64,000 nucleotides of DNA, from positions 25,427 to 89,426 of IMG/VR virus record IMGVR_UViG_3300043446_005051; one strand, 5' to 3'. How positions within the stretch are numbered: position 1 is the first letter of the stretch; each line of letters begins with the position of its first letter. A model generated the notes under the pieces. That model searched no databases and was not told the DNA's origin. It worked only from the letters and a program-made list of their open reading frames with translations. Below are positions 1 to 64,000 of the stretch, piece by piece. A program made the translations under genes and the position numbers. The stretch comes from a virus.

Positions 1-207
1 ATCCTCTTCACCATCCAAGTGAAGATTATAAGAAACATCCACAATTCTCAAATCGGCATAATTTACATAAGAATATTGATTTGTATTAGTAGAACTTACT
101 CCAACTTTTTTAAGGGAATTTTGAACAACAGAGTTCTTATGAGTTTCAAGGATTTCGTCTGCAACTTCTTTGATTTTGGCAAGGATTTGTAATTCCATTT
201 CAGTCAT
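1..207 (-). CDS. hypothetical protein, 3' end beyond window
   Basis: The reading frame starts with MTEMELQILAKI and stays open for 69 codons to the window edge, so the C-terminus is missing. The visible part is a helical N-terminus followed by a mixed segment ending LHLDGEED. Its start codon lies just inside the end of the upstream membrane-protein gene, as expected for translational coupling. I do not recognise the family. Confidence 0.6.
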   Translation of the reverse strand, partial: MTEMELQILAKIKEVADEILETHKNSVVQNSLKKVGVSSTNTNQYSYVNYADLRIVDVSYNLHLDGEED

Positions 208-379
208 TTGAATTTTCAACCATTTTCAAAAATTCAACTCCCAAATCAATAAAAATTAAAATAAAAATAAAGATTGCTGGAATAAGAACACCTAATCCCA
301 AAAAGACACAAGAAAGATAAATCAAAAAACCACATCTAATGAAAATCCAAAAAAGATACAAAAGGTCTTTTTTAGTCAT
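200..379 (-). CDS. small membrane protein (59 aa)
   Basis: Starts MTKKDLLYLFWIF and is almost wholly hydrophobic from residue 6 to 52, enough for one long or two short membrane spans, with a short polar tail. Its stop overlaps the neighbourhood of the next start (207). Such one-gene membrane peptides are frequent in phage accessory clusters. No function can be assigned. Confidence 0.55.
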   Translation of the reverse strand: MTKKDLLYLFWIFIRCGFLIYLSCVFLGLGVLIPAIFIFILIFIDLGVEFLKMVENSND

Positions 380-423
380 TTGGTGTCCCTGTAATTGTGA
401 TAAACCTCATCTAAATCTTCATT

Positions 424-570
424 TCATTGACTGTCATAAATCTCTTTGAGTTTATGATAAAGTGGATTTATTACAGTTCCAATTACATCTTTAGAGTCAA
501 GAATAAGATAAAGATACCTCAGTTGCTCTTCAGTGAGTGTGACCTTATAGGTCTTTTCAACTTCAATCAT
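424..570 (-). CDS. hypothetical protein (48 aa)
   Basis: Starts MIEVEKTYKVTLTEEQ and ends KEIYDSQ. The pattern of a short beta strand followed by helices (TEEQLRYLYLILDS) resembles small phage regulators, but there is no diagnostic motif. It lies in the same orientation as its neighbours. The reading is by translation of the minus strand. Confidence 0.45.
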   Translation of the reverse strand: MIEVEKTYKVTLTEEQLRYLYLILDSKDVIGTVINPLYHKLKEIYDSQ

Positions 571-653
571 TTCAGTTCATTTGTGGGTATGAGAGTATTG
601 TACACCATCTGGAGAGGAATCCCCAGAGTACTGTGCCAGTTGTTCAGGTGGCC

Positions 654-872
654 TCAATAAGCATCCATATAATTTAGACATTCCTCAATTTCGGCATTAA
701 CATATTCCATATCATAAGTATACTTTTGATGAAACCGTGCCCAAATCTCCCATTGATTGCTTCCAAGATTGTTGATGGAGATGATGTCACAATCATCAAT
801 ACTTTCAATTGCATTTGCGACTCTGAAAGTTTCGTATTGACCCTGTATAACTCTACTAAAGACCTCAGCCAT
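654..872 (-). CDS. hypothetical protein (72 aa)
   Basis: Acidic 72-residue protein starting MAEVFSRVIQGQYE, with an alternating strand/helix pattern (CDIISINNLGSNQWEIWARF) and an acidic C-terminal helix. It sits in a run of minus-strand accessory genes. No known family is recognised. The overlapping plus-strand frame looks like a shadow. Confidence 0.55.
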   Translation of the reverse strand: MAEVFSRVIQGQYETFRVANAIESIDDCDIISINNLGSNQWEIWARFHQKYTYDMEYVNAEIEECLNYMDAY

Positions 873-911
873 CTTTACTCACCATCAGAGTTTGGATTTG
901 TTCTTCTTGTT

Positions 912-1130
912 TCATTTAGAATAATCCTCCCACCTCGGAATGGAACCGCAGATTTTATCGACAGAAGTTGAGAACCCTTTCTTTCCTTGTTCTGTCCTAC
1001 AATTCATCGCACTCTCATAAGCAACCTGAAAGGTGTGATGTTTTTGGTAGACTGTGTAACTGTCATTGCCCGCCACAATAATAGTTAGAAATGCAAAAAA
1101 GATAATAAGAATTAGAAAGTCATTTTTCAT
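912..1130 (-). CDS. small secreted or membrane-anchored protein (72 aa)
   Basis: The N-terminus MKNDFLILIIFFAFLTIIVAG is a typical signal sequence or single membrane anchor. It is followed by about 50 polar residues with two cysteines (MNCRTEQG and KICGSIP) that could form a disulfide outside the membrane. The start overlaps the stop of the upstream gene by 4 bases (ATGA), so the pair is translationally coupled. Function unknown. Confidence 0.6.
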   Translation of the reverse strand: MKNDFLILIIFFAFLTIIVAGNDSYTVYQKHHTFQVAYESAMNCRTEQGKKGFSTSVDKICGSIPRWEDYSK

Positions 1131-1375
1131 TTGTGGTTCTCCATCTGTTGAATAATCGCAGTCAGTCGTTCAATCTCCCTGCAAGCATCGTAAATCAAAC
1201 GATGGGGTTTGTCTTTCCACGTATACTGATAATCACCTCGCCCTGATGGAGCAAGACGCAAATGATAGGTCATCTGTGTAGGCATATCGGGAATTTCACA
1301 ATCATTCTTCAATCTCTCAAGTTCTTCTTGAGGAATATGAGTGAAGTTCCATTCAGGTGTGGGAATAATAGTCAT
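1127..1375 (-). CDS. hypothetical protein (82 aa)
   Basis: Starts MTIIPTPEWNFTHIPQEELE and ends with a helix, REIERLTAIIQQMENHK, suitable for a coiled coil. It overlaps both neighbours by 4 bases, making a three-gene coupled operon (1611 to 912). No enzymatic motif seen. Confidence 0.6.
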   Translation of the reverse strand: MTIIPTPEWNFTHIPQEELERLKNDCEIPDMPTQMTYHLRLAPSGRGDYQYTWKDKPHRLIYDACREIERLTAIIQQMENHK

Positions 1376-1611
1376 TCCAGTTCTCCGAACGAATTAAACT
1401 CTTTTTGAAATGCAATCATATCAGGTTGCATAAATTCCCATTCACTGTTCAAAGAAAACCAGAATAGAGCAGTGAGTTCTTGTTGCCTGTATTCCTTTGG
1501 ATTATCAATGTAGGATTGATAGTAAGTATAAAAGTCCTGAGAATAAACTCCGAAGATGGCACATAACCAGACTTCAAAATTATGTTTGAATTCAAAAAAT
1601 GGATTTGACAT
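1372..1611 (-). CDS. hypothetical protein (79 aa)
   Basis: Aromatic-rich protein starting MSNPFFEFKHNFEVWLC. First gene of the overlapping trio. No recognisable domain; the hydrophobic pattern suggests a small helical fold, not a membrane protein. Confidence 0.55.
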   Translation of the reverse strand: MSNPFFEFKHNFEVWLCAIFGVYSQDFYTYYQSYIDNPKEYRQQELTALFWFSLNSEWEFMQPDMIAFQKEFNSFGELE

Positions 1612-1669
1612 CGGTATTGGGTTTACTGGAACATCATATCAGAAAAAGACACACCACTCAAGAAGCAGT

Positions 1670-1691
1670 GTGCCAGTGGTCAAAGTGTCAC
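1670..1691 (-). repeat. dispersed intergenic hairpin (GTGCCAGT type)
   Basis: Imperfect inverted repeat beginning gtgccagt and ending tgtcac, placed downstream of the 1753-2037 gene. It belongs to the family of related hairpins found between transcription units all over the left half of the window. It has no T-tract. Confidence 0.35.
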
Positions 1692-1752
1692 TTTACAATA
1701 CTATCAGAGAGTGAAAGAACAGGAGCACCGTTTCCAATGCCAATAATTCGTG

Positions 1753-2037
1753 TTACCATATCAGAATAGGGGGAGTTGGAGCTTCACCACAGTATGCTCC
1801 AACCAGTGAAGCATCTTTAATTTTTTCTGCACACTTTTGGAAGGTGGCAAGATTTTCCTGGTACACTCCCATTTCGTTACTGTTGCTAATGTACCTAGTA
1901 ATCATTGATCCCGTAACAACTCCTCCTAATAGTAAAAAGAAAAAAGTAAGTACTCCAACTCCAATAGTGAATATAGAAAAAATGTCATTGGCATTTTTCT
2001 TTAGAAATTTTTTATATTCTTCAATCATATATTTCAA
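1753..2037 (-). CDS. membrane protein (94 aa)
   Basis: Residues about 20-45 form one strongly hydrophobic span (IFTIGVGVLTFFFLLLGG), preceded by a lysine-rich N-terminus. This is followed by a polar segment with two cysteines (FQKCAEKI, GAYCGEAP). It overlaps the secreted-protein gene upstream by 4 bases. The two are likely co-expressed and both act at the envelope, which is inference. Confidence 0.6.
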   Translation of the reverse strand: MKYMIEEYKKFLKKNANDIFSIFTIGVGVLTFFFLLLGGVVTGSMITRYISNSNEMGVYQENLATFQKCAEKIKDASLVGAYCGEAPTPPILIW

Positions 2038-2363
2038 ACCTTAAGTTGTTCTGGACTTTGTTGTGTGCAAACCTGATATTGATGCCCTTCGGGAAGCGTA
2101 TAACGCAGGCATTCCCTCCAGCGAGGGTCTGGAGTCACCTCAGAATACTTTGTAGACCAATCATACCAGCGATTTGCGTGAGGTAGAAACACATTCACAC
2201 GCACAAGCCTTTGATTAGAAAACCAGGCTTTACATTGAACTCCTTCAAATACACGTCCACGATTGTTGTAATAAACATTACAAGTTGTGGGGCGATAGAT
2301 TGGTTGTGCAACAGCAGGAAGAGTAGAAAGAAGAATTGATGCAGAAAGAAGAATGTTTTTCAT
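2034..2363 (-). CDS. secreted cysteine-containing protein (109 aa)
   Basis: A clear Sec signal peptide (MKNILLSASILLSTLPAVAQ, cleavage after AVA) precedes a roughly 90-residue domain with four cysteines (TTCNVYY, VQCKAW, RECLRY, QVCTQQ), enough for two disulfides. Export of a phage protein to the periplasm suggests a role in envelope modification, superinfection exclusion or lysis. The family is not recognised and the role is inference. Confidence 0.6.
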   Translation of the reverse strand: MKNILLSASILLSTLPAVAQPIYRPTTCNVYYNNRGRVFEGVQCKAWFSNQRLVRVNVFLPHANRWYDWSTKYSEVTPDPRWRECLRYTLPEGHQYQVCTQQSPEQLKV

Positions 2364-2370
2364 TTTAAAA

Positions 2371-2520
2371 TTAGCGAATTCGTGTACGTTCGTTTCTTTC
2401 GTATTTTATGAGTTTGTCTCTCAGCCTCTTAATTTCATATTCTAGACATTTAATATGATTCTCTAGAACAATGAAAGTGATTATCCAAGCAATGAAACTG
2501 ATAGTGAGAAGGATTTCCAT
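2371..2520 (-). CDS. small membrane-anchored coiled-coil protein (49 aa)
   Basis: Starts MEILLTISFIAWIITFIVL, one membrane span, then a charged helix (HIKCLEYEIKRLRDKLIKY) with heptad-like spacing. Type II topology resembles small spanin-like or holin-associated proteins, but size and sequence do not prove this. It fills the gap between two clear genes in the same orientation. Confidence 0.5.
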   Translation of the reverse strand: MEILLTISFIAWIITFIVLENHIKCLEYEIKRLRDKLIKYERNERTRIR

Positions 2521-2528
2521 TTTACATT

Positions 2529-2765
2529 TTATTTAAATGACCAGTTTTTAGAAAGAACATCAATTTCTAAAGATAGATTATAAATCCAAGTAATGAAATA
2601 AAACAAACTTGATTCTCCAATTGAAATTTGAAGGTAAGGAATTAATTCAGGAAATTCAGTGGTTCTAACTGTGAATGTTAGTAACGTAAATTTAGAAAAG
2701 ATAAAGAAACGATATCGAATATCATATCCAAAATCATATTCTTTATCGAAAGAAAAAAGTTTCAT
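2529..2765 (-). CDS. hypothetical protein (78 aa)
   Basis: Starts MKLFSFDKEYDFGYDIRYRF and has alternating hydrophobic beta-like segments rich in aromatic residues. It follows the phage pattern of short adjacent minus-strand genes. The overlapping plus-strand frame is considered a shadow. Function unknown. Confidence 0.5.
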   Translation of the reverse strand: MKLFSFDKEYDFGYDIRYRFFIFSKFTLLTFTVRTTEFPELIPYLQISIGESSLFYFITWIYNLSLEIDVLSKNWSFK

Positions 2766-2776
2766 AAAAATAAAAA

Positions 2777-3181
2777 TCAGAGAGCTGCAATCTCTTCTTC
2801 AGAGAGAAAATGACCGAATGAACTTGGTACTTCCTCTAGACCATCTTTTGTTTGCTTATATTCATTTAGATCGATGACATAATTTTGATTTAGCATCTCA
2901 CGCATAATATCAAACTTATCTTCATTCATTGAAGAAGTCTTGATTTCTTTTACAGGCTTCACAGAAGCGTTGGATTGTGAGGATGTAATCAGAGTCTCAG
3001 CATCTACTTTAAGCTCCTTCAGAGTCTTCTGAACAGCAATAGGATTGCCAAGCATTGAAGGGTTACTGCACTTGTAAAGAACCCACTTTGAACTTGATTT
3101 CTTTTGAATATAACCAACCATCTTTGGTCCTTCATTGATTTGGTATTCACCAGCTTGAATACGAGAAAATTTCAGAGTCAT
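2777..3181 (-). CDS. hypothetical protein, paralogue of the 6165-6683 gene (134 aa)
   Basis: The N-terminal module KFSRIQAGEYQI ... MVGYIQKKSSSKWVLYKC matches the N-terminal module of the protein at 6165-6683 (KFPRIQAGYYGI ... FVGYIMKE ... WWVI), so the two are paralogues with different tails. The middle is Ser/Lys-rich, and the C-terminus FGHFLSEEEIAAL is helical. Similar short basic modules occur as conserved hypotheticals in cyanophages. Function unknown. A start preceded by an extended -10-like element (TGTGCTATGATA near 3205) fits separate transcription. Confidence 0.65.
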   Translation of the reverse strand: MTLKFSRIQAGEYQINEGPKMVGYIQKKSSSKWVLYKCSNPSMLGNPIAVQKTLKELKVDAETLITSSQSNASVKPVKEIKTSSMNEDKFDIMREMLNQNYVIDLNEYKQTKDGLEEVPSSFGHFLSEEEIAAL

Positions 3182-3293
3182 AATGAAGAAGAAACGTCAG
3201 TTGTCTGTTGACTAGCATATCATAGCACACTCAAGCTCAGCTTAAAAGCTATCTATGCCAGTCCACAAATTGTCACAAGAGCTATTGATTATA

Positions 3294-3321
3294 TTGACAA
3301 ATATAAAATCACTGCTACAAT
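3294..3321 (+). promoter_or_regulatory. plus-strand sigma70-type promoter, copy 1
   Basis: TTGACA (3294-3299), 16-bp spacer, TACAAT (3316-3321). It points away from the direction of all neighbouring genes. A near-identical arrangement at 25302-25329 argues that it is conserved for function. Confidence 0.55.
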
Positions 3322-3327
3322 CCTTCT

Positions 3328-3418
3328 GTTACTGAAGGATTTATTATATCTATAAGAATACTATAGAATATTTAATCGAGAGATGACCGAAGGTCATTTA
3401 CTCCGAAGGAGTAAATTC
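3328..3418 (+). ncRNA. candidate small RNA with four hairpins, copy 1
   Basis: Directly after the promoter are four inverted repeats: ATCCTTC/GAAGGAT, TCTATA/TATAGA, ATGACC-GAA-GGTCAT and TTTACTC-CGAAG-GAGTAAA. The paralogous copy at 25336-25422 keeps the layout. In the third hairpin it changes the arms to TGTCC/GGACT-type sequences that still pair. On the opposite strand the last two hairpins have TTCG loops and could instead protect or end the minus-strand mRNA of the neighbouring gene, so the strand is not certain. Confidence 0.4.
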
Positions 3419-3420
3419 TC

Positions 3421-3882
3421 CTAAGCAAATAGATACTCTTTCCATTCGCTTACATTTGACCTATGAATCGTTAGAGAGATTTTATTGTATGGTTTGTAAG
3501 GTTGAAATAGTAATTTCATTCCAGCTTCACTAGGAGTTCTATTCCCTTTTTTGAGATTACACTTTAGACAAGCGGTTATCAAATTGGACCATTCATCTTG
3601 ACCATTACGAGATTGAGGTATAATATGGTCAACTGTTAAATTTTCTTTTGAATTGCAATAAGCACAAGTATGATTGTCTCTTGTAAAGATTGATCGACGA
3701 GTAACATTATTTGACATAATTCGATTATAAGGCAATCGAATATAATTTACCAATCGAACTACGTGTTCTGAAAGAATTTGAACTTTTTCTTTAATAATAT
3801 AAACAATCGCTTTTCTTTTTGAAACAATATTAATCGGAGCATAGTCCGCATTTAATACAAGAATTTGATTTTTGAGTTTCAT
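3421..3882 (-). CDS. HNH endonuclease
   Basis: Residues about 70-125 form an HNH nuclease: CAYCNSKENLTVDHIIP (zinc Cys pair plus the DH of the first H), then WSNLITACLKCNLKKGNRTP (N, second Cys pair, KxxR). The N-terminal part, NADYAPINIVSKRKAIVYII, is the usual lead-in of stand-alone HNH proteins in cyanobacteria and their phages. I choose the internal start MKLKNQILVLN because the longer frame overlaps the upstream gene by 29 bases. Probable role: free-standing homing or DNA-processing nuclease. Confidence 0.8.
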   Translation of the reverse strand: MKLKNQILVLNADYAPINIVSKRKAIVYIIKEKVQILSEHVVRLVNYIRLPYNRIMSNNVTRRSIFTRDNHTCAYCNSKENLTVDHIIPQSRNGQDEWSNLITACLKCNLKKGNRTPSEAGMKLLFQPYKPYNKISLTIHRSNVSEWKEYLFA

Positions 3883-3886
3883 TTTT

Positions 3887-4117
3887 CTAATGGTTGAACT
3901 TAAAGTCCTGTTCATAATAAGCAGAAATTACAATATCATCCCAGGCTGTAGGTATATAACGATGCATACGATTGACTCCTGAAAGTTTATACTCGGAGTC
4001 TTCTAATTTAAGGTCATTGAGTAAACCTTTAAGTTTTCGAATTTCTTGAGATGTTTTTGGTTTACGGAAGTAGCAATAGCAACTTTTTTTGGGAAGACTA
4101 CGATGAGTTCTAGCCAT
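3887..4117 (-). CDS. conserved cyanophage hypothetical protein (76 aa)
   Basis: Starts MARTHRSLPKKSCYCYFRKP and ends IPTAWDDIVISAYYEQDF. I recognise this MARTHRSLPKK...RPKTSQE...IPTAWDDI pattern as a conserved small protein of cyanophages. It is basic at the N-terminus and acidic at the C-terminus. It precedes the HNH gene by a few bases. Function unknown. Confidence 0.6.
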   Translation of the reverse strand: MARTHRSLPKKSCYCYFRKPKTSQEIRKLKGLLNDLKLEDSEYKLSGVNRMHRYIPTAWDDIVISAYYEQDFKFNH

Positions 4118-4125
4118 AAAACTTT

Positions 4126-4287
4126 TTATTCGAAATTGTTAATAAACTTATGAAGTAAGTGAACTCCTTTATCTGGAGAGAACTTTCTATCAAAGAGTAC
4201 CATTAATTTCTCAATGACATCTTTATATGCAGAAGGAACTCGGATGTGAACAGTATCTCCAGAGTTGGGAAATTTCTTAACAAACAT
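4126..4287 (-). CDS. small hypothetical protein (53 aa)
   Basis: Starts MFVKKFPNSGDTVHIRVPSA followed by YKDVIEKLMVLFDRKF. A short strand (HIRVP) followed by two helices is compatible with a ribbon-helix-helix-like or small regulatory fold, but this is only suggestive. Same orientation and tight spacing between the helicase and the 3887 gene. Confidence 0.5.
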   Translation of the reverse strand: MFVKKFPNSGDTVHIRVPSAYKDVIEKLMVLFDRKFSPDKGVHLLHKFINNFE

Positions 4288-4312
4288 AAGTATGATTTTA
4301 AACTGACCTTAT

Positions 4313-5506
4313 TTATGCAATAAGAGCATCTCCCTTGATAAAAAGTGTATCTACAATGTTTTGTAGCTGTTGTTCGATTTTATGACCTCTTTTGTCATTT
4401 GAAGGAAAAGCAATGATTCCAAAGGGCTTTTTATATTTTTCATATTCACCCCTTTGAATTAGACCCTTCTCAAGTCGTTCGTGGTCGTCTTTATGTAGAC
4501 GTAGAATACGTCCCATTGTTTGAACATAATCTACTACTGATAGATTTCGAAGAATCAATGCGTGAGTCATACCATTGATAGAGATGCCTTCTGAAATGAT
4601 GGAATGGTGAAACAGAATCAGTTTTACATCATCATCATTTCCCATCTGCTCAAGAGTATCAAAGAATACTTGACGTGATACTTTATTCTGATTGATTACG
4701 CAACCATATTTACTGGTAATGTGAAATACCTGAAAGCCTCGCTCATAGAGTTCATTGAGGAGTTCAGTCTCAGTAAACATATCCATCATTCTTTGAGTTG
4801 TGGGAACTGCAACAAGAATCTTTGGATTTACCTCAATATCATCAATGAAATTGAGAATGTTTTCATCTTCATTTTCTGAAGATTCATAGGAAACGACTTT
4901 AGGTGCAAGAATAAACCCTCCTTCTACAAGCTCCTTAGGTGAAAGAGAGATAATTGTTCCACCATACACATCAGAGTTTGCCATCGTCTTACGGTCACTT
5001 GTATGGCGAGGAGTCGCAGTATAGAAATAACAATTCTTCGCAATTCTAGAAGTTTCTGCTACTCCAACAAAATTAGCTTCAAATACTGAATGATGAGCTT
5101 CATCGAAGATTGCAATATCAATATTTACATTTGATTCATTAATTTTTGAAAGTGACTTGTATGTAGTAAAGATAATTTGATGATGTTGAATACGAGTTGT
5201 AATATTCGAAATAGTACGAATCATTTCAACATTTGTAGTTCCATTTTCACCCGAATGCGCGTGAAAATAAAATACTTTTGAAACATCTTTTAAATGCCTT
5301 TGAAATTCATTTGATAGCTGAGATGCAAGAAGAATCTTTGGAGCAACAACAACAATTTTCAGAGGATGAGTGGAATTTAAGATTCTTTGTTTAACATCCT
5401 CCATAAAGATTACGGTCTTTCCGCCGCCAGTTGGGATCACTAATGTACCTTTGTTATGCTTTTTAAGTGTAATCAATGCTTTTTGTTGATACTCTCGAAG
5501 TTTCAT
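4313..5506 (-). CDS. SF2 DNA/RNA helicase (UvsW-like core)
   Basis: All core superfamily 2 motifs are visible: Q-like LREYQQKAL at the N-terminus, Walker A IPTGGGKT (residues 24-31), Walker B DEAH (about 135), motif III YTATPRH, motif V FHHSIISEGISI and motif VI QTMGRILRLH. T4 UvsW, the branch-migrating recombination helicase, has the same core but an extra N-terminal domain and is longer (about 500 aa against 397 here). This could therefore be a reduced UvsW or a separate helicase of the type III restriction/RecG-like class. ATP-dependent unwinding or remodelling of replication intermediates is inferred. Confidence 0.8.
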   Translation of the reverse strand: MKLREYQQKALITLKKHNKGTLVIPTGGGKTVIFMEDVKQRILNSTHPLKIVVVAPKILLASQLSNEFQRHLKDVSKVFYFHAHSGENGTTNVEMIRTISNITTRIQHHQIIFTTYKSLSKINESNVNIDIAIFDEAHHSVFEANFVGVAETSRIAKNCYFYTATPRHTSDRKTMANSDVYGGTIISLSPKELVEGGFILAPKVVSYESSENEDENILNFIDDIEVNPKILVAVPTTQRMMDMFTETELLNELYERGFQVFHITSKYGCVINQNKVSRQVFFDTLEQMGNDDDVKLILFHHSIISEGISINGMTHALILRNLSVVDYVQTMGRILRLHKDDHERLEKGLIQRGEYEKYKKPFGIIAFPSNDKRGHKIEQQLQNIVDTLFIKGDALIA

Positions 5507-5529
5507 TCTTAATTTAGAAGATGATGTAA

Positions 5530-5955
5530 TTAAATTGATTCTTTTTTAATTCTATCCAATGTTGCTGTGGCACATCGACTTACGTGTTTTGTTAAATCAT
5601 TGGAAAGTTTCTCCAGCAAATCAATTGGTACTGTTTTGTTTGAAGCCAATCCTCCTCGAACATCTTCACTTAAGTCTACAGATAGGGACTCATAAATTTT
5701 CCTATTCAAATTAGGCTTTATTGCAATTCTATATTTTATCATCATATCGTCACTTTTAATTGCTTCTTCTAATTTGGAGGAAGGAAAGTTACGGTTTGAA
5801 ATTAAATTAATGATAGTATAATATGAGTCCGTGTTTCGATGGCTTTGTTTGAAATGTTTATCAAACAGCTGTACTAATTTAATAGTGTTAGAGAGAGTCT
5901 CTGCGAGTTTGATGTCTCGATTGGCTTCATATTCAACAAAATACGACATTTTCAA
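5530..5955 (-). CDS. LRV/HEAT-like repeat protein (141 aa)
   Basis: The second half carries short helical repeats of about 22-24 residues (e.g. SDDMMIKYRIAIKPNLN, SEDVRGGLASNKTVPIDLLE, LTKHVSRCATA) resembling leucine-rich-variant repeats seen in cyanobacterial and phage proteins. Such arrays usually bind protein partners. It lies directly upstream of the helicase and overlaps the preceding small gene by 4 bases, so the three are probably one operon. Confidence 0.55.
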   Translation of the reverse strand: MKMSYFVEYEANRDIKLAETLSNTIKLVQLFDKHFKQSHRNTDSYYTIINLISNRNFPSSKLEEAIKSDDMMIKYRIAIKPNLNRKIYESLSVDLSEDVRGGLASNKTVPIDLLEKLSNDLTKHVSRCATATLDRIKKESI

Positions 5956-6092
5956 ATAAACTCCATTAGAAAGTAGTCTTCGGTGATTCCAAGTTCATCT
6001 GACCGCTCTTTAATCCATTTTACAAAAAGAATAGCTTCTTCCTCTTCCTTTTGTAGCTCAGATTGAATTTCTTGAATTGATTTTTGATTCAT
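5952..6092 (-). CDS. small acidic helical protein (46 aa)
   Basis: Starts MNQKSIQEIQSELQKEEEEA, one long amphipathic helix, then KWIKERSDELGITEDYFLME. The ATGA overlap with the next gene (5952-5955) supports it as a real translated frame. Function unknown. Confidence 0.5.
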   Translation of the reverse strand: MNQKSIQEIQSELQKEEEEAILFVKWIKERSDELGITEDYFLMEFI

Positions 6093-6125
6093 TGGTAATC
6101 AGATGATAAGTTGATGCAATATATG

Positions 6126-6161
6126 AAAAAGAGAGTGACAATTAAGTCACTCTCTTTTTTT
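6126..6161 (-). terminator. bidirectional Rho-independent terminator
   Basis: Perfect stem GAGAGTGAC/GTCACTCTC with loop AATTAA, flanked by A-tract on one side and a seven-T tract on the other, so it can end transcription on either strand. It closes the 6165-6683 unit. Confidence 0.75.
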
Positions 6162-6164
6162 AAA

Positions 6165-6683
6165 TCAAACAAGAGAAAGCTCGGGTTCGTCGGAAGTTAC
6201 ATACTCAAACTCATCCTCCAGATCGAGTTCATCATTCAGGTCAAATTCATTTGAATCGTCCAGAACAAAATCAGAATCGTCTTGAAGAAGGTCGTCTTCA
6301 TCTAGTTCAGGCATCAGTACAGTTACAGGAACTTCTACTTCGGTCTCAGGTGCAGAGACTTCTTCCTCTTCTTCAGCCTCATTCCACTCCACTTCCTTCA
6401 GGGGAGAGATTGGAGAGATTGCCTGAGGTTGCTCATTCAGGAAGAACCCCTTAGCAGTTTCCTTTGCTTCTCGCAGCAGGGAATCGGGGCTGTCAATTGC
6501 ATCCGCAGTATTGACCATAAAGGGTTCCTTTTCAGGTACAGAATCATTGATGACCCACCAGTTAGTTTCCTTCGAGTCATCATTTACTTCCTTCATAATG
6601 TACCCAACGAATTCTCCATCACGAGTAATTCCATAGTACCCGGCTTGAATACGGGGAAACTTGATAACAGGTGCTTTTGCCAT
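6165..6683 (-). CDS. acidic-tailed hypothetical protein (172 aa)
   Basis: The N-terminal module (KFPRIQAGYYGI, FVGYIMKE) is shared with the 2777-3181 protein. The C-terminal 80 residues are extremely acidic (stretches of EEEE and DDSDFVLDDSNEFD). The start at 6683 is preferred because a good ribosome-binding site (GGAGG, 8 bases upstream) precedes that ATG, while the longer frame starts inside the leader. It has its own promoter-like element (6750-6755) and terminator, suggesting high independent expression. Acidic tails of this type can act as DNA mimics; that is inference only. Confidence 0.7.
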   Translation of the reverse strand: MAKAPVIKFPRIQAGYYGITRDGEFVGYIMKEVNDDSKETNWWVINDSVPEKEPFMVNTADAIDSPDSLLREAKETAKGFFLNEQPQAISPISPLKEVEWNEAEEEEEVSAPETEVEVPVTVLMPELDEDDLLQDDSDFVLDDSNEFDLNDELDLEDEFEYVTSDEPELSLV

Positions 6684-6749
6684 AATAAAAACCTCCAAAG
6701 AAAAGAATACGACGGTTGAGTGTTGAAAGGTCTCCCTCTCACCTCAGTC

Positions 6750-6755
6750 ATTGTA
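6750..6755 (-). promoter_or_regulatory. extended -10 type promoter motif
   Basis: On the minus strand GCTACAATGACTGAGGT contains TACAAT about 65 bases upstream of the 6683 start codon. The same 17-base motif, with one difference, precedes the E2-like gene at 10313. No good -35 is visible, so it may depend on an activator. Confidence 0.45.
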
Positions 6756-6783
6756 GCGCAGACTCAGAAAAGCAATCAGGATG

Positions 6784-6806
6784 GTGGACAGTTGAAAAAG
6801 CGTCCT
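6784..6806 (-). repeat. dispersed hairpin (GGACAGT type)
   Basis: gtggacagttgaaaaagcgtcc forms an imperfect stem (GGAC/GTCC) with an A-rich loop. Member of the intergenic hairpin family, upstream of the 6165 unit and downstream of the tRNA pair. Confidence 0.4.
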
Positions 6807-6829
6807 CTCTGTAATGCTATTTGCATTAA

Positions 6830-6861
6830 AAAACTCCTATTCAAATTTGAATAGGAGTTTT
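6830..6861 (-). terminator. perfect 32-bp palindromic terminator
   Basis: AAAACTCCTATTCAAA is followed immediately by its exact reverse complement, giving a 16-bp arm palindrome ending in TTTT on both strands. It lies just after the two-tRNA unit (6881-7047, minus) and is well placed to end it. Confidence 0.7.
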
Positions 6862-6880
6862 AAGTGTTATTCAGTTTTAG

Positions 6881-6951
6881 TAGGGACACTGGGGATTGAA
6901 CCCAGACTAACCCGTTATAAGCAGGCCGCTCTACCATTAAGCTATGCCCCC
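6881..6951 (-). tRNA. tRNA-Ile (anticodon UAU)
   Basis: Cloverleaf readable on the minus strand: acceptor GGGGGCA/TGTCCCT (with G-U pairs), anticodon loop CTTATAA, T arm CTGGG-TTCAATC-CCCAG. The anticodon UAU reads AUA, a codon common in this A+T-rich phage and rare in many hosts. Confidence 0.8.
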
Positions 6952-6975
6952 ACATAATTTGCTCTAAAAGAGCAA

Positions 6976-7047
6976 AGCGATAGACGTGATTTGAACACGC
7001 AACCGTCTGGATGGAAGCCAGAAGCTCTACCGTTGAGCTACTATCGC
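6976..7047 (-). tRNA. tRNA-Gly (anticodon UCC)
   Basis: Acceptor GCGATAG/CTATCGC is perfect. The anticodon stem TCTGG/CCAGA encloses CTTCCAT, and the T arm is CGTG-TTCAAAT-CACG. Reads GGA. Paired with tRNA-Ile 25 bases downstream. Confidence 0.88.
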
Positions 7048-7085
7048 ATAATTAAAGGAATACTAATGTATTCCTTTGTATATAT

Positions 7086-7244
7086 CTAAACTAGAGAAGG
7101 TATTTCATACTCCACTAGTCTAGAATCGTCCTCGTCATCAAAGTAACCAAGTTCAAGATTCACAAGGTCTTCATAATCAACACCTAGAAAGCGAGTCGCG
7201 AAATCTTCATAGTCATCGTGAAGAAGATAAGAAAATTCAGACAT
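7086..7244 (-). CDS. small acidic protein (52 aa)
   Basis: Starts MSEFSYLLHDDYEDFATRFL. Very acidic (pI low; LELGYFDDEDDSR). A strong ribosome-binding site (AGGAGG, about 10 bases before ATG) and a consensus promoter 37-65 bases upstream make it one of the best-supported small genes here. First gene of the unit containing tRNA-Gly and tRNA-Ile. Function unknown. Confidence 0.7.
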   Translation of the reverse strand: MSEFSYLLHDDYEDFATRFLGVDYEDLVNLELGYFDDEDDSRLVEYEIPSLV

Positions 7245-7280
7245 TTGATCAAGTCCTCCTGTTGTTTCTTGAACGTATGT

Positions 7281-7309
7281 ATGTTACCAGCTGTGAAACT
7301 TATTGTCAA
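7281..7309 (-). promoter_or_regulatory. sigma70-type promoter
   Basis: Minus strand TTGACA (7304-7309), 17-bp spacer, TAACAT (7281-7286) with an extended TGG before the -10. Drives the 52-aa gene and the two tRNAs. Confidence 0.65.
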
Positions 7310-7316
7310 CTATGGA

Positions 7317-7338
7317 GTGCCAGTACAAAAAGTGACAC
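7317..7338 (-). repeat. dispersed hairpin (GTGCCAGT type)
   Basis: gtgccagtacaaaaagtgacac, an imperfect stem with an A-rich loop, just after the stop of the 7348-7518 gene and just before the promoter at 7281-7309. Confidence 0.4.
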
Positions 7339-7347
7339 TTGAAATAA

Positions 7348-7518
7348 TTAAACATCAAACACTTTCTCTGAAAGAATCAAATCATCAATGAGTTGAATTT
7401 CCCAGTTTTCCATATGTTCCATTGTTTGGATGAATTGATAGGTCTGAGTCCAGGCTTGACCTGCATCGAGCAGACATTCAAGGTTTTCCATAGATGAATA
7501 ATCAAAATGAAAAGACAT
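7348..7518 (-). CDS. small hypothetical protein (56 aa)
   Basis: Starts MSFHFDYSSMENLECLLDAG and continues with two amphipathic helices ending LILSEKVFDV. A T4-type late promoter lies 23 bases upstream, so expression late in infection is likely. No family recognised. Confidence 0.55.
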   Translation of the reverse strand: MSFHFDYSSMENLECLLDAGQAWTQTYQFIQTMEHMENWEIQLIDDLILSEKVFDV

Positions 7519-7540
7519 AATAAATTAAAACTATGTAAGT

Positions 7541-7548
7541 TATTTATA
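7541..7548 (-). promoter_or_regulatory. T4-type late promoter
   Basis: TATAAATA on the minus strand, 23 bases upstream of the 7518 start codon. Matches the consensus used by the phage late sigma factor gp55. Confidence 0.55.
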
Positions 7549-7582
7549 TAAAAGCGGAGTAATTACTCCGCTTTGAACTTAA

Positions 7583-7813
7583 TCAGTCTTCACACTCGTT
7601 TAGAAGTGCATCTTCTTTCTTCTTACGCCGCTTTTCTTCAATTAGAAATTTAAGCTCAAGAATATCCTCATTCAGAATCTCATACTCATCTAACATATTT
7701 TCATACTGAAATGAACTAGTACACTTCTTCATTTTCTTTTGAAGTTTATCGAGTTGCTTCTTTTTTACTTTAAGTTCAGATTCGAGTTCTTTAATGTCTT
7801 TAATAATTTCCAT
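7583..7813 (-). CDS. coiled-coil protein (76 aa)
   Basis: Starts MEIIKDIKELESELKVKKKQ. Lys/Glu-rich heptads run through nearly the whole length, with a single break around CTSSFQYE. Probably a dimeric coiled coil. No catalytic motif. Independent of the neighbouring late-promoter gene. Confidence 0.6.
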   Translation of the reverse strand: MEIIKDIKELESELKVKKKQLDKLQKKMKKCTSSFQYENMLDEYEILNEDILELKFLIEEKRRKKKEDALLNECED

Positions 7814-7846
7814 AATTTTGTTGAAATTTGACTTATTTATTCAATA

Positions 7847-7978
7847 TCACCGACGAAAGGAATGAATGAAATAGGAACGGAATACCGTAAAAAGAATAAT
7901 TCCGCTACTTGCAATTCCAATCATACCCAGAAGAGTAATAAGATTGCCGTATTCAAAAGAAAGAGTTTGAACTTCCAT
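7847..7978 (-). CDS. small membrane protein (43 aa)
   Basis: Starts MEVQTLSFEYGNLITLLGMI. One membrane span (LITLLGMIGIASSGIILFTVF) then a basic tail SFRR, consistent with N-out/C-in topology. Translation is by eye on the minus strand; no other frame is open here. Confidence 0.5.
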   Translation of the reverse strand: MEVQTLSFEYGNLITLLGMIGIASSGIILFTVFRSYFIHSFRR

Positions 7979-8038
7979 TTAATTTGGTTGGTTGAACTTA
8001 ACTAGTTTACAGTAAGATGAGAGTAAAAGGCAAGTAAC

Positions 8039-8062
8039 TGTGACAGCTTGGGAACTGTCACA
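8039..8062 (-). terminator. hairpin after the 8073 gene
   Basis: TGTGACAG/CTGTCACA is a perfect 8-bp stem with loop TTCCCAAG, 11 bases after the stop codon of the 8073-8420 gene. No long T-tract follows, so it may be a weak terminator or an mRNA-stabilising end. Confidence 0.5.
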
Positions 8063-8072
8063 GTTCACATTA

Positions 8073-8420
8073 TCAGTTTGAATTCAATGTACGAGTGATT
8101 CCAAGCTCCTCTAGACGGGCATCCACTCGATTATTGATGAATGCCTCAATATCATTATCAATAGTCTCCATAATGGAAAAAGCAACATCTCGAACTAGAT
8201 TTGAGCCATATTCCTGGCGAATGAATTGAATAAATCGAGTCTTAAACGCATAATCATTATACGCTAGGTCTTTTACAATGTTGAATAATTGGTCAGAATT
8301 AATCGATTTCAGTAGCTCGTCTTTACGGGTTTCTACTTCTTCATATAGGTAATTTAGCCCTGTAATTAGATTATCAATCTGAAGTAGATTGTCGTTGATA
8401 ACGTGAGTATCTTGAGACAT
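8073..8420 (-). CDS. hypothetical helical protein next to the ubiquitin-like cassette (115 aa)
   Basis: All-helical by pattern: DNLITGLNYLYEEVETRKDE, LFNIVKDLAYNDYAFKTRF, MKTIDN-type helices and a final ARLEELGITRTL. No known domain is recognised. It is the last minus-strand gene after the E1-like gene, with its own promoter-like motif (TGCTACACT near 8448) and terminal hairpin. It could be a substrate, adaptor or unrelated protein; adjacency is the only link. Confidence 0.6.
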   Translation of the reverse strand: MSQDTHVINDNLLQIDNLITGLNYLYEEVETRKDELLKSINSDQLFNIVKDLAYNDYAFKTRFIQFIRQEYGSNLVRDVAFSIMETIDNDIEAFINNRVDARLEELGITRTLNSN

Positions 8421-8481
8421 AAATGATGTTTGATTGAGACTTGTACAGTGTAGCAGAGAAGCTGGAAGGGAGAATGATTAT

Positions 8482-8505
8482 AGGGACAGTCAAAAAACTG
8501 TCCCT
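8482..8505 (-). terminator. hairpin after the E1-like gene
   Basis: AGGGACAGT/ACTGTCCCT forms a 9-bp stem with a T-rich loop on the minus strand, 9 bases after the E1-like stop codon. Member of the GGACAGT hairpin family. No strong T-tract. Confidence 0.5.
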
Positions 8506-8514
8506 GAGTCATAA

Positions 8515-9222
8515 TTAAGAGACGCTAGTCTTCATATTACGAAGGTTGAAGAACATTGAACACTGAGATGGGTCCAGTGTTCCATCGAGAAGGTTTTGAA
8601 TGACCATCAGAGTCATACTTGCTGCAAAGAAGTTTGCTGAAATAAGTTGAGGACGACTCGGTGCATTTAATGCACAACTTCCCGAATGTGGAATACTATC
8701 TTGAGGCTGGTCAATATTTGGATATGCAATAGTTGGATTCATACCAACATTCACATTATCAATTCGGCCCCACCAGAGAGTTTGACCTCGAACTTCTTCA
8801 AGGCCATCGCTATTACCTGGAGTAATATAAAAGAAGTCCTTTCCTTGACGAGTATTATTGATTGCATCAATAATCGCTTTACGTGTTGCGTCATTATCTA
8901 CCGAACAGATAATGACAGGACGCTCTGAATTACGAATCATCGGAATGAAAGTAGATGCAGTGATGAACTGGTCTTTGCATTCAACATCAGTTAGTCCCTG
9001 ATAAGAGCAGAAGTCCTTCATTGCTCGTGCTTTATTCATATTGATTTGAGATTCACCCACAATTTGTCGAGTGAGATTTGAACTCTCGAACGAATCACCA
9101 TCAATAAAAGTTACCTTTGCTCCTTGAGTGTTCGGATGATATGCAACGAGTCGAGCAAGTGGAGCAGCGAGATGCCCACCAGTTCCACCCACGCCAATCA
9201 CAAAGAAATCAGAGAAAAACAT
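8515..9222 (-). CDS. ThiF/E1-like ubiquitin-activating adenylyltransferase
   Basis: ThiF-fold protein of 235 aa. The Rossmann nucleotide loop is GVGGTGG (residues 10-16). The hallmark DGDSFESSNLTRQ that follows (metal and ATP contacts, plus the NLxRQ arginine that senses phosphate) is intact, as is a later CSVDNDATRKAI segment of the same fold. A cysteine in SGSCALNAPSRPQL is the best candidate for a thioester or active-site Cys. E1 proteins adenylate the C-terminal Gly of a ubiquitin-like partner. The start at 9222 is chosen for its AGGAGG site. Its length and lack of zinc CxxC pairs fit the ThiF protein of PRTRC cassettes better than MoeB. The neighbours encode Ubl, E2-like and JAB proteins. 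Confidence 0.85.
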   Translation of the reverse strand: MFFSDFFVIGVGGTGGHLAAPLARLVAYHPNTQGAKVTFIDGDSFESSNLTRQIVGESQINMNKARAMKDFCSYQGLTDVECKDQFITASTFIPMIRNSERPVIICSVDNDATRKAIIDAINNTRQGKDFFYITPGNSDGLEEVRGQTLWWGRIDNVNVGMNPTIAYPNIDQPQDSIPHSGSCALNAPSRPQLISANFFAASMTLMVIQNLLDGTLDPSQCSMFFNLRNMKTSVS

Positions 9223-9270
9223 AAACCTCCTGTTGGAACGAATCAATGGTAGCAGACGAAGACCGTCAAA

Positions 9271-9305
9271 AACAAAAAGGTGGACAGCTCAAAAACCGTC
9301 CACCT
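9271..9305 (-). terminator. terminator of the E2-like gene
   Basis: AGGTGGACGG/CTGTCCACCT stem (one G-U pair) with loop TTTTTGAG, followed on the minus strand by TTTTTGTTTTT. A canonical intrinsic terminator and the clearest member of the GGACAGT family. Confidence 0.75.
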
Positions 9306-9315
9306 ACATACAGAA

Positions 9316-10284
9316 TTAAATTTGACCAACTAGATAGTTCTCATCCCTAGATACAAACCATTTTCTATTTACTGCATCTGGAACTGTTTCATAGCCATAA
9401 TAAGTACTTCCATTTTTTTCAATTTGAACCTCCTTTGCAGGAATAATCATAATATGTGGAGAATCCTCAAGAGGTTTATATCCAGCTGAAAGAAGAGTAA
9501 AAAATGCTGGAACATCATATTCAGCGTGTACTATGATTATACTATCAATATCTTCTCCATCACATAGAAAATGTTCAGATTCTAGAAGAGAGAATTCATC
9601 ACTATTTTTTAGATACCTTAGAGTGTCACAATTGGTTTCAAACGTACCTAGAGGTAGAAGGTCATTATTAAATTCACTATTAAAGTAGGTTTGAACTACA
9701 CTTCTGAGATTAGTTGGAGCATTGTTGGACCCCCAGCAAATTCCACCTACTTCATATGCATCCCCAAATACATTGGAAGCCATAAGCAATCGAGTTGCAT
9801 AAATTTTATTGTCCAGAGTATATCCTGAACGAAGATATGCTTTATCTGAATCTAAAGACAGATAAGTTCTAAATCTCCCATTTCTAAATGAAAGATTAAC
9901 TTGAAATACCATATCTGCCACATTCATATGAATTGATACATCTTCGGCATTATTCCCCTCTGGGCATTCTTGACCTGTATAACCTTCTTCATACACCCAA
10001 CAATGATTGTCCTCCCCCCCACTCACATCTGTCCAATCAATATCATCATCTTCATCTTTTCGATTGGAAAGGAATGAATAACAATTTCGATAGCATCCAT
10101 CACAAAATTCATTGTAAAATCCATCTGAATCCATTTCAATATCTTGATGAATATCTTTATAGTTGTCTGGCATCCAAGCATTGATTTTTAGAGAATCTTC
10201 TACTTTATAACTAAAGAATTTTGCTCCTTTTGGTAGAAGATGAACATTTACTTTGGGGGGAACAGTTTGAAAAATTACAGACAT
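9316..10284 (-). CDS. E2-like protein of a ubiquitin-like system (PRTRC protein B-like)
   Basis: About 322 aa from the chosen start. The region EVGGICWGSNNAPTNLRS followed by QTYFNSEFNNDL resembles the conserved core of PRTRC protein B / prokaryotic E2-like families (a G-x-C-x-G strand-loop with the key Cys, then P, then an F-x-S-x-F segment). The Cys of GGICWG is the candidate thioester residue. A Cys-rich acidic stretch (CDGCYRNC, DNHCWVYEE, QECPEG) in the N-terminal third could bind metal and is not typical of plain E2s. The longer frame (to 10359) runs into the upstream terminator, and an ATG at 10314 sits inside a -10-like motif, so I take 10284; there is no clear ribosome-binding site. 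The E2 assignment is by pattern and context and needs profile confirmation. Confidence 0.6.
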   Translation of the reverse strand: MSVIFQTVPPKVNVHLLPKGAKFFSYKVEDSLKINAWMPDNYKDIHQDIEMDSDGFYNEFCDGCYRNCYSFLSNRKDEDDDIDWTDVSGGEDNHCWVYEEGYTGQECPEGNNAEDVSIHMNVADMVFQVNLSFRNGRFRTYLSLDSDKAYLRSGYTLDNKIYATRLLMASNVFGDAYEVGGICWGSNNAPTNLRSVVQTYFNSEFNNDLLPLGTFETNCDTLRYLKNSDEFSLLESEHFLCDGEDIDSIIIVHAEYDVPAFFTLLSAGYKPLEDSPHIMIIPAKEVQIEKNGSTYYGYETVPDAVNRKWFVSRDENYLVGQI

Positions 10285-10312
10285 TTTGGATGAATTCTGT
10301 GTAACTTCAGTC

Positions 10313-10318
10313 ATTGTA
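10313..10318 (-). promoter_or_regulatory. extended -10 type promoter motif
   Basis: TACAAT within GCTACAATGACTGAAGT on the minus strand, 29 bases before the E2-like start. Its near-identical twin at 6750-6755 lies in a non-coding leader, which supports a promoter role. The -35 is weak. Confidence 0.45.
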
Positions 10319-10339
10319 GCAGGAAGGGGCGGTGTGGAT

Positions 10340-10370
10340 AAAAAAAGGGGACACCTCAAAAAGTGTCCCC
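10340..10370 (-). terminator. terminator of the JAB gene
   Basis: GGGGACAC/GTGTCCCC perfect 8-bp stem, loop TTTTTGAG, then seven T on the minus strand. Lies 14 bases after the JAB stop codon. Confidence 0.8.
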
Positions 10371-10383
10371 CGATATTACTATA

Positions 10384-11466
10384 TCAACTAGTAGCAAAAG
10401 CAGATTCATCAATCTCTTTAGCCGCACTAGTTAGTACATCATAGAGATGGAAGATTTTGTTCAGGTCTTCTGAATTCTGATTAATATAGTCATTAATCAG
10501 GTCTTCAATCTCCCATAGTTTAATAGTTTTATTCCCTTCTACATTCTCGGTATTTAGAGTGCCATTCTCGTTAAAAAAGAATGGGTCATCCATATATTGA
10601 TTGTATCCATCATAATCATTATACTTATAGGTTGCATATTTCTCTAGCCACTTATCATACGAATCTGAATCCCTATGGGATTTACCTCCCTTATACTTTA
10701 CAGGAGAATATTTAATTACAGTTGTAGGAGTACTATAATCCACATATTTTAGAACATCTGGATGAAATGTAACTTCTGAAATTGGAGTGGCATCAATAAG
10801 TTCATCATATTTCAGAAGAAAGCGACGACCATTTCCAACTACGGAAGCTGCAATTGTATATACATTTTTATTTACGTCAATACTTCCTACAACTAGATGA
10901 ATACCAGGGTCTCCTAGCTCATACTTATCGTCAATTCCTGAGAAGAAAGATGGCATAGTATTATGCGAATGACTAGACCCAACAGGAATCCACCCAGAAG
11001 GAGGATAAGATTCAACAACCTCTCCAGTTTCAATGTCAATGGATTCATCAAAGCTATCAATTCGTACAGCGGCTCCAGATACCTTTTGTTTGGGTACAAG
11101 AATCCTATATTTTGATGAATCTTCATCCGAACGAAGAATCCGAATAGAAACTTCAACTTCGTTACTTACTTTATTTACAAAGTGAAAACATAGTTTCACC
11201 CAACGAGACCAAAGTTCTGCTGGAATTTTATGAATATCAGAATTTAGTTCAAAATGTTCAAGATGCTCTTTTGTAATTTCTACATTTGCATCTGGGTCTG
11301 GACAAGAACGAATATACTTACCCCAAGGCCCTTGATACACCTCAAAACATCCATCCAAGGAAGTGCGAAGAATTGAAGGAGGAGTATTCACTAGTTCTTC
11401 TTCAATCTTGATTTCATTAATTTCAAGAGTATCTTCTTCGACCATAGTTTGAATAGTTTCTGACAT
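10384..11466 (-). CDS. JAB/JAMM metallopeptidase (deubiquitinase-like, PRTRC protein A-like)
   Basis: A 360-aa protein with the complete JAMM zinc motif HSHNTMPSFFSGID (H166, H168, S176, D179: H-x-H-x7-S-x2-D), followed by GIHLVVGSID as in JAB-domain proteins of PRTRC cassettes. The upstream acidic residue of the site is probably one of the Glu in SNEVEVSIRI (about residue 103-105). JAB peptidases cleave after the C-terminal Gly of ubiquitin-like proteins, maturing or removing them. The N-terminal 100 and C-terminal 140 residues (KGGKSHRDSDSYDKWLEKY and beyond) are extra and unassigned. The start at 11466 (MSETIQTMVEE) is chosen because the longer frame begins inside the Ubl terminator. The gene lies between Ubl and E2-like genes. 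Confidence 0.85.
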   Translation of the reverse strand: MSETIQTMVEEDTLEINEIKIEEELVNTPPSILRTSLDGCFEVYQGPWGKYIRSCPDPDANVEITKEHLEHFELNSDIHKIPAELWSRWVKLCFHFVNKVSNEVEVSIRILRSDEDSSKYRILVPKQKVSGAAVRIDSFDESIDIETGEVVESYPPSGWIPVGSSHSHNTMPSFFSGIDDKYELGDPGIHLVVGSIDVNKNVYTIAASVVGNGRRFLLKYDELIDATPISEVTFHPDVLKYVDYSTPTTVIKYSPVKYKGGKSHRDSDSYDKWLEKYATYKYNDYDGYNQYMDDPFFFNENGTLNTENVEGNKTIKLWEIEDLINDYINQNSEDLNKIFHLYDVLTSAAKEIDESAFATS

Positions 11467-11512
11467 AATAAAAAATAATAAAAGAACTTGGGTATAGAAA
11501 ATAATTTGTATG

Positions 11513-11547
11513 AAAAAACCCTCAAAGGTTATGTAAACCAATGAGGG
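11513..11547 (-). terminator. terminator of the Ubl gene
   Basis: CCCTCATTGGTT/AACCTTTGAGGG stem (internal mismatch) with loop TACAT, followed by six T on the minus strand, 22 bases after the Ubl stop. It separates the small Ubl gene from the JAB gene, so read-through would set the Ubl:JAB ratio. Confidence 0.75.
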
Positions 11548-11568
11548 ATTATCTTAGTTAGTTAGGAG

Positions 11569-11829
11569 TCAGCCCTTTTGCTCGCTGTTAGTTGCAGCAC
11601 GGTAAGATTCACCTGCACGCACAACCTGAGTAGAAGGAACAGCTTCGCCGTTGAGAACGTAACGATTGATACGAGTTACATCGCCCAGTGAGCTAGCATA
11701 CTCAGCGTAAAGCTGGGAAACGGTCTTACCAGTGAATTGAGCAGAGTTTAGTGAAACACTCTCTTCGTTGAAGTAGAGAGTAACAGGGCTCTCGGTGTCA
11801 GCTTGACGGATTTGGGAGAAGAAAGACAT
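11569..11829 (-). CDS. ubiquitin-like protein with C-terminal glycine (PRTRC protein C-like)
   Basis: 86 aa. The predicted order is strand (VTLYFNEESVSL), helix (TVSQLYAEYASSLGD), strand (RYVLNGEAV), strand (GESYRAATNS), which is the beta-grasp layout of PRTRC protein C and other small Ubls. NGEAVPSTQVVRAGE corresponds to the conserved 'dn G.....ll..Gd' turn. The protein ends EQKG, so the final glycine is exposed without processing, ready for adenylation by the E1-like enzyme at 8515. GC-richer and codon-optimised compared with its neighbours, with its own terminator: consistent with high expression. Confidence 0.75.
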   Translation of the reverse strand: MSFFSQIRQADTESPVTLYFNEESVSLNSAQFTGKTVSQLYAEYASSLGDVTRINRYVLNGEAVPSTQVVRAGESYRAATNSEQKG

Positions 11830-12084
11830 AGTTGGTACTCAGAATAAAGGACAAAGGGGGATGAAAGAAGTTTGTGACCTCTCTCACCGACTCACATACC
11901 GTAGCAGAGGACCGCTCGGAATGGGAGGTGAGGTGGACAGTTCAGAAACCGTCCGATTGGTGATGAAGAAAAGAGGTTTCAGCTCTCTTCCCTCTCTCAC
12001 CGACTCCATCAGATTAGCTCATCTGGCCCGTCTCTGGAGTGAACAGTGGACACTTCAAAAAGTGGCATTCGGGTAATTAAAAAC
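11830..12084. other. gene-free promoter region with duplicated leader
   Basis: No convincing reading frame. It holds two GGACAGT-type hairpins (11933-11953 and 12046-12067) and two copies of cctctctcaccgactc (about 11879 and 11990). On the minus strand each copy follows a GCTAnnnT-type -10-like sequence. The first pair is placed to drive the Ubl gene; the second may be a duplicated promoter or the remnant of a lost gene. Confidence 0.5.
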
Positions 12085-12279
12085 TCACTTTTCAATTTCC
12101 CAATTTACATCCTCAGTCATTTTTACCCAAAATGACTGAGAATTCCGAATTGGTTTTAAATGATATGAACCTGATTTAGTTTCAAGAAGTTCACAAGATT
12201 GTAGCCCGAGCATTCGCCTATCGAAATAATCTTCAGCTTCTGCTGTCTTGGGTTTGATCGTAATAAACTTCTTCTTCAT
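12085..12279 (-). CDS. small hypothetical protein (64 aa)
   Basis: Starts MKKKFITIKPKTAEAEDYFD and ends MTEDVNWEIEK. Mixed alpha/beta pattern around LQSCELLETKSGSYHLKPI. The longer frame upstream overlaps another gene and is less likely. Function unknown. Confidence 0.5.
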   Translation of the reverse strand: MKKKFITIKPKTAEAEDYFDRRMLGLQSCELLETKSGSYHLKPIRNSQSFWVKMTEDVNWEIEK

Positions 12280-12400
12280 TTTCATAAACAAACATCCAAT
12301 CAGAGGGTTCAGTTTCAGTGAGAACTTCAAAAGAGTTCTCATATAGGTCAAAGAACTCACATTCTTCGACCTGTGAATTTATCATAAAAGAGAAGGACAT
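12233..12400 (-). CDS. small acidic protein (55 aa)
   Basis: Starts MSFSFMINSQVEECEFFDLY; the C-terminal half is acidic (WMFVYENEEEVYYDQT). It overlaps the downstream 12085 gene by 47 bases in another frame, which is unusual even here, so one of the two starts may be wrong. Confidence 0.4.
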   Translation of the reverse strand: MSFSFMINSQVEECEFFDLYENSFEVLTETEPSDWMFVYENEEEVYYDQTQDSRS

Positions 12401-12411
12401 CTCTCATAATG

Positions 12412-12450
12412 AAAAAGACCTCTTGAGTCTACCAGCTAACTCAAGAGGTC
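12412..12450 (-). terminator. strong Rho-independent terminator
   Basis: GACCTCTTGAGT/ACTCAAGAGGTC perfect 12-bp stem, loop TAGCTGGTAG, then TTTTT on the minus strand. Ends the metallophosphoesterase unit. Confidence 0.85.
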
Positions 12451-12464
12451 TCGGGGTGTTGTGT

Positions 12465-12482
12465 GCCAGTTTGAAAACTGGC
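12465..12482 (-). repeat. dispersed hairpin (GTGCCAGT type)
   Basis: GCCAGTTTTCAAACTGGC on the minus strand, perfect 8-bp stem, directly after the stop of the phosphoesterase gene and before the strong terminator. Confidence 0.5.
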
Positions 12483-13172
12483 TTAGAATTGATGAAGCTG
12501 TCTGGAATTTACATCGTATATGGATAATTTACCATTCGCATCCCCGCAACAACTATCTAATACAATTGATTTGTTGTTTAAATCAATTGTTAAATTTCTA
12601 TAATGCCCTGCAACTCGAATAAAAGATTGCTCTTGATTATTTTGAGTCCACCATTCTATTCTATTTCTTTTTAAGTCTTGAGTTCCATATAGAAATTGAT
12701 GCTTATGGTCTTTCTTAATTGCACGAATGAAGTGTTCTTCTTCATATTGAGGAACTTTGATTTCATCACTAAAGTAAGCGTGAGCGCATCGGAACTCTAC
12801 ATCGTAGATGTCTTTAAATACAATTCCAAACGGCTGACGAATTAACCAATCATAAAGGTCATCTAATGAAATGTGATTTGATAATTCAGAGATAGTAGTA
12901 TCCAACCCATTGTTGAGTAAAATTTGATTTCCCCTTAAGTATCGAATTAATTTATCTTGATGATTACTTTGCAGTACAATTGCATTTAAATTCAATTCGG
13001 CTTCTTTAACCAGCTCATAAACTCCAAAAGAATCTGAATAGGAATTCTTGGAATCAAACAAATCTCCGAGAAAAACTACTCTTGAGTTTTTAATTTCCTT
13101 TTGAATGAATTTAAGCGCAGCTTTAAGATTCTTTGCTTGAGAATGCACATCCCCGATGAGTACATAATTCAT
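12483..13172 (-). CDS. calcineurin-like metallophosphoesterase
   Basis: 229 aa with the metallophosphatase blocks in order: GDVHSQAKNL (metal D and H), GDLFDSKNSYSDS (bridging Asp), LQSNHQDKL (in place of the usual GNHE/D), RCAHAYFSDE (His) and VAGHYRN (GH). Family members hydrolyse phosphoprotein, cyclic or dinucleoside polyphosphate bonds using two metals. The Gly-to-Ser change in the GNH block keeps the metal-binding Asn and His. Substrate unknown. It is the only gene of its unit, followed by a hairpin and a strong terminator. Confidence 0.8.
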   Translation of the reverse strand: MNYVLIGDVHSQAKNLKAALKFIQKEIKNSRVVFLGDLFDSKNSYSDSFGVYELVKEAELNLNAIVLQSNHQDKLIRYLRGNQILLNNGLDTTISELSNHISLDDLYDWLIRQPFGIVFKDIYDVEFRCAHAYFSDEIKVPQYEEEHFIRAIKKDHKHQFLYGTQDLKRNRIEWWTQNNQEQSFIRVAGHYRNLTIDLNNKSIVLDSCCGDANGKLSIYDVNSRQLHQF

Positions 13173-13222
13173 TTTCTTCGAACATATAATCTATCTATAC
13201 TAGCACATTCACCAAGAAAACG

Positions 13223-13254
13223 AAAAAAAAGAGGACACTTTCTGAAGTGTCCTC
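13223..13254 (-). terminator. Rho-independent terminator
   Basis: GAGGACACTT/AAGTGTCCTC perfect 10-bp stem with a four-base loop, followed by eight T on the minus strand. Ends the 13259-13381 unit; member of the GGACA hairpin family. Confidence 0.8.
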
Positions 13255-13258
13255 TTCA

Positions 13259-13381
13259 CTATAGATTAGAGCCGTCTCTAAATCCAAAGATATATCCAAT
13301 GTAAATTCCGGCAAAAAATGCAACGAAAAGATAAAGGCTTCGAGCAAGTTGTTGAGTTACTTCTGTAAGTTCAGGATTCAT
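13259..13381 (-). CDS. small membrane protein (40 aa)
   Basis: Starts MNPELTEVTQQLARSLYLFV. A single membrane span (LYLFVAFFAGIYIGYIFGF) follows a polar N-terminus and a short FRDGSNL tail. Placed between tRNA-Thr and a strong terminator. Confidence 0.5.
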   Translation of the reverse strand: MNPELTEVTQQLARSLYLFVAFFAGIYIGYIFGFRDGSNL

Positions 13382-13404
13382 TTCAATTTAATTTATAATG
13401 AAAA

Positions 13405-13476
13405 AGCCCCATGATGGAAATTGAACCATCCTTTCCGCTTTACAAGAGCGGTACATCGCCACTATGTTTATGAGGC
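13405..13476 (-). tRNA. tRNA-Thr (anticodon UGU)
   Basis: Acceptor GCCTCAT/ATGGGGC, anticodon stem CCGCT/AGCGG around CTTGTAA, T arm GATGG-TTCAATT-TCCATC. Reads ACA. Confidence 0.87.
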
Positions 13477-13485
13477 AGGGTTAAA

Positions 13486-13761
13486 TTAATCTACAGGAAG
13501 ACAATCTGGATTTATATATTCAAGCTCATACATTAAAGGATGTGCTTCTTCTACTGCTAGATAACTTGAATATAAGTATATCTCTTCATCTGTATATCTT
13601 TTATTTCGAGAAGCTTCTTCAATGACTTCTGGATTATCTTCTTCTATTTTGGGTAATTCATCAAATGTATAAGGTATTTCTTGAATAAAATACATTTTTA
13701 CAATAAAACTTTCAAGTTGAGTATCAATCCAACGATAGCCAATGCTAAGTTTGTATTTCAT
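13486..13761 (-). CDS. hypothetical protein (91 aa)
   Basis: Starts MKYKLSIGYRWIDTQLESFI and is acidic in the middle (EEDNPEVIEEASRNKRYTDEE). A sequence TCTAAATAGATAA, a weak version of the late-promoter core, lies about 25 bases upstream. No family recognised. Confidence 0.55.
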   Translation of the reverse strand: MKYKLSIGYRWIDTQLESFIVKMYFIQEIPYTFDELPKIEEDNPEVIEEASRNKRYTDEEIYLYSSYLAVEEAHPLMYELEYINPDCLPVD

Positions 13762-13782
13762 TCGAGAAAGAACTTATACATC

Positions 13783-14307
13783 TTATCTATTTAGATAAGA
13801 GATAGGTAAATATAAAGTTCCGTACTTCTCAAATACATCTTTAAATCGTTTTAAATCTTTACCTAGATATATGAATGCCGATTGAAAAGGTGCAGCACTT
13901 TTACCATTTCCAAATTTAAGTCTTTTATTGATTGCAATCCAAGGATATTCCGAAACCGAGTTCCACCATTTTGTAGATACATCTAATTTAATTAGTAAAA
14001 TTAATTCCTTAGAATGACCTAATTCATATTGACGAACTGCATATGGAACCCATAATTTACTTTCACTATATGGATGATTCATAAATACGCTTTCTGCAGT
14101 CCATTTATGAGCTAATCCATTTGTTTCTTCAGTATAAACTCTTTTAGCTGGAATATTTGGATGAATATCTGAATCTGAACAAGGGTCTAAATCAAGTTGA
14201 TGATTGAAGAACGTAAGAACATCATTTACAATTTCTTGAGGAGTATTCCAACAATCGTGACGTGTTCCAGTGGTAGAGGTTAGAGCTTTAAGTGATAAAG
14301 ATGGCAT
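13783..14307 (-). CDS. phage DNA N6-adenine methyltransferase (Dam-type)
   Basis: 174 aa matching the small phage Dam family: N-terminal DCWNTPQEIVNDVLTFF and LDLDPCSDSD (the DPC of the AdoMet site), then the catalytic segment SVFMNHPYSESKLWVPY, then GKSAAPFQSAFIYLG near the end. In the family the catalytic motif is usually NPPY or DPPY; here it reads NHPY, which may reduce or alter activity. Likely function: methylating phage DNA to evade restriction or mark it. Free-standing, without a partner nuclease. Confidence 0.8.
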   Translation of the reverse strand: MPSLSLKALTSTTGTRHDCWNTPQEIVNDVLTFFNHQLDLDPCSDSDIHPNIPAKRVYTEETNGLAHKWTAESVFMNHPYSESKLWVPYAVRQYELGHSKELILLIKLDVSTKWWNSVSEYPWIAINKRLKFGNGKSAAPFQSAFIYLGKDLKRFKDVFEKYGTLYLPISYLNR

Positions 14308-14311
14308 AGAA

Positions 14312-14473
14312 TTAATTCTTAATCATATATTCAACAGTAGTTGCAATATCATTCATTGCATCTCTTAAATCAGGTCTTTGTCCAGATTCTTGTTTAAGAA
14401 TCGGTCTATCATCTTTAACAAGAGTCCATCTCCATTGAGACATAGACTCACACCACCATAAGTTGATTTTCAT
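14312..14473 (-). CDS. conserved small cyanophage protein (53 aa)
   Basis: Starts MKINLWWCESMSQWRWTLVK, then RPDLRDAMNDIATTVEYMIK. The 'LWWC.SM..WRWTL' opening and 'RPDLRDAMNDIATTVEY' end are a pattern I know from cyanophage hypotheticals. Overlaps the upstream gene by 26 bases. Function unknown. Confidence 0.6.
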   Translation of the reverse strand: MKINLWWCESMSQWRWTLVKDDRPILKQESGQRPDLRDAMNDIATTVEYMIKN

Positions 14474-14621
14474 TAATTTTATCGTATTCAGTTTTGATTC
14501 GGTTCAATAAATCACTCAATTCTCCTTTTAGAGGTTCAGTTAAAAATGCTTCATTTGCAAAAATATAAAAATCTATTGCATCATAAGCAATTTTACGGTC
14601 TCGTTGAGACATTAATGTCAT
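14448..14621 (-). CDS. small helical protein (57 aa)
   Basis: Starts MTLMSQRDRKIAYDAIDFYI, followed by LKGELSDLLNRIKTEYDKI. Helical throughout. Overlaps the next gene in another frame, which supports coupled translation. Confidence 0.5.
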   Translation of the reverse strand: MTLMSQRDRKIAYDAIDFYIFANEAFLTEPLKGELSDLLNRIKTEYDKINENQLMVV

Positions 14622-14770
14622 AACTTAATTTAGATGTTGTAAATATTTAATAAGAACTCCAAACCTTATTTCTCCTGTACTCAGGAGTCCACAAATGGCA
14701 GAGGAGAAAACCTCCAAAGTTTGTTCAGGGTTCTTATTTTGGAAGACCCGAACATTTCCAGTTCTTCCAA

Positions 14771-14843
14771 CTCCCCCAGTCCGCCTCGAACGAACAACCC
14801 CAGTGTTAACAGCACCGTGCTCTACCAATTGAGCTATAGGGGA
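14771..14843 (-). tRNA. tRNA-Asn (anticodon GUU)
   Basis: Acceptor TCCCCTA/TGGGGGA, D arm GCTCAATTGGTAGAGC, anticodon loop CTGTTAA, T arm GTTCG-TTCGAGG-CGGAC. Reads AAC/AAU. A short CTCCTG/CAGGAG hairpin lies about 85 bases downstream. Confidence 0.88.
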
Positions 14844-14925
14844 ATGATGGAGTAAGTGTATATAAGTCTCATAAGGACTTATCAGGGACTTACCCTCTAT
14901 CATAGTATATATATTACATCAGTTT

Positions 14926-15351
14926 TTAGATTGTGTCAAGAGGGATTTCCAAATAATTTTCTGCTAAATGTATTTTATTCTTTTGATTATTTTTTGGAGC
15001 AGATAATCTTAAATTGAATGTTTTATTGCATTCTTGTGGATTTACATAATAACATTTATCAGTATCGGGGCAATATACGCACATTATATCAATTTCATTT
15101 TTATCATAATCTTGTGTATGAGTTCCGTTCTTATCCGCCCAACAAGTTCTAAAAGAAACTTCTATTTTATCATTTTTTGCTGTTCTATATTTAACCTGTA
15201 TTCTTAAAAACTTTCCATCTTTATATACAACAAGGTCAAATGGAGAATGTTCTGTATGAGGAGTAAGTATTAAATATCCCTTTTCATACAGGTCAAGTTG
15301 TGCCTTTAATACCCCCAAATCTCCTTTATTTTTAGTATGATGTTCTCTCAT
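14926..15351 (-). CDS. PD-(D/E)XK endonuclease, I-Ssp6803I-like
   Basis: 141 aa. Core: KGDLGVLKAQLDLYEKGY (helix with an acidic residue), SPFDLVVYKDGK (catalytic Asp) and FLRIQVKYRT (Q-x-K in place of E-x-K). This is the arrangement of the cyanobacterial intron endonuclease I-Ssp6803I family. Those enzymes home introns into tRNA genes. Here no intron is seen, but the gene sits between tRNA-Asn and tRNA-Arg and has a perfect late promoter. It may be a free-standing homing or a host-DNA-directed nuclease. Confidence 0.75.
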   Translation of the reverse strand: MREHHTKNKGDLGVLKAQLDLYEKGYLILTPHTEHSPFDLVVYKDGKFLRIQVKYRTAKNDKIEVSFRTCWADKNGTHTQDYDKNEIDIMCVYCPDTDKCYYVNPQECNKTFNLRLSAPKNNQKNKIHLAENYLEIPLDTI

Positions 15352-15372
15352 AAAATTTAAATGTCTTATAAG

Positions 15373-15380
15373 TATTTATA
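15373..15380 (-). promoter_or_regulatory. T4-type late promoter
   Basis: TATAAATA on the minus strand, within the palindrome CTTATAAGTATTTATAAG, 22 bases before the endonuclease start. Confidence 0.6.
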
Positions 15381-15413
15381 AGACTAACAACTTACACATA
15401 TGTTAGTTAAAAC

Positions 15414-15484
15414 AGGCGTATCAGGATTCGAACCTGAGATGAGGAGGTAGAAGCTCCTAGTGATAATCCACTTCACCATACGCC
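15414..15484 (-). tRNA. tRNA-Arg (anticodon UCU)
   Basis: Acceptor GGCGTAT/ATACGCC perfect; anticodon stem AGGAG/CTCCT around CTTCTAC; T arm TCAGG-TTCGAAT-CCTGA. Reads AGA. Driven by the promoter at 15574-15602. Confidence 0.87.
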
Positions 15485-15573
15485 CATAATAGACCTCCAG
15501 GTTTGTGCATCGTTGAGAGGCATAGGAGGGGTGGGACTTAAACGACGTTTGGACCGCCGTTGCCCATAAAAGT

Positions 15574-15602
15574 AATTTATCAGATGACCCCAACTTTGTC
15601 AA
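15574..15602 (-). promoter_or_regulatory. sigma70-type promoter for tRNA-Arg unit
   Basis: Minus strand TTGACA (15597-15602), 17-bp spacer, TAAATT (15574-15579). The 85-base leader to tRNA-Arg contains an 11-base match to tRNA T-loop sequence but no complete tRNA. Confidence 0.6.
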
Positions 15603-15610
15603 CTGTATTG

Positions 15611-15629
15611 TGCCAGTTGCAAAAGTGGC
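15611..15629 (-). repeat. dispersed hairpin (GTGCCAGT type)
   Basis: tgccagttgcaaaagtggc, an imperfect stem between the GNAT stop codon and the promoter of the tRNA-Arg unit. Confidence 0.4.
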
Positions 15630-15640
15630 TTTTTGATATT

Positions 15641-16030
15641 TTATTTAGGATATCGAATATATGCATTACTTATTTCAAAATTACGAGTTTTACCTTTATT
15701 TGGTACAAATCCGTGTCCTGAATAAAACTTTTTAAGTTTCTCTTTATAATTCTTTTCTGGAGCTTGGTCTAATGACATAGAAGCTCCAATTTTATCTGCG
15801 TGTTTTGTAAGCCCTTTCATAATTCGTCCTCCTACACCTTTACCTCTAAGATGCTTGGGTACCCATATATCGTGAACTTGAATGTTTGGTTTTCCTTTAA
15901 ATTCTTTTTTTGAAAGATACAAATTTAAACCTTGATAACCAGGTCGTTTTTCCCATTTTCTTGAAATAGTTTTATGTGCGTCAGGCTTCGCAGATTTAGC
16001 TTCTTTTATGAATTGCTTAAAAGTTTTCAT
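15641..16030 (-). CDS. GNAT acetyltransferase with a T4 internal-protein-like N-terminus
   Basis: 129 aa. Acetyl-CoA motif A: VPKHLRGKGVGGRIMKGL (R-G-K-G-V-G-G pyrophosphate loop), then LKKFYSGHGFVPN (motif B). The N-terminus MKTFKQFIKEA closely resembles the T4 capsid-targeting sequence (MKTYQEFIAE in internal proteins), including an I-x-E/A site for the gp21 prohead protease. If that holds, the enzyme is packaged in the head and injected with the DNA, acetylating a host protein at the start of infection. The acetyltransferase call is firm; packaging is inference. It sits next to the Dps gene. Confidence 0.78.
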   Translation of the reverse strand: MKTFKQFIKEAKSAKPDAHKTISRKWEKRPGYQGLNLYLSKKEFKGKPNIQVHDIWVPKHLRGKGVGGRIMKGLTKHADKIGASMSLDQAPEKNYKEKLKKFYSGHGFVPNKGKTRNFEISNAYIRYPK

Positions 16031-16037
16031 AGTCGGT

Positions 16038-16481
16038 TCAGGTTAAATAAGACCTTAACTTATAAACAAAGACACCGTGAGCTTCCATTAAATCTTGAAC
16101 AAGATTTGCAGTGGCGTAACTTCTTTGATTTTCAGCTTCTTCAGAAATATCTTTTAACAATTCAACAATCTTTTGATTATCACTCAACAATTGTTGAACC
16201 ATTCCTTTTGCATCAATAACTTGATTACCATTCGCTGGGCCATCAATAGATGAGACTTCAACCATTCGAGTCATTGTTGACACAGGTCGAATATTTAAAT
16301 ATCGCATATGTTCTGAAATTCTATCAACCTCCTCAAACATTGCTTCATATTGAGCACCAAATAATTCATGAAGTTGTGGAAAATCAGTTCCAGTTACATT
16401 CCAATGATAGTTCCAAGTTTTTTGAAATAAAACAAATAAAGATGCTTGAGTATCAGAAAGTAATTTGTATAGTTTTTCCAT
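16038..16481 (-). CDS. dps: Dps-like ferritin
   Basis: 147 aa, normal Dps length. The four ferroxidase ligands are present with exactly the spacing of E. coli Dps (51/63/78/82): H26 in NYHWNVTG, H38 in FPQLHELF, D53 and E57 in EEVDRISEHM. Dps dodecamers oxidise and store iron and shield DNA from oxidative damage. A perfect late promoter directly upstream implies late expression, so it may sequester iron, protect replicated phage DNA or be carried in the virion. Role in the phage is inference. Confidence 0.87.
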   Translation of the reverse strand: MEKLYKLLSDTQASLFVLFQKTWNYHWNVTGTDFPQLHELFGAQYEAMFEEVDRISEHMRYLNIRPVSTMTRMVEVSSIDGPANGNQVIDAKGMVQQLLSDNQKIVELLKDISEEAENQRSYATANLVQDLMEAHGVFVYKLRSYLT

Positions 16482-16495
16482 TATACTTTTTTTAT

Positions 16496-16503
16496 TATTT
16501 ATA
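16496..16503 (-). promoter_or_regulatory. T4-type late promoter for dps
   Basis: TATAAATA on the minus strand, 15 bases before the Dps start codon and overlapping the stop codon region of the upstream gene. Confidence 0.6.
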
Positions 16504-16903
16504 AAGATTGCTCTCTGGTAACACGTTTAAAGTCTTTAAGAACTCCATCAACGAAATGAAGTCTACATCTAGGCCAATCATGCCAATCTCCATCCCACGT
16601 TGCAGGATATACTTCTATATATTTGGTGATTTTATGAGGAACATATCTTCCATTTTTTCCAGTAGGGATCCATTCAAAATTTAAAAATTTTGATTTTTCA
16701 TTATATCGTTCATCATTTTTTGAAATCTCTTCAAATGTATGAGTACCAATATAATCAGGTCTCCATAGCTGACCTGCAGGGTCCAACCAATAGAGAGTCA
16801 TTGTGCCGCCAATTCCATATTCAATGTCTTTTGTCTGGCAATATACGTTTGTAAACTCTTCTCCTAGATTATAGGAAGAGCGAAAATCATCGAACATACC
16901 CAA
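16499..16903 (-). CDS. conserved hypothetical protein (134 aa)
   Basis: Starts MGMFDDFRSSYNLGEEFTNV. Tryptophan- and tyrosine-rich beta protein (MTLYWLDPAGQLWRPDY, YPATWDGDWHDWPRCRLHF). I recognise the MGMFDD opening, followed by a 'QTKD' segment, as a conserved hypothetical of phages and bacteria of unknown function. It overlaps the late promoter of dps. Confidence 0.65.
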   Translation of the reverse strand: MGMFDDFRSSYNLGEEFTNVYCQTKDIEYGIGGTMTLYWLDPAGQLWRPDYIGTHTFEEISKNDERYNEKSKFLNFEWIPTGKNGRYVPHKITKYIEVYPATWDGDWHDWPRCRLHFVDGVLKDFKRVTREQSL

Positions 16904-17089
16904 TTACGAATCCTCCTGTTTTGAACTAAAATAAATTTTATAGTAGCGTTTTTTCATACCTTCTATTAAATTCATATCATCTTCAAATCCCATATATTTA
17001 AGTAATTGATAAGACCCTTCTAATTCACTAATAAGTCTTAATACATTAGTGGGGGACCTTTCGAGTCCCCCAAAAGAGTAAATATTCAT
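16904..17089 (-). CDS. small hypothetical protein (61 aa)
   Basis: Starts MNIYSFGGLERSPTNVLRLI; helical, ending KKRYYKIYFSSKQEDS. Its start overlaps the upstream stop by 4 bases, and the next gene begins immediately after. Function unknown. Confidence 0.55.
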   Translation of the reverse strand: MNIYSFGGLERSPTNVLRLISELEGSYQLLKYMGFEDDMNLIEGMKKRYYKIYFSSKQEDS

Positions 17090-17322
17090 ACTAAATCATT
17101 TTCAATATCCAATTCATTAATATGAACTTTTTCTCTTTTTGAATAGAGTTTTGAATAACTACAAATTTTACACTTGGGATTTCCACAATCTAAAGGGTCT
17201 TGTTTAAAGATTCGTCCAAAAGAAAGAGAATTGTCTGGAATAAATTCAAAATGTTTGTGTAACTTTTTCCACTTATTTTGAAGTCGTTTTGCTTGATGAC
17301 GTTGATAAGCAGTTTTAGCCAT
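17086..17322 (-). CDS. conserved small basic protein with CxxxxCxxC motif (78 aa)
   Basis: Starts MAKTAYQRHQAKRLQNKWKK, very basic, then DPLDCGNPKCKICSYSKLY: three cysteines in a knuckle-like pattern that could bind zinc with one further ligand. The 'DPLDCG.P.C..C' pattern recurs in phage and cyanobacterial hypotheticals. Nucleic-acid binding is a reasonable guess. Confidence 0.6.
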   Translation of the reverse strand: MAKTAYQRHQAKRLQNKWKKLHKHFEFIPDNSLSFGRIFKQDPLDCGNPKCKICSYSKLYSKREKVHINELDIENDLV

Positions 17323-17339
17323 TCATTGAAGGTTTAGCT

Positions 17340-17543
17340 TTATTTAGAACTCACAAAAGTATTAATTTTATTTGCTAGTACTTCAATCTTTTCATAAGAA
17401 GGAAATTCTGGATATGCCATTTTCACTGTATTATGTGGATTCTCATTCCACAAAGAAACAATAGAATACTCTGCTTGATATTCAGACTCCGCAAGAGCCT
17501 GAGCTTGCTCAAAAATTTTAAATCGAAGTTCGTAAGGTGTCAT
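17340..17543 (-). CDS. conserved small cyanophage protein (67 aa)
   Basis: Starts MTPYELRFKIFEQAQALAES, then SLWNENPHNTVKMAYPEFPS. I prefer this start because 'MTPYELRF.IF.QA' is the usual opening of this cyanophage hypothetical; an in-frame ATG 51 bases upstream gives an unlikely N-terminus. Function unknown. Confidence 0.65.
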   Translation of the reverse strand: MTPYELRFKIFEQAQALAESEYQAEYSIVSLWNENPHNTVKMAYPEFPSYEKIEVLANKINTFVSSK

Positions 17544-17594
17544 AATTTTATTCCTGTGTGTATGATGTGTGAAATTTGCTAATACGATTAGCAA

Positions 17595-17668
17595 TACCCG
17601 AGGTCGGATTCGAACCGACGACTGCTCGATTTTAAGTCGAGAACCTCATTCCGCTGGGTCACTCGGGC
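17595..17668 (-). tRNA. tRNA-Leu (anticodon UAA), short variable loop
   Basis: Acceptor GCCCGAG/CTCGGGT (G-U at the end), anticodon stem CTCGA/TCGAG around CTTAAAA, T arm GTCGG-TTCGAAT-CCGAC. The anticodon UAA predicts Leu (UUA), but the variable region is only about 5 bases (CAGTC), whereas normal tRNA-Leu has a long arm. See findings. Confidence 0.75.
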
Positions 17669-18331
17669 AAAAAGGGCTTTAGTGCGTCTATTCCCTGGTG
17701 CATCTGTGTTATTCCAAGCTGGAACATAATCGCACATCTCGTCGTATCCGAGTTCAGATGCTTCCCCACTCATTTAATCTAATGAGCAAATCAAATAATT
17801 GAATTCACCTTCTATGCTTGCGACCCTGATTTGATCAGAATCTAGCCTCGTACATCTTCTAACTTTCTATACCGTGAATATAGTCTGTCAGAGGTCTTAC
17901 GACACAATCACCCATTTTCACAGATGACGTTAGGGGCTTCGGCTTCATCAATTGCAGTTTGCCTAATGTACCACCCGAAGGAACGATACACGGTGCTTTC
18001 ACGGCGATTCCTTAACCGAAGAATCGTTTACCGTCCTATTTCTGGGATAACTACTGTAATTCACCAGTCATATAAGAAGCATTCACTATTGGCGTTGTGC
18101 TCACTCTCATATGCTACTTACGGTATCTGCTTCCGCCAAGAAGAATTAACCGATAGAAGATTGGTGGAGTTGGCCGAGGCAATCACCTCTAGTCTCCATC
18201 TTCCTTTCCCTTATACATCTTACGATGCCTGACCCTCATAGATTAGAAGTCAGTTTTCTAAGACCTTTTCAATCTTAGGGGAGGGACAATCCCGATAAGA
18301 CAACCATAGAGTAAAACTCTTGAGTTGTCAA
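17669..18331 (-). ncRNA. candidate large structured non-coding RNA (GOLLD/ROOL-like class)
   Basis: 663 bases without a credible gene, at about 45 percent G+C against one third around it, lying inside a tRNA operon. Nearly its whole length folds into short perfect hairpins on the minus strand. Examples: CTAAGA/TCTTAG, CTGAC/GTCAG, CATC-GTAA-GATG (GNRA loop), GGTG/CACC, CGGT-CTTC/GAAG-ACCG, ACGG-CGATTC/GAATCG-CCGT, GATGA/TCATC, CTGAT/ATCAG, CTCATT/AATGAG, CTCG/CGAG and TTCCA/TGGAA. Large ornate RNAs of the GOLLD and ROOL classes are known from phages and often lie next to tRNA genes. Membership in one of these classes is inference. Orientation is taken from the surrounding minus-strand tRNAs and the promoter at 18557-18585. 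Confidence 0.6.
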
Positions 18332-18403
18332 TGGTTCTGGAAAGACTTGAACTTTCTTCAGCCCCTTATAAGGAGGCGGCCTTAACCCATAGGCGACAGA
18401 ACC
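18332..18403 (-). tRNA. tRNA-Ile (anticodon UAU), second copy
   Basis: Acceptor GGTTCTG/CAGAACC perfect, anticodon stem GCCTC/GGGGC around CTTATAA, T arm AAAG-TTCAAGT-CTTT. Same anticodon as the tRNA at 6881 but an otherwise different sequence, so not a recent duplication. Confidence 0.83.
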
Positions 18404-18442
18404 AATAAGACAATCATAAGACCTAAATCTCAGATTGTCAAG

Positions 18443-18524
18443 TCCTCGTTTTCAGACTCGAACTGAAACTCCTTTCGGAAGTGGTTTTTGAGACCACTGC
18501 GGCTACCGATTACGCCAAACGAGG
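18443..18524 (-). tRNA. tRNA-Leu (anticodon CAA)
   Basis: Class II tRNA: acceptor CCTCGTT/AACGAGG perfect, anticodon stem GTGGT/ACCAC around CTCAAAA, long variable arm TCC-GAAA-GGA, T arm TTCAG-TTCGAGT-CTGAA. Reads UUG. Confidence 0.9.
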
Positions 18525-18556
18525 TATTAAGTGAACGTGGCCTCAACCACCTTCAT

Positions 18557-18585
18557 AGATTACCACTCACTCAGATGGAAGTCAA
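18557..18585 (-). promoter_or_regulatory. sigma70-type promoter of the tRNA/structured RNA operon
   Basis: Minus strand TTGACT (18580-18585), 17-bp spacer ending TGG, TAATCT (18557-18562), 33 bases before tRNA-Leu(CAA). Same layout as at 7281 and 20771. Confidence 0.6.
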
Positions 18586-18595
18586 GAGATGTGTG

Positions 18596-18611
18596 CCAGT
18601 TGAAAAACTGG
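18596..18611 (-). repeat. dispersed hairpin (GTGCCAGT type)
   Basis: CCAGTT/AACTGG-type perfect stem with a four-base loop, between the 18622 stop codon and the tRNA promoter. Confidence 0.45.
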
Positions 18612-18621
18612 AACCTTAATA

Positions 18622-18939
18622 TCAGTCTCTTCTCCTCCAACCATCATCGTTATCCCGATGAAAGAAATCAGCAATGTCATCAGGTGAATCAAAATGAGTT
18701 CGGTGATTAGATGGGTCGGGGTCTCCTAAATCCAAAGCATTTAAAAACCCATCTAAACTATCTTCTGCCATACTTGGATTATCAGATAATCTTCTTGCTT
18801 GTCGCAACATTGTAGCAGCAGAGGGATTCGCCTTTGAGAGTTTTTCGGCCCATATCATATCTTCTAATGAGACTTCGTTGTGTGATGATATATTTTGGCA
18901 GATTTTTTCCAAACGAAGTCTATATGCAGTTGATAACAT
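18622..18939 (-). CDS. conserved cyanophage protein (105 aa)
   Basis: Starts MLSTAYRLRLEKICQNISSH, followed by SLEDMIWAEKLSKANPSAAT and then DLGDPDPSNHRTHFDSPDDI. This is a well-conserved cyanophage hypothetical with a helical N-half and the 'LGDPDPSNHRT' signature. A CTAAATAA sequence (late-promoter-like) lies about 20 bases upstream. Function unknown. Confidence 0.7.
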   Translation of the reverse strand: MLSTAYRLRLEKICQNISSHNEVSLEDMIWAEKLSKANPSAATMLRQARRLSDNPSMAEDSLDGFLNALDLGDPDPSNHRTHFDSPDDIADFFHRDNDDGWRRRD

Positions 18940-18967
18940 TTAAAATCTCCATATTAAACTTATTTAG

Positions 18968-19621
18968 TTATCTCATATTAAGAGGAGTTAATCTAGATGA
19001 TCTTCTTTTCTTCTTTTGCCTTGGAGAAAGAGGGCGACCTACACTTGCATATTGCCTATTGGAGTCATCAGTATCTCCAAATCTATGATATTTATAAATG
19101 TCTTTATGAGTGTCTGATGCTGGAGTATTTGATACTATACTATGAGATGGGAACCGGTCTTCAACATTTTTTTTATAGATATTTTTAGCCTTATTTGCAA
19201 GTCTTATTCTTTCTTTTTGAGACAATCCACTAACACTATGAGACACATTCCAATCTACCTCGTGATGGGGCTTCCCTTCAATATCTTTAAGCCGAGTGAT
19301 TGTATAATATATTCCACTTCCTGGATGTTCTATTTGTGTTACTTTTTTATCTTTGGATTGATGTACCATTACACCAGAATCAGAATGTGGGTTCACTGAG
19401 GGATTATCAGAACCGTGTTTTACTTTTTTTTCTAAAGTCCTAGATAATCGAAGTCTTCTTGACTTTACACTTTCTGGAGTTCTCGGTTCGTTTGGAGTTC
19501 TTTCAAGCTTCTCTTTTGATTTTTGCACTGGAGATTTACCTGAAGGTAAAGGTTCATCTGGTGGATAATATTTTTCAAGTATAATATTTGTTTTATCTAT
19601 AAATTCTTGAAAAGTAATCAT
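18968..19621 (-). CDS. conserved cyanophage protein with internal-protein-like N-terminus (217 aa)
   Basis: Starts MITFQEFIDKTNIILEKYYP, similar to but less exact than the T4 capsid-targeting sequence (no LxE site). It continues PPDEPLPSGKSP, HGSDNPSVNPHSD, then SQKERIRLANKAKNIYKKNV and a basic tail RQKKKRRSSRLTPLNMR. The 'EKYYPPDE.LPSG..P' opening is typical of a cyanophage protein family of unknown function. Basic and probably DNA-associated; possibly a virion internal protein. Confidence 0.6.
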   Translation of the reverse strand: MITFQEFIDKTNIILEKYYPPDEPLPSGKSPVQKSKEKLERTPNEPRTPESVKSRRLRLSRTLEKKVKHGSDNPSVNPHSDSGVMVHQSKDKKVTQIEHPGSGIYYTITRLKDIEGKPHHEVDWNVSHSVSGLSQKERIRLANKAKNIYKKNVEDRFPSHSIVSNTPASDTHKDIYKYHRFGDTDDSNRQYASVGRPLSPRQKKKRRSSRLTPLNMR

Positions 19622-19779
19622 TTTTGTTCGTTCCCTAAAGCATTAATCCAGACTTTTTTATAATCATAATCTCCAAATAAAAACTCATCTGCATTTGCAG
19701 CTTCACGATATGCATTTAGAATATCCTCTTCACACCATTCATCATAATTTGGATCTTGTGAGATTAGTTTTGAGTCCAT
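19618..19779 (-). CDS. small acidic protein (53 aa)
   Basis: Starts MDSKLISQDPNYDEWCEEDI and continues NAYREAANADEFLFGDYDYK. Overlaps the start of the 18968 gene by 4 bases (ATGA), so it is probably coupled with it. CATAAATA and AATAAATA sequences upstream may serve as weak late promoters. Confidence 0.5.
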   Translation of the reverse strand: MDSKLISQDPNYDEWCEEDILNAYREAANADEFLFGDYDYKKVWINALGNEQK

Positions 19780-19818
19780 TTTTTTATTTATGATTTTTTG
19801 ATATTTATTTTTTAATTA

Positions 19819-20514
19819 TTAGTCATTTTCAATTCCATGTCTTTTTGCAGCTGCTGCCATTCTTGCTTGTAGTTTTGGTAAGGTCCGGCCTCTTCTTTCC
19901 TTATCTAATTTATCTCTTCTTGATTGCCTTCTTTCTAAATTTACTAAAGTAGTAAATGCTCTCATTGGAGTGATTGCATTTTCTACATCTTTTAATTTCC
20001 CTCTATGCCTTCTTTCAAAAGCATGATAAGCTCCATGATGGAATCCCGGTTTTTCTGGTTTAAATTCACTTACAGGGCCTCTATTTGCAAGAACTAAATT
20101 TCTCGGGTCATCTCCATGAAATTTATTCTCCTTTCTTTGAGCAGTTTTATATCTTAGTCTCTCTCCAGGACTCATATTTCTCATTATTTCACCAGAATGC
20201 TCTACTCCAGTTGCATGATGTAGGTCCATGCCTCTTTGTGTTCTAATTTTTCTTTTTCTATCTACTTTTAGAGATTCCCTTGGAGTTAACTTACCTGTAG
20301 CTATTTTAATATTCTCTTCTCTTTTTTTAGATGCTTTGTCTTGAGTTCTTACATAACTAAGACCCCATTTTGGGTTTTCACTAGTTCCTCTTTGTTTTGG
20401 AACAAATCCATGTGGAATTCCTTTATAATGACTAATTAATTCATCTTTAGATGAAAAGTGAGGATATTTTTCATATTTAGTAGCTTCCTCTAAAAACTTT
20501 TGATATGTCTTCAT
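19819..20514 (-). CDS. HNH-like basic protein with T4 capsid-targeting-like N-terminus (231 aa)
   Basis: The N-terminus MKTYQKFLEEA is nearly the T4 internal-protein targeting sequence (MKTYQEFIAE) with a perfect L-x-E/A protease site. The middle carries DLHHATGVEHSGE, DPRNLVLANRG and FHHGAYHAFERRH, an H...N...H arrangement resembling an HNH nuclease without zinc knuckles. The C-terminal 50 residues are strongly basic (RRQSRRDKLDKERRGRTLP). Best guess: a nuclease or DNA-binding protein packaged with the genome and injected. The nuclease call needs profile confirmation. Confidence 0.6.
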   Translation of the reverse strand: MKTYQKFLEEATKYEKYPHFSSKDELISHYKGIPHGFVPKQRGTSENPKWGLSYVRTQDKASKKREENIKIATGKLTPRESLKVDRKRKIRTQRGMDLHHATGVEHSGEIMRNMSPGERLRYKTAQRKENKFHGDDPRNLVLANRGPVSEFKPEKPGFHHGAYHAFERRHRGKLKDVENAITPMRAFTTLVNLERRQSRRDKLDKERRGRTLPKLQARMAAAAKRHGIEND

Positions 20515-20553
20515 TTCTACTGAACTATTTTAAGTATTTATCAGTTTTATGAA

Positions 20554-20629
20554 TCCGAATAACAGGATTTGAACCTGTATTTTTCCTGCTCCCAAAGCAG
20601 GTGCCATAACCAAGTTAGGCGATATTCGG
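20554..20629 (-). tRNA. tRNA-Pro (anticodon UGG)
   Basis: Acceptor CCGAATA/TATTCGG perfect, anticodon stem CCTGC/GCAGG around TTTGGGA, T arm ACAGG-TTCAAAT-CCTGT. Reads CCA. Confidence 0.88.
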
Positions 20630-20656
20630 GTAGACAACACTATATATGTTGTCAAA

Positions 20657-20730
20657 TGAGGCTGGAGAGAATCGAACTCTCATAGACTGGTTAAAAGCCA
20701 GCTGCAGTTGAACCACATTGCTACAGCCTC
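20657..20730 (-). tRNA. tRNA-Lys (anticodon UUU)
   Basis: Acceptor GAGGCTG/CAGCCTC perfect, anticodon stem GCTGG/CCAGT around CTTTTAA, T arm GAGAG-TTCGATT-CTCTC. Reads AAA. First gene of the Lys-Pro tRNA pair. Confidence 0.88.
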
Positions 20731-20770
20731 AAGTAAACGTGATAATGAAGTTTCCCTCAACCACTCAATC

Positions 20771-20799
20771 AACTTACCACCGATTCAGAAAGAACGCAA
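20771..20799 (-). promoter_or_regulatory. sigma70-type promoter for tRNA-Lys/Pro
   Basis: Minus strand TTGCGT (20794-20799), 17-bp spacer ending TGG, TAAGTT (20771-20776). The surrounding 80 bases are clearly related to the leader at 18540-18612, so the two tRNA promoters are paralogous. Confidence 0.55.
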
Positions 20800-20806
20800 G
20801 TGGATT

Positions 20807-20828
20807 GTGCCAGTTCAAAACGTGGTAC
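20807..20828 (-). repeat. dispersed hairpin (GTGCCAGT type)
   Basis: gtgccagttcaaaacgtggtac, a long imperfect stem directly upstream of the tRNA-Lys promoter. Confidence 0.4.
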
Positions 20829-20838
20829 ATTAACATAC

Positions 20839-20881
20839 AAAAAGAGAGAGAAAAAGTTTAAAGGCTTCTTCTCTCTCTTTT
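20839..20881 (-). terminator. bidirectional terminator
   Basis: AAAGAGAGAGAA-type arm and its complement TTCTCTCTCTTTT around a 14-base loop, with T-tracts on both strands. Ends the 20905-21003 unit. Confidence 0.65.
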
Positions 20882-20904
20882 GATTTTAAATTTTAAAAAA
20901 TGAA

Positions 20905-21003
20905 TTACATTTTTCTTAAATTCTCAATCAAAAGGAAGCCATCAATGTGCTTGAGTTGGTACACTTCTGGTTTATTCTTTTGATTAGAGTAAGAGTAAGT
21001 CAT
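20905..21003 (-). CDS. very small late protein (32 aa)
   Basis: Starts MTYSYSNQKNKPEVYQLKHI and ends LLIENLRKM. Supported mainly by a perfect late promoter 22 bases upstream and a terminator just downstream, which isolate it as its own unit. Function unknown. Confidence 0.45.
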   Translation of the reverse strand: MTYSYSNQKNKPEVYQLKHIDGFLLIENLRKM

Positions 21004-21024
21004 TTTAGTAATTTCAATTAAAGA

Positions 21025-21032
21025 TATTTATA
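21025..21032 (-). promoter_or_regulatory. T4-type late promoter
   Basis: TATAAATA on the minus strand, overlapping the stop codon of the 21028-21189 gene and preceding the 32-aa gene. Confidence 0.55.
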
Positions 21033-21189
21033 CAGTTTTTTGAAGATTTTCAATAAATTCTCGAATTTTAACAATTCTTTCAGGAGTATGCTCAGATGAA
21101 TATCCAACCTGATGTTCCAGTAGAACATCTAAAACGTATTTTGCAGTTTCGGGCGTGGTTTCAATTCGAACTTGATTTTTCATTTTCAT
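21028..21189 (-). CDS. small hypothetical protein (53 aa)
   Basis: Starts MKMKNQVRIETTPETAKYVL, then LLEHQVGYSSEHTPERIVKI. A second in-frame ATG lies two codons in. A beta-alpha-alpha pattern. No family recognised. Confidence 0.5.
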   Translation of the reverse strand: MKMKNQVRIETTPETAKYVLDVLLEHQVGYSSEHTPERIVKIREFIENLQKTV

Positions 21190-21229
21190 ATTAAAGTCTT
21201 TTATAATTATATAAAATTAAGTGTAATTG

Positions 21230-21472
21230 TCAAGTTTTAGAATCAATTGATTCAATCTCTCCATTTTTACGAAGAGAATGAATCAGTTTACCAATACTTT
21301 CATCTTTTTGTAAAGCATCTTGAATTTTAGTTTTTACACATTCAAAATCATCACAATAAAATTCATAGATTTTTTCATTATTTGAAGTGTATGCAATTCC
21401 TATGATGTTTTCATCTTCAATTAGATTGATTTTAGAAATTGCAGAAGAATTTGAAATGTCAAGAGTAATCAT
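21230..21472 (-). CDS. hypothetical protein (80 aa)
   Basis: Starts MITLDISNSSAISKINLIED and continues with a repeating strand pattern (IIGIAYTSNNEKIYEFYCDD), then helices with KIQDALQKDESIGKLIHSL. This looks like the KTSTF-type small domain (beta sheet plus helix) found in phages, but the match is loose. Confidence 0.5.
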   Translation of the reverse strand: MITLDISNSSAISKINLIEDENIIGIAYTSNNEKIYEFYCDDFECVKTKIQDALQKDESIGKLIHSLRKNGEIESIDSKT

Positions 21473-21493
21473 AATAAATTAAATTAGTTTAAA

Positions 21494-22249
21494 TCAACCT
21501 TTACTTTGTCTTCTCTGCTCAGCTCTTCTCCTTGCAACGTTCAATGGATTTGTACTTCTTGCCACCCTCAAGGAACTTTCAATATCCTCTCTAGAGTATC
21601 TATTAGTTGCATTTTGCCATTGCTTTTTAAGTCCTTCTTCATATTTCTTATGAGCACGTAATCGACTTACAGGAGTTGAACTCCTACCTTTAGCTCCTTT
21701 TTGCTTTCTTACTCCTCTACTTGAACCAATTTCACCTTCACCTTCACTTCTACCACCGTGAGGATGCCTTCCATATAATCTAGAACGTGACTTACTTAGT
21801 TCACCAGTATTTGGACCGTGATCAACTCTCTTTTCAGGAGGGGTGGTTGACATTCCTTGTTTAATTCTACCCGCAATTGCTCTAGGGTTTATAATTCTAT
21901 CTGATTTGCGGTAGTCGGGATTATCTTCATAAGGATTAAACTTTACCCACTTACCCTCTTTTGTTTTCTTTAAAGTGGATTTTCCTGTTACATCAGGACC
22001 CAATCTAGAATGGAGATTAGATTTAATCCACAATGGAACTTTCTCTTGCTTAACTTTACTTAATTTTCCTGTAGCTTCATCTCTAACTGCTTTAAATCTA
22101 CGCCTTTCTGTAATATAAGAGAGTTCTTCATTCAAAATAGAGTCAATCCAATTCTCGCTCATAACAGAAATAAAGCCATCAGCGTATTCTTCGGATTCAA
22201 TAAGATTATTTTGAAGAAGATAGTCTAATACAATTTGATATTCGGACAT
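21494..22249 (-). CDS. basic cyanophage structural-type protein (251 aa)
   Basis: N-terminus MSEYQIVLDYLLQNNLIESE ... FISVMSENWIDSILNE is a recurrent opening of cyanophage proteins ('...IVLDYLL..N....A...I..MS..W...IL'). The following 190 residues are rich in Arg, Lys, Gly and Ser (GGRSEGEGEIGSSRGVRKQK) and end ARRRAEQRRQSKG. Likely DNA-binding and possibly internal to the virion. No enzyme motif. Confidence 0.55.
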   Translation of the reverse strand: MSEYQIVLDYLLQNNLIESEEYADGFISVMSENWIDSILNEELSYITERRRFKAVRDEATGKLSKVKQEKVPLWIKSNLHSRLGPDVTGKSTLKKTKEGKWVKFNPYEDNPDYRKSDRIINPRAIAGRIKQGMSTTPPEKRVDHGPNTGELSKSRSRLYGRHPHGGRSEGEGEIGSSRGVRKQKGAKGRSSTPVSRLRAHKKYEEGLKKQWQNATNRYSREDIESSLRVARSTNPLNVARRRAEQRRQSKG

Positions 22250-22273
22250 AAAAATAAAATAGATAAACCTTAT

Positions 22274-22447
22274 CTATTTAGATAAAACAGGTTCTTCAAC
22301 ATCAATAAAAGCTTCACCTCTATATTCAAATGAACGAATTAATAATTGGGTAAAAAGTTCTTGTTTCTCTGGAATCACTGCAGCAGGGTTATAAGAAATC
22401 TCATTCTTTAACGCAAACAACTCAGACCATTCTTCGGAACTTAGCAT
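22274..22447 (-). CDS. small acidic protein (57 aa)
   Basis: Starts MLSSEEWSELFALKNEISYN and ends FIDVEEPVLSK. Good ribosome-binding site (GAGGAGA) 5 bases before ATG and a TCTAAATAA late-like motif further upstream. Its stop lies within a TTATCTATTTAGATAA palindrome shared with 13785. Confidence 0.6.
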   Translation of the reverse strand: MLSSEEWSELFALKNEISYNPAAVIPEKQELFTQLLIRSFEYRGEAFIDVEEPVLSK

Positions 22448-22482
22448 AAGTCTCCTCTGTAAGGTTAGTAAATTATTTAGAC

Positions 22483-22677
22483 TCAGAACCGTTGAATACG
22501 AACTCCAGATGCTTGAGAAAAGGTTAAGATTTGATTGACTCCATATAGAAGTTGAGAAATTGCGAGACTAATTTGAGGGTCTTCTGCTTTCGATGCAAAA
22601 GAAAGAGCCTCTCGAAGAGAGGCTTCTGAATCCTTTAGAGAAATCTCAACAGGCTCAGTAAGTGAGGTTTGGGGCAT
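22483..22677 (-). CDS. small helical protein (64 aa)
   Basis: Starts MPQTSLTEPVEISLKDSEAS and forms two helices (SLREALSFASKA, ISLAISQLLYGVNQIL). A TATGAT -10-like motif lies about 25 bases upstream. Function unknown. Confidence 0.55.
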   Translation of the reverse strand: MPQTSLTEPVEISLKDSEASLREALSFASKAEDPQISLAISQLLYGVNQILTFSQASGVRIQRF

Positions 22678-22736
22678 AATGAGTTGGAAGAGTACTTAAA
22701 TATCATAGCACACTTTCGAGTTGTGAGGGAACTATA

Positions 22737-22758
22737 TGGACAGTGTAAAAACCGTCCA
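22737..22758 (-). repeat. dispersed hairpin (GGACAGT type)
   Basis: tggacagtgtaaaaaccgtcca: TGGACGG/CTGTCCA-type stem with an A-rich loop, between the RlpA-like stop codon and the promoter of the 22483 gene. Confidence 0.45.
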
Positions 22759-22769
22759 TCTCTCACATC

Positions 22770-23102
22770 TCACATTCGATAGAAGCAAACCCTAGCAAGT
22801 CCCCGATGAGTTGATTCAATCTGTTGAAATAGTCCGAGTGAAAGGTCAATACTCCTATCTCCTACAAATGGGCCTCGGTCTCGTACTACACCATATGCAA
22901 CGAGTCCATTCCTTCGGTTTACAATTTTAAGTCGGGTTCCAAATGGTAGATAAGGATGAGCTACAGTATTACCATAAGGGTTAAAGGGTGCTCCAGATGC
23001 AGTGATTGAACCAGTTGAATAATAAGATGCAACTCCACAAGATGCTTGAGCGGGTGAAATGAAACCAAGTGCTAGAAGAGCAGAAATCATAATTTTTTTC
23101 AT
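22770..23102 (-). CDS. secreted RlpA-like double-psi beta-barrel protein
   Basis: 110 aa. Signal peptide MKKIMISALLALGFISPAQA (cleavage at AQA/S), then a compact DPBB domain: CGVASYYSTGSITASGAPF, LPFGTRLKIVNRRNG and the hallmark VRDRGPFVGDRSIDLSLG. RlpA proteins bind or cleave denuded peptidoglycan strands in the periplasm. A phage copy with only the DPBB domain may help lysis or modify the wall. Single-domain size fits the minimal RlpA family. It starts a run of overlapping envelope-type genes. Confidence 0.82.
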   Translation of the reverse strand: MKKIMISALLALGFISPAQASCGVASYYSTGSITASGAPFNPYGNTVAHPYLPFGTRLKIVNRRNGLVAYGVVRDRGPFVGDRSIDLSLGLFQQIESTHRGLARVCFYRM

Positions 23103-23121
23103 TTAGTTATTCTCCAATAAA

Positions 23122-23349
23122 TTAATAATAATGAACTTTATCTTTAGGTTTTTGAACCTGACGATTTAAAAATTTAATTGCACTCTCAATTGTCTCAAAT
23201 TCAATTCTTTTAGGAAACATAGTCATTTCCATAAATGGAACCCAAAAGAAAAGAAATTTACGTTCTTCTGGAACAAAAACAATGTTTCCATTTATATTTT
23301 GTTTTTCAACAATTCGAAAGTTGTTAAAAACTTTAAAAAAATTATTCAT
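23122..23349 (-). CDS. conserved small cyanophage protein (75 aa)
   Basis: Starts MNNFFKVFNNFRIVEKQNIN and continues FVPEERKFLFFWVPFMEM, then FETIESAIKFLNRQ. A known type of cyanophage hypothetical ('yrIveK...F.pq.rkffFW...') with a small alpha/beta pattern. Overlaps the next gene by 8 bases. Confidence 0.6.
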   Translation of the reverse strand: MNNFFKVFNNFRIVEKQNINGNIVFVPEERKFLFFWVPFMEMTMFPKRIEFETIESAIKFLNRQVQKPKDKVHYY

Positions 23350-23581
23350 CTGTTTTTTTAGGTTTTGTTTTTGTTACCTTATAATCATCTGGTTTCAGTT
23401 TACATCTTTCTATGTATTTTTTCATATGAAATTCATCTGAAAAATAACAGAGCTTATTTTCAGTTTTATGATGTAAGGTAAATGGAAACCCTATATGTAG
23501 AGGAGGTACATTAATATCTATAGGAGTAGGTGAAGAGGTTGGAGATTGTATTCTCTTTCTAGGTTTCCGTTTTCCCTTCAT
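23342..23581 (-). CDS. conserved small cyanophage protein (79 aa)
   Basis: Basic N-terminus MKGKRKPRKRIQS, then PPLHIGFPFTLHHKTENKLC and FHMKKYIERCKLKPDDYKVT. The 'IGFP..L..K...K.CYF...H..KYI.R.KLKP.DY' pattern recurs in cyanophage genomes. Function unknown. Overlaps both neighbours. Confidence 0.6.
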   Translation of the reverse strand: MKGKRKPRKRIQSPTSSPTPIDINVPPLHIGFPFTLHHKTENKLCYFSDEFHMKKYIERCKLKPDDYKVTKTKPKKTDE

Positions 23582-23822
23582 TATTCTTAAATTCTTTTTC
23601 TAACTCTTTTGCTATAGCATAATATTTTCTATACATTAACATCTTAGTTAATGGATTTAACTGTACAATTGGGTGATTCCAGGTATACCAAATAAACCGA
23701 TGAAATGTAATTTTTATATATCTAAAGTAAGTAAAAATATAGTCAACTACGTTTTGGTCTAAAACCATTAAAAAAGCTAAGACACAAAATGATAAGAAGA
23801 GAGTATTATAATAGATATTCAT
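23559..23822 (-). CDS. conserved membrane protein (87 aa)
   Basis: Starts MNIYYNTLFLSFCVLAFLMV, one N-terminal membrane span ending LDQNV, then a basic amphipathic region (FRYIKITFHRFIWYTWNHP) and a helical C-terminus. Similar to small membrane proteins of cyanophages ('FL.iVDQNV.D'). Function unknown. Confidence 0.6.
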   Translation of the reverse strand: MNIYYNTLFLSFCVLAFLMVLDQNVVDYIFTYFRYIKITFHRFIWYTWNHPIVQLNPLTKMLMYRKYYAIAKELEKEFKNNEGKTET

Positions 23823-24004
23823 TTTTCAATTAAGATATTTTCTCTTTTTTTCATCAAATAATCTATTAAATTTAATTTCCATTCATTTAATTCATTCTCG
23901 CAATTGGTCTCTTTAGCTTCCGTTCGAATGTCTGAATGAATGGTTTGCAAATCTAATATCATAAGGTCCAGAGCTTTTATTTGATTTTTAGTTTTTTGAA
24001 TCAT
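23819..24004 (-). CDS. small coiled-coil protein (61 aa)
   Basis: Starts MIQKTKNQIKALDLMILDLQ, a long amphipathic helix, with NELNEWKLNLIDYLMKKREN after a break. ATGA overlap with the downstream membrane-protein gene and a 17-base overlap with the upstream gene. Confidence 0.55.
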   Translation of the reverse strand: MIQKTKNQIKALDLMILDLQTIHSDIRTEAKETNCENELNEWKLNLIDYLMKKRENILIEK

Positions 24005-24167
24005 TTCTTTTAAATGTGTAATTGCACAAATTGTTTACTTTTTTAAGTTCAATAATGAGGTCTTTCTTTTGAGTTTCGGTTAAATTTAGCACCACATTTA
24101 ATCGATTTATAATCAAATTGATTTGATTACACGATAACAAAAAAACTAAAAAGAAATTAAATGTCAT
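23988..24167 (-). CDS. small putative lipoprotein (59 aa)
   Basis: Starts MTFNFFLVFLLSCNQINLII. The segment FLLSC fits a lipobox (L-L-S-C), so Cys13 could be lipidated after signal peptidase II cleavage, although the N-terminus lacks a positive charge. The remainder is a short helical domain (LTETQKKDLIIELKKVNN). It overlaps the next gene in a different frame. Confidence 0.45.
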   Translation of the reverse strand: MTFNFFLVFLLSCNQINLIINRLNVVLNLTETQKKDLIIELKKVNNLCNYTFKRNDSKN

Positions 24168-24176
24168 CTTATTGAC

Positions 24177-24356
24177 TCAAGTCCAATTTTCTTTTTCTTT
24201 TTTTCTCAAATCTTTAAGTTCCTTATAAAGCTCTTTAATTCTTTGATGAGCTTCCTCTGGTGTTATTTTATTTGAAATTTCAAGAGATGCTATAATAGAA
24301 GCAGAATCTCCAAAATTTGCTAGAGCCTTTTCATAAGGTGAAAGATTTTCATACAT
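24177..24356 (-). CDS. small helical protein (59 aa)
   Basis: Starts MYENLSPYEKALANFGDSAS and ends with a charged helix AHQRIKELYKELKDLRKKEK. Tightly spaced between two similar genes. Function unknown. Confidence 0.55.
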   Translation of the reverse strand: MYENLSPYEKALANFGDSASIIASLEISNKITPEEAHQRIKELYKELKDLRKKEKENWT

Positions 24357-24360
24357 TTTA

Positions 24361-24591
24361 CTACCTACTAGTCTCCTCTACTTCATCGTATGGAATATAT
24401 AGGTCCCAAATCAACTCCAGATCTTCAAGAAAATAACATAGCTCATCTTCATCATCGGGTAGACTATCATTGCTTTTTAAGAAGAAATCACTAATTCCTA
24501 GGAAAGTTGATCCATCTTCTTTTTCTACAGTTGCAATCACCTCTACCTGGTTTTTAACTTGACGTACACTTTCAATGAGATTCACATACAT
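24361..24591 (-). CDS. small acidic protein (76 aa)
   Basis: Starts MYVNLIESVRQVKNQVEVIA; a two-strand opening (VEVIATVEKEDGSTFLGIS) then an acidic helix (DDEDELCYFLEDLELIWDLY). Overlaps the upstream gene by 10 bases. Confidence 0.55.
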   Translation of the reverse strand: MYVNLIESVRQVKNQVEVIATVEKEDGSTFLGISDFFLKSNDSLPDDEDELCYFLEDLELIWDLYIPYDEVEETSR

Positions 24592-24758
24592 TGTTTAGAT
24601 TTCTCCTGAATGAAATTATAAGCCGTTCTTAATGAACGGCATACACGAACTTGACCTCCCTGATGTAAAATCACATATTGAGAGTCCCTATATGGAATCG
24701 CACACCAAGAATCATCTTTTGTACAAAATCCATTTACCAAATCAGAAAGGTCTTTCAT
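24582..24758 (-). CDS. small cysteine-containing protein (58 aa)
   Basis: Starts MKDLSDLVNGFCTKDDSWCA and ends AYNFIQEKSKQCM. Four cysteines (FCTKDDSWC, VRVCRS, KQCM) could bind a metal or form disulfides. A beta hairpin (QYVILHQGGQVRVCRS) precedes a helix. Confidence 0.5.
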   Translation of the reverse strand: MKDLSDLVNGFCTKDDSWCAIPYRDSQYVILHQGGQVRVCRSLRTAYNFIQEKSKQCM

Positions 24759-24760
24759 TT

Positions 24761-24901
24761 TTATTTTGAATAATCATCGAAGTCAATAGACTCATTTAAT
24801 ACCTTTGTTTCTTCATACTCTTCATCTAGATACCGAAGAAATTCATAATAAGTTTTTTGATTCGATGAAGTACTATTTTCAGTTTTAATTTCTTCAATCA
24901 T
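24761..24901 (-). CDS. small acidic protein (46 aa)
   Basis: Starts MIEEIKTENSTSSNQKTYYE and continues FLRYLDEEYEETKVLNES. Acidic, probably helical. The stop is two bases before the next start, in line with the packed operon. Confidence 0.45.
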   Translation of the reverse strand: MIEEIKTENSTSSNQKTYYEFLRYLDEEYEETKVLNESIDFDDYSK

Positions 24902-24904
24902 AAA

Positions 24905-25045
24905 TCAATAATTACCATATTTAGAAATCATATCAGCCATTCGGTCTGATTGTCGTTCATCTTCATCTTGATAGCCGTCATCTTCTTGTAGAAATTCTTC
25001 ATAAATGTCTTCGGAGCTTTTTTCCAAGTAAAAAGGATGAGTCAT
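24905..25045 (-). CDS. small acidic protein (46 aa)
   Basis: Starts MTHPFYLEKSSEDIYEEFLQ and ends RQSDRMADMISKYGNY. The frame extends 40 codons upstream, but that part has an implausible sequence and reaches into a terminator, so the internal ATG is preferred. Function unknown. Confidence 0.5.
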   Translation of the reverse strand: MTHPFYLEKSSEDIYEEFLQEDDGYQDEDERQSDRMADMISKYGNY

Positions 25046-25144
25046 AGTAATTAAAGAAACTACAAAGTTATATAGATGAAACTCACGTCTAAGTGTGAAT
25101 TTCGAAACAAATCTACCAGTTAGCTGATGCAGTGTCAAGGTAAG

Positions 25145-25174
25145 AAAAAAGGAGCAGGTCACCACTCCTACTCC
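25145..25174 (-). terminator. Rho-independent terminator
   Basis: GGAGTAGG/CCTGCTCC 8-bp stem (one G-U), loop AGTGGTGA, followed by TTTTTTCTT on the minus strand. It lies upstream of the small-gene operon and would end transcripts entering from the fibre side. The remaining sequence to 25301 holds no gene. Confidence 0.65.
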
Positions 25175-25301
25175 TTCGTCTTCTTAACTCTCTTAGTCCA
25201 CCATCTAAGAGATGTCTCTTGTCCTCAAAGCTACAAAGGTTTTTTCAAAAGACCTATACAGATTAGTGCATAATATTCTTTCTGTCAAGTCTCATAATTA
25301 A

Positions 25302-25329
25302 TTGACAAACCTAGAATCATTGCTATAAT
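25302..25329 (+). promoter_or_regulatory. plus-strand consensus sigma70 promoter, copy 2
   Basis: TTGACA (25302-25307), 16-bp spacer, TATAAT (25324-25329): both hexamers perfect. It faces away from every adjacent gene. The sequence from here to 25422 is clearly homologous to 3294-3418. Confidence 0.65.
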
Positions 25330-25335
25330 CCTTCT

Positions 25336-25422
25336 GTTCCTTGAAGGATCTATTATATCTATAGAACTCTATAGTATATTAAATCCGGGAATGTCCGAAG
25401 GACTTTACTCCGAAGGAGTAAA
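25336..25422 (+). ncRNA. candidate small RNA with four hairpins, copy 2
   Basis: Hairpins in order: ATCCTTC/GAAGGAT, TCTATAG/CTATAG-type, TGTCC-GAA-GGACT and TTTACTC-CGAAG-GAGTAAA. Same order and loops as copy 1, with arm changes that keep pairing. If read from the plus strand it is a small RNA of about 90 bases. Read on the minus strand it is a double TTCG-loop end for the 25425 gene. Confidence 0.45.
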
Positions 25423-25424
25423 GA

Positions 25425-25574
25425 TTATTCCAACTCTTGGAGTGCTTCAAGAGCTCCTTGTATTTTTAGAAACTCTTCTTTTTTCAAATTGAATTCACTT
25501 TCAATTTCTCTTAAAGTTTTAGCTAGGTCTACTGCTTTTTCAGAAAGCATATCAAACATTTCTTTTTTTTCCAT
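25425..25574 (-). CDS. small coiled-coil protein (49 aa)
   Basis: Starts MEKKEMFDMLSEKAVDLAKT and runs as one amphipathic helix (LREIESEFNLKKEEFLKIQG) to EALQELE. Located between the giant fibre gene and the plus-strand element. Could be an oligomerisation or assembly factor for the fibre, which is only a guess from position. Confidence 0.55.
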   Translation of the reverse strand: MEKKEMFDMLSEKAVDLAKTLREIESEFNLKKEEFLKIQGALEALQELE

Positions 25575-25612
25575 AAATTGATATAAAATTATTTAAGTTT
25601 ACAAATTATATA

Positions 25613-28600
25613 TCAATTATATAATTGAGCATCAAAACGTTTATCAGCATCACTATCTGCTAAACCAATTATATTTACATCAAAGGAGTCTTTACCTCTT
25701 AAATAAGTGTATAAATTAAATGGACCAGAATTATAATCTTTTGCCCATATTTTTGCTCCATATTTTAATTTAACTTGATTGTTCTCGTTATTAATACTAC
25801 TCTTTGTTGAATTACTAATATTATAAAATTGACTAGCAGTAGTACCAGTAGGTGGTTCAAGAATTGAGAATGCCTCCGCACATACATTGGGCCTTTCGTG
25901 GAATCCATTATAGAATGCACTCATATCCCAATTATTGTTATTAAAGTTCCATTTAACTTTTGGTCCAATACGAGATGCTATTGTACAATTACCTCTTCCA
26001 CCGATTCCAACCATTGTTAATTTAACAGCAGATGAGAAACTATGAATAAAGCTAAATCGTAATGTATTATTATCTTCAATAGGGTCACCATACCCAGCTT
26101 GTTTGAAATCAAAAATTAAATCTACGCCTTGACCTGCTAGTCCACCTACTTGGTCTACCATTGACATATGAGTCGATGTATTACCCACACCACTTGAAGT
26201 TGGTGCAGGATAACATGCAGTTCTAATATCATAGTTTTTACCGGGACCATCTTTAAGTGGAATAGAAACTCTAAATTGTATTTTCTCACCATAAGATGCA
26301 GTTGCATTGATTAATTTATTATTGTTTCTGCAATTATACCAATTAATATTCATATCTCGACCAGCCACTCCAAATCCACCATTAAAAGTTAAAATAACAT
26401 CAGATACAGATGTAGCTCCTATGCCTACATTAACATTTATATCTTGGAATATTATTCCAGAAGAAATAATTGGGAAATCAAACTGAGTAAATCTTGTATC
26501 TGCAGTTATCATAGAATTTGTTCCACCAACTGTCATCGTAATTCCAATACCAGAGGAAGCCCCTCTAGCTGCTGCTACAACCACAGGAGTCCAGCTATTT
26601 GAAATCATTAGAGGACCTTCTTCTTGAGCTGTAATGTTATTATGAACACTTACGATAATTTCTGAACCAAGTGGAACATACCTATTAGATGCTTCTCTTA
26701 ATGCCTCAGTTACAGATGTGAAAATTGTATTTCTCAAATTTTCAGAGCCTGGGATGTAGCTTGTAAAGCTTACTCCTTCTGGAGAATAACCATCAGGGAC
26801 TGAATTATCCCCGGTCAATGCCGAACCAGGAGATGATGCTACGTGTAATATAATAAATGAACCAGTTTTAGGCGCTTTAGCGTAATTAGTATTCAGATAT
26901 TCTACTACTGCTTTTTCTGTTGGTATTTTTGTATCCAAAGCTGATTCTTGAATTTTATTCACAGAATTTCGAATAGCACTTCCAGTTATAATTCCACTGA
27001 TTCTAACATCTCCATTTACATCAAGTTTGAAAGAAGGATTATTTACACCAAGTCCAAGATTACCTTCTATCGTTACTGGATAATTATAAGAAGATGTACC
27101 TATTCTAAAGAATTCTATTCTTCTAGTTGTAGTATTTCTAATTAACTTCATTACTTCTGATGTAGATGAAGTCAAAGAGGTTGTGATGCCAAGAGTTAGG
27201 TCACCTGAATTATTCGTTAATGAATATGTATTATCATTACTACTATCTCTCATTAAAAATGTAGGAGAATTGTTAACAATAGATACATTTTCTCTGATGG
27301 TAACACTCGTTAGTCCGACTTCAACATCTCCATTTCTAATGGAAATAACTCTATCAGTTGATATTGCAACAACTGTATTATTTGAATCGAAAGAAGCTGG
27401 ACTAAAACTTGGAAGAGTTGCAGTTCCACTTGTGATTGCGAGTTTCCATGTGTTTTTATCTAAACTAGTACTATTTTCAGTATCCACTCCAGCCATCCAA
27501 TATGGTTTAGAACCACATCTCCAAGATAGGACAGCATCTCCTTGATTATTTCCATTTAAAATTGATAAATGAGCACCATCACTTCCATTACCTGAAGTTG
27601 TCTTCCCAATTTGAACTATTCCATTATTTAAAGTAGTTGGAAGAATAGAGAGAGTAGAAACTGAGGAGCCACTTCCTACGAAATTCCTTAATTCAACTGA
27701 ACCTCCTAAATCGTCTGCTTGAATTATGAGTTTACCAGTTCCATAGTGGTCTATTATAGAATTTCCATTTAGTAATGTACCACTAGTGTCTTCACGTCTA
27801 AAACTTAAAGATGGCACATCTCCATTAGTGTTTATTCCAACATCTATGCGTCGCCCAGTACCCTGTAAGTAGATGGCATTACCACTAGTAATGGCATTAT
27901 CATTTTGTATTATAACTCTTTGTCTTAAGTTTATACCAGTTAGAAGGCCATCTCCGTTATTATCTCTGCCATATACTGGACCTAAAAATGTTGAAACTCC
28001 AGTTACTCTTAATGACTTTAAATTTAATGAATCTATTTTGTTTATAGTGTCAGTAAATTTTACTCCATTAATAGTTAACGATTCAGTGGCTGTTATTTCT
28101 CTAGCTTTAATCTCATCTACCTCAATATTCCATCTGTCTGAACTTTTGCTTATTAATCCCCAATATCTCCAAGGCGTATTAGTGTTATTCACTTTTATCC
28201 GGCCAATATATGAATCCCCGGATGGAGCATACGCAATTGTCCCTATTTTTTCATTAGAAGGAAGTTCTACATTTGGAGTACTAACAAAAAACTTTTTATT
28301 ATTTAATGTTAATGTATTTAATTCAAACTCTTTTGCAAAAGTTACATTACCTTGGAAACGTACAGGTCCATAGAAGATAGAACTTTCTGTTCCATTTTCA
28401 CCGCCTTCTACTGTTAATTTTTGACGAATTAACATATTATCAAAGATGCCTGACATTCTGCTTGGGTCATCTGACCCATCAGCATCATCTCCAGTGAAGG
28501 TAATTATAGGAGCTTTTATAGTAGTTTGTTGACCAGTAATTGCACTAACTTTAGTAGCTCCATTATAAAATTCTCCAATGTCATTCATTCCACTGTAAAC

Positions 28601-31600
28601 TACAGTTCCTCCAGACAGTTCACGGGATTGAGATACTATAATCTCATCATCTGAGAGCTTTCTAGACTGCTTCTGAGGAATAGATGTTGAGTAGTTACCT
28701 GGGCCATACCCTAAGTACTCAAAGGTATGCCCAGAGGCTCTCATAAAGGATGGTCTACGTAACTCAACTGGCAATAATTTTATTTTATAGACTCTAGAAT
28801 TTGCTGGAATATCTATTTTGGTAGTTCCAAACATTCCACGTTGAACTGTAAACTGGTTCTGGTCAACTCCTGAAGCTGGTGAAATTATTCTCATAATTTC
28901 ACCATTTATTTGAATATAGTCACCTCGATTAAATCCACGAGTATCATTAAATTGAATTAAGGTATTATTCTTACTAATTTGATTAATTGAAGAAGTTGTT
29001 ATTCCATCATATATGAAATTTAATCTACTTTCTAAATTTTCTCCGGTTCTACCGGTGGACTTTGCATTTGGTTGGAATATTTTTTTATAAATAAATCCTT
29101 GTGTGGGTTCAATAATTGAATTTAATTGACCAATATTAAATGTAAATGTAGTTAGTCCAATAACAGAATTAACTATAAAATCAGAATCATATGATGTTTG
29201 CCCACTTCCTATTATCTTAAAGTTATTACCTTCACTCAATCCGTGTTCAGATGATGTTGTTACTGTAACTATTCCGGTTGTAATATCATTAAAATCAAAA
29301 TTTGATACTTGTATTCCACTGGAAGATAAGACTCCAAAAGGAACTCTATTGTTTCTATTTGGAACATATGTTGGTAGATTTGTAGTTGTATATACAACTA
29401 CTGTATTTGAATTTGGAATTTCTTTTATTCTAAAGATATCATTAAATTCATTCTGTATAAATCCACCTAGTTCTAATCCACTATTTACGTTATCTACTAT
29501 TGCACTTACAGTTGCCGTTGAATTCGAACCTATTCCAATCGTATTATTTACTGAGAAATTAGACCCCCCATCAATGATTTCAAAATATGCAATATCATTT
29601 GATGTAATTGTATAATTACATTTAGCATCAGTTTCATTTCCTCCCTTGGTGATAGGTACTCCATAGTAAGTTCCATCTGGGTGGCTTCCAGAAATATTGA
29701 AATTATTAACTTCAGAAATTGAATTTAATTTATGTTCAACTGTAGTTGTAATTGTAAGAGTTGTATTTCCAAGTCCACTTTGAACTAAATTTGAAATTCC
29801 AAATCCAATATTATTTTGAATTAGATATCCAATAGACTCTCTGGTAATTGAGAACCTCTTATCGTTTGTGATAACTTTTCCTGGTATCAAATGGTCAGCA
29901 TAACTTACTGCTTCCTTTGGATTAGGTACAAAGTTATCTCTATCTACTTGTGGATATAAATTTCTTACATCTTGATTATAATTTTTCAAAGAAAGCCCGT
30001 ACCCAATATTTTCACTTGTTTTTACATTAGATGTAATAAGAGTTAAATGATAAATTCCATCTTGTCCATTATTTCCTGGAATATGAGGTTTTATAGTATC
30101 AACTTTATAAACAGTAAGAGTATTTTTATACTTTTCTCTTGATACTACTGGTAGTGACGAAATGGTTGACTCATTTCTAATTTGAGTATTATTTGTGAAT
30201 GCTCCTGGATTTGTTGATACTCCTGAAATTCTGTAAGTAAATGTTCTAGAATCAATAATACTTAATACTTCATAAGAACCATTAAATGTTGATGTTATTC
30301 CAGTTGCAGCTGGATTAAATGTACTCTTTACGTTATTAATGAATACAGTGTCCCCTTGTAAAAACTTATGAGGAAGCTCGGTTTTTACTGTTACTACTTG
30401 TGAATTATTTGAAATACTTCCAGCAGATATTGAAGAGATTACCTTTTCATTTCTTTTATCAAAAATTGATAAATTATTTTCTAATGAAATACTTCCAACT
30501 GTAACTCCAACTGATTTAGATTCTTGAAGGACAAACCCAACAGAAGGTTCTCTAATATTTTTATAATCTTTAGGTATCACATAACGAACTTTATATAATC
30601 TATCTTCTAAAGTTCTGGTCTCAGCAATTCTACTAAAATAAGTTTCTTGAGTAGAATCTCCAAGTTTAGAATTTACAGAAGAAAGTTGATCTCTTATTTC
30701 ATTGCCTGCAATTATATACCAGTTATTGACAGAAGGATCCCATTGAATTGGATGACCTGGTTCTCCTGGTAGTTTATCTGAAACGTAACTTACTATGGTT
30801 AATCCTTGTATATTATTTGTTCCAAACCCAGTTATTTCATTTCCATCTAAAGCATCATTATAATTATAAGCTAATTTTATTGTATTACTACCCGTATTAA
30901 TTGCATAATATATTGAATTGGAAACCAATCCGTCTGGCATCCTTCCAATCTCACTGAAAATTCTTACTTTTTCTCCAGTTATAAACTGATGATTAGATAC
31001 TGTTATATTACCATTAGATGGATTTACCCCTCCAATTGAATATTTCTTCAATGATGAAATATTTGGGTTTGCCGATTTTGGCTGCATATAAATTGGAGAG
31101 CTATATACATCCGTATTACTATTTTCTTCTGAACTACTTGTTGGTAAAATTAAATTTAAAGTGTCTCCAATTTTAGAACCAATTCTATATCCATCAATTT
31201 TAGATGGAGGTAGAACATTTATATCATTATATTGATATAGGTAAATTTTATTTGACCCATCTATAGTTAGATTTACATCTATTGGAAGCCAAGTAACTTC
31301 CAATTCATTTTGAGGCACCTCTCTTGGAGGTATAATATGAGTTATGTAACCGACATCATCCCTATCAAATGATTTGTTTCTAAAATCATAACTTTCTAGA
31401 GCAAGAGCTCCAAAGTTTGAGTTGGAGTTGGTGATGCTCATATCACCACCGGTTTCAGTTACGAAGTGCTTTGCGAAACCAATGGCAAAAATTGAAACAC
31501 ATTGAATAAATGAATTATTAGACGCTCTTATATGGAAGTTTTCAAATTTTGGATCGTAAATTGCAGAAGAATTTGTATGAAGAGGTCTTTCTGGGTCAGA

Positions 31601-32962
31601 TGCTGTAAGTTGATTTTGTTTTACGTAATTATTAGATGCTTTTGAATAAAGTAAGAATGCATTATCATCTTTCTGTAGAGAAATTCCAGTGAATTGAGCA
31701 ACTACTATAGATTTAAATCCGTCCGCCTTATCTCCATCTGCCCACAAGCCACACATTCCATAGGAGGAACGAAGAGAACAGTTGAAAATATATGGAGAAG
31801 AAGATGATGTTGAATCACTTTCAACTTTTATAATAGCATTTGAAATTGAATTCTGTGATGGTAATTTATTTGAAGGTATTGAAGGTGTAATATAAGTAAA
31901 TGTATTTGGTCCTACAACACTTCTAACTATAAATGAACCATTATATGATGTTGGGTCTACAGTAATTCCTGAAATTAATATCGGAGTATTTTCAGCTAGA
32001 TTATGAGGTGCATCTAGATTTGAAATTAAATCTTTTGTAGTTACAGTAATTTCATTTAGAACACCACCACCAGCTCCATTTCCAGAACGAATTGATGAAA
32101 TTCCAATCAGATTTTCTTCTAGAACTCCAACTATTCTATATTCATCTATAATTGGCTCAATTTCTAGATTCGTTGGGTAATTAGGAATATCTCTACCGCT
32201 TTGAATACCATATGCATTTGCAATTTTGTAATAATACATTTGGAGGTCAGTTAAATCAGTCTGCTCAAGACCTAATTTAACTTTGTTTACACCATCCGCA
32301 TATGTAAATGCTGTTAATTTATGATGAGAAAACTTGCCAATTACTAGGCTATCTGTATAATCCTTATATACGCCAGTGGCAACATCAGCATCAAAAAAAG
32401 TAAATGAAGTAAAGTAACAATTTCCGGTAACTTTAAATATGCTAGATCTATCTACGGTATCTTCTAGAGGATCTGGTACATAAAGAGGTCTAATTTTTGT
32501 TTTACGTAAATCTAAACCAACAATAGAAGTACCTCTAGGTAAAATTACTCCACCTTCTACTGAGTTAAATTTATACAGGTCGTTTGTAGAATCAAATATA
32601 TCGAAATTGGAATTTTCCGTAAATTCATTTAAATTTTCAACTTGCCAATTATCTGCCCCTCTTCTTTTTTTATATACTGCATTATTACCAGATTTGGTAA
32701 TTGACAAACCAGGTCTATTATCAATATAATGAGTACCTGAAGACACTAAAATAGTAGTTCTATCATTTAAATCATTATCAAATCCAAGTTGATATGAAAA
32801 TCTTGAAGCTTCAATTAAAGCTCTTTGAATTGTTTTAAAAGGTCTTGTTGCACTATCTCCACGATTCTCGAAGCTATCCGTAGCATCAAAACTATTTGGG
32901 TCTACGTATATAACTGTACCTTTAGGTGAACGTAGAAAATTTTCTAATCTTGAAATTGGCAT
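25613..32962 (-). CDS. giant beta-helix tail fibre/structural protein (2449 aa)
   Basis: Opens MPISRLENFLRSPKGTVIYV and then has the pectate-lyase-like lead NSFDATDSFENRGDSATRPF ... KTIQRALIEASRFS (first rungs of a right-handed beta helix), as in cyanophage virion proteins. Long Ser/Thr/Asn/Gly-rich beta domains follow, with repeated 'F.GSYEVLSIIDSRTFTYRI'-type modules. A middle trimerisation-like region (LTVEGGENGTESSIFYGPVR) precedes 'LGLGVNNPSFKLDVNGDVRI' modules and a C-terminal domain (residues about 2000-2449). Probably a trimeric adhesion fibre recognising the cyanobacterial surface. Preceded by a late promoter (33020) and a leader hairpin. Confidence 0.75.
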   Translation of the reverse strand: MPISRLENFLRSPKGTVIYVDPNSFDATDSFENRGDSATRPFKTIQRALIEASRFSYQLGFDNDLNDRTTILVSSGTHYIDNRPGLSITKSGNNAVYKKRRGADNWQVENLNEFTENSNFDIFDSTNDLYKFNSVEGGVILPRGTSIVGLDLRKTKIRPLYVPDPLEDTVDRSSIFKVTGNCYFTSFTFFDADVATGVYKDYTDSLVIGKFSHHKLTAFTYADGVNKVKLGLEQTDLTDLQMYYYKIANAYGIQSGRDIPNYPTNLEIEPIIDEYRIVGVLEENLIGISSIRSGNGAGGGVLNEITVTTKDLISNLDAPHNLAENTPILISGITVDPTSYNGSFIVRSVVGPNTFTYITPSIPSNKLPSQNSISNAIIKVESDSTSSSSPYIFNCSLRSSYGMCGLWADGDKADGFKSIVVAQFTGISLQKDDNAFLLYSKASNNYVKQNQLTASDPERPLHTNSSAIYDPKFENFHIRASNNSFIQCVSIFAIGFAKHFVTETGGDMSITNSNSNFGALALESYDFRNKSFDRDDVGYITHIIPPREVPQNELEVTWLPIDVNLTIDGSNKIYLYQYNDINVLPPSKIDGYRIGSKIGDTLNLILPTSSSEENSNTDVYSSPIYMQPKSANPNISSLKKYSIGGVNPSNGNITVSNHQFITGEKVRIFSEIGRMPDGLVSNSIYYAINTGSNTIKLAYNYNDALDGNEITGFGTNNIQGLTIVSYVSDKLPGEPGHPIQWDPSVNNWYIIAGNEIRDQLSSVNSKLGDSTQETYFSRIAETRTLEDRLYKVRYVIPKDYKNIREPSVGFVLQESKSVGVTVGSISLENNLSIFDKRNEKVISSISAGSISNNSQVVTVKTELPHKFLQGDTVFINNVKSTFNPAATGITSTFNGSYEVLSIIDSRTFTYRISGVSTNPGAFTNNTQIRNESTISSLPVVSREKYKNTLTVYKVDTIKPHIPGNNGQDGIYHLTLITSNVKTSENIGYGLSLKNYNQDVRNLYPQVDRDNFVPNPKEAVSYADHLIPGKVITNDKRFSITRESIGYLIQNNIGFGISNLVQSGLGNTTLTITTTVEHKLNSISEVNNFNISGSHPDGTYYGVPITKGGNETDAKCNYTITSNDIAYFEIIDGGSNFSVNNTIGIGSNSTATVSAIVDNVNSGLELGGFIQNEFNDIFRIKEIPNSNTVVVYTTTNLPTYVPNRNNRVPFGVLSSSGIQVSNFDFNDITTGIVTVTTSSEHGLSEGNNFKIIGSGQTSYDSDFIVNSVIGLTTFTFNIGQLNSIIEPTQGFIYKKIFQPNAKSTGRTGENLESRLNFIYDGITTSSINQISKNNTLIQFNDTRGFNRGDYIQINGEIMRIISPASGVDQNQFTVQRGMFGTTKIDIPANSRVYKIKLLPVELRRPSFMRASGHTFEYLGYGPGNYSTSIPQKQSRKLSDDEIIVSQSRELSGGTVVYSGMNDIGEFYNGATKVSAITGQQTTIKAPIITFTGDDADGSDDPSRMSGIFDNMLIRQKLTVEGGENGTESSIFYGPVRFQGNVTFAKEFELNTLTLNNKKFFVSTPNVELPSNEKIGTIAYAPSGDSYIGRIKVNNTNTPWRYWGLISKSSDRWNIEVDEIKAREITATESLTINGVKFTDTINKIDSLNLKSLRVTGVSTFLGPVYGRDNNGDGLLTGINLRQRVIIQNDNAITSGNAIYLQGTGRRIDVGINTNGDVPSLSFRREDTSGTLLNGNSIIDHYGTGKLIIQADDLGGSVELRNFVGSGSSVSTLSILPTTLNNGIVQIGKTTSGNGSDGAHLSILNGNNQGDAVLSWRCGSKPYWMAGVDTENSTSLDKNTWKLAITSGTATLPSFSPASFDSNNTVVAISTDRVISIRNGDVEVGLTSVTIRENVSIVNNSPTFLMRDSSNDNTYSLTNNSGDLTLGITTSLTSSTSEVMKLIRNTTTRRIEFFRIGTSSYNYPVTIEGNLGLGVNNPSFKLDVNGDVRISGIITGSAIRNSVNKIQESALDTKIPTEKAVVEYLNTNYAKAPKTGSFIILHVASSPGSALTGDNSVPDGYSPEGVSFTSYIPGSENLRNTIFTSVTEALREASNRYVPLGSEIIVSVHNNITAQEEGPLMISNSWTPVVVAAARGASSGIGITMTVGGTNSMITADTRFTQFDFPIISSGIIFQDINVNVGIGATSVSDVILTFNGGFGVAGRDMNINWYNCRNNNKLINATASYGEKIQFRVSIPLKDGPGKNYDIRTACYPAPTSSGVGNTSTHMSMVDQVGGLAGQGVDLIFDFKQAGYGDPIEDNNTLRFSFIHSFSSAVKLTMVGIGGRGNCTIASRIGPKVKWNFNNNNWDMSAFYNGFHERPNVCAEAFSILEPPTGTTASQFYNISNSTKSSINNENNQVKLKYGAKIWAKDYNSGPFNLYTYLRGKDSFDVNIIGLADSDADKRFDAQLYN

Positions 32963-32968
32963 TTGAAT

Positions 32969-33005
32969 GAGATCTACTATTCTTATAATTTATTTAGTAG
33001 ATCTC
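32969..33005 (-). promoter_or_regulatory. perfect hairpin in the 5' leader of the fibre gene
   Basis: GAGATCTACT and its exact complement AGTAGATCTC are separated by 17 bases, ending 7 bases before the fibre start codon. The stem would occlude or frame the ribosome-binding region, suggesting translational control or mRNA 5'-end protection. Confidence 0.5.
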
Positions 33006-33019
33006 AACAAAATAAATTA

Positions 33020-33027
33020 TATTTATA
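33020..33027 (-). promoter_or_regulatory. T4-type late promoter for the giant fibre
   Basis: TATAAATA on the minus strand, 58 bases upstream of the fibre start codon. The transcript would begin just before the leader hairpin. Confidence 0.6.
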
Positions 33028-33202
33028 CTTCAACATCTGACAGGAGTTCTCCTCGGAGTTCTGCTAGTTTCGCCTCAGCTAGGCATTGCACACAAGTCCA
33101 ATAAGTCTCTCCACTAATTGGAAAAAATTCATCAGTAAAATATGAAGCCATATCTTCTTGAAGTTTGATTAGTTCTAGATTCGTCTCTTTAGAAATGAAC
33201 AT
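33023..33202 (-). CDS. small hypothetical protein (59 aa)
   Basis: Starts MFISKETNLELIKLQEDMAS and continues FPISGETYWTCVQCLAEAKL. A CxxC pair (TCVQC) may bind zinc. Ends LLSDVEV, overlapping the late promoter of the fibre gene. Small proteins of this kind precede fibre genes in other cyanophages. Confidence 0.5.
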   Translation of the reverse strand: MFISKETNLELIKLQEDMASYFTDEFFPISGETYWTCVQCLAEAKLAELRGELLSDVEV

Positions 33203-33269
33203 AAGTTCTCCATCGTGGCTTCACCACTGTACCAGATTTCGAGCTGGCTGTCAAGCAACTCTAGTCGAG

Positions 33270-34061
33270 TCAGTTCACCTCTAGATTAAATTCAGAATAT
33301 AATTTTACATTATCGTGTCCAATAACATTTATAGGATTTTCTGATTCTTTTGATAATATTTTACGAGTGTTATGTAACCCCTTTAGCCCCCATTCGTCAT
33401 CCTTTTCTTGCCCACAAGTATTTTCAATACTATTGAAATTATGTTCATATGAATTAATATTTAAAAATAGATATAAATTTTTTAATTCTTCTTCTGGATT
33501 ATTTACAAGGGCATCATAATTGACTAAGTGAACAAATTCAGGATATTTTGTAATTCCAATTACTAAACTTTCATAAGAAGGTGATACACATTGCTTCCAT
33601 ATAAATTCAACCCTATTATCTACATTCAATTCTAAATTATTATTTCTTAAATAATTATCAATAAAATTCAATGTATGTTCTGATTTATTGATTAAAGTAA
33701 TGTAGGATGATATGATATCTGGAATAGGACGATATACTGCTATTATTTTAGGGGCATTGTCTATAAACTTTCTAATCGCATCTATATTTTGAGGCCAAGT
33801 TCGGTTTTTATCGAAAATATAAGTTTCATTTCTATGATTATAAAAATTAGATGATATGGACTTATAGATGTTATAGGATACTTTCTCAAAGTCAAAGCTG
33901 TATTGAATATTAAAATGGTTTAATTTAGCGTCAATATCAAAAAGTAAATCTCCTAATGGTGAAGTTGGAGTTACATATAATAATGGATTTTGATTTAGAA
34001 TACTTCCCAGTATAGTTGAACCACTTCTTGGTAATCCAGATAAAAAAAATAATTTCTTCAT
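33270..34061 (-). CDS. sulfotransferase-family protein
   Basis: 263 aa. The 5'-phosphosulfate loop SGLPRSGSTILGSIL (residues 8-22) and the 3'-phosphate segment VYRPIPDIISSYITL are both present and correctly spaced for the PAPS-dependent sulfotransferase fold. CGQEKDDEWGLKGLH near the end is a family-like C-terminal region. Such enzymes transfer sulfate to sugars or proteins in the cytoplasm. Here the gene lies within the tail-fibre cluster, so it may modify host surface polysaccharide or a fibre protein; the substrate is inference. Confidence 0.78.
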   Translation of the reverse strand: MKKLFFLSGLPRSGSTILGSILNQNPLLYVTPTSPLGDLLFDIDAKLNHFNIQYSFDFEKVSYNIYKSISSNFYNHRNETYIFDKNRTWPQNIDAIRKFIDNAPKIIAVYRPIPDIISSYITLINKSEHTLNFIDNYLRNNNLELNVDNRVEFIWKQCVSPSYESLVIGITKYPEFVHLVNYDALVNNPEEELKNLYLFLNINSYEHNFNSIENTCGQEKDDEWGLKGLHNTRKILSKESENPINVIGHDNVKLYSEFNLEVN

Positions 34062-34081
34062 AATGTTATAAAAAATAATAA

Positions 34082-35254
34082 TTAATTTTCGTATGTAATC
34101 GCTAAATTATGAGCTCCGCCGCAAGAAATATCTTTCCAATTAGTTTTTGTACTTATTTGAGTAAATATAGTCGTACCTCCAGTTCCCACTAATGATGTCA
34201 ATTGACGACTTCCATTGGAACCAGTTCCCCATAAAGTTCCATCTGTTTTAATTGCTAATGTATAGTTGCTTGAATTGCTGGAGTTTACCCTTACTCTTTT
34301 CCAATTATTAGATGACCCTACTTGAATAAATTCAGTAGTTACCCCCACTGATGGTCCTAAGCCTAGTTGACCATCAGTGTTTGACCCTCTTGCCCACAAG
34401 GTTCCGTCTGTCTTAACTGCCATCGTATAGTCTATACAACTTATTTGTTTCCAATTTGTTTCATTCCCAATTTGTACTGGACTTGTGGAAATTGAATTTG
34501 CAAAAATGTCACCTTCCCTAGCCAGATTACCCCATCTATATAAACTTCCATCCGTTTTAATAGCATATGCATAACTAATACCAGGCTCTACCGTTTTCCA
34601 ATCATTAGATACTCCAATCTGTGTAAATATAGATGTTGTGTCACTACCTGGTATATTACGCGAGCCTGTTATCCACAATGTCCCGTCCTTTTTAATTGCT
34701 ATTGTCGTTCTGAAACCAGTTTTAGCTTCTCTCCACTCACTACTTAACCCAACTTGAGTTGGTTTATTTGTAGAAGCTATGCCCACCAATCCTAATTGTG
34801 AGAAACTATTATTTCCCCACACCCAAAGAGTTCCATCATATTTAATTGCTGCTGCATGGTCTGGAGTATCATTTGTAAAATCTGATGAATAATAACTTAT
34901 TGTTTTCCAATTTATATTATTATCAATTTTAGTTGGAGTTGATATTGCTGAGCCAGCATAACCTAATCCCAATTGTCCTAAGCTGTTAGCTCCCCACACC
35001 CATAAAGTGCCATCTGACTTTATGGTCATTGAACCTCTGGCTGAAGTTTCAACTGCTTTCCAATTAATTCCAATTCCAACATTAGTGTTTATAATATTAA
35101 AATTAGTATTGGAATTTATACCATTTCCAAGAACTCCATTGGATGCATTTCCCCATACATATAATCCACCTTCTTGAAAATATTCAGATGGTACGAAAAC
35201 ATCATCAAAGTTATATACTACTCCATTTTCGGTGAAGTTATAAAATGTTGGCAT
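34082..35254 (-). CDS. RCC1-repeat beta-propeller protein (1 of 3)
   Basis: 390 aa made of about seven blade repeats of roughly 50 residues with the signature 'AIKTDGTLW.WG.N..GQLG.G......PTQIG...NWK'. Examples: IKSDGTLWVWGANSLGQLGL, IKYDGTLWVWGNNSFSQLGL and VKTDGTLWARGSNTDGQLGL. The N-terminus (MPTFYNFTENGVVYNFDDVF) is unique and probably attaches it to the tail. RCC1 propellers are protein-interaction scaffolds; a phage copy in the fibre region is most simply an adhesin or distal tail decoration. Confidence 0.78.
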   Translation of the reverse strand: MPTFYNFTENGVVYNFDDVFVPSEYFQEGGLYVWGNASNGVLGNGINSNTNFNIINTNVGIGINWKAVETSARGSMTIKSDGTLWVWGANSLGQLGLGYAGSAISTPTKIDNNINWKTISYYSSDFTNDTPDHAAAIKYDGTLWVWGNNSFSQLGLVGIASTNKPTQVGLSSEWREAKTGFRTTIAIKKDGTLWITGSRNIPGSDTTSIFTQIGVSNDWKTVEPGISYAYAIKTDGSLYRWGNLAREGDIFANSISTSPVQIGNETNWKQISCIDYTMAVKTDGTLWARGSNTDGQLGLGPSVGVTTEFIQVGSSNNWKRVRVNSSNSSNYTLAIKTDGTLWGTGSNGSRQLTSLVGTGGTTIFTQISTKTNWKDISCGGAHNLAITYEN

Positions 35255-35259
35255 TTCTC

Positions 35260-35622
35260 TTAAGGTTCAATATAAACTACAGGTGCATTCATCTCTTTAC
35301 TCCAATTCTCCAACCAACTTTTAACAGATGAATTCATCTTTGAATTATTTATTGAAATTGCTTTAAGAAATTGTACATCATTATTTCTTTCAACCGATAC
35401 TAGAACATTACATTTGTCTGGTCTCATTTCTTCAGGTAATAGCTTTTGACTCCAAGCACATTGATAATTTACACATACATTAGGACGAACCTTGTGTATT
35501 TTACATCCATTACACCCTTTAAATTTACAAGATTGTCCATTTCCAAATTCCCATCCGTAAGAACTTCCAATTAGCCAAGTACAACATGCTGTACAGTCGC
35601 CACAAGACCTAAAATAATTCAT
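35260..35622 (-). CDS. YkgJ-type cysteine-cluster protein
   Basis: 120 aa with the YkgJ family pattern: CGDCTACCTW near the N-terminus, CKFKGCNGCKIHKVRP, then PNVCVNYQCAWS. Eight or more cysteines could bind zinc or an iron-sulfur cluster. Family members are poorly understood; some appear beside protein-modifying enzymes. It separates two RCC1 genes in the fibre cluster, so it may modify or help mature them (inference). Confidence 0.72.
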   Translation of the reverse strand: MNYFRSCGDCTACCTWLIGSSYGWEFGNGQSCKFKGCNGCKIHKVRPNVCVNYQCAWSQKLLPEEMRPDKCNVLVSVERNNDVQFLKAISINNSKMNSSVKSWLENWSKEMNAPVVYIEP

Positions 35623-35628
35623 AATATA

Positions 35629-36828
35629 TTAAATAAAATCTAAAGAAAGAATTCCTACACTATGTCCCTCTCCCGGACTTATTTGCTTCCAATTTTTATT
35701 TGCTCCTATCTGAACTGGAGACGGTTGACTAGTGTTATTTCCTATACCAAGTTGTCCGTTAATATTGTAACCCCACCCCCATATAGTGCCATCAGTTTTA
35801 ATTGCCATAGTATAATAGTTTCCACATTCTATATTTTTCCAATTTGATGAAATTCCAACTTTAGTTGGAGTAGTTTTAGTTGAATTATCACCAACTCCAA
35901 GCTGACCAAAATTATTTCTACCCCAAGCCCATAATGAACCATCTGTTTTGATAGCAATTGTGTGTTCTTTTCCTGTACTTATTTTATACCAATCGCTAGT
36001 TAAATTTCCAATTTGAGTTGGGGTACCTACAGTGGCTGTGTTACCCCTTCCTAGTTGATAAAAATTATTAAGACCCCATCCCCATAAAGTTCCATCCGCT
36101 TTTATTGCAATGGAATATAAGTCCCCACAAGAAATTGATTTCCAATCAAAGTTTATTAAATCTATTTGCCTAGGGCTATTGGTACTTGCGTAACCAGTTA
36201 TACCTAGGGCACTAGATTGATTATTTCCCCACCCCCATAAAGACCCATCAGTTTTAATTGCTAAGGTATGACTATTTCCAGCTCCAACTAACCTCCAATT
36301 TGAAGAAATTCCAACCTGAGTTGGAGAAATTTTATCAGTATTATTAGATATTCCGAGTTGGCCATTAGTATTCCTACCCCAAGACCATAATGTACCATCA
36401 GTTTTTATGGCAAATGATGAGTCTGAATATGTTGAAATCTGTAACCAATTTGAAGCGATACCCACTTGTATTGGAGTTGATTGAATTAAACTAGTATTAG
36501 TAGTGTTTATGCCTAGCTTTCCATATGAGTTTATACCCCAAGTCCATAAAGTTCCATCTTTTTTAATCGCCAAATTATGGCTGTTTGAAGAGCCAACTAT
36601 TTTCCAAGTATACCCACTATTAACTTGAGTTGGAGTATTTGTAGCTGCTAATCCTACAACTCCTAACTGCCCTTGTGTATTACTACCCCAAGACCATAAT
36701 TGAGGAGTCACTCCTAATTGAGGTAATAAATCTGGATAAACGGAAATTAGATAATCTTTAGTTATTAATTTAGTACCTAAATCAATTCCACCACTATCTA
36801 TAAAATTTGTTTTTGGATTGTATACCAT
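35629..36828 (-). CDS. RCC1-repeat beta-propeller protein (2 of 3)
   Basis: 399 aa, about seven regular repeats: IKKDGTLWTWGINSYGKLGI, IKTDGTLWSWGRNTNGQLGI, IKADGTLWGWGLNNFYQLGR, IKTDGSLWAWGRNNFGQLGV and so on. The N-terminal 45 residues (IDLGTKLITKDYLISVYPDL) resemble the short head of other phage minor tail proteins, with a 'YLI..Y' segment also found in copy 3. The most regular of the three propellers. Confidence 0.8.
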   Translation of the reverse strand: MVYNPKTNFIDSGGIDLGTKLITKDYLISVYPDLLPQLGVTPQLWSWGSNTQGQLGVVGLAATNTPTQVNSGYTWKIVGSSNSHNLAIKKDGTLWTWGINSYGKLGINTTNTSLIQSTPIQVGIASNWLQISTYSDSSFAIKTDGTLWSWGRNTNGQLGISNNTDKISPTQVGISSNWRLVGAGNSHTLAIKTDGSLWGWGNNQSSALGITGYASTNSPRQIDLINFDWKSISCGDLYSIAIKADGTLWGWGLNNFYQLGRGNTATVGTPTQIGNLTSDWYKISTGKEHTIAIKTDGSLWAWGRNNFGQLGVGDNSTKTTPTKVGISSNWKNIECGNYYTMAIKTDGTIWGWGYNINGQLGIGNNTSQPSPVQIGANKNWKQISPGEGHSVGILSLDFI

Positions 36829-36834
36829 TTATCT

Positions 36835-37488
36835 TCAAACTATTTCTTCTTGAGGTTTAAGATTTATATTATATACTTCATCTATAGTTAAACATGAATC
36901 AATTTCTTGATGTTTTGAGTGTTCCCAATCAAAAACGCTTTGAACATAATTATCAACTTCTGATATTACATATTGTAACTCTTGACTTGTGATTTCCAAC
37001 CAGGTATTTCTAAACTTGAAATTATGAAGACCAGGTGAAGCTGATAACTTAGATGCTAGTAATTGTCGCTCATCTCGATTTGTAGATATTTCTACTTGGG
37101 AACCGTTAATAGTTACCTCAATAATTGTACTCTCTTTCTGTTTTCTTATTAAAGTAGCATCTTTCTTTTTTTCTAATTTTACTTCCTCTAGTGTTTTTGC
37201 AATTAAAGGATATGTAAATAAAACTTTAATTGGAATACCATTTTGTCGTTCTATAGCCCAAGTAAAATCACCAATATTATAATACCTAGAATCAAATGGC
37301 TCTGTAATTTTTTCTATTGGTAATAAATGGGTTAATCCATCTGAAAAATGGATAGGCATATCATTATAACTCTGAGGTTCAACCACATCTGAAAGTTCTA
37401 AATCTTCTAATTCTGAATTTATCATTCTCATATTATAAGAGAATGGACCGAGAATAAGTTGATTATTATGTATTAATGCTATTTCCAT
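36835..37488 (-). CDS. DUF4376-like tail fibre protein (217 aa)
   Basis: N-terminal half contains the proline/aspartate-rich 'EPFDSRYYNIGDFTWAIERQ' linker region typical of phage tail proteins. The C-terminal 110 residues match the DUF4376 pattern: charged helix (LEEVKLEKKKDATLIRKQKE), VTINGSQVEISTNRDERQLL, FRNTWLEITSQELQYVISEV. DUF4376 is a short module at the end of tail fibres and may bind another fibre subunit. Preceded by a late promoter at 37500. Confidence 0.62.
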   Translation of the reverse strand: MEIALIHNNQLILGPFSYNMRMINSELEDLELSDVVEPQSYNDMPIHFSDGLTHLLPIEKITEPFDSRYYNIGDFTWAIERQNGIPIKVLFTYPLIAKTLEEVKLEKKKDATLIRKQKESTIIEVTINGSQVEISTNRDERQLLASKLSASPGLHNFKFRNTWLEITSQELQYVISEVDNYVQSVFDWEHSKHQEIDSCLTIDEVYNINLKPQEEIV

Positions 37489-37499
37489 ATTTTTTTAAG

Positions 37500-37507
37500 T
37501 ATTTATA
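37500..37507 (-). promoter_or_regulatory. T4-type late promoter
   Basis: TATAAATA on the minus strand, 12 bases before the DUF4376-like gene and just after the stop codon of the third RCC1 gene. Confidence 0.55.
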
Positions 37508-38764
37508 TTAAATATTTGGTGAAACGCCTAATGTGAGCCCAGCTGTAATAGAAACTCGGTTCTCTACATATTTCCAATTAGATGAACCTTTTGTTATGTT
37601 GGTAAACTCTTGAAATTCTTCATTGGTATCTGTTGAAGTTAATTGAAAATCTTCATTATTTCCACTTGCCCATAAAGACCCATCAGTTTTTATGGCAAAT
37701 GTATTACTATGAGAACAATCAACGAATTTCCAATCTACCCCAGAACCAACCCTCGTTGGAACCACAGCAGAAGATATTCCTACAATTCCAAGTTGAGATC
37801 TTGAATTATCTCCCCAAGTCCATAAACTTCCATCTTTTTTAATTGCAGCACTATGAGTCCTTCCACTTGAACACAGTTTCCATTGGTCGGAGGTACCTAT
37901 TTGAGTTGGAATATATCTATCAGTGTATGGGTCTTCTACTCCCAGTCCAAGTTGTCCTATTCCAATAGGGTCACCAAGAACTTGGCCCTGATCAGTAACT
38001 GTAATTCCGGTATTATTTCCCCATGTCCATAGAGTTCCATCTTCTTTAATTGCAGTTACAACATGAACTCCAGTACTTACAGTCTTCCATCCTCTATTCG
38101 TCTGGCCGACTGCCACATAAACTTCAGTAGGAGATGTGACAATTCTATTCACATTTGTGTCATTTATACCTAACCTTCCATATGAATTTCTTCCCCAAGT
38201 CCATAAACTTCCATCTATTTTAATAGCGGCATTAAATGCACCGGAGGGACTATTAATTTTCCAATCTGAACCAACTCCTACTTTAGTGAGAGTTGTAATG
38301 CCAGATGTTGATGTATACCCCAGCCCCAATTGAGCAGAGTCATTTCTTCCACAAGTCCACAAAGTACCATCATCTCTAATTACAGTGGTATGATATCCTC
38401 CAGATGATAACTTAACCCAATAAGAACCAATTCCCACTTGAGTTGGTGTATTTCTATTTGAATAATCCTTCGTTCCGAGTTGACCATGTGAGTTATCCCC
38501 CCAGGTCCACAAACTTCCATCTGTTTTAATAGCGGTAACAAAATCATTTGAAACTGAAATTTTCTTCCATTGATTGGAATCAACTGATACTAAAGTTGGA
38601 GTATTTAATGTTAAATTGGAGTCGGCGTTTCCAATGCCCAGTTGACCATCTGTATTCCTACCCCAAGTCAACACTTGACTTCCAACATAATCATCGACCA
38701 ATTGATACTCAGTTACATAATATTTTTCCAGATCTCCTTCTGGAGAAAAAAATTGATTAGACAT
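37508..38764 (-). CDS. RCC1-repeat beta-propeller protein (3 of 3)
   Basis: 418 aa. Repeats include IKTDGSLWTWGDNSHGQLGT, IRDDGTLWTCGRNDSAQLGL, IKEDGTLWTWGNNTGITVTD (with an insertion) and IKKDGSLWTWGDNSRSQLGI. The head MSNQFFSPEGDLEKYYVTEY, followed by QLVDDYVGSQ, is the phage-specific part. Overlaps the S74 fibre gene upstream by 8 bases, so it is coupled to fibre expression. Confidence 0.8.
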   Translation of the reverse strand: MSNQFFSPEGDLEKYYVTEYQLVDDYVGSQVLTWGRNTDGQLGIGNADSNLTLNTPTLVSVDSNQWKKISVSNDFVTAIKTDGSLWTWGDNSHGQLGTKDYSNRNTPTQVGIGSYWVKLSSGGYHTTVIRDDGTLWTCGRNDSAQLGLGYTSTSGITTLTKVGVGSDWKINSPSGAFNAAIKIDGSLWTWGRNSYGRLGINDTNVNRIVTSPTEVYVAVGQTNRGWKTVSTGVHVVTAIKEDGTLWTWGNNTGITVTDQGQVLGDPIGIGQLGLGVEDPYTDRYIPTQIGTSDQWKLCSSGRTHSAAIKKDGSLWTWGDNSRSQLGIVGISSAVVPTRVGSGVDWKFVDCSHSNTFAIKTDGSLWASGNNEDFQLTSTDTNEEFQEFTNITKGSSNWKYVENRVSITAGLTLGVSPNI

Positions 38765-41273
38765 TGTATCTACTTTCTAATTCTTGAATACGTAATTCTT
38801 GAACTTTAATTGCTTCTATGAGTAATGCAATCATATTTGAATAATTTACACTCTTCATTCCATTTGATTGAGTTTCCACTAGCTCTGGTATTACTTTTTC
38901 AACCGCCTGAGCAATTAAACCGTATGATGGCTTATTGTTTTCTTTCCAGTTAAATTTAACTCCATTTAACTGAGTTATGATGTCTATTGAATTTTGAATG
39001 GGTTCAATATTTATTTTCTGACTCTCATCTGACAATGAAGTAAATTGAGTCGCTGAGAAATTACCAGTAGATGGATTAAATTGTAACTTAGATGAAGATA
39101 CTCCTACCGAAGTTGCTGTTCCAGTAATTGAACTTGAAAATATTGGATAATATGTAGAGTTTACTGTAGTATTATTTCCTATAGAAACTCCACCTCCAGT
39201 GGAACCAGTTGGAGCAGTTATCCAAGAAATACCTATTCCAGTAGAACTTAGAATATTGCCAGAAGCTCCAGCACTATTATTCGAATCATAAAGTTTTCCT
39301 GTAACTCTCGCATCTCCATTTACAAAAAGTGCAGTACTTCCTATGCCAGATACGTGAAGTTTATACAATGGGTTTGTAGTACCTATACCAACATTTACAC
39401 TGGTATAGATTCCAATATTAGAAGGGGTAGTCTTAACCCAAAGTGAATCTGAAGTAACAGTACCACCTGATACTGATGCAATTGTAATTGTAGCTATACC
39501 AGAGTTGCCATCTGCAGATACACTTGAAACACCAGCCCCAGTAAAGTTAATTAAAGTGATGCCAGTTCCAACTAAATTTCCACTACTACTAATTCCTATT
39601 TTTCCAGTAATTCCAGATAATTTAGAACCATCTCCATAATATGTGATGGTAGTTATTCCAGGACTTGATGAAGTAATAATACCTGTAGGTGTGATATTAA
39701 CTAGACCTATAGTTGTGATTCCAGTTATTAATGCAGTTCCTTCAACGTGCAAATCACTTCTAGGAGTTGTTGTTCCAATACCTACCTTTGTATTAGTTGT
39801 ATGTATTCCAGATGAATTTGCTACCCAAAGTACATTGCAATCAATTGCAAAGGTGCCACCGATTGAAACTACAGAAATATTATTTCTGAAATTTAAAGCA
39901 GATGTAAATCCTATGTTGGTATTATCATCATATACATTTACTCCACTTGTACCTCCAGAACCTCCGCTTATTCCAGTTTGAGTTATGTTTGTGATTCTAC
40001 CATTCTCATCTACAGTGATTTGAGCTGTATTATTTGAATCTCCATACGTCCCTGAACTAGCTCCGGTTAAGTTAAGTAACTTAGAACCATCTCCATAATA
40101 TGTCACAATTCCAGAAGTTGCAGTAACAATACCAGAAGATATTTGAACAGTTCCTATAGTTGTGATTCCAGTTATTAATGAAGTTCCTTCAACGTGTAAG
40201 TTCGTTTTGGGAACAGTAGTTCCAATTCCAATCCTTGATGTATTTGGGTTAAAGACTAATTTATTACTATTTACCTTGAGCTCACTTGTAACTCCAACTG
40301 AAGGTACAAATAATAGATACTGGTTTGCATCAACAGAATTATCTTTAATATCTACACTTGTTATTTGACCTGATAAATCTACCCATACTGGCTTATTTGT
40401 ATCACCGTCGTATTTAAGGAATTTATTACTAGCTCCACTTGCTGATATAAAGGATGTAATTCCAGAATTCACTTGATATGGAATTTCACCTAAACTACCT
40501 GAACCTAAATTAGTAGCAGTTGTCGCCGTTCCAGTAAGATTTCCTACAAATGTAGTAGCTGTTACAATTCCAGTTGAATTTATATTTCCGCTCGAAACTG
40601 TTCCTAATGTTGTAATCCCACTGACATACAATGAGGTAACAGATGCAAAACCGCCATTTACATTTATCGCAGTGGAAGCAATTCCAACTAGCCTCCCTAT
40701 AAAGTTTTCTGCAGTTACGTCCCCTATTACATGAAGTTTAGTAACTGGAGAAGTTGTACCTAACCCGACGTAATTATTTACTTCATTATAAACAAATTCA
40801 TCGGCTCCATTGACTACCCCCGATGGAGTATTATATAAAATTTGACCAACATCTCCTTGATTTACTATCTCACTAATTGCAATTCTTATCGTTGCAATTC
40901 CAACTCCTTCAAATGGTCCATCTACTGGTGGAGTTTCAATAGTTACTCCAGCCCCAACAAAGTTAAGTCCATGAATTTTTTGAAATCTATTGTCACCGTT
41001 GGGAAGTGCCCCATTTTCATATATACTAATAACTCCAACTGTAGTTCCAAATCCAACTAAAGGAGTCCAGTACCTTTTACCTTCACTATTAGAAACAGAC
41101 ACTACCTGATATACTTGACCAATTGGTATTGGATTCAACCCAATTGAAGATGGGCCGACCAAAGGGTCACCAAATGTTGGTTCAGCCTGTTCTAATCCTA
41201 AGAACTGATACCTATCTGAAGTTACTCCAGTTAAAGGAGTTCTTCTTACTCTACCTGAACGTAATCTTCCCAT
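38757..41273 (-). CDS. tail fibre with S74 intramolecular chaperone domain (838 aa)
   Basis: Repeated modules 'VGIGTT.P.T.LHVEGT.LITGITTIG' (at least four) form the shaft. The C-terminus carries the peptidase S74 chaperone: SLSDESQKINIEPIQNSIDI, with the Ser/Lys dyad of SDESQK, followed by YGLIAQAVEKVIPELV and a final coiled coil (ALLIEAIKVQELRIQELESR). S74 domains trimerise fibres and then cut themselves off; here the dyad is intact, so release is expected before Ser. Confidence 0.82.
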   Translation of the reverse strand: MGRLRSGRVRRTPLTGVTSDRYQFLGLEQAEPTFGDPLVGPSSIGLNPIPIGQVYQVVSVSNSEGKRYWTPLVGFGTTVGVISIYENGALPNGDNRFQKIHGLNFVGAGVTIETPPVDGPFEGVGIATIRIAISEIVNQGDVGQILYNTPSGVVNGADEFVYNEVNNYVGLGTTSPVTKLHVIGDVTAENFIGRLVGIASTAINVNGGFASVTSLYVSGITTLGTVSSGNINSTGIVTATTFVGNLTGTATTATNLGSGSLGEIPYQVNSGITSFISASGASNKFLKYDGDTNKPVWVDLSGQITSVDIKDNSVDANQYLLFVPSVGVTSELKVNSNKLVFNPNTSRIGIGTTVPKTNLHVEGTSLITGITTIGTVQISSGIVTATSGIVTYYGDGSKLLNLTGASSGTYGDSNNTAQITVDENGRITNITQTGISGGSGGTSGVNVYDDNTNIGFTSALNFRNNISVVSIGGTFAIDCNVLWVANSSGIHTTNTKVGIGTTTPRSDLHVEGTALITGITTIGLVNITPTGIITSSSPGITTITYYGDGSKLSGITGKIGISSSGNLVGTGITLINFTGAGVSSVSADGNSGIATITIASVSGGTVTSDSLWVKTTPSNIGIYTSVNVGIGTTNPLYKLHVSGIGSTALFVNGDARVTGKLYDSNNSAGASGNILSSTGIGISWITAPTGSTGGGVSIGNNTTVNSTYYPIFSSSITGTATSVGVSSSKLQFNPSTGNFSATQFTSLSDESQKINIEPIQNSIDIITQLNGVKFNWKENNKPSYGLIAQAVEKVIPELVETQSNGMKSVNYSNMIALLIEAIKVQELRIQELESRYNV

Positions 41274-41276
41274 TTT

Positions 41277-41630
41277 TTATTGTTTTGAGGTTTCTAATAC
41301 ACTTAGTATAATATTTAATTTATTATTTTGAGATGCACTAACTTTAATTGAATCGTTAGTTTCCAGAGAAAGTCTTCCATCTGGAATCAAATTAATGCTA
41401 TCATTTCCTGGAACATATGTCTCATTTGCAAATTTATAGTCAGATGGAGATTCACTTGGTCTAGAATGAATAGCTGTAACTTGATAAGGAGTGATATCTG
41501 AAGTTAAATTTGTAACTTGGGCTAAAATTATAATTCCTGAAACTCCTGCTGGACAAGTATATATTGCAGTTGTACCTACTCCAATATTTTTTCGAATTGT
41601 TCTAAATCTATTAAGGGGGACTGCTGCCAT
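41277..41630 (-). CDS. small virion-type protein (117 aa)
   Basis: Starts MAAVPLNRFRTIRKNIGVGT. All-beta pattern: AIYTCPAGVSGIIILAQVTN, SIKVSASQNNKLNIILSVLE. Resembles short phage decoration proteins ('...IYT.P.G....I...NI...'). It lies 2 bases from the fibre gene. Probably a structural protein of the fibre or baseplate periphery. Confidence 0.62.
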   Translation of the reverse strand: MAAVPLNRFRTIRKNIGVGTTAIYTCPAGVSGIIILAQVTNLTSDITPYQVTAIHSRPSESPSDYKFANETYVPGNDSINLIPDGRLSLETNDSIKVSASQNNKLNIILSVLETSKQ

Positions 41631-41632
41631 TT

Positions 41633-44600
41633 TTAATTACCTAATGCAATGATAAGAGGTGTTACTGTATTTAGGATGCTTTGATTAAATGATCTTCCGG
41701 TAACAGTTCCGGTTACTTGATTAATAACAATTCCATCTCCAATTTGGAAGTTACCTGCTTGATTTGTACTTGTATATACAACTTGACCTCCATCTTCTTT
41801 AACAACCTCATTATCTTGAATAGTAACTCCACCTAGAGCTGGCTTTGCTTTATTAATATCAGTTCCTGAACCTACCCATTCTAGAGAAATTGAAGTTGCA
41901 ATTTGAAGACTTAAACGAGTGAAGTATACGACAGTTCCAGCTTCAACTGTATTATTTAAATTTGTATTCAATACAATTGTAGATATTCCAGCACTTGGTA
42001 GAGTTGCAGATTCAATTGTGTAATAAATTGGATAAAAGTTAAGCTCAGCCGTAGCTATAGTTCCTGGATTAGTCGGAGATTCAATAGTAATTTTAGGTTT
42101 ATCTAATAATCTATATTGACTTCCACTACTGATAATATCAATCGATGTAACTCTACCTGAATCATCTATATTAGCAGAAGCTTCTGCTTTAATACCATTT
42201 GGTCCAGTTGGAGAATCAATGGTTACAATAGGAGCCTGAGTATATCCCGACCCCCCATTCAAAATCTTAATACTTCTAACCTCGTAAAATAGTTCTCCAA
42301 AGTAAATAGCTTGTCCATCATAAGGTCTTAGATTACCAATTCCAGATACTTCAATTATAGCTTGGTCAGCTTCAGCTTCTTCTTTTACAATTCCAGTATA
42401 GCGATATATCGATTTCGTTGTGCTATCTCCAACTCCTTTTGAATATAACCCATAATTACCAAAGGAACAGTTCGAGTTTGTAATATCACATTGTCCACCA
42501 GAATTTGTGAATACTCCAATATCGTCACAAATTGTAAAAATTGAAACCAACTGAGCATATGCTCCGTTAGTAATTGAAACTCCAATTCCACCTTGATTAT
42601 ATTGAGTGTAACTATCAACACTCATTGTACCGGTTACCCCAATATCATCTTTGTCTCCAGGCTCGGCTTCAAATCCATCAACTTTCATTCCAATTGATTT
42701 TGAAATAAAGTTAGTGCAATTTCGAACATATGGACCTTGTGTAATTGGACCTACACCTCTTGAGAATGGTGGAATTACTATGCCACCATCTACATAAGTA
42801 TGGGGTAATGTCGATACTCCAACATTTATAGTGAAAGTATCATTTGCAGTTTGAGTTCTTTTAACAATATATCCACCAGATACATAAGTATGAGGTAATG
42901 TGGATACTCCAACATTGACAGTAAAAGTAGAATTATTTGAATTTAAAACTCTAAACCTATAGCCATTATTTCCAGTGGGGTACTTGAGATTTGGAGGGCT
43001 ATCTGGGCAACTAAAAATTAAGTCTTTAATTTCTACAATGTCATTATATTGAACTGAAATTCCAGGAGCAGTAATAGTTGCAATTCCAGTTACGTTATTA
43101 TAAGTTGCTGTAGATACTGCGACTGGTTTATCTACAACAATATCTAAAACTCTAAATTCATATCCATTATTTCCAGTAGGATATGTTAAAATTGCAGGAC
43201 CAGATGGGCAGCTAAATTCAAGATCTCTAATTTTTACTAAATCTCCAGTTTCAATAGATAGACCTTCAGCTCGAATTGTTGCAATTCCAGTAGTGTGGTT
43301 ATAAGTCGCAGTTGTTACACCGACAGTTCGATCTACAATTACTCCGCCTCCAATATAGGTATGAGGTAGACTTGAAGGTCCAACATAAACATCAAATGTA
43401 CCATCATTGTTAACTTTATCAATAAAGAAATCATATCCATATGCTCCAGATGGAAATCTTTGAGTTGAGATACCACCATTAGAACCACATTCGTATTCAA
43501 AGTTTCTAAGTTCGATTAATTCACCTTCTATATTTTTAAGCCCAGGTGCATATATTCTAGTTCTTCCACTTTCATTATCATATTCTGCAGTTTCTACTTC
43601 TATCAAACTATCAAATCCAATTCCAGAATTTCCTGGATATGTAGTTTTAAACCCAACTATATTAAACGCATCTGAACCATATTCGATAATATTAGTTACA
43701 ATCCCTACACAAGTTTTCATCGCAGATATTACATTCGCACATCCTGATATAGCATTATTGAACCCAACTAAAGGGTCTTTTTGTATTCCAAGATCTTTTA
43801 CTTGAGTATATTCCGTTTGATAATTTACATACTTTTGAATTTTACCACCAGATTGATAAGTATGAGGCAATGTAGATTGACCAACAATTACTTCAAAATT
43901 ATCATTACCATTTACCGAATGAACATTAAAAATATAACCAAAAGCTCCAGATGGATATGTTACAATTCCAGGTCCAGAAGGACAAGTGAATCCTAATCCT
44001 ACAATTTTTACTGAATCATCTTTAGATAAACCGTGTGGATTTTGAGTCGTAATTGAGGTAATTCCAGTAATATGGTCATAAGAGGCATTTGAAACATTTA
44101 TTTCACTTCCTTCAGGCTTCCCTCCCCAAGTAGAGTTATTAACTATAGCTCTAGCAATATTAAAAGAATATTCAATAGCATCAATTGTAGCCTGTTTAAT
44201 AGAATTACCATATCCAATATGAATTAATTCCCCATTTTCATTATAATATGAATTTCCAGCATCTACGCACCTTGAATTACCTCCTCGTGTAATGTCGTGA
44301 ATAATGCACTTCCATACATCTTTAATATCATCACTACAATTAACAACATCAGTTGAAATTCCAGAAGAATTTACAACTGTGAATGGAGGGTCTTGATAAC
44401 TAGTACTCGTTAAATACCCTACAGTTTCCTTTGCAATATAATCTAAATTGAGACGAATCATTCTTGCGGCATCAAAATATCTATCTACTGCAACTCCTTG
44501 TAATTTTTGAAGAGCAACTACTGCGGCACCATCTGTCATTTCTGGGCCAATAAAACTTACGTCTGTGATGTGACAACCATTATTTACGTGAAATAAATCC

Positions 44601-45520
44601 AAATATGGATATCTGGGAGTTATAACACAATTTCTAAGTTCTGTGCCTTCAATTGAAACTGTCTTCTTTAGTATAATAGGATTATCTTCTACATATACTC
44701 CTGGAAATACTTTTATAGTATCTCCAGAAACCGCTATGCTTGCAGCAGCCTTAATTGTTTTTTTAGAGTCATTTTCAGTAAGGCCACTATTGTTATCATT
44801 ACCATTTTGAGTTACGAAAATGGTTTTACCTATTGGATAATAAGAATCAATATTAACTACACCTTTACCTGGTTCTTGTGTTGAAGTTATTCTTACTCCA
44901 ATACCAGAAGTAATTTGAGTTACAATGCCCGTTAAATTTACACCATTACCAAAATATGATAATGCATCTACTGTACTTGTAAATTCAGCATCTCCATCTA
45001 CATATAACTTTTTAGATAAATCTGGAGAATTACTATTGATTGCTAATGTCTTTGTAGATGGATTATACGATAAAGAGCGGTTTAAAGCTAGATCAACTCT
45101 ATCTCCAGAATCACTTACGAATGTTGGGTAATATGATAAATTAGTATCGACCTCTACGACTTTATTCTTTTGAGCTGCACCTTCTATATCAATATCATAA
45201 GTGCCCTGTAAACGGGCTACATCTAAAATACCTCCTTCAATATTAGCTGCATTTTCTAAAGTTCTTGCTTTTCCTGTAATATCAATATCATAAGTGCCAT
45301 CTAAACGAGCGGGGTCTACAATACCAGCTAATATATTTCCAGCGTTTGTGAGAGCTTTTGATACGTCTGCAGTTCCAACTAAATCTCCATAGAATAAGTT
45401 AGCTTCAATTGAAGATGCGTTGACTATTCCACTTTGAGTGAGATCTAAATTATCACCAGCTGGTAATTCTTCAATTCTCTTGAGTTCTTTATTTGCTGTT
45501 AATGGTAAACGATTAGCCAT
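41633..45520 (-). CDS. beta-helix structural protein with internal repeats (1295 aa)
   Basis: Starts MANRLPLTANKELKRIEELP. Residues about 235-300 hold a pectate-lyase-like start (FVTQNGNDNNSGLTENDSKK, then VSGDTIKVFPGVY). Residues about 470-950 contain at least five repeats of about 80 residues ending STLPHTYxSGG, each with a 'CPSGP...YPTGNNGYEFRV' core. A C-terminal domain follows (VVYTSTNQAGNFQIGDGI). A cyanophage virion protein probably of the baseplate/fibre. Late promoter just upstream. Confidence 0.72.
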   Translation of the reverse strand: MANRLPLTANKELKRIEELPAGDNLDLTQSGIVNASSIEANLFYGDLVGTADVSKALTNAGNILAGIVDPARLDGTYDIDITGKARTLENAANIEGGILDVARLQGTYDIDIEGAAQKNKVVEVDTNLSYYPTFVSDSGDRVDLALNRSLSYNPSTKTLAINSNSPDLSKKLYVDGDAEFTSTVDALSYFGNGVNLTGIVTQITSGIGVRITSTQEPGKGVVNIDSYYPIGKTIFVTQNGNDNNSGLTENDSKKTIKAAASIAVSGDTIKVFPGVYVEDNPIILKKTVSIEGTELRNCVITPRYPYLDLFHVNNGCHITDVSFIGPEMTDGAAVVALQKLQGVAVDRYFDAARMIRLNLDYIAKETVGYLTSTSYQDPPFTVVNSSGISTDVVNCSDDIKDVWKCIIHDITRGGNSRCVDAGNSYYNENGELIHIGYGNSIKQATIDAIEYSFNIARAIVNNSTWGGKPEGSEINVSNASYDHITGITSITTQNPHGLSKDDSVKIVGLGFTCPSGPGIVTYPSGAFGYIFNVHSVNGNDNFEVIVGQSTLPHTYQSGGKIQKYVNYQTEYTQVKDLGIQKDPLVGFNNAISGCANVISAMKTCVGIVTNIIEYGSDAFNIVGFKTTYPGNSGIGFDSLIEVETAEYDNESGRTRIYAPGLKNIEGELIELRNFEYECGSNGGISTQRFPSGAYGYDFFIDKVNNDGTFDVYVGPSSLPHTYIGGGVIVDRTVGVTTATYNHTTGIATIRAEGLSIETGDLVKIRDLEFSCPSGPAILTYPTGNNGYEFRVLDIVVDKPVAVSTATYNNVTGIATITAPGISVQYNDIVEIKDLIFSCPDSPPNLKYPTGNNGYRFRVLNSNNSTFTVNVGVSTLPHTYVSGGYIVKRTQTANDTFTINVGVSTLPHTYVDGGIVIPPFSRGVGPITQGPYVRNCTNFISKSIGMKVDGFEAEPGDKDDIGVTGTMSVDSYTQYNQGGIGVSITNGAYAQLVSIFTICDDIGVFTNSGGQCDITNSNCSFGNYGLYSKGVGDSTTKSIYRYTGIVKEEAEADQAIIEVSGIGNLRPYDGQAIYFGELFYEVRSIKILNGGSGYTQAPIVTIDSPTGPNGIKAEASANIDDSGRVTSIDIISSGSQYRLLDKPKITIESPTNPGTIATAELNFYPIYYTIESATLPSAGISTIVLNTNLNNTVEAGTVVYFTRLSLQIATSISLEWVGSGTDINKAKPALGGVTIQDNEVVKEDGGQVVYTSTNQAGNFQIGDGIVINQVTGTVTGRSFNQSILNTVTPLIIALGN

Positions 45521-45538
45521 TATTTATTTTAAACTTTT

Positions 45539-45546
45539 TATTTATA
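45539..45546 (-). promoter_or_regulatory. T4-type late promoter
   Basis: TATAAATA on the minus strand, 19 bases upstream of the 1295-aa gene. Confidence 0.55.
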
Positions 45547-45561
45547 GTATTATTTATGTAC

Positions 45562-47424
45562 TTATAAATTTTCTACATCTGGACAAGACAGTTCTTGATT
45601 CTGGTCATTTGTTGTAGGTACTTCGCCACCATCTTCACCTTCCTCATTCGGATCTTTTTTAGGCTTAGGCGAAAATGCATCTACTATATCCTTTCTATCT
45701 TTTAATGTTTCAACATAATCTTTCAGAGTTTTAATTTCAGATTGTAGATATGCAATAGATTGTAAAAATCCCCAGGCTCTAAGTTCTTGACTATCCCTAT
45801 TAGTCCTTAATACAGAGGCTGCTGATACTAATTTTTGTATTCTTTTTAAATTATTATCTTTAATAGCTTCTAATTTAGGAACTTCCACTAAAATATCCGC
45901 ATTACATTTTTGGCAAACTTGACGGTCGTCTGGGTTTGGTGGGCCATTCCCAGGTGGATTTGTAGTATACCCTGGTCCCGATCCAGCGGAACTAGAAAAG
46001 TAGAAGTATGATCTTCCATATAAGTATGCATAATCTATTTCTCCTCCATACTTTGGCCAGAGTTTGTTACCTTCATAATAAACTGCTGGTTCATTACCAA
46101 CTTTAGGTTCATCTTCATTCATAAAAATATTCCATTCTCTTGGCTTAGATGGATGACCATTATTAATCAATTTCACGGTATGACCATATCCAAATTGATT
46201 TTTATTTTTTATAATTCCAATAGTAACTGGACTAAAAGGGCTCTTTGTAGGATCAAATTCTAAAGATAAGTCTTCAGTTTGTCTCACCACATCAAAAATA
46301 TCCCTATCCACAGTAGCAGTAGCGGTATCATTCAAAATTAAGGACGGATATGTTGAATAAGTTCCAAATTGAATTATCTCATTATCGACAGCTTCAAATG
46401 CTTGCTTGTCTAATATAACAGATGGAAATATTGCATCTACATTTATTAAATTTCCAGACTCATTTATGTAACTGACTGATATTGAAGTTGTACCAATTCC
46501 AATAACTTTTGAATCAGTTGCAATTCCTGTTGAATTTACTACATAATCATTTAATTTAATATCATAGTCATCTAAATCTGGATTTTCTTCAGTTCCAATA
46601 CCAGTAACAGCTAAAATAGTAGAGCCAAGGGATATAATTCCACTAATTGATGTATGAATACCAATTACACTGGTTGTACCAAAACCAATAACACTAGGAG
46701 ATACATTTGTAGTAAAAGTTGAAGTATCATTTCCATCTAAATCATTTGTAATTTTATCTCCTATTTGTATTTTAGAAGTTCCACCTGAACCTATTATTGC
46801 TAACTCATTGCTTTGTTTTTTAATATAACCAGTAAAATCTTTAATTGCTGTAAATCCATAATCATTATTTAATGGTTTTCTATAATATTTGAGTCCATAA
46901 TAGTGATTTTCTATTTTTCCTACATCTTCAACTAATTCGTATACAACTACATTATTTGGGGAATCATTTGCACCAAATCTAAGTACAGCATCTCTTACAT
47001 ATTCCCATCTTAAACTATTTCTACATCCTTCAGATATTCTTTTATCATAAATTGATTTTATAACTGTAATTTGCTCATTTATCTCATCAATTAATACATT
47101 AGCACACTTATCTATATTTTGTATAACTTCATCGGTCTCATCTATTGATACATCTAATTTTAAAAGAAGATCCTTTATAGTTGCTAATTCATTTTCCTTT
47201 AATTTAAGCTGATATTTAGCATCATTAATTAAATTTTGAGTAAATGAATCTGTTTTTTCTGGTTCTTTTATTTCTTCTGGAGCTTCGTTTAAAATAGTTT
47301 GAGCTTCTTTTTCTTTTTCTTTAAATTTTCGAACTCTTGAATCATTTTCTTTAAAGATTGAAGTAGGAGATGCATATAGTCGATCTATAGTGCATTCATT
47401 TCTTTTATCTAGTTTAATTGTCAT
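45562..47424 (-). CDS. virion-associated protein (620 aa)
   Basis: Starts MTIKLDKRNECTIDRLYASP. The N-terminal 150 residues form coiled coils (LKLKENELATIKDLLLKLDV), a beta middle region has 'SVIGFGTTSVIGIHTSISGI', and a Cys pair (VCQKCNADI) precedes a second long coiled coil (YLQSEIKTLKDYVETLKDRK) and a Pro/acid tail. Conserved layout in cyanophage tail modules; role unknown. Overlaps the next gene by 11 bases. Confidence 0.6.
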   Translation of the reverse strand: MTIKLDKRNECTIDRLYASPTSIFKENDSRVRKFKEKEKEAQTILNEAPEEIKEPEKTDSFTQNLINDAKYQLKLKENELATIKDLLLKLDVSIDETDEVIQNIDKCANVLIDEINEQITVIKSIYDKRISEGCRNSLRWEYVRDAVLRFGANDSPNNVVVYELVEDVGKIENHYYGLKYYRKPLNNDYGFTAIKDFTGYIKKQSNELAIIGSGGTSKIQIGDKITNDLDGNDTSTFTTNVSPSVIGFGTTSVIGIHTSISGIISLGSTILAVTGIGTEENPDLDDYDIKLNDYVVNSTGIATDSKVIGIGTTSISVSYINESGNLINVDAIFPSVILDKQAFEAVDNEIIQFGTYSTYPSLILNDTATATVDRDIFDVVRQTEDLSLEFDPTKSPFSPVTIGIIKNKNQFGYGHTVKLINNGHPSKPREWNIFMNEDEPKVGNEPAVYYEGNKLWPKYGGEIDYAYLYGRSYFYFSSSAGSGPGYTTNPPGNGPPNPDDRQVCQKCNADILVEVPKLEAIKDNNLKRIQKLVSAASVLRTNRDSQELRAWGFLQSIAYLQSEIKTLKDYVETLKDRKDIVDAFSPKPKKDPNEEGEDGGEVPTTNDQNQELSCPDVENL

Positions 47425-48211
47425 TTTCTTTACGCTCCACTACTAGTTTTTTCACATCTACTCTTTCTGCACATATGATATAATCACAATCTATAGTAGA
47501 CTCAATATTGTTTTCAATTCTTATGAATTTATTATCCACAGTTTCTTTTACATAAAGTTCTTGATGATGTCTTCGAGGAGTCAAGTGAACTGTAATTGTT
47601 CTAAAATCAACTAGATTCTCCCAATAATCTGGAAGCCATATTTCATTGCTTCTTCTTAATCGACCTCTATAGTAAACTCCACTTTCTGGACCCTCTATAC
47701 AAGCGTGTACTAATTTATATCCAGGTTTTGATGGATGTGATATTTCAAATTTTTTTATTCCAGCTACAGTTAAATCAGTAAATAATCCATTTCCTGCTGA
47801 AATAAAAGGAGTAAAATCTGCAGCTGTGCAATAGTTTATTCCATTTGCGACTGTAATTGCATTTGTAAGGTCAAGAGCATTCTTTAAACTAATTCCTTGC
47901 TTTAAACTAAGCCCAAATGAATTTTTAAGCCCAAAGAAATTAGACAGACCAAAAATATTACGTAATGAAAATTTGTTTTCAAGGCCAAAATAATTAGCAG
48001 CTCCAATAACTTCTAATGTAATTGGAGCCACAATGCCTGGACCCATCATTATATTAGCTCTGGGAACTAAAACGCTAGGGTTTGCACCTAGCGTCACAGG
48101 ACCATTTATATAAGCACTTCCAGGTAGCATTAACCTAGAAACATCAAAAAAATTATAAGGAATTGGTCCAATTTCTAGAGAATCCCCTGAAATTATAGGC
48201 GAGCTACTCAT
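47414..48211 (-). CDS. tail/baseplate protein (265 aa)
   Basis: Starts MSSSPIISGDSLEIGPIPYN. Repeated short 'FGLxNxFGLK' units mark the middle. The C-terminal half, ISHPSKPGYKLVHACIEGPE followed by GVYYRGRLRRSNEIWLPDYW, is a conserved domain of T4-like cyanophage tail proteins ('HP.K.G..L.H.C.EGPE..VY.RG'). The start is chosen for its ATGA overlap with the upstream gene. Probably a baseplate-proximal structural protein. Confidence 0.68.
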   Translation of the reverse strand: MSSSPIISGDSLEIGPIPYNFFDVSRLMLPGSAYINGPVTLGANPSVLVPRANIMMGPGIVAPITLEVIGAANYFGLENKFSLRNIFGLSNFFGLKNSFGLSLKQGISLKNALDLTNAITVANGINYCTAADFTPFISAGNGLFTDLTVAGIKKFEISHPSKPGYKLVHACIEGPESGVYYRGRLRRSNEIWLPDYWENLVDFRTITVHLTPRRHHQELYVKETVDNKFIRIENNIESTIDCDYIICAERVDVKKLVVERKENDN

Positions 48212-48783
48212 GATGATGGAGTGCAATTTGATTTAAAGAATTCATTAAACTTTTCTATAGCAGTCAATATTTGACCCAAGAACCCAGACTTTAGAGCATC
48301 TGTAGCTGTAGTAGATTCATTTGATATTTGAGCGTGAACTTCAGTGGAACCTCCTACAACTGAAGCTGAATTTGCCCCTGCAATTGTAATTTTATCTCCC
48401 TGTGCATTTATAAGAGAAGCTGATACACTTACTGCTCTGCTGCTATCTAAAGTAATTTGGCCACCAAGAGCATCTTTTGCATCTATCTTAATATTTTTCC
48501 CTTTAAGTACAATATTCCCATTTATAGCATCTAGAACTATATCGCCATTTTCGGCTCTTATTATCTTACTAGGAACATTGTCTGCATACCCGCCTACGCA
48601 TCCAACTACTTCTTTCGAAGTTCCTGGAGTTGTAAATTCGGCATCTCCATTTTTCTTAAATTTTATTCCCTGAATTTTATCTGTAAGTAGGCTGAAAGTA
48701 ACTTCATAATTTGAATCAATTCGAAATTGATGTTTTTGTAATATGAAACAAACATCAGCTATTTCATTTGGTAATTCTTTCAT
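48208..48783 (-). CDS. baseplate spike-type beta protein (191 aa)
   Basis: Starts MKELPNEIADVCFILQKHQF. Residues about 65-150 form a regular beta stack (IIRAENGDIVLDAINGNIVL, KNIKIDAKDALGGQITLDSS), like the beta-helix portion of a membrane-puncturing spike (gp5 C-terminal or gp5.4 type), then a short helix. Directly follows the hub gene by ATGA overlap, consistent with a hub-tip role (inference). Confidence 0.6.
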   Translation of the reverse strand: MKELPNEIADVCFILQKHQFRIDSNYEVTFSLLTDKIQGIKFKKNGDAEFTTPGTSKEVVGCVGGYADNVPSKIIRAENGDIVLDAINGNIVLKGKNIKIDAKDALGGQITLDSSRAVSVSASLINAQGDKITIAGANSASVVGGSTEVHAQISNESTTATDALKSGFLGQILTAIEKFNEFFKSNCTPSS

Positions 48784-51700
48784 ATGCAATCTACGATTTT
48801 AAGAGTTCCTTCATTGGTTTCTGTTACGTCTACACCTTGTCCAGGAGTTGTAGTAGATGTACTGCTAGATGGATTTGTATCAGTTATTGTAATTGGCAAT
48901 ATTTCAGCCCCAATTCCAGTATTTGTATTTATAGTGATTATTGGAATATCAGTAAACCCACAATTTGCTTGAGCTAGTGCTTTCACTCCAAAAATTGCAC
49001 CATTATCTGGAGATATAATAAGGTCATAAGTATTTATTCCATCTGTAGCCGTATCTGTAATGTTATAACCAATTCCAGGTCGAATAACTACCAACTCGCT
49101 TACGCAAATTGTAGTTTGTGTATTAGGTTCAGGTGCTGCAGTTCTATTAATTAAAACGGAAACTCTAGCTTCATCATTATCTAATATTAACTCAAAAAGT
49201 TCATTATCTTGAATTATTCCTTTGTTTGTATCAAATTTCAGCATTGATATGTTGTTATTTACAACAAAATTTACATAAGATGATTTATTTTTAATTAATC
49301 CTTCGCTTACACCATAAATTTTAAAAGGAATTACAGTACCGTCTGGTACATTTTTTGTTTTTAGTGTAATTCTAAATGGAGCTCCTTCATTAATACTTAA
49401 AATATTTGATACTAATTTATATTTTTTATTTGGTAAAGACTCACTAATATCATCAATAATTACATCTACAAATTTGTTATAGTTGCTCAAATTAAATCTT
49501 AATTTTTTAGTATCCTTTATTTCATTTGGTATTGTTTCTATTGTAATTTCTGCTAATTTATCATTAAATTTTAAATATCCTTCCATATTTTGATTAATAT
49601 CACTGGAAGTCACTCCTTCTATTTTATATTTAACTCTTTTTGGTTTATATTCATTGTTAGTTTTGATTTGAATTTTAAAAGACTCCCCTTCATAAATTCT
49701 ATTTTTATTGGATTTCACTGATAATCTAAATCTATCATTTTTAGGTACTTCATCTTCTTCATTGGGGCATCTATCGTTAATATCATCATCCTCTTCCTCT
49801 TCCCCTAGAGTATCTAATGTGCCAAGAGGTGTGGCTTTACAGTAACCAGAACCCTGCTCTATAATTAATACTCTTTTAATAGAACCATTTTTATCAATTC
49901 TAGCTTGAAGTATAGCTCCACTTCCATATCCACTGTTATCTATAACAGTTAAGGTGGGTGGTTTAGTATACCCTAATCCGCCCTTGATTATATCAACTGA
50001 TAAGAATTTACCATCCTCTGAAATTTGAGGGAATAATTCTGCTTTTGCCAATGGTGGTTCATTTCCACTATAAACTGAAATTATGGGAGGAATACAATTG
50101 AATAATATATTTCCTGGTAGATTTATGGCTAAATCTTCTTGTCTAGTTGGATTATTTACATCTTCATTACATCTTGAATAATCAAATGGGAAATTTGTTT
50201 GATTATAGAATGATGAACCAGCTATAGCCTGCTCAACAGATTGGAGATCATTTGAAACTCCACTAAACACATTAACATTATCTACCATTTTCTGCCAGTT
50301 ATCCGCTTCCATTTCACTTGGTCCCATATTAGAAACCCATTTACTTGGAGTAGTACACTTCAAAGAATCACAACCAATAAAACTATAAATTTGAGATGCT
50401 AAAGATGACGCTTGATTCATTGCGTCAAATACTTTACCTAATCCTCCAGTTATTGCATTAATCCCAGAAAGTAGAGGTTCTATTGCTTCTTCTATTGCTT
50501 TCATCACTTCGGTTAAAATTCCAGCTACAAATTGTTCTATAGCACAAATTGGAGCACTGAATACAGAATCCACCAGATCAGTTATAAACTTTTCAATAAG
50601 TTGAAGAATGATTGGCATCAATTTTTCAAAGATACAAAATAAAATATCAATTATTTTTTTAATTGCTTTACCTACAACTGTCTGCATGAATCCAGACATT
50701 GATATAGTCTCTTTAAAAATAGAAAAAAGTTTTAAAATACATTTGATGAGTCCACTTCGAATAGAATTAACAACCATTCGAATTATACTACCTATACTAT
50801 TAGCTATAGATTTAATTGAATTTGTAATATCTACAACTTCATTTAAAACTGGATTTATATAAGTATTTGCAAATTTTTGAAGGCCATTTGTAAATCCTAT
50901 AAAGTCTTGAAGTATTTGAGTAATCTGTCCAATAAAATTATTATGACATTCACTTGGAGGGGTGTAAGTAAATGTCATTCTTTGATCAAATGCAAGACTT
51001 GCTGCATTTGAGTCGAAAAGACTAAATCCATCCGCAAATGTAAGGGGAGTTTTGGGTGTATATGGAATAAAATTATTATTATTATTAAATAAATCAGTTA
51101 ATCCAATTCCAAGATTTCCTCCAACTAGATTTTGTTCAACAAAAAGTTCTCCACTTTCGGCATTAAACCCCCAACTACCATTCTTATAGCTATAAGTGGG
51201 TGCAGGAGCTGGAGACGGAGATGGACTAGGTGCAGGAGATGGAGATGGACTAGGTGCAGGAGCTGGAGACGGAGATGGACTAGGTGCAGGAGCTGGAGAT
51301 GGAGATTGACTAGGTGCTGGAGATGGAGAGGGTGGAGCATTTGTGGGAGGTGTAGGTTTGTGGGGACCTTTAGGTTCACTTGGGCGTGGAGCATTTCTCT
51401 TCGTAGGTGGAACCTTATCCATACCCCCTGGATGCCCAGTAAATGGCTGAAATGCAAACTCATTATCTTCTGGTAAATTTTCAATCATTTTATGGCGATG
51501 TAATAGTCCAACAACTACTGGCTGTTGAGCATCATCCCCATCTAAAAAGAAGCCAAAGCAAGTTTCTCCTCCAGTTAAATTACTGGTGCCTCCCTCTCCA
51601 CCTTGAGCACTTCCAACAAATGGGTCCATTAAAATATGCGCCCAAGGTAAATCTTCATCACTCAAATCGCCCTTTCTAAATGAGTGATAACCTATAATTC

Positions 51701-51866
51701 TTACTTTACATCTCTCTGGCCAAGTTTTTGCCTCTTTATCCTTTGACTTATAGTTATTTAATGATACTTTTGATTTCCAAGCCTTAGCTGGAGCAACTTG
51801 ACCTAACCACCAAACAAAACCATCTTTTCCGATTTGATTTACTTTAAATAAAGATTCTTCAATCAT
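48780..51866 (-). CDS. baseplate hub protein with gp5-type OB domain (1028 aa)
   Basis: The N-terminal 130 residues (FVWWLGQVAPAKAWKSKVSL, WAHILMDPFVGSAQGGEGGT, CFGFFLDGDDAQQPVVVGLL) match the OB-fold that begins T4 gp5 and its cyanophage relatives. A Pro/Ser/Ala linker follows (see repeat at 51190). A helical middle (IGQITQILQDFIGFTNGLQK and on) and beta repeats toward the end (SVKSNKNRIYEGESFKIQIK) complete it. There is no lysozyme domain inside, unlike T4 gp5; wall-cleaving activities are in neighbouring proteins. Central cell-puncturing hub is the likely role. Confidence 0.72.
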   Translation of the reverse strand: MIEESLFKVNQIGKDGFVWWLGQVAPAKAWKSKVSLNNYKSKDKEAKTWPERCKVRIIGYHSFRKGDLSDEDLPWAHILMDPFVGSAQGGEGGTSNLTGGETCFGFFLDGDDAQQPVVVGLLHRHKMIENLPEDNEFAFQPFTGHPGGMDKVPPTKRNAPRPSEPKGPHKPTPPTNAPPSPSPAPSQSPSPAPAPSPSPSPAPAPSPSPSPAPSPSPSPAPAPTYSYKNGSWGFNAESGELFVEQNLVGGNLGIGLTDLFNNNNNFIPYTPKTPLTFADGFSLFDSNAASLAFDQRMTFTYTPPSECHNNFIGQITQILQDFIGFTNGLQKFANTYINPVLNEVVDITNSIKSIANSIGSIIRMVVNSIRSGLIKCILKLFSIFKETISMSGFMQTVVGKAIKKIIDILFCIFEKLMPIILQLIEKFITDLVDSVFSAPICAIEQFVAGILTEVMKAIEEAIEPLLSGINAITGGLGKVFDAMNQASSLASQIYSFIGCDSLKCTTPSKWVSNMGPSEMEADNWQKMVDNVNVFSGVSNDLQSVEQAIAGSSFYNQTNFPFDYSRCNEDVNNPTRQEDLAINLPGNILFNCIPPIISVYSGNEPPLAKAELFPQISEDGKFLSVDIIKGGLGYTKPPTLTVIDNSGYGSGAILQARIDKNGSIKRVLIIEQGSGYCKATPLGTLDTLGEEEEDDDINDRCPNEEDEVPKNDRFRLSVKSNKNRIYEGESFKIQIKTNNEYKPKRVKYKIEGVTSSDINQNMEGYLKFNDKLAEITIETIPNEIKDTKKLRFNLSNYNKFVDVIIDDISESLPNKKYKLVSNILSINEGAPFRITLKTKNVPDGTVIPFKIYGVSEGLIKNKSSYVNFVVNNNISMLKFDTNKGIIQDNELFELILDNDEARVSVLINRTAAPEPNTQTTICVSELVVIRPGIGYNITDTATDGINTYDLIISPDNGAIFGVKALAQANCGFTDIPIITINTNTGIGAEILPITITDTNPSSSTSTTTPGQGVDVTETNEGTLKIVDCI
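51190..51340 (-). repeat. tandem DNA repeat encoding a Pro/Ser/Ala linker
   Basis: Imperfect units of about 18-36 bases (ggtgcaggagctggagacgg and variants) encode PSPSPAPAPSPS repeats in the hub protein. The array can gain or lose units by slippage without changing frame (multiples of 3). Confidence 0.75.
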
Positions 51867-51878
51867 TTCTCTTTAAAA

Positions 51879-53210
51879 TTAAACAACATTTTCTGAGCCA
51901 TAAACTCCATAACTATCTCGAATTAATTTTAAACTTGTAACCATATTTCCTGGGCTAATATGATGACGAAGTTCTGCAATTAAATACAATCCACTTTGTT
52001 CTTCATCAATCTCCTTAACATTTTTTTGTTCTAGTTTTGGAAATTCAACATAGATAACATCACCAACTTTTAACTTTACATTACAAGGTACCATCATATT
52101 TAGCGATTGCATAAACAAAATATTATATCTAGATGTTGATTTTGCTATATCTGCAATATCCCTTTGTTGACCTTCATCAAAAGTACTACCTGTGAAGTTA
52201 TTATCCATAACTCCAACATCTGAAGTTCGAACAAATATTCTAGATATTGAATTCCCCAATTCTTCCGAAACTGCTATGGATGAATTTGTACCTAATTTAC
52301 TTGCTTTTTGTATTTCATCTTTTAATTTATATTGATAAATTGAGAGTTTATTTGTATAAATGTTATAGAAATAAGTTATATTTGAATATACTCCAGTTCT
52401 TAATGCTTTAATTAAATCAGAATTCTTGTCAATACTATAATTTATAATTTTAAATTCATTTTCAGTTACATTTGATTCTATAGCTTGAGTATAAACATAT
52501 TTTGGAATATTCTTTAAGTCTGAAGTTCCAGCATTGGTTCTACTTACTAATGACTCTACACTTTTAAAATTAAATCCTTCAATATTCTCATAAAATAAAT
52601 ATCCAGAAACTCCTCTCGTCATTCCAGCTTTATTTACTTCTTTAGTTTTTACTGAATTTTGAGTTGGAAGAGCTTTGTTACATAACCAATATATAACACT
52701 AAAAGCATTTTTCATATTCCCAATGAATGAATATGTATTCGCAGTTGAAAGTATATTTTCCGGTTTAAATTTTTCAGTTTTTAATACTTCTTTAAGAATT
52801 CTTTTTACTGAGTCATCAATTTTTCCATTATATCTTGACATACATCTGCTTGTTTCATTTGTAATCATCTCTCTGGATACTAAATTTAATCCAAAACTTT
52901 CACCAGTACTATCAGTATTAATTCCAAATACGTTATAAACATATAAAGCTCTTTCATCTTCAAATGAAAGATCACCAAATGCAGTTGAAATGTTTATGAG
53001 TACTTTCTCACCTCCTCTTATGGGTAATGTATTTGTCAGTGAAGTACTATGAGCTATGATTGCTTTTAATGTAATGCAAGGTGATAATATACTTTCAAAG
53101 TAATCTACAATTCCAATAGATGAAGACCCAGCTAAATCAATAGATGTACTTCCATCTAATGTTTGAATTGTAAATAGATTAATTTTTAAAGATCTTGCGG
53201 CTAAAGACAT
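51879..53210 (-). CDS. gp27-like baseplate hub protein (443 aa)
   Basis: Starts MSLAARSLKINLFTIQTLDG. Regions such as SSIGIVDYFESILSPCITLK, LPIRGGEKVLINISTAFGDL and SFIGNMKNAFSVIYWLCNKA correspond to the 'tube-like' first domain and later domains of T4-type hub gp27, which threads the spike to the tail tube. C-terminal RHHISPGNMVTSLKLIRDSY fits. Sits directly between hub and peptidase genes. Confidence 0.68.
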   Translation of the reverse strand: MSLAARSLKINLFTIQTLDGSTSIDLAGSSSIGIVDYFESILSPCITLKAIIAHSTSLTNTLPIRGGEKVLINISTAFGDLSFEDERALYVYNVFGINTDSTGESFGLNLVSREMITNETSRCMSRYNGKIDDSVKRILKEVLKTEKFKPENILSTANTYSFIGNMKNAFSVIYWLCNKALPTQNSVKTKEVNKAGMTRGVSGYLFYENIEGFNFKSVESLVSRTNAGTSDLKNIPKYVYTQAIESNVTENEFKIINYSIDKNSDLIKALRTGVYSNITYFYNIYTNKLSIYQYKLKDEIQKASKLGTNSSIAVSEELGNSISRIFVRTSDVGVMDNNFTGSTFDEGQQRDIADIAKSTSRYNILFMQSLNMMVPCNVKLKVGDVIYVEFPKLEQKNVKEIDEEQSGLYLIAELRHHISPGNMVTSLKLIRDSYGVYGSENVV

Positions 53211-55472
53211 TTACCCTACAGCTATACGAGCTTCATTAAGATTATATAGAACCTTTCTTACATCAAATGGATTATCTGCTAATACAGTATTACCTCCACC
53301 TCCAGAAGAAGGTTGAATGGGTTGTTGCATTCCAACACCTCCTCCTCCTCCACTAGTCTGTTGTGGAGTATTCATAGCAATAATCGTTGTTCCTCCTGAT
53401 TGGGGAGTTGTTCTATTGTAAGGAAGATTGTAGCTAATATTCGTTGGATCTTGAGCAGTAGGTCGAGCGGATACTCTTGAAGGTGGTCTATATCCTGGTA
53501 TTTCTCCAGACATCACAGATTCCTTTACTGAATTGTAAAAATCCAATGTTGCATAATCTAAAGCTCTTTGGTCACCACTTTCAATTGCTCTTCTTAATTC
53601 TGGAGTTAATCTCATCATTTCAAATAATGTTAAATTTCTACTAGGTCCTGCATAAGTTCTATATTTTGGATCCGTAAATTCTCCCAATTTTTGAAGACGC
53701 ACGTCTAGAGGATTTAATTCAGAATTTGGTAGAATAACACCTCGACCAACACCTTGCGGTTGGTCAAAGTGTAATTCTATAATTTGCCAGCCTTCTTTTT
53801 CTTTTTTCTTTAAATCATCCTGTTGTCTTGAGTATTCTTGTTTATTTTGACCATAATTACGGTCATTCCATAATTCAACCGGAACTCCTGGAAATTCTGC
53901 TTTTATTTTTCTTACAACATACATTGCAGCTTTTTCAACTGCGGCTTGTTCTCCCTCTGTACCATCTCCCGTAATATGACCTGGAACAATTAAATATCCT
54001 TTAAAGTTACGAACAGTTGCAGTTTTTGAGCTTTGAGATAAAGGAGCTGAAGATTGTTGACCATAAGGAGATTGAGTAGTTTGTCCTGGTTTTATACCAG
54101 ATGGCATTTCTCCCATTAAGGTCCCAGGTGTTGCTACTCTAGGTCTACGTTGTACCTTTACATTACCTCCAAATCTGAAATACTCATTCCCAGCGTCAGA
54201 ATCTATTTTTTGTGGCCTACCCCCTCTTAATAATTCAAAATGAACGTGAGGTCCTGTACTTCTTCCAGTTGAACCATTTAAACCTATTACAGTTCCTGGT
54301 TCTATTTGCTGATTTACTTTAACATTTACTTTATTTAAATGTGCATACCGACTGGTCAGTCCGTTTGAATGTTCAATTTCTACTACATTACCATATCCAC
54401 CTTCCTGCCAACCTGCGTAAATAACCTTACCACTTTTTATAACACTTACTGGAGTGTTTATAGCTATAGCATAATCGACTCCGGTATGTATTCTACCCCA
54501 TCTCCAACCATGAGGACTGGTCATTACTGCAGGAGGTCCCGTAGGCAATGTTCCCCCCTCTACTGTCATCAACTCATCTTCCCCTTCAGGTTGTTGCTGA
54601 GTTTGAGCCCCAGATGAACTAGCATCATCCATAGGAGGAGACTCAAATAAAGTAATTTTACCATCAAAAATATCATCTACAAAATTACTAAACTTACTTA
54701 CGGAATCATCAAAGTTATTAATTAATCTATTTTGTTTTTCTACTGATTCTGGTTTTACTACTGTCTTCCCTTCTTTTTTACCACCATCTCTTAATTTTTC
54801 TTGTTGAAAACTTTGAGCTTTTGATAACATCGATGATCCGGTATCATATGCTCTATCTGCACTCCAACCTCCTAAAAATCCACCAACAGCACTTCCAATT
54901 ACAAATCCAAGTCCAGGAACTGGAATCAAAGTTTGGCCAATTACTCCACCTAACATTGAACCTGCCAGAGAACCTGCAGTTCCAGCTGCAGATTTACCTA
55001 TAGATTCCCCTTCAGCTAAACCAGTTGCAAAATCTAATCCAGCAAATATAGTTCCAACAATGGGAGCTGCTCTCATTCCTGGTATTTTTAATTTTGAGCC
55101 CTTTATTGTTGGTTTTGCTTTAGCTGATGCTGTTTTACCTCCTCCACTTCTACCTTTACCAAGTTTATTATTTCGACCAGAGAAGAAATCTGTTATAAAT
55201 CCTCCGAGGTCTAATGCTCCACTTGCTAAGCTACTTAAGAGTCCTCCAGCTGAACCAAAAGTATTTAAAACATTTATATTAGATAATTTTTTAATTTGAT
55301 TCGCACTTGGTAACTCAGTTCTTTCTAGTTCTAGAGTTTTTATATCTAAAAATCTACCAAAACTATCAAATTCTCGTCTTAATGGTGCAATTGTACCATC
55401 CGACCTACTATTCAATCTAACTATATTATTTGCAATTGAACCTAGAGATGAAGTAGCTGCGGTTATAGCCAT
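53211..55472 (-). CDS. baseplate hub protein with M23 peptidase and amidase-like domains (753 aa)
   Basis: N-terminal 260 residues are Gly/Ala-rich and membrane-like (GTAGSLAGSMLGGVIGQTLI). Residues about 315-415 form an M23/LytM endopeptidase: MTSPHGWRWGRIHTGVDYAI (zinc H and D), YAGWQEGGYGNVVEIEHSNG, and GPHVHFELLRGG (the H-x-H). Residues about 490-600 (GYLIVPGHITGDGTEGEQAA ... WQIIELHFDQ) look like an N-acetylmuramoyl-L-alanine amidase domain. It would cut peptide cross-links and perhaps amide bonds during DNA injection. Confidence 0.8.
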   Translation of the reverse strand: MAITAATSSLGSIANNIVRLNSRSDGTIAPLRREFDSFGRFLDIKTLELERTELPSANQIKKLSNINVLNTFGSAGGLLSSLASGALDLGGFITDFFSGRNNKLGKGRSGGGKTASAKAKPTIKGSKLKIPGMRAAPIVGTIFAGLDFATGLAEGESIGKSAAGTAGSLAGSMLGGVIGQTLIPVPGLGFVIGSAVGGFLGGWSADRAYDTGSSMLSKAQSFQQEKLRDGGKKEGKTVVKPESVEKQNRLINNFDDSVSKFSNFVDDIFDGKITLFESPPMDDASSSGAQTQQQPEGEDELMTVEGGTLPTGPPAVMTSPHGWRWGRIHTGVDYAIAINTPVSVIKSGKVIYAGWQEGGYGNVVEIEHSNGLTSRYAHLNKVNVKVNQQIEPGTVIGLNGSTGRSTGPHVHFELLRGGRPQKIDSDAGNEYFRFGGNVKVQRRPRVATPGTLMGEMPSGIKPGQTTQSPYGQQSSAPLSQSSKTATVRNFKGYLIVPGHITGDGTEGEQAAVEKAAMYVVRKIKAEFPGVPVELWNDRNYGQNKQEYSRQQDDLKKKEKEGWQIIELHFDQPQGVGRGVILPNSELNPLDVRLQKLGEFTDPKYRTYAGPSRNLTLFEMMRLTPELRRAIESGDQRALDYATLDFYNSVKESVMSGEIPGYRPPSRVSARPTAQDPTNISYNLPYNRTTPQSGGTTIIAMNTPQQTSGGGGGVGMQQPIQPSSGGGGNTVLADNPFDVRKVLYNLNEARIAVG

Positions 55473-55496
55473 TTTACTTTAATGTGAATTGATACA

Positions 55497-57485
55497 TTAC
55501 GTTATGCCCAGATGTGCTGAAGCGTAAGGCCAACCTGGATTCGATGAGTCAGAAGGAGGTAAATATGCTATGGCATTTGATGATTCTGCTCCGATAGATT
55601 GAGAACCTTGACTACTAGCTTGATCATAAGACGGTGGAGTGCCTATAGATAGTGGAACAATAACTGCTGGAGGGGCGGCAGCTACCTGAAGATTTCCAGG
55701 TTGTGAAGACGCTGCAGCTGCAGCTGCAGTAGATGTACCTGGAGATACTACAGACGCCCGACTTTGAGGTCCTTGAGATCTTACTTGAGATGGTGGCTGT
55801 CCTGATTGAGATTGTACCTGTGGGCCTGTTTGTATTCCAACAGGTCTAGTTGAACTATATGAAGATATATTTTGTCTTGTTCTTGCTTCCCGTAAATTTT
55901 CATTATATCTATTAAGAGCTTCCGACTCACTCCCACCTTGCCCAGCATAAAATCTACCCATTCCTGCCCACTCTTGTCTTAATGTCATAATTTCTCTCAT
56001 TGTTAATGGTTTTGTTGGGTCTACTCCCCTTCTTCTTGCTAGTGCAAGCATCATTTGATTTTGAGTTTCTGGGGAGAAAGTTTGGTCCCAATTAAAAAGT
56101 CCTGAGTCAACTAAACTTTTGAGAGTTTGTGGCATTATCTGGACCGCTCCAGACGCAGTTGAATTATGTCTGTCTTTTGCATATGGTATAATTCCCCCAC
56201 CAAGTCTTTGGGGTAATCTATCTGTCCCTCCAGGTTTTGCAGCATCGTATAACTCTTTTAAAGTCATTTGGGTGAGTTCTGGAACTACCGCTCCTCCATA
56301 TACAGTGTTATAACCAGTATCTTTGGCAGTTCCTTCGGATTCACGAATAGTCGCAATAAGAGCTTGTTCCTCTGGAGTATCTGCAGCAATATCACTAGCA
56401 TTTAGATTTCCACCGGGCGAAGACCCAGAATCTGGAGGAGGTGGAGCACCAGCTGAACCTGGACTTGGAGATGCTGAAGGTTGCTGTTTAGATCTTTCCG
56501 TTACAAATTTAATTAAATCATTAACTGCATTTGAAAATGTATCTATAATTCTTTCCATTCCACTTAAGAATCCTTCTGATACGGATGACTGAGATTCAGC
56601 CCCAGTTACAGTAGATGACCGAAGCTTTTCTTCTTGAAATTGTTCGGCTTTGCTCATTCCACTTAGAGCTTCTGCTCCTACTCCAGCAGCTCCAATACCT
56701 AATCCAGCTGCTGCTCCAAATCCAACAGCTTTACCTAATCCACTTCTTGCAAATTTTCCAATAGAACTTCCACCTTGTTGCTTTAATGCACCTCCAGGTA
56801 CTTTTAAATCCAAACTTAAATCGGGAGCATTACCAGAAGCTGTTGGTAAATTAGATAATTGGCGAACTATCTTTACTATAACTTGACGTACTAATGTTGC
56901 AATATTAAAGGATTCATCAAAAATTCGACGAAGAGTTTTTAATGCAACTCTTATTCGTTTAAAATTCTTTTCATCTCCAAAATAAGTGATGAAATTTACT
57001 GCATTTTTATATAAATCTAAAAATTTCTTTAAAACTGAAAATGGACGAGTATTCTCAATTGACTGTACTTTTTGTTGATAATCTCTTTTGATGTTATCAG
57101 TTAAAGCATCTACACTATTTTTAAATTGAGTCTGAACGGTTCTAATTATATTTTGAGTCTGATTCTTTGTATTATTAATAAATGTAGATAATGTCGTATT
57201 TACATTTTGTGATAGTCTTTGAGCTAAGGTTGAAAAATTATTCGCATTACTTACATTTGTAGTAGAGTTATTAGTTACATTTGTGGAAATTGAACTAATA
57301 ACTCCTGGTGCATTCGAAGAAATTGGTTTTACTGCAGCCCTATCAAAATTTACAATCTTATTCTTTGCGGAATTTAAAACAGAAGAACCTATTGTGCCTT
57401 TTCTACCTAACATAAATGTAGAAAAAGCCTCAGGAGATGCTCCTTTGTTTTTATTAATAACTTCTGGATTAATAAAACTCCGCAT
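55497..57485 (-). CDS. tail protein with lysozyme-like (GH104-type) domain (662 aa)
   Basis: N-terminal 280 residues are helical with repeated coiled coils (VNTTLSTFINNTKNQTQNII) and a Gly/Ala-rich stretch. Residues about 370-500 resemble GH104-type phage lysozymes: ALIATIRESEGTAKDTGYNT with the catalytic Glu, SGAVQIMPQTLKSLVDSGLF (SAAGAYQ-like), then FSPETQNQMMLALARRRGVD. The C-terminus is Pro/Gln/Ser-rich. Probably cleaves the glycan strand during infection. A CATAAATA late-like motif precedes it. Confidence 0.72.
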   Translation of the reverse strand: MRSFINPEVINKNKGASPEAFSTFMLGRKGTIGSSVLNSAKNKIVNFDRAAVKPISSNAPGVISSISTNVTNNSTTNVSNANNFSTLAQRLSQNVNTTLSTFINNTKNQTQNIIRTVQTQFKNSVDALTDNIKRDYQQKVQSIENTRPFSVLKKFLDLYKNAVNFITYFGDEKNFKRIRVALKTLRRIFDESFNIATLVRQVIVKIVRQLSNLPTASGNAPDLSLDLKVPGGALKQQGGSSIGKFARSGLGKAVGFGAAAGLGIGAAGVGAEALSGMSKAEQFQEEKLRSSTVTGAESQSSVSEGFLSGMERIIDTFSNAVNDLIKFVTERSKQQPSASPSPGSAGAPPPPDSGSSPGGNLNASDIAADTPEEQALIATIRESEGTAKDTGYNTVYGGAVVPELTQMTLKELYDAAKPGGTDRLPQRLGGGIIPYAKDRHNSTASGAVQIMPQTLKSLVDSGLFNWDQTFSPETQNQMMLALARRRGVDPTKPLTMREIMTLRQEWAGMGRFYAGQGGSESEALNRYNENLREARTRQNISSYSSTRPVGIQTGPQVQSQSGQPPSQVRSQGPQSRASVVSPGTSTAAAAAASSQPGNLQVAAAPPAVIVPLSIGTPPSYDQASSQGSQSIGAESSNAIAYLPPSDSSNPGWPYASAHLGIT

Positions 57486-57516
57486 TATCTCCCTTATACT
57501 TTATATCTTATTTATG

Positions 57517-57684
57517 TTAATTTTGTTGTTTTGATTTTTCTTCTTCAATGTGCTCTGATAGCATAAAGACATATATTTCTCTATCAAAAGGAGTCATATT
57601 TTCGACCATTGGTATTGGCCATTTATGATATTGTTGAAGTGAAAAATTCATTTTATAATAACTCTCAAGAGTCATATATGCCAT
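57517..57684 (-). CDS. short baseplate-assembly-type protein (55 aa)
   Basis: Starts MAYMTLESYYKMNFSLQQYH and continues KWPIPMVENMTPFDREIYVF, LSEHIEEEKS. Similar short proteins ('...Y.LNF.L...HKW...E.ENM.PWER..Y') sit immediately downstream of the gp26-type gene in T4-like cyanophages. Probably an assembly factor of the baseplate hub; role inferred from position. Confidence 0.65.
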   Translation of the reverse strand: MAYMTLESYYKMNFSLQQYHKWPIPMVENMTPFDREIYVFMLSEHIEEEKSKQQN

Positions 57685-57686
57685 TG

Positions 57687-58427
57687 CTAGATAAAAAAAC
57701 TAGTTAGCCCTTTTAAGATTACCACATTTTCTTTTCCTGTGTTTGGATTGGTAACGGTTAAAGAATGACTCAAGACTGGCATTGTATCAAAGAACTGTTC
57801 AATTTTTTTAAATTGTTGAGTTGTCAATGAATCTAAAAACTCAAAGAGTTCTTTTTGAGTACAATCACTTGCAGCATAGCTTTCTTCTTCGTTGAAGATT
57901 ACATCCATACACGATGCAATAATTTCAAAGGACTTCTTAATATTTTCAATTGTTTGATTCTCATTATCAATAGAGTCAAAATTGAAAGTAGACTCTACAA
58001 ATTGCTTCAGAGCTGGGTACTTCATTCGAAGTACTAAATTATCACTTAGTTTAATGTCTCTGGAATGTTCTGGATTTTTCTCTACTTTTATTTCATCAAT
58101 AAAAACAGTTACTGGAACTTGAGTTGTTCCATCATCTCCACAAGTTATAATTAAGTCTAAATTTTCACCAGCAGATTTTGCTCGAATATTAAGAAAAATA
58201 TATTCAATATCAAACGATGGTAGTTCATCTACTTTGATTCCTCTTGTTAAAATACAATTTTTTAGAATTTGACGAATTGCATTTATAATTTGAGATTCTT
58301 TTTTAGATTCAACTGCTTCTAATAATACTTTTTCTTCCTTTACTAAAAAAGGTCGAAACTTAATTGGTTTTTCTGTGGAAGGTAAAATCAAATCATATTG
58401 ACTTGTAACAATTTTCGGTAAAGGCAT
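57687..58427 (-). CDS. 26: T4-type baseplate hub protein gp26-like (246 aa)
   Basis: Starts MPLPKIVTSQYDLILPSTEK and continues IKFRPFLVKEEKVLLEAVES, a pattern I associate with the T4 baseplate gp26 family: 'P.pKI.TP.Y.L.LPSTGK.I.FRPFLVKEEK.LL.A'. The rest (IINAIRQILKNCILTRGIKV, CTQKELFEFLDSLTTQQFKK) also fits. T4 gp26 is slightly shorter. Preceded by a late promoter (58458) and followed by the 55-aa gene 3 bases downstream. Confidence 0.72.
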   Translation of the reverse strand: MPLPKIVTSQYDLILPSTEKPIKFRPFLVKEEKVLLEAVESKKESQIINAIRQILKNCILTRGIKVDELPSFDIEYIFLNIRAKSAGENLDLIITCGDDGTTQVPVTVFIDEIKVEKNPEHSRDIKLSDNLVLRMKYPALKQFVESTFNFDSIDNENQTIENIKKSFEIIASCMDVIFNEEESYAASDCTQKELFEFLDSLTTQQFKKIEQFFDTMPVLSHSLTVTNPNTGKENVVILKGLTSFFI

Positions 58428-58457
58428 CTTCTATAGATAATTACAAATTTGTATTTT

Positions 58458-58465
58458 TATTTATA
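58458..58465 (-). promoter_or_regulatory. T4-type late promoter
   Basis: TATAAATA on the minus strand, overlapping the stop codon of the tail-tube-type gene, 31 bases before the gp26-like start. Confidence 0.55.
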
Positions 58466-59225
58466 ATGATAATATATCGTTGTTATTTCCTACACCACTA
58501 TAACCCATTACATATCTACTATATAAAAATCTTACTGTAGTTTTTGTAATAGTACTTCCTTCATAAGTAACTGGAATCGAATTCACATTTTCTGGATATG
58601 CATCTATAAGTCGATATGATACTGTGGGAGTAGCTCCTGCTTGATTTGTACCCGCCTTAATAAAATTTCTTTCGAATTTTGAGATTGTAATGATTCTTTT
58701 ATATTCTTCTGGGTAACGAAGTCTATAAAAACTTGGACTTTCTAATTGAGTTCCATTTCCACTTGAAGATGCTCTAACTAATCCAGTTCTGAAGTTATAA
58801 AGTGGATTTATAAAATTCATCCATTCTTCAAAGAGCCGAATCACTCTAAACTCGTTATCGACATAAAAAGTAACCTCAAGTGGTGGAAATACTCTATATT
58901 GAGGAAAACTTTCAATTATGCCTTGTCGAGAACCTTGTTCTTGAGTTGAATTAAAGGATAGTCCAGGAATAGAAGCATCAGAGCATAAAAAATCAAAATT
59001 TGATGCGGGATATTCATTATCCGTTAAAATTCCAGTTTGACTTAGATGGTTTAATAATTTATCTGCAGAATTAGTACTTCTAGAAAGATGTAGAGATAAT
59101 TTAAATTGAGAAGTGACTGAGAGTTTTCCCAGTATCTCCATTGCGACAGGCGACGTAGTGTTATCACTGCGGCCATCTCTTGTCATTTTGGCATATAGAT
59201 TGCCTATACCTGGAGCTCCTGCCAT
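58461..59225 (-). CDS. tail-tube-family protein, probably gp54-type tube initiator (254 aa)
   Basis: Beta-rich protein starting MAGAPGIGNLYAKMTRDGRS. The segments NFDFLCSDASIPGLSFNSTQ and RVFPPLEVTFYVDNEFRVIR, followed by LFEEWMNFINP, are typical of T4-like tail tube and tube-cap/initiator proteins (gp19/gp48/gp54 superfamily). The start at 59225 is chosen because the longer frame (to 59273) runs through a late promoter. Cap and wedge genes gp48 and gp53 lie nearby on the plus strand, so gp54 is the most likely assignment. Confidence 0.6.
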   Translation of the reverse strand: MAGAPGIGNLYAKMTRDGRSDNTTSPVAMEILGKLSVTSQFKLSLHLSRSTNSADKLLNHLSQTGILTDNEYPASNFDFLCSDASIPGLSFNSTQEQGSRQGIIESFPQYRVFPPLEVTFYVDNEFRVIRLFEEWMNFINPLYNFRTGLVRASSSGNGTQLESPSFYRLRYPEEYKRIITISKFERNFIKAGTNQAGATPTVSYRLIDAYPENVNSIPVTYEGSTITKTTVRFLYSRYVMGYSGVGNNNDILSL

Positions 59226-59254
59226 TACTTCTAAATAAGATAAATCCTCTTTTA

Positions 59255-59262
59255 TATTTATA
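59255..59262 (-). promoter_or_regulatory. T4-type late promoter at the strand switch
   Basis: TATAAATA on the minus strand, 30 bases before the tail-tube-type start codon, in the divergent gap with gp4. Confidence 0.6.
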
Positions 59263-59266
59263 ACTA

Positions 59267-59725
59267 ATGACAAAAGGTTCTAATTATAATCAAGGAAAGT
59301 TCCGGCCTAAAAATCCAAGTAAATATAAAGGAAATCCTTGTGAAATATATTATCGCTCTTCATATGAACTTAAGTTTATGCAATACTGTGATCTCTCAGA
59401 AAGTGTAATGAGTTATCAGTCTGAAGAATTTTGTATTCCATATATATCTCCTATAGATGGTAAATATCACCGATACTTTCCTGACTTTTTTATTCAATAT
59501 AAAGATAAATTTGGAAATATAAGAAAAGCTGTAATTGAAATTAAACCCGAAAAAGATCTTAAAGAGCCAGACAAGAATCCAAAAAGAAAAACTAAAAGCT
59601 GGGCATATCAAGTTAAAACTTGGGCAGTAAATCAACAAAAATGGAGTGCAGCTCGTAAGTTCTGTGAAGATAAAGGATGGGAATTTAGAATATTTACAGA
59701 AAAAGAATTGTTTGGAACTAAATAA
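59267..59725 (+). CDS. 4: head completion nuclease gp4
   Basis: 152 aa (T4 gp4 about 150). Starts MTKGSNYNQGKFRPKNPSKY. The pattern GNPCEIYYRSSYELKFMQYC (E of a TnsA-like nuclease), YFPDFFIQYK and VIEIKPEKDL (D...E-x-K) gives an intact PD-(D/E)XK core. T4 gp4 is needed to complete heads and join them to tails. First gene of the plus-strand run; transcription switches strand here. Confidence 0.85.
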   Translation: MTKGSNYNQGKFRPKNPSKYKGNPCEIYYRSSYELKFMQYCDLSESVMSYQSEEFCIPYISPIDGKYHRYFPDFFIQYKDKFGNIRKAVIEIKPEKDLKEPDKNPKRKTKSWAYQVKTWAVNQQKWSAARKFCEDKGWEFRIFTEKELFGTK

Positions 59726-59757
59726 TTTAAATCCGCCTTTAACTTATTAGCATCACT

Positions 59758-60276
59758 ATGATATCAGATGATATAAGAAAAAGAGCAGGTAGAGCTGGTT
59801 ATAAAAGTGGAAATTGGTACACTAATTCACTGATGAATGAATTAGAACAATATCAAAAAAGAAATATAAATCAAGCAGATACTTATTTTATTACTCCCGG
59901 TGATTTAATCTTTTTTATGTATTCTGCCAAATATCCTCAGAAGTATAAATTTTGGGACCAACATCCACTGGTTTATGTAATGGAAGTTCATCCATCTAAA
60001 GGTCTTTTTTTCGGTTCTAATTTACATTACTTGAATCCATCGTATAGAGGCATCTATGCAAAGTCGTACCTAAATAAAAAAGGAATGGCAAATGCTCCTC
60101 GTAAAACTTTAAAGAATTACTTATTTGCTAATGTATCAACTAATTTATATAAAATTCCAGAAGATGATTGGGTTGGAGTATCTCTTCTTCCTACTGAAAG
60201 TTTTGTAAATAAAAGAGGAGCTAAAGTACCTAAACACCAAGTATGGGATTATCCAGATACTCTATCATCCCCCTAA
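59758..60276 (+). CDS. conserved myovirus protein (172 aa)
   Basis: Starts MISDDIRKRAGRAGYKSGNW. The core TPGDLIFFMYSAKYPQKYKF, HPLVYVMEVHPSKGLFFGSN and LHYLNPSYRG is a widely shared T4-like phage pattern ('PG.l.FF.Y.AK....YYD..Plv......g.f.GlNlHYL'). Some relatives are annotated as gp2-type DNA-end protectors, but I cannot confirm that. Lies between gp4 and gp48. Confidence 0.65.
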   Translation: MISDDIRKRAGRAGYKSGNWYTNSLMNELEQYQKRNINQADTYFITPGDLIFFMYSAKYPQKYKFWDQHPLVYVMEVHPSKGLFFGSNLHYLNPSYRGIYAKSYLNKKGMANAPRKTLKNYLFANVSTNLYKIPEDDWVGVSLLPTESFVNKRGAKVPKHQVWDYPDTLSSP

Positions 60277-60287
60277 AGTAATCTAAA

Positions 60288-61847
60288 ATGGCAGCACCAA
60301 ATACACCGAGTACTCCAACAGTTCAGGTAGTTAATTCAAAATTCTACGAATCAACTAAAGATGGAGTAAAGACTACATATCAATTATTTTATGATCCTAA
60401 ATCGGGGGATTATTGGGCATCTTCAACTCCTCTAACTGACCCAAAATCAAGAGAAAATGCTATTTTAGTGAATGGGGAATTTACTAAAAAAGCAGTTGAA
60501 GATAGTTTGTTTTTTAAAGATAAAAACCCAAATACACCAGAAGATGTATCGATTTCATTGTCAAGGCAAGCTAGAGACCAAGTTAAAGGGGCTTTTGCTG
60601 CAGTAGGTGGAACTGCTGGAGGAAATCAAGTAAATCCTTCGGTTAATTCTAACCAATTTAAAGCTCAAGGTGCTAACGGTCCAGATATCTTTCAACCTAT
60701 TAGAGATTTTGCTTCTAATCTACCTGGAATAGATGACGTAGCAAATCTGATAAAAAATTTTGGCACCCCAAATATAGCAGATTTTGACAGTGCTAATATG
60801 AGGGATTTATTTAAAGAACCATTATATTACCCACTAGACCTTAAATCTACAAGACAAGATATTCTGGTTATAACTCAATATATGTATAAATCTCCATATA
60901 ATGAATTATTTAAAGGTGAATTAAATAATTCATCTCCTGGGACTATTGTAAATGGAGCTCCAAGACTAAGTGCATTAAGAGACCCAATTCAATCTGTAAC
61001 TCTTCCTATTCCAAATAATGTATCAGATAGTAATGCTACAGGATGGGGAGATGATAAAATGGGAACTACTGCAATGGCGGCAGCTGGAAATATGCCAAAA
61101 GCACTTACGGCGGCAGCTATTAGTCAATTAGCTAAGGCTGGTGGTCAATTTATTCCAGGTCTTAATCTACAAGGAGCTGCACTTAAATACTTAACAGACC
61201 TTATCGGCAAAAATCCAGGCGCTATTTATAATTTGTTAGAACCTAGTTCACTCGTAAATCCTAGTTTAGGTGCTGCGATTCAATCGCTAGTCCTTCAAAA
61301 CATTGGGTTTACGGATGTTACCCCAGAAACAATTTTATCTAGAGGGTATGGAGTAATTACTAACTCTAATGTTGAACTTCTATTTACTGGACCTACTTTA
61401 AGAGGTTTTCAATTTGGATATATAATGTCTCCTAGAAGTCAAGGAGAAGCTACAATGTGTAGAAAAATTCTTCGATTTTTTAAGCAAGGAATGGCACCCA
61501 AAAAAAATAAGGCATCTAGTACTGGATACGGGGGACCTTCTTTTTTCCTTGCAACTCCAAATGTATTTAAATTAGAATATAAATCATATGATTCTAGTGG
61601 AAAGCCTATTAAAATAAAAGGTCTAAACAGATTTAAAATATGTGCATTGACTAATTTACAGACAAGCTATTCTGATGGTCAGTGGGCGGCATATGATGAA
61701 GGTCAACCTGCTCGTATGCAAATGAACTTAGCATTTAAAGAACTTGAGCCAGTTTATGAAAGTGACTATCAAGAGACTAAATCAAGTACTCTACCTGCAA
61801 GATATGATGATTTAGGCCCAGTTTTACCCGACGAAATAGGTTATTAA
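60288..61847 (+). CDS. 48: baseplate tail tube cap gp48
   Basis: 519 aa, longer than T4 gp48 (364), as usual in cyanophages. Starts MAAPNTPSTPTVQVVNSKFY. Conserved parts: KEPLYYPLDLKSTRQDILVI, GYIMSPRSQGEATMCRKILR, FKQGMAPKK and VFKLEYKSYD, the tube-like fold that caps the baseplate and starts tube growth. The middle Ala/Gly-rich segment (MAAAGNMPKALTAAAISQLA) is typical of cyanophage versions. Confidence 0.78.
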   Translation: MAAPNTPSTPTVQVVNSKFYESTKDGVKTTYQLFYDPKSGDYWASSTPLTDPKSRENAILVNGEFTKKAVEDSLFFKDKNPNTPEDVSISLSRQARDQVKGAFAAVGGTAGGNQVNPSVNSNQFKAQGANGPDIFQPIRDFASNLPGIDDVANLIKNFGTPNIADFDSANMRDLFKEPLYYPLDLKSTRQDILVITQYMYKSPYNELFKGELNNSSPGTIVNGAPRLSALRDPIQSVTLPIPNNVSDSNATGWGDDKMGTTAMAAAGNMPKALTAAAISQLAKAGGQFIPGLNLQGAALKYLTDLIGKNPGAIYNLLEPSSLVNPSLGAAIQSLVLQNIGFTDVTPETILSRGYGVITNSNVELLFTGPTLRGFQFGYIMSPRSQGEATMCRKILRFFKQGMAPKKNKASSTGYGGPSFFLATPNVFKLEYKSYDSSGKPIKIKGLNRFKICALTNLQTSYSDGQWAAYDEGQPARMQMNLAFKELEPVYESDYQETKSSTLPARYDDLGPVLPDEIGY

Positions 61848-61848
61848 T

Positions 61849-63327
61849 ATGGCATACTTCAACGAACTTCCATTTATTAGATATCAATCTAGATTCGATG
61901 ACGAATCTTCAAATCAAGATTATACTTTAATTCGAAACATCTTTCGAAGAGCTATACTAAGAAGTGAATTATCAGGTGAGGCTTCAGTATTTAATTTTTA
62001 TCAATTAAGGGAAAATGATAGACCCGATAAAATTGCAGATAGAATATATGATGACCCAGAATTAGATTGGGCAATTTTAGTTGCAAATAATATTGTTGAT
62101 TACCATTCAGAGTGGCCTCTATATGGAGATGCATTCTATTCATATTTAATGGATAAATATGGGTCTGAAGAGAAATTAAAAGAGACTCGTTATGTTGAAT
62201 CAAATGAAGTTCGAGACGACTATAATCGATTAGTCTTTCCAAAAGAACTACAAATTCAAACCGATTTATATCAAGAATTTACAACAAGAAGTGGAAAGGA
62301 AAACCCTCTTTATTATGATTTGGATTTTTATCCAGTTCCAAATAAATATTATCCATTAAAAGTTCAAACAAATCTATGGCAATATACTGAAATATGGGAA
62401 AGAGATAACTTAAATGAAAATGATACTTATAGAGGTGAAAAATATGAAGTTTCTCAAATACAGATAAAAAAACCATTAAATCAATCTATAGATGGGTATA
62501 GTCCAAATACAAGACTTGATTATTCCTTCCTTTCAGTATATTCAAGAGATGATACAACAATTGATATATTCTCTCCAAATAGTTTAAATGGTTGGCCTAA
62601 TACCTGGGGAGGTTCTACTCCAGTTTATTATAGAGATGGAAATTCAGATAAAGTAACTTTATACTCCACTGTAGGAAATTCTGTAGATATAACAAATGAC
62701 TTTAGACTCTTTTATATCATCACAAGTTTTGATGAAATTGATAAAGTAACTTTCACTGAAGGTACTGTTCTTTTAGATGAAGCGAGTGAAACATATACCA
62801 TTACTAATCCAACTTCAAATTTAAATGGAATTCAATCTATATTAGAGATTAAGAGAAATCGTAAAGGTGAGGTTATAAAAATAAATGTAGTGAATGGAGG
62901 TAGATACTACACTGAAGGTGAATTATTAACTATTAGTGGTTCACTAATTGGTGGTAGGGATATAATCGATGATATTGTGGTGACTGTTCGTTCTATTCGT
63001 AAAAAGCCTCAGTTTAGATTCTTTACACTTGGCGATACAAATAATGAACCCTTTCCAAATGTTAAAGTATCAACGTTTAATGAAACTGGATTTAGCTATC
63101 TTGATACTTCTTATAATAGAGTTGATGTTTATGATGACCAAAATGAAGTCAATAATTATGATTATGAAGTGAAGATCAATGATGATAATAGTAGAATTGC
63201 AATTATAAAACCTGAATATATTGGTGCGTTTGTTGGGGACTTTAGAAATATTATGAGTTACGGAAACTCTAGTGAAACTGTAAATAAAAAAGTCAAGGTA
63301 GTAAAAGAAATTGATTTAAACAATTAA
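61849..63327 (+). CDS. 53: baseplate wedge protein gp53
   Basis: 492 aa, longer than T4 gp53 (196). The N-terminal 190 residues match gp53: MAYFNELPFIRYQSRFDDES, then RNIFRRAILRSELSGEASVF, NDRPDKIADRIYDDPELDWA and YGDAFYSYLMDKYGSEEKL. The remaining part is an added beta-rich domain common in cyanophages. Two bases after gp48 and convergent with gene 32. Confidence 0.82.
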   Translation: MAYFNELPFIRYQSRFDDESSNQDYTLIRNIFRRAILRSELSGEASVFNFYQLRENDRPDKIADRIYDDPELDWAILVANNIVDYHSEWPLYGDAFYSYLMDKYGSEEKLKETRYVESNEVRDDYNRLVFPKELQIQTDLYQEFTTRSGKENPLYYDLDFYPVPNKYYPLKVQTNLWQYTEIWERDNLNENDTYRGEKYEVSQIQIKKPLNQSIDGYSPNTRLDYSFLSVYSRDDTTIDIFSPNSLNGWPNTWGGSTPVYYRDGNSDKVTLYSTVGNSVDITNDFRLFYIITSFDEIDKVTFTEGTVLLDEASETYTITNPTSNLNGIQSILEIKRNRKGEVIKINVVNGGRYYTEGELLTISGSLIGGRDIIDDIVVTVRSIRKKPQFRFFTLGDTNNEPFPNVKVSTFNETGFSYLDTSYNRVDVYDDQNEVNNYDYEVKINDDNSRIAIIKPEYIGAFVGDFRNIMSYGNSSETVNKKVKVVKEIDLNN

Positions 63328-63360
63328 GGCAGGTTCTTTAGGATTTTTAAAGAACCTGCC
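63328..63360. terminator. bidirectional terminator between gp53 and gene 32
   Basis: GGCAGGTTCTTTA/TAAAGAACCTGCC perfect 13-bp stem with loop GGATTTT, flanked by A/T-rich sequence. Serves two convergent units. Confidence 0.8.
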
Positions 63361-63370
63361 TCTAATTTAA

Positions 63371-64000
63371 TTACATTTCTGCAAGTTTAGCAAATCGAGC
63401 GAGATAATCTTCTGTATCATCGTCATCATCATCATTTGAAATGATAGATGATGATACTGTTTTTACATTTGAATACTCGTCTTCGATTTCTTCTTCAAGC
63501 TCTGGATTTACTCGTCGAGCTGAAGACTCATAGACTGAACCATTTACAATATCAAGCCTCTTTTGAAGATCTTCTGCTGATTTGAAAGTGGATGGATTGG
63601 TAAACTCAGTTAAGTCATAAAGTGAATTATAAATTTCTTCGAGTTTACTATCATCTCCATCGAGAAGAGGTTCAGAGTCTAGGAATTCAGAGTCATCATA
63701 ATTCCAGTACTTACCTTTTTTGTTTACGATGATATTAAAATCAGCGCCGTCATAAAGGTCAAATACTTCAACACGCTTCTTCCGCTTTGAAGTAGGCTTC
63801 ATTGCCTGTTTAATCTTATCTAGAATTTTAACCCCATACTTATAGATTTTTACCTTTCCATTGTTTTCTGGATTTACAGGGTCATCAATAATATAGATGT
63901 TTGAATAATAATTTAGTTTTCTCTTACGACCTGGGCTATCATCGTCACCTCGAACGATAGATTCCTTTCCTTCCGCCCAAAGTCTCCTGTTTTCATCACA
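63371..64000 (-). CDS. 32: single-stranded DNA-binding protein gp32 (5' end beyond window)
   Basis: The frame is open from 64000 to a stop at 63371. The first visible codons read CDENRRLWAEGKESIVRGDD, then RKRKLNYYSNIYIIDDPVNP, ENNGKVKIYKYGVKILDKI, KRKKRVEVFDLYDGADFNII and KGKYWNYDDSEFLDSEPLLD. This is the core of T4 gp32 (T4: '[35 protein letters not shown]'), including a zinc-module Cys at the edge. The acidic C-terminus (DDDDDDTEDYLARFAKLAEM) is the gp32 protein-interaction tail. It coats replication and recombination intermediates. An internal ATG at 63802 is not the start. Confidence 0.9.
   Translation of the reverse strand, partial: CDENRRLWAEGKESIVRGDDDSPGRKRKLNYYSNIYIIDDPVNPENNGKVKIYKYGVKILDKIKQAMKPTSKRKKRVEVFDLYDGADFNIIVNKKGKYWNYDDSEFLDSEPLLDGDDSKLEEIYNSLYDLTEFTNPSTFKSAEDLQKRLDIVNGSVYESSARRVNPELEEEIEDEYSNVKTVSSSIISNDDDDDDTEDYLARFAKLAEM

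What the first reader, a model, noticed from the sequence alone, without database searches (positions are those of the whole stretch)
8515..11829. Complete phage-borne ubiquitin-like conjugation cassette (Ubl, JAB, E2-like, E1-like)
Four adjacent minus-strand genes encode a beta-grasp Ubl ending in Gly, a JAB/JAMM peptidase with an intact H-x-H-x7-S-x2-D site, an E2-like protein with a G-x-C-x-G core and a ThiF/E1 enzyme with an intact ATP site. The set matches PRTRC cassettes (proteins C, A, B and ThiF) of bacterial plasmids and mobile elements, but here it is inside a T4-like phage and no ParB-like or other PRTRC partner is visible in the window. A lytic phage with its own conjugation and removal enzymes could tag host or virion proteins, or counter bacterial Ubl-based defences (Bil, CBASS Cap2/Cap3).
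Basis: partly seen in the sequence, partly recalled or inferred. Interest (0 to 1): 0.92.

Follow-up and report, generated by a model that had tools for sequence, protein, structure and literature searches.

The report
Cyanophage-borne ubiquitin-like tagging gene set
A T4-like virus of (probably) cyanobacteria carries a complete set of genes for attaching a small ubiquitin-like protein to other proteins and taking it off again; the set is conserved in at least 17 related large-phage contigs and resembles an untested plasmid system, so its targets in infected cells are an open, testable question.

Summary
Window 8515-11829 (-) encodes Ubl, JAB peptidase, E2-like protein and compact ThiF/E1; a small helical gene (8073-8420) completes a five-gene core. 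The host record is an 89 kb T4-like phage fragment. Seventeen distinct IMG/VR contigs carry relatives, mostly in the order Ubl-JAB-E2-ThiF-helical; three large ones (224-284 kb) carry psbA, so the host is probably a cyanobacterium. Catalytic positions are kept in every copy readable: ThiF Cys183 18/18, E2 Cys193 18/18, JAB E/H/H/S/D 17/17. All 15 Ubls found end in a conserved Lys-Gly, five with a 1-2 residue tail, as a peptidase-matured Ubl should. Profile comparison links JAB, E2 and ThiF only to their PRTRC counterparts A, B and ThiF, with every mismatched pairing null; the Ubl matches PRTRC-C by terminus only and is beta-grasp by prediction. No window protein reaches a PRTRC cut-off, no PRTRC ParB was found, and the E2 has a four-Cys insertion and C-terminal extension absent from plasmid E2s. 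I read it as a distinct viral branch of the predicted '6d'/PRTRC conjugation operons: probably a reversible, non-degradative protein-tagging system used during infection. Substrates, activity and purpose are untested, and E2 fold searches gave no hit.

The parts
11569..11829 (-). Ubl: 86-aa beta-grasp ubiquitin-like protein ending ...SEQKG; C-terminal Gly86 codon at 11572-11574
   Evidence: ORF; conserved Lys-Gly terminus in all 15 phage Ubls found; AF2 model with beta-beta-alpha-beta-beta order, mean pLDDT 77; best solved folds SUMO/ubiquitin
10384..11466 (-). JAB/JAMM metallopeptidase (360 aa); H166-x-H168-x7-S176-x2-D179 encoded at 10930-10971, Glu105 invariant
   Evidence: Pfam Prok-JAB 2.7e-4; PRTRC_A 0.0013; profile vs PRTRC-A E=1e-17; active site intact in 17/17 phage copies
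9316..10284 (-). E2-like protein (Prok-E2_D/PRTRC-B related); candidate catalytic Cys193 (numbered from the upstream ATG 10314) at 9736-9738; extra Cys71, 74, 105, 117 insertion and C-terminal extension
   Evidence: profile vs PRTRC-B E=1e-7 with null controls; relative L056 E2 reaches the Pfam Prok-E2_D cut-off, 25.9 vs 25 bits; Cys193 in 18/18
8515..9222 (-). Compact E1-like ThiF enzyme (235 aa); ATP loop G10-G15 at 9178-9195; candidate catalytic Cys183 at 8674-8676
   Evidence: Pfam ThiF 3.8e-11; TIGR03736 5e-14, 52.2 bits, below cut-off 144.75; profile vs PRTRC-ThiF E=2e-29; Cys183 in 18/18
8073..8420 (-). 115-aa probably helical protein, fifth gene of the cassette (motif NDxLxxxDNLxxxLxYLxEE)
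   Evidence: Directly downstream of ThiF, or separated from it only by an inserted endonuclease-like ORF, in L001-L003, L012/L018, L014, L015, L017, L042, L045, L053; longer proteins with a similar N-terminal motif in L048, L049, L051, L052
11898..11907 (-). CTGCTACNNT extended -10-like box upstream of Ubl
   Evidence: 7 in 64 kb vs 0.84 expected; 4 of 7 precede cassette genes
10313..10322 (-). CTGCTACNNT box upstream of E2, overlapping the first ATG
   Evidence: related boxes upstream of E2 in L003, L014, L018
9246..9255 (-). CTGCTACNNT box upstream of ThiF
8447..8456 (-). CTGCTACNNT box upstream of the helical gene
10346..10371 (-). terminator-like hairpin between JAB and E2
9278..9305 (-). 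terminator-like hairpin between E2 and ThiF

Best explanation
A five-gene, phage-encoded Ubl conjugation/deconjugation system of the '6d'/PRTRC kind. Inferred mechanism: the JAB peptidase trims the Ubl to ...KG where a tail is present. The ThiF E1 adenylates the terminal Gly and forms a thioester at Cys183. The Ubl passes to Cys193 of the E2-like protein, which attaches it to a lysine of one or a few target proteins, possibly guided by its four-Cys module. JAB reverses the linkage. The tag most likely changes assembly or activity of phage or host proteins during infection rather than marking them for degradation. Shown: genes, conservation of order and catalytic residues, the Ubl terminus and relationship to PRTRC A, B and ThiF. 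Inferred: every catalytic step, the targets and the benefit to the phage.
For: Conserved gene order in many contigs. Catalytic residues kept across divergent relatives. All 15 Ubls carry Lys-Gly near the end, 5 of them with 1-2 residue tails (VY, LG, S, F, RH), mirroring plasmid PRTRC-C proteins, of which one in the set ends in SKG, one has a 2-residue tail and seven a long one. Matched-only profile relationships with controls. Conserved E2 and E1 cysteines argue for thioester relay. No sulfurtransferase or thiamine/molybdopterin gene was seen among the flanking genes examined. The ThiF clade is separate and phage-only in the sampled tree, apart from one long, unsure Woesearchaeota row beside it.
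Against: No biochemical data. E2 structure searches gave no E2 hit in PDB or BFVD, so E2 identity rests on profile homology to a family itself assigned by prediction (PMC1779556). Ubl fold confidence is moderate. No Ubl was found near JAB-E2-ThiF in L056/L057. Individually promoted and terminated genes in the window are not a tight operon.
Confidence: 0.75

Rival explanations
1. Sulfur-carrier system: ThiF makes a Ubl thiocarboxylate for a biosynthetic or tRNA-thiolation reaction and JAB trims the carrier, with no protein conjugation.
For: ThiF, Ubl and JAB also co-occur in sulfur-assimilation operons (PMC1779556); ThiF-family profiles match weakly.
Against: An E2-like partner with an invariant Cys in 18/18 copies; best ThiF match is PRTRC_ThiF, not ThiF/MoeB; no sulfur-metabolism gene recognised among the flanking genes examined.
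Confidence: 0.1
2. Virion assembly helper: the system modifies the phage's own tail or capsid proteins (a special case of the main reading).
For: Phage Ubl/JAB pairs exist in lambdoid tail operons (PMC1779556); in Salmonella phage Arash the E2-like and ThiF-like genes are annotated 'structural protein', basis unknown.
Against: In the window the cassette lies among small genes and tRNAs, not beside the tail genes.
Confidence: 0.3
3. Defence or exclusion weapon: tagging of competing phages' structural proteins, as Bil is understood to do (own knowledge), used here by a phage or plasmid against rivals.
For: Same component list as Bil (Ubl, E1, E2, JAB; own knowledge); related cassettes lie on plasmids and phages.
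Against: No PADLOC match for Ubl or E2, and for JAB only one weak hit in one member (E 0.036); ThiF matches E1-E2 fusions and BilD only weakly.
Confidence: 0.2
4. Counter-defence: the JAB removes host Ubl tags (CBASS, Bil) and the other genes are decoys or accessory.
For: JAB active site intact.
Against: A pure deconjugase would not need a conserved E1, E2 and dedicated Ubl; the catalytic residues of all are conserved.
Confidence: 0.1

Closest known systems
PRTRC system proteins A, B, C and ThiF (TIGR03735-03738; operon type 6d of Iyer et al. 2006, PMC1779556)
   Same: Ubl with Lys-Gly terminus, JAB, E2-like, ThiF and a helical protein; profile links for A, B and ThiF; shared motifs P-x-Q and HSH...S..D in JAB, ICWG and FN-x-[DH] in E2, SCA...Q....N in ThiF
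   Different: Window proteins score below PRTRC curated cut-offs; no ParB found; gene order Ubl-JAB-E2-ThiF-helical instead of Ubl-helical-E2-JAB-ThiF (L054 has E2 before JAB); E2 with Cys insertion and C-terminal extension; separate ThiF clade
PRTRC-like genes of Bacillus phage vB_BauM_KLEB27-3, Salmonella phage Arash and Vibrio phage D69
   Same: Phage-borne E2-like, JAB and ThiF genes in a row
   Different: No Ubl recognised next to them; order E2-JAB-ThiF; KLEB27-3 and Arash ThiF fall on the other side of the tree from the cyanophage clade
Bil anti-phage system (BilA-D)
   Same: Same four activities (own knowledge)
   Different: No Bil model matches Ubl, JAB or E2; ThiF to BilD only 1.7e-5
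CBASS type II Cap2/Cap3
   Same: E1/E2/JAB chemistry (own knowledge)
   Different: E1 and E2 separate rather than fused; no nucleotidyltransferase recognised in the cassette
Lambda tail assembly TAPI/TAPK
   Same: Phage Ubl with Gly terminus and JAB (PMC1779556)
   Different: TAPI/TAPK have no E1 or E2; here the cassette is away from tail genes

Membership tests
PRTRC system / operon type 6d | ThiF-family E1 of PRTRC type (TIGR03736) | tested here: inconclusive
   5e-14 but 52.2 bits vs cut-off 144.75; profile-profile 2e-29 with shared Cys-Gln-Asn spacing
PRTRC system / operon type 6d | JAB protein of PRTRC-A type with intact JAMM site | tested here: met
   profile-profile 1e-17; E, P-x-Q, HSH, S, D shared; single-sequence TIGR03735 score 18.3 below cut-off 101.8
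PRTRC system / operon type 6d | E2-like protein of Prok-E2_D/PRTRC-B type with conserved Cys | tested here: met
   profile-profile 1e-7 with null controls; relative L056 passes the Pfam cut-off; Cys in 18/18
PRTRC system / operon type 6d | conserved His downstream of the E2 Cys | tested here: inconclusive
   FN-x-[H/D] position is Asp in the phages and also in several plasmid members; a further His287 is invariant only in the closer relatives
PRTRC system / operon type 6d | Ubl of PRTRC-C type with conserved terminal Gly | tested here: inconclusive
   Lys-Gly terminus met and beta-grasp predicted, but no sequence match to PRTRC-C
PRTRC system / operon type 6d | ParB-related protein (TIGR03734) | tested here: not met
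   0 of 9 records, though most are fragments
PRTRC system / operon type 6d | helical partner protein | tested here: inconclusive
   A small, probably helical gene is conserved after ThiF; homology to the plasmid helical protein not tested
Bil system | BilA-D homologs | tested here: not met
   No PADLOC Bil match for Ubl, JAB or E2; weak BilD only for ThiF
E2 (UBC) fold | E2 fold by structure | tested here: inconclusive
   AF2 pLDDT 76.7, pTM 0.79; no PDB or BFVD match with E <= 0.001
Functional Ubl conjugation | thioester and isopeptide formation | not testable with these tools
   needs biochemistry

The most novel reading that the evidence does not exclude
Large cyanophages run their own dedicated ubiquitin-like signalling pathway, with E1, E2 (carrying a built-in zinc-binding, E3-like module), Ubl and deconjugase, that reprogrammes or protects specific proteins of infected cyanobacteria or of the virion: a virus-encoded conjugation branch evolving separately from its plasmid relatives.
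Probability: 0.4. Interest if true: 0.88.

Novelty: new variant of a known kind. Interest (0 to 1): 0.72.

Why it matters
Complete E1-E2-Ubl-JAB sets in bacteria are known mostly as defence systems (own knowledge) or as untested plasmid operons. Finding a conserved, phage-only branch whose relatives include psbA-bearing large cyanophages makes the function of the PRTRC/6d kind approachable: infection gives a defined time window and a small proteome in which to look for conjugates. It also bears on where prokaryotic ubiquitin-like conjugation evolved and moved.

Tried and rejected
Single-sequence Pfam, PHROGs and PADLOC scans of Ubl and E2 gave nothing useful. Nucleotide search of the cassette against sequenced phages found nothing. 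hhalign of Ubl vs PRTRC-C failed. Foldseek of the E2 model gave no match with E <= 0.001 in PDB or BFVD. The genome-contig scan brought only distant ThiF relatives, including a Woesearchaeota MAG operon JAB-ThiF-Ubl whose Ubl-like protein ends in SKG. No paper in the held library naming PRTRC also holds 'ubiquitin-like', and the listed results of searches for phage or cyanophage Ubl cassettes showed no title or abstract reporting one. A search for NCLDV capsid was uninformative because its controls were silent. Bil, CBASS, TAPI/TAPK and ThiS/MoaD membership were considered and rejected as filed above.
Full report
What was checked. The four ORFs are present on the minus strand. Start codons need correction: JAB at 11466, E2 probably at 10284 and ThiF at 9222. 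The window is bases 25427-89426 of an 89,426-base virus record. A baseplate protein of the window (60288-61847) matches the gp48 tail-tube cap of T4-like cyanophages. Ten tRNA genes lie in the window.

Conservation. Scans of IMG/VR with ThiF, JAB and E2 brought relatives on 17 distinct contigs besides the window, counting near-identical records once (L012/L018 and L042/L043/L044/L047). The order Ubl-JAB-E2-ThiF is complete in L001, L003, L018, L014, L015, L017, L042, L048, L049, L051, L052 and L053. L002 and L045 are cut at a contig end. L054 (370 kb record) has two Ubl copies and E2 before JAB. L056 and L057 have JAB-E2-ThiF with no Ubl found beside them. A fifth, probably helical gene follows ThiF. 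psbA-type genes occur in the 284, 258 and 224 kb records, but not in the window's own record, and L003 carries a cyanobacterial-type tmRNA, so a cyanobacterial host is likely, not shown.

Catalytic anatomy. In hmmalign mappings, ThiF ATP-site residues and Cys183 are kept in 18/18 copies (one Lys for Arg at position 24), E2 Cys193 in 18/18, and JAB Glu105, His166, His168, Ser176 and Asp179 in 17/17. Some distant sequences were read with N-terminal read-through, and the three intron-split JAB genes were read as two ORFs joined, so lengths there are not exact. All 15 Ubls found carry a Lys-Gly; ten end exactly there and five have tails VY, LG, S, F or RH. Plasmid PRTRC-C proteins show the same pattern, from no tail (L030) to two residues (L034) to a long tail in seven others.

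Relationship to known systems. hhalign of phage against PRTRC alignments gave JAB-A 1e-17, E2-B 1e-7 and ThiF-ThiF 2e-29, while the other pairings (best of them JAB with ThiF, E 0.01, probability 4%), shuffled E2 columns (maximum score 19.0 vs 57.9) and reversed E2 were null. L056's E2 passes the Pfam Prok-E2_D cut-off. Curated NCBIfam cut-offs are not reached by the window proteins. No PRTRC ParB was found in nine records. This matches operon type 6d of Iyer et al. 2006, which was itself a prediction (PMC1779556). The ThiF tree puts the 18 phage rows on one side of a branch (93/92) from the 12 plasmid rows; a long Woesearchaeota row sits beside them and its place is unsure.

Differences. The phage E2s have a C-x2-C ... 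C ... C insertion in most copies, plus a C-terminal extension, not seen in the plasmid set; zinc binding is inferred. The AF2 Ubl model has beta-grasp order, pLDDT 77, pTM 0.61, with SUMO and ubiquitin as best folds. The E2 model gave no E2 match.

Expression. CTGCTACNNT boxes are enriched (7 vs 0.84 expected) and four precede Ubl, E2, ThiF and the helical gene, with terminator-like hairpins between genes. This suggests separately controlled genes in this phage. JAB has no such box, and in L015 and L017 E2 directly abuts JAB.

Interpretation. Gene content, the E1-E2 cysteines and the Ubl terminus favour conjugation over sulfur transfer. With no proteasome partner recognised, a non-degradative tag is the likeliest use. 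Choice among own-virion modification, host-protein modification, rival exclusion and counter-defence cannot be made from sequence.

Noticed in passing
L015:4022-4262; L053:6405-6645; L057:7212-7485: Group I introns (Rfam RF00028) interrupt the JAB gene at or very near the catalytic HSH motif in three relatives; the L057 insert also holds a 290-aa ORF (6499-7371).
   Followed up: partly
L003:2600-2858: Phage-encoded tmRNA of cyanobacterial type, 104.8 bits, overlapped by a permuted-tmRNA match.
   Followed up: no
L001:4839-5726 and 8827-9825; L003:8792-9601: Related repeat-bearing ORFs, homing-endonuclease-like by eye, inserted between cassette genes; in L003 a 31-residue piece matching the ThiF C-terminus follows at 9717-9809.
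   Followed up: no
window 15493-15529 (-): abiF RNA match (RF03085, 50.2 bits, E 3.5e-6) next to tRNA-Arg, with no AbiF-sized protein seen beside it.
   Followed up: partly
window 34082-38764: Three proteins with RCC1-like repeats by eye, separated by other ORFs, and a sulfotransferase-like ORF at 33270-34061.
   Followed up: no
L054:2112-4080: Two near-identical Ubl genes flanking a 331-aa, probably coiled-coil protein in a 370 kb record.
   Followed up: no
OQ632216 (L037) and OZ195729 (L038): Salmonella phage Arash and Vibrio phage D69 carry PRTRC-like E2, JAB and ThiF genes; Arash E2-like and ThiF-like are annotated 'structural protein'.
   Followed up: partly
upstream of Ubl in window, L001, L003, L015, L017, L018: Shared leader GTCGGTG (GTTGGTG in L014) about 50-75 bases before the Ubl start, possibly a structured 5' leader.
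   Followed up: no
L058 (Woesearchaeota MAG): JAB-ThiF-Ubl-like operon whose Ubl-like protein ends in SKG.
   Followed up: no

What the first reader, a model, noticed from the sequence alone, without database searches (positions are those of the whole stretch)
17669..18331. Large structured RNA embedded in the tRNA operon
A 663-base block has no gene, markedly higher G+C than its surroundings and at least eleven small perfect hairpins, some nested and one with a GNRA loop. It is flanked by tRNA-Leu and tRNA-Ile and shares one promoter (18557-18585) with them. Size, ornate folding and tRNA adjacency fit the GOLLD and ROOL classes reported in phages, or an undescribed class.
Basis: partly seen in the sequence, partly recalled or inferred. 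Interest (0 to 1): 0.87.

Follow-up and report, generated by a model that had tools for sequence, protein, structure and literature searches.

The report
New large phage RNA among tRNAs
A virus of cyanobacteria carries, between two of its tRNA genes, a roughly 630-letter RNA that makes no protein but folds into about thirty conserved helices; relatives occur in one cultured phage and two environmental viruses, it matches no catalogued RNA family, and it joins the small set of giant phage RNAs whose job is still unknown.

Summary
Minus strand 18296-17670 encodes a noncoding RNA of about 627 nt, after a spacer hairpin and directly before tRNA-Leu. I found three relatives: cultured Synechococcus phage S-CRM01 (unannotated gap between tRNA-Trp and tRNA-Asn; 76% identity) and two environmental viruses (87-88%). 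The four share one fold of about 173 pairs in 32 helices; 46 pairs show changes on both sides, 98% of cells stay paired, and consensus folding energy lies 11 SD beyond column-shuffled controls. Hairpin loops are near-invariant while their stems covary. An invariant 6-bp loop-loop match suggests a kissing interaction. No frame is coding. No Rfam family matches credibly; GOLLD and ROOL models fail, and ROOL passes in a known positive. So it is not a detectable GOLLD or ROOL but an apparently undescribed class of the same general kind: large, ornate, phage-encoded, tRNA-linked. Three of four copies sit exactly between tRNAs, so tRNA-processing enzymes probably release it. Likeliest role, inferred only: a stable structural RNA particle made during infection, working like GOLLD/ROOL. 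The claimed promoter is not supported. Four members only; expression and assembly untested.

The parts
17670..18296 (-). conserved core of the large noncoding RNA (about 627 nt; 5' end inferred, 3' end set by tRNA-Leu)
   Evidence: conserved in S-CRM01, L118, L139; RNAalifold 173 pairs, 46 with compensatory changes
18297..18331 (-). spacer hairpin (UUGACAAC...GUUGUC) between tRNA-Ile and the RNA core; similar hairpins follow other tRNAs; also promoter-like
   Evidence: z -4.2; spacers of the same type at 18405-18441, 20630-20655 and in L139
18118..18295 (-). 5' domain of the RNA (helices H2-H11), used for covariance model R1
18134..18139 (-). loop UUGGCG of helix H11, one side of the proposed kissing loop
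   Evidence: invariant in four sequences; 0 of 200 column shuffles give so good a loop-loop match
18089..18094 (-). loop CGCCAA of helix H12, other side of the proposed kissing loop
   Evidence: invariant in S-CRM01 although neighbouring loop bases change
18005..18030 (-). variable hairpin or linker inside helix H15, no conserved sequence
   Evidence: 23-29 nt, different in each homologue
17797..17953 (-). central multi-branch domain (H19-H27) with two conserved GNRA loops (GAAA at 17919-17916; GUAA at 17900-17897); covariance model R2
   Evidence: helix H21: 7 of 11 pairs covary beneath an invariant GAAA loop
17700..17761 (-). 3' domain (H29-H31) with invariant stem CUCG/CGAG closing a GAWACGA loop and a strongly covarying hairpin at 17729-17709
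17672..17698 (-). 3' terminal stem-loop (H32) with a conserved loop containing UAGACG and CACUAAA, abutting tRNA-Leu
   Evidence: three covarying pairs
18331..18404 (-). upstream tRNA-Ile (anticodon TAT)
17594..17669 (-). downstream tRNA-Leu (TAA); RNase P cleavage at its 5' end would free the RNA 3' end (inferred)
18442..18524 (-). tRNA-Leu (CAA), further upstream in the cluster

Best explanation
This is the gene of a large, ornately folded, noncoding RNA of a T4-like cyanophage. It is transcribed as part of a tRNA operon, and its ends are made by tRNA-type processing: RNase P at the 5' end of the following tRNA, and cutting or trimming at the spacer hairpin after the preceding tRNA. The released RNA of about 630 nt folds into some thirty helices with docking elements (GNRA loops, an invariant 6-bp kissing pair). 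Most likely it acts as a structural RNA particle during infection, possibly self-assembled from several copies, as GOLLD and ROOL do, perhaps sheltering or organising tRNAs, ribosomes or another ligand. Shown: homology, conserved fold, noncoding nature, exact tRNA junctions, absence from Rfam. Inferred: co-transcription, processing, abundance, assembly, function. My confidence is about 0.98 for a conserved structured RNA, about 0.9 for a class outside Rfam, about 0.85 for expression with the tRNAs and about 0.4 for a self-assembling particle.
For: Three homologues: S-CRM01 131056-131715, L118, L139. 46 of 173 pairs with changes on both sides and 98.1% of cells paired; 0 of 500 shuffles reach this, and sliding partners by 1-3 columns drops it to 0-5 pairs. 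Consensus energy z -11.2 and 44 covarying pairs versus 6.8 in 100 column shuffles. Loops near-invariant while stems covary. Kissing pair UUGGCG x CGCCAA: 0 of 200 shuffles. Exact tRNA-RNA-tRNA junctions with three different tRNA pairs: Ile/Leu, Trp/Asn, Val/Met. Spacer hairpins follow tRNAs across the cluster. Noncoding. Outside the RNA and small tRNA matches, flanking DNA is dissimilar between window and S-CRM01. GOLLD and ROOL likewise lie near phage tRNA islands, assemble through kissing loops and A-minor contacts, and ROOL env-120 is 659 nt (PMC12286853).
Against: No transcript data. Only four members, so single helices with invariant pairs (e.g. H8, H14, H18, H30) lack covariation support and intermolecular contacts cannot be told from intramolecular ones. 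L118 is not between two tRNAs: it lies between a methyltransferase gene and an HNH gene, 0.8 kb before tRNA-Met. No detected sequence or covariance-model similarity to GOLLD/ROOL, so a shared mode of action is analogy. Promoter-like hexamers at 18331-18303 leave open a separate promoter.
Confidence: 0.55

Rival explanations
1. The RNA acts as a decoy, sponge or RNA-protein scaffold: it binds a host or phage protein (for example a tRNA-cleaving defence enzyme, a ribosomal protein or a maturation factor), rather than assembling with itself.
For: Invariant loops (GAAAA, AAUCUAYG, GNRA, GAWACGA) could be protein sites. It is encoded with tRNAs; the same genome carries an Rfam abiF RNA beside tRNA-Arg, a family named for abortive-infection genes. 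OLE RNA is a known ~600-nt RNA that works with proteins (papers listed).
Against: No conserved protein gene was seen next to all four copies. The conserved kissing pair and architecture fit an RNA-RNA role equally well.
Confidence: 0.3
2. It is a ribozyme or mobile intron-like element inserted between tRNA genes and spread by neighbouring HNH endonucleases.
For: Different tRNA neighbours in each genome and HNH-like ORFs beside two copies. A GOLLD copy in a mycobacterial tRNA cluster also comes with an HNH gene (PMC6582537).
Against: No group I, group II or other ribozyme family in Rfam matches. Both flanking tRNAs are intact, so nothing is interrupted, and no common insertion junction is seen.
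Confidence: 0.1
3. It is a very divergent GOLLD or ROOL that the Rfam models cannot see.
For: Same size range (ROOL env-120 is 659 nt), tRNA adjacency, kissing loops, variable linker-like hairpin.
Against: No ROOL match at E<=10 in any of the four genomes while the ROOL model scores 130 bits in L. salivarius pMP118. GOLLD gave only a 4-bit, 11-position chance match elsewhere. Local alignment to the pMP118 ROOL is no better than shuffles.
Confidence: 0.08
4. The conserved block is not an independent RNA but a long structured spacer or processing signal of the tRNA precursor.
For: Hairpins occur in most spacers of this tRNA cluster.
Against: About 630 nt with some 30 helices, most of them covarying, and invariant loops far exceeds the 25-40-nt spacers; it is conserved in L118, where it is not flanked by tRNAs.
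Confidence: 0.05

Closest known systems
ROOL RNA (Rfam RF03087)
   Same: about 660 nt, encoded by phages and prophages near tRNA islands, complex conserved fold, kissing loops, a variable linker; function unknown (PMC12286853)
   Different: no covariance-model match at E<=10 in any of the four genomes, no sequence similarity beyond shuffles; carriers here are T4-like cyanophages
GOLLD RNA (Rfam RF02032)
   Same: giant phage RNA beside or within tRNA clusters, sometimes with an HNH gene (PMC12286853, PMC6582537)
   Different: no meaningful match to the model; members often exceed 800 nt, this is about 630 nt; conservation here is spread along the whole length
Unclassified long noncoding RNAs of Staphylococcus phage K and Vibrio phage ICP1
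   Same: long, abundant phage noncoding RNAs that their authors likened to GOLLD/ROOL; those of phage K also lie near tRNAs (PMC9241854, PMC7567579)
   Different: no sequence comparison was made here; hosts unrelated; ICP1 has no tRNAs
OLE RNA
   Same: about 600 nt, ornate, conserved, forms a dimer (PMC12286853)
   Different: found mostly in Bacillota, works with proteins; no Rfam match here

Membership tests
ROOL (RF03087) | covariance-model score at or above 99.1 bits | tested here: not met
   no match at E<=10 in window genome, S-CRM01, L118 or L139 records; positive control pMP118 130 bits
ROOL (RF03087) | phage-encoded, near tRNA genes, about 600-660 nt | tested here: met
   (three of four copies directly between tRNAs)
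ROOL (RF03087) | assembles into an octameric cage | not testable with these tools
   needs cryo-EM or mass photometry
GOLLD (RF02032) | covariance-model score at or above 150 bits (conserved 3' region) | tested here: not met
   only a 4-bit, 11-position chance match elsewhere; no hit. No GOLLD positive control was run
GOLLD (RF02032) | 14-mer cage; induced during lytic growth | not testable with these tools
   needs experiment
Group I/II introns and other catalogued ribozymes | match to an Rfam model | tested here: not met
   no such match at E<=10 in 17500-18700 or E<=0.5 in the homologue loci
Conserved structured noncoding RNA | covariation of predicted pairs beyond chance in homologues | tested here: met
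Protein-coding gene (frameshifted) | open frame or codon-position bias conserved in homologues | tested here: not met

The most novel reading that the evidence does not exclude
A third, unrelated class of phage RNA that self-assembles into a cage or other RNA-only particle, evolved independently of GOLLD and ROOL in T4-like cyanophages and matured by the tRNA-processing machinery.
Probability: 0.35. Interest if true: 0.92.

Novelty: new variant of a known kind. Interest (0 to 1): 0.8.

Why it matters
Only a few RNA classes of this size and complexity are known in bacteria and their phages, and the phage ones, GOLLD and ROOL, have solved structures but no function. A new class, apparently unrelated in sequence, in the same setting (phage, tRNA cluster, 600-700 nt, kissing loops) would show that phages have evolved or kept such RNAs more than once, which points to a shared need during infection. 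It also occurs in a cultured phage (S-CRM01), so expression, assembly and deletion can be tested directly. In practice it is a missing Rfam family, sitting unannotated in a reference genome.

Tried and rejected
Rfam at gathering and permissive thresholds: only tRNAs and chance hits in the block. GOLLD/ROOL models on whole records: negative. Frameshifted gene: rejected. Extra homologues: eight pattern or protein scans of viral contigs and one of genome contigs gave only L085 (=S-CRM01), L118 and L139; every other hit was a chance short match. Covariance models of the 5' and central domains over whole records of 16 other cyanophages, including tRNA-rich S-CREM1, S-PM2, S-CREM2 and S-H34, found none; the best stray hit was 8.6 bits. 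gp48 as bait in viral contigs found no relative. S-T4, Sf-FR1 and S-CREM1 blastn hits were tRNA only. A GOLLD positive control in phage Bxz1 could not be run because the record is not held. Literature searches found no description of this RNA in the open-access library.

Full report
What was checked. The finding claims a 663-base gene-free, GC-rich, hairpin-rich block between tRNA-Leu and tRNA-Ile. ARAGORN places tRNA-Leu(TAA) at 17594-17669 and tRNA-Ile(TAT) at 18331-18404, both on the minus strand, so the block is 17670-18330. Its GC is 0.43 against a mean of 0.34 for windows of that size (top 2.7%). Folded alone the minus strand is more stable than dinucleotide shuffles (z -2.9), the plus strand barely so (z -1.3).

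Homologues. Sensitive blastn against 50,697 phage records found one relative, Synechococcus phage S-CRM01 (76% over 570 bases), in an unannotated gap exactly between tRNA-Trp and tRNA-Asn. Pattern scans of IMG/VR added L118 (87%) and L139 (88%; again exactly between two tRNAs, Val and Met). A profile search of all fetched loci and covariance-model searches over 16 other cyanophage records found no more. The window genome itself is a T4-like cyanophage fragment: its gp48 is about 30-36% identical to those of Synechococcus phages. In 9 kb around the block, the RNA and one 56-base match at a tRNA are the only DNA similar to a 49-kb stretch of S-CRM01, so the RNA is either strongly constrained or horizontally moved.

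Structure. The four-way alignment (A3) gives an RNAalifold consensus of 173 pairs, 46 of which show changes on both sides. Counted independently, 98.1% of cells are standard pairs; 0 of 500 shuffles reach the observed values on any of five measures, and sliding partners by 1-3 columns leaves 0-5 covarying pairs. In a harsher null, shuffling columns within conservation classes and refolding, the consensus energy is 11 SD below the mean and 44 covarying pairs compare with 6.8 +/- 2.6; the antisense reading is weaker. After correcting one misaligned hairpin near the 3' end by hand, 177 pairs remain, 52 covarying. Hairpin loops are near-invariant (GAAAA, AAUCUAYG, GNRA twice, GAWACGA) above stems that vary by compensation: helix H21 has 7 of 11 pairs covarying under an invariant GAAA. 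Two neighbouring hairpin loops, UUGGCG (18139-18134) and CGCCAA (18094-18089), are perfectly complementary in all four; no loop-loop match as good arose in 200 shuffles (the column set had been relaxed by hand at the H11 and H14 closing pairs, a mild bias). The only stretch without sequence conservation is a 23-29-nt hairpin at about 18030-18005.

Coding. Every frame of all four sequences carries 5-20 stops, substitutions spread over codon positions, and the 102-aa antisense ORF is frameshifted or stopped in relatives.

Borders and expression. The core begins near 18296. The preceding ~34 nt form a hairpin beginning UUGACAA right after tRNA-Ile; near-copies follow tRNA-Leu(CAA) and tRNA-Lys here and tRNA-Val in L139, and other tRNAs here are also followed by hairpins. 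They look like operon spacers. The same bases resemble sigma-70 promoters at 18441-18413 and 18331-18303, but the copy after tRNA-Lys is not among the promoter-like sites with 10 or more matches and S-CRM01 lacks the hexamers, so I favour spacer hairpins without excluding promoters. The promoter proposed at 18557-18585 was not found. At the 3' end only 5 nt (window) to about 10 nt (S-CRM01, L139) separate the terminal stem from the next tRNA, so RNase P cleavage of that tRNA would define the RNA 3' end (inference). L118 shows the RNA can stand outside a tRNA pair: methyltransferase, RNA, HNH-like ORF, tRNA-Met.

What it is. No Rfam family other than tRNA matches credibly in the block, nor in the homologue loci apart from weak tRNA-like or YrlA-like hits elsewhere. 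The GOLLD and ROOL models, run on all four genomes, find nothing meaningful, whereas ROOL scores 130 bits in L. salivarius pMP118. Membership in ROOL and GOLLD is therefore not met, the GOLLD test lacking its own positive control. In kind, however, it resembles them: phage-encoded, tRNA-linked, 600-700 nt, complex fold, kissing loops, one variable insert (PMC12286853). GOLLD in mycobacteria also lies in a tRNA cluster with an HNH gene (PMC6582537), and unclassified long RNAs of phages K and ICP1 have been likened to these classes. I found no paper in the open-access library describing this RNA, which does not exclude one elsewhere.

How it most likely works. Shown: homology, fold, noncoding nature, tRNA junctions. 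Inferred: it is co-transcribed with the tRNAs, released by tRNA processing, accumulates as a stable RNA and acts through its shape. I put about 40% on a self-assembling RNA particle in the manner of GOLLD/ROOL, about 30% on a protein-binding scaffold or decoy, 10% on a ribozyme or mobile element, the rest elsewhere. Distinguishing these needs the wet experiments listed.

Limits. Four members; metagenome contigs could not be searched; exact-pattern scans miss divergent copies; no transcript data.

Noticed in passing
window 15493-15529 (-): An abiF RNA (Rfam RF03085, 50.2 bits), six bases upstream of tRNA-Arg; the family is named for abortive-infection genes, so a phage copy could be an RNA decoy or antitoxin (speculation).
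   Followed up: no
window 8515-11829 (-): Possible ubiquitin-like conjugation operon: ThiF/E1-like protein (PF00899, E 3e-11), JAB-like protein (PF14464, E 3e-4, just under cut-off) and an 86-aa ORF that may be the ubiquitin-like protein (no Pfam hit).
   Followed up: partly
window 11830-12084 (-): Second GC-rich (0.486) intergenic block, MFE z -3.0, no phage blastn match, with two exact copies of GTCGGTGAGAGAGG (0.17 expected); the 11-mer GGTGAGAGAGG also lies upstream of the large RNA in L118.
   Followed up: partly
L118 3475-3547 and L139 1831-1903: A tRNA-like element conserved between two homologue genomes (78%, 73 nt); in L118 it has a tRNA-Asn-like anticodon arm but an unusual T loop, and ARAGORN misses it.
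   Followed up: partly
window 6952-6975, 18405-18441, 20630-20655 and other tRNA spacers: Most tRNAs of this phage are followed at once by a spacer hairpin, several of the form UUGACAA...UUGUC, that also mimics a sigma-70 -35 box.
   Followed up: partly
window 16038-16481 (-); L118 98-541: Ferritin/Dps-like protein (PF00210, E 4e-22), about 84% DNA identity, kept within about 2.5 kb of the RNA in both genomes.
   Followed up: no
window 34082-38764 (-): Three neighbouring ORFs rich in RCC1-like WGxN repeats, next to large tail-type proteins (seen by eye, not tested).
   Followed up: no
L002 4140-4254 (S-CRM01): Sub-threshold YrlA (Y RNA-like) match, 35.9 bits, E 8e-5, in the same tRNA cluster of S-CRM01.
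   Followed up: no
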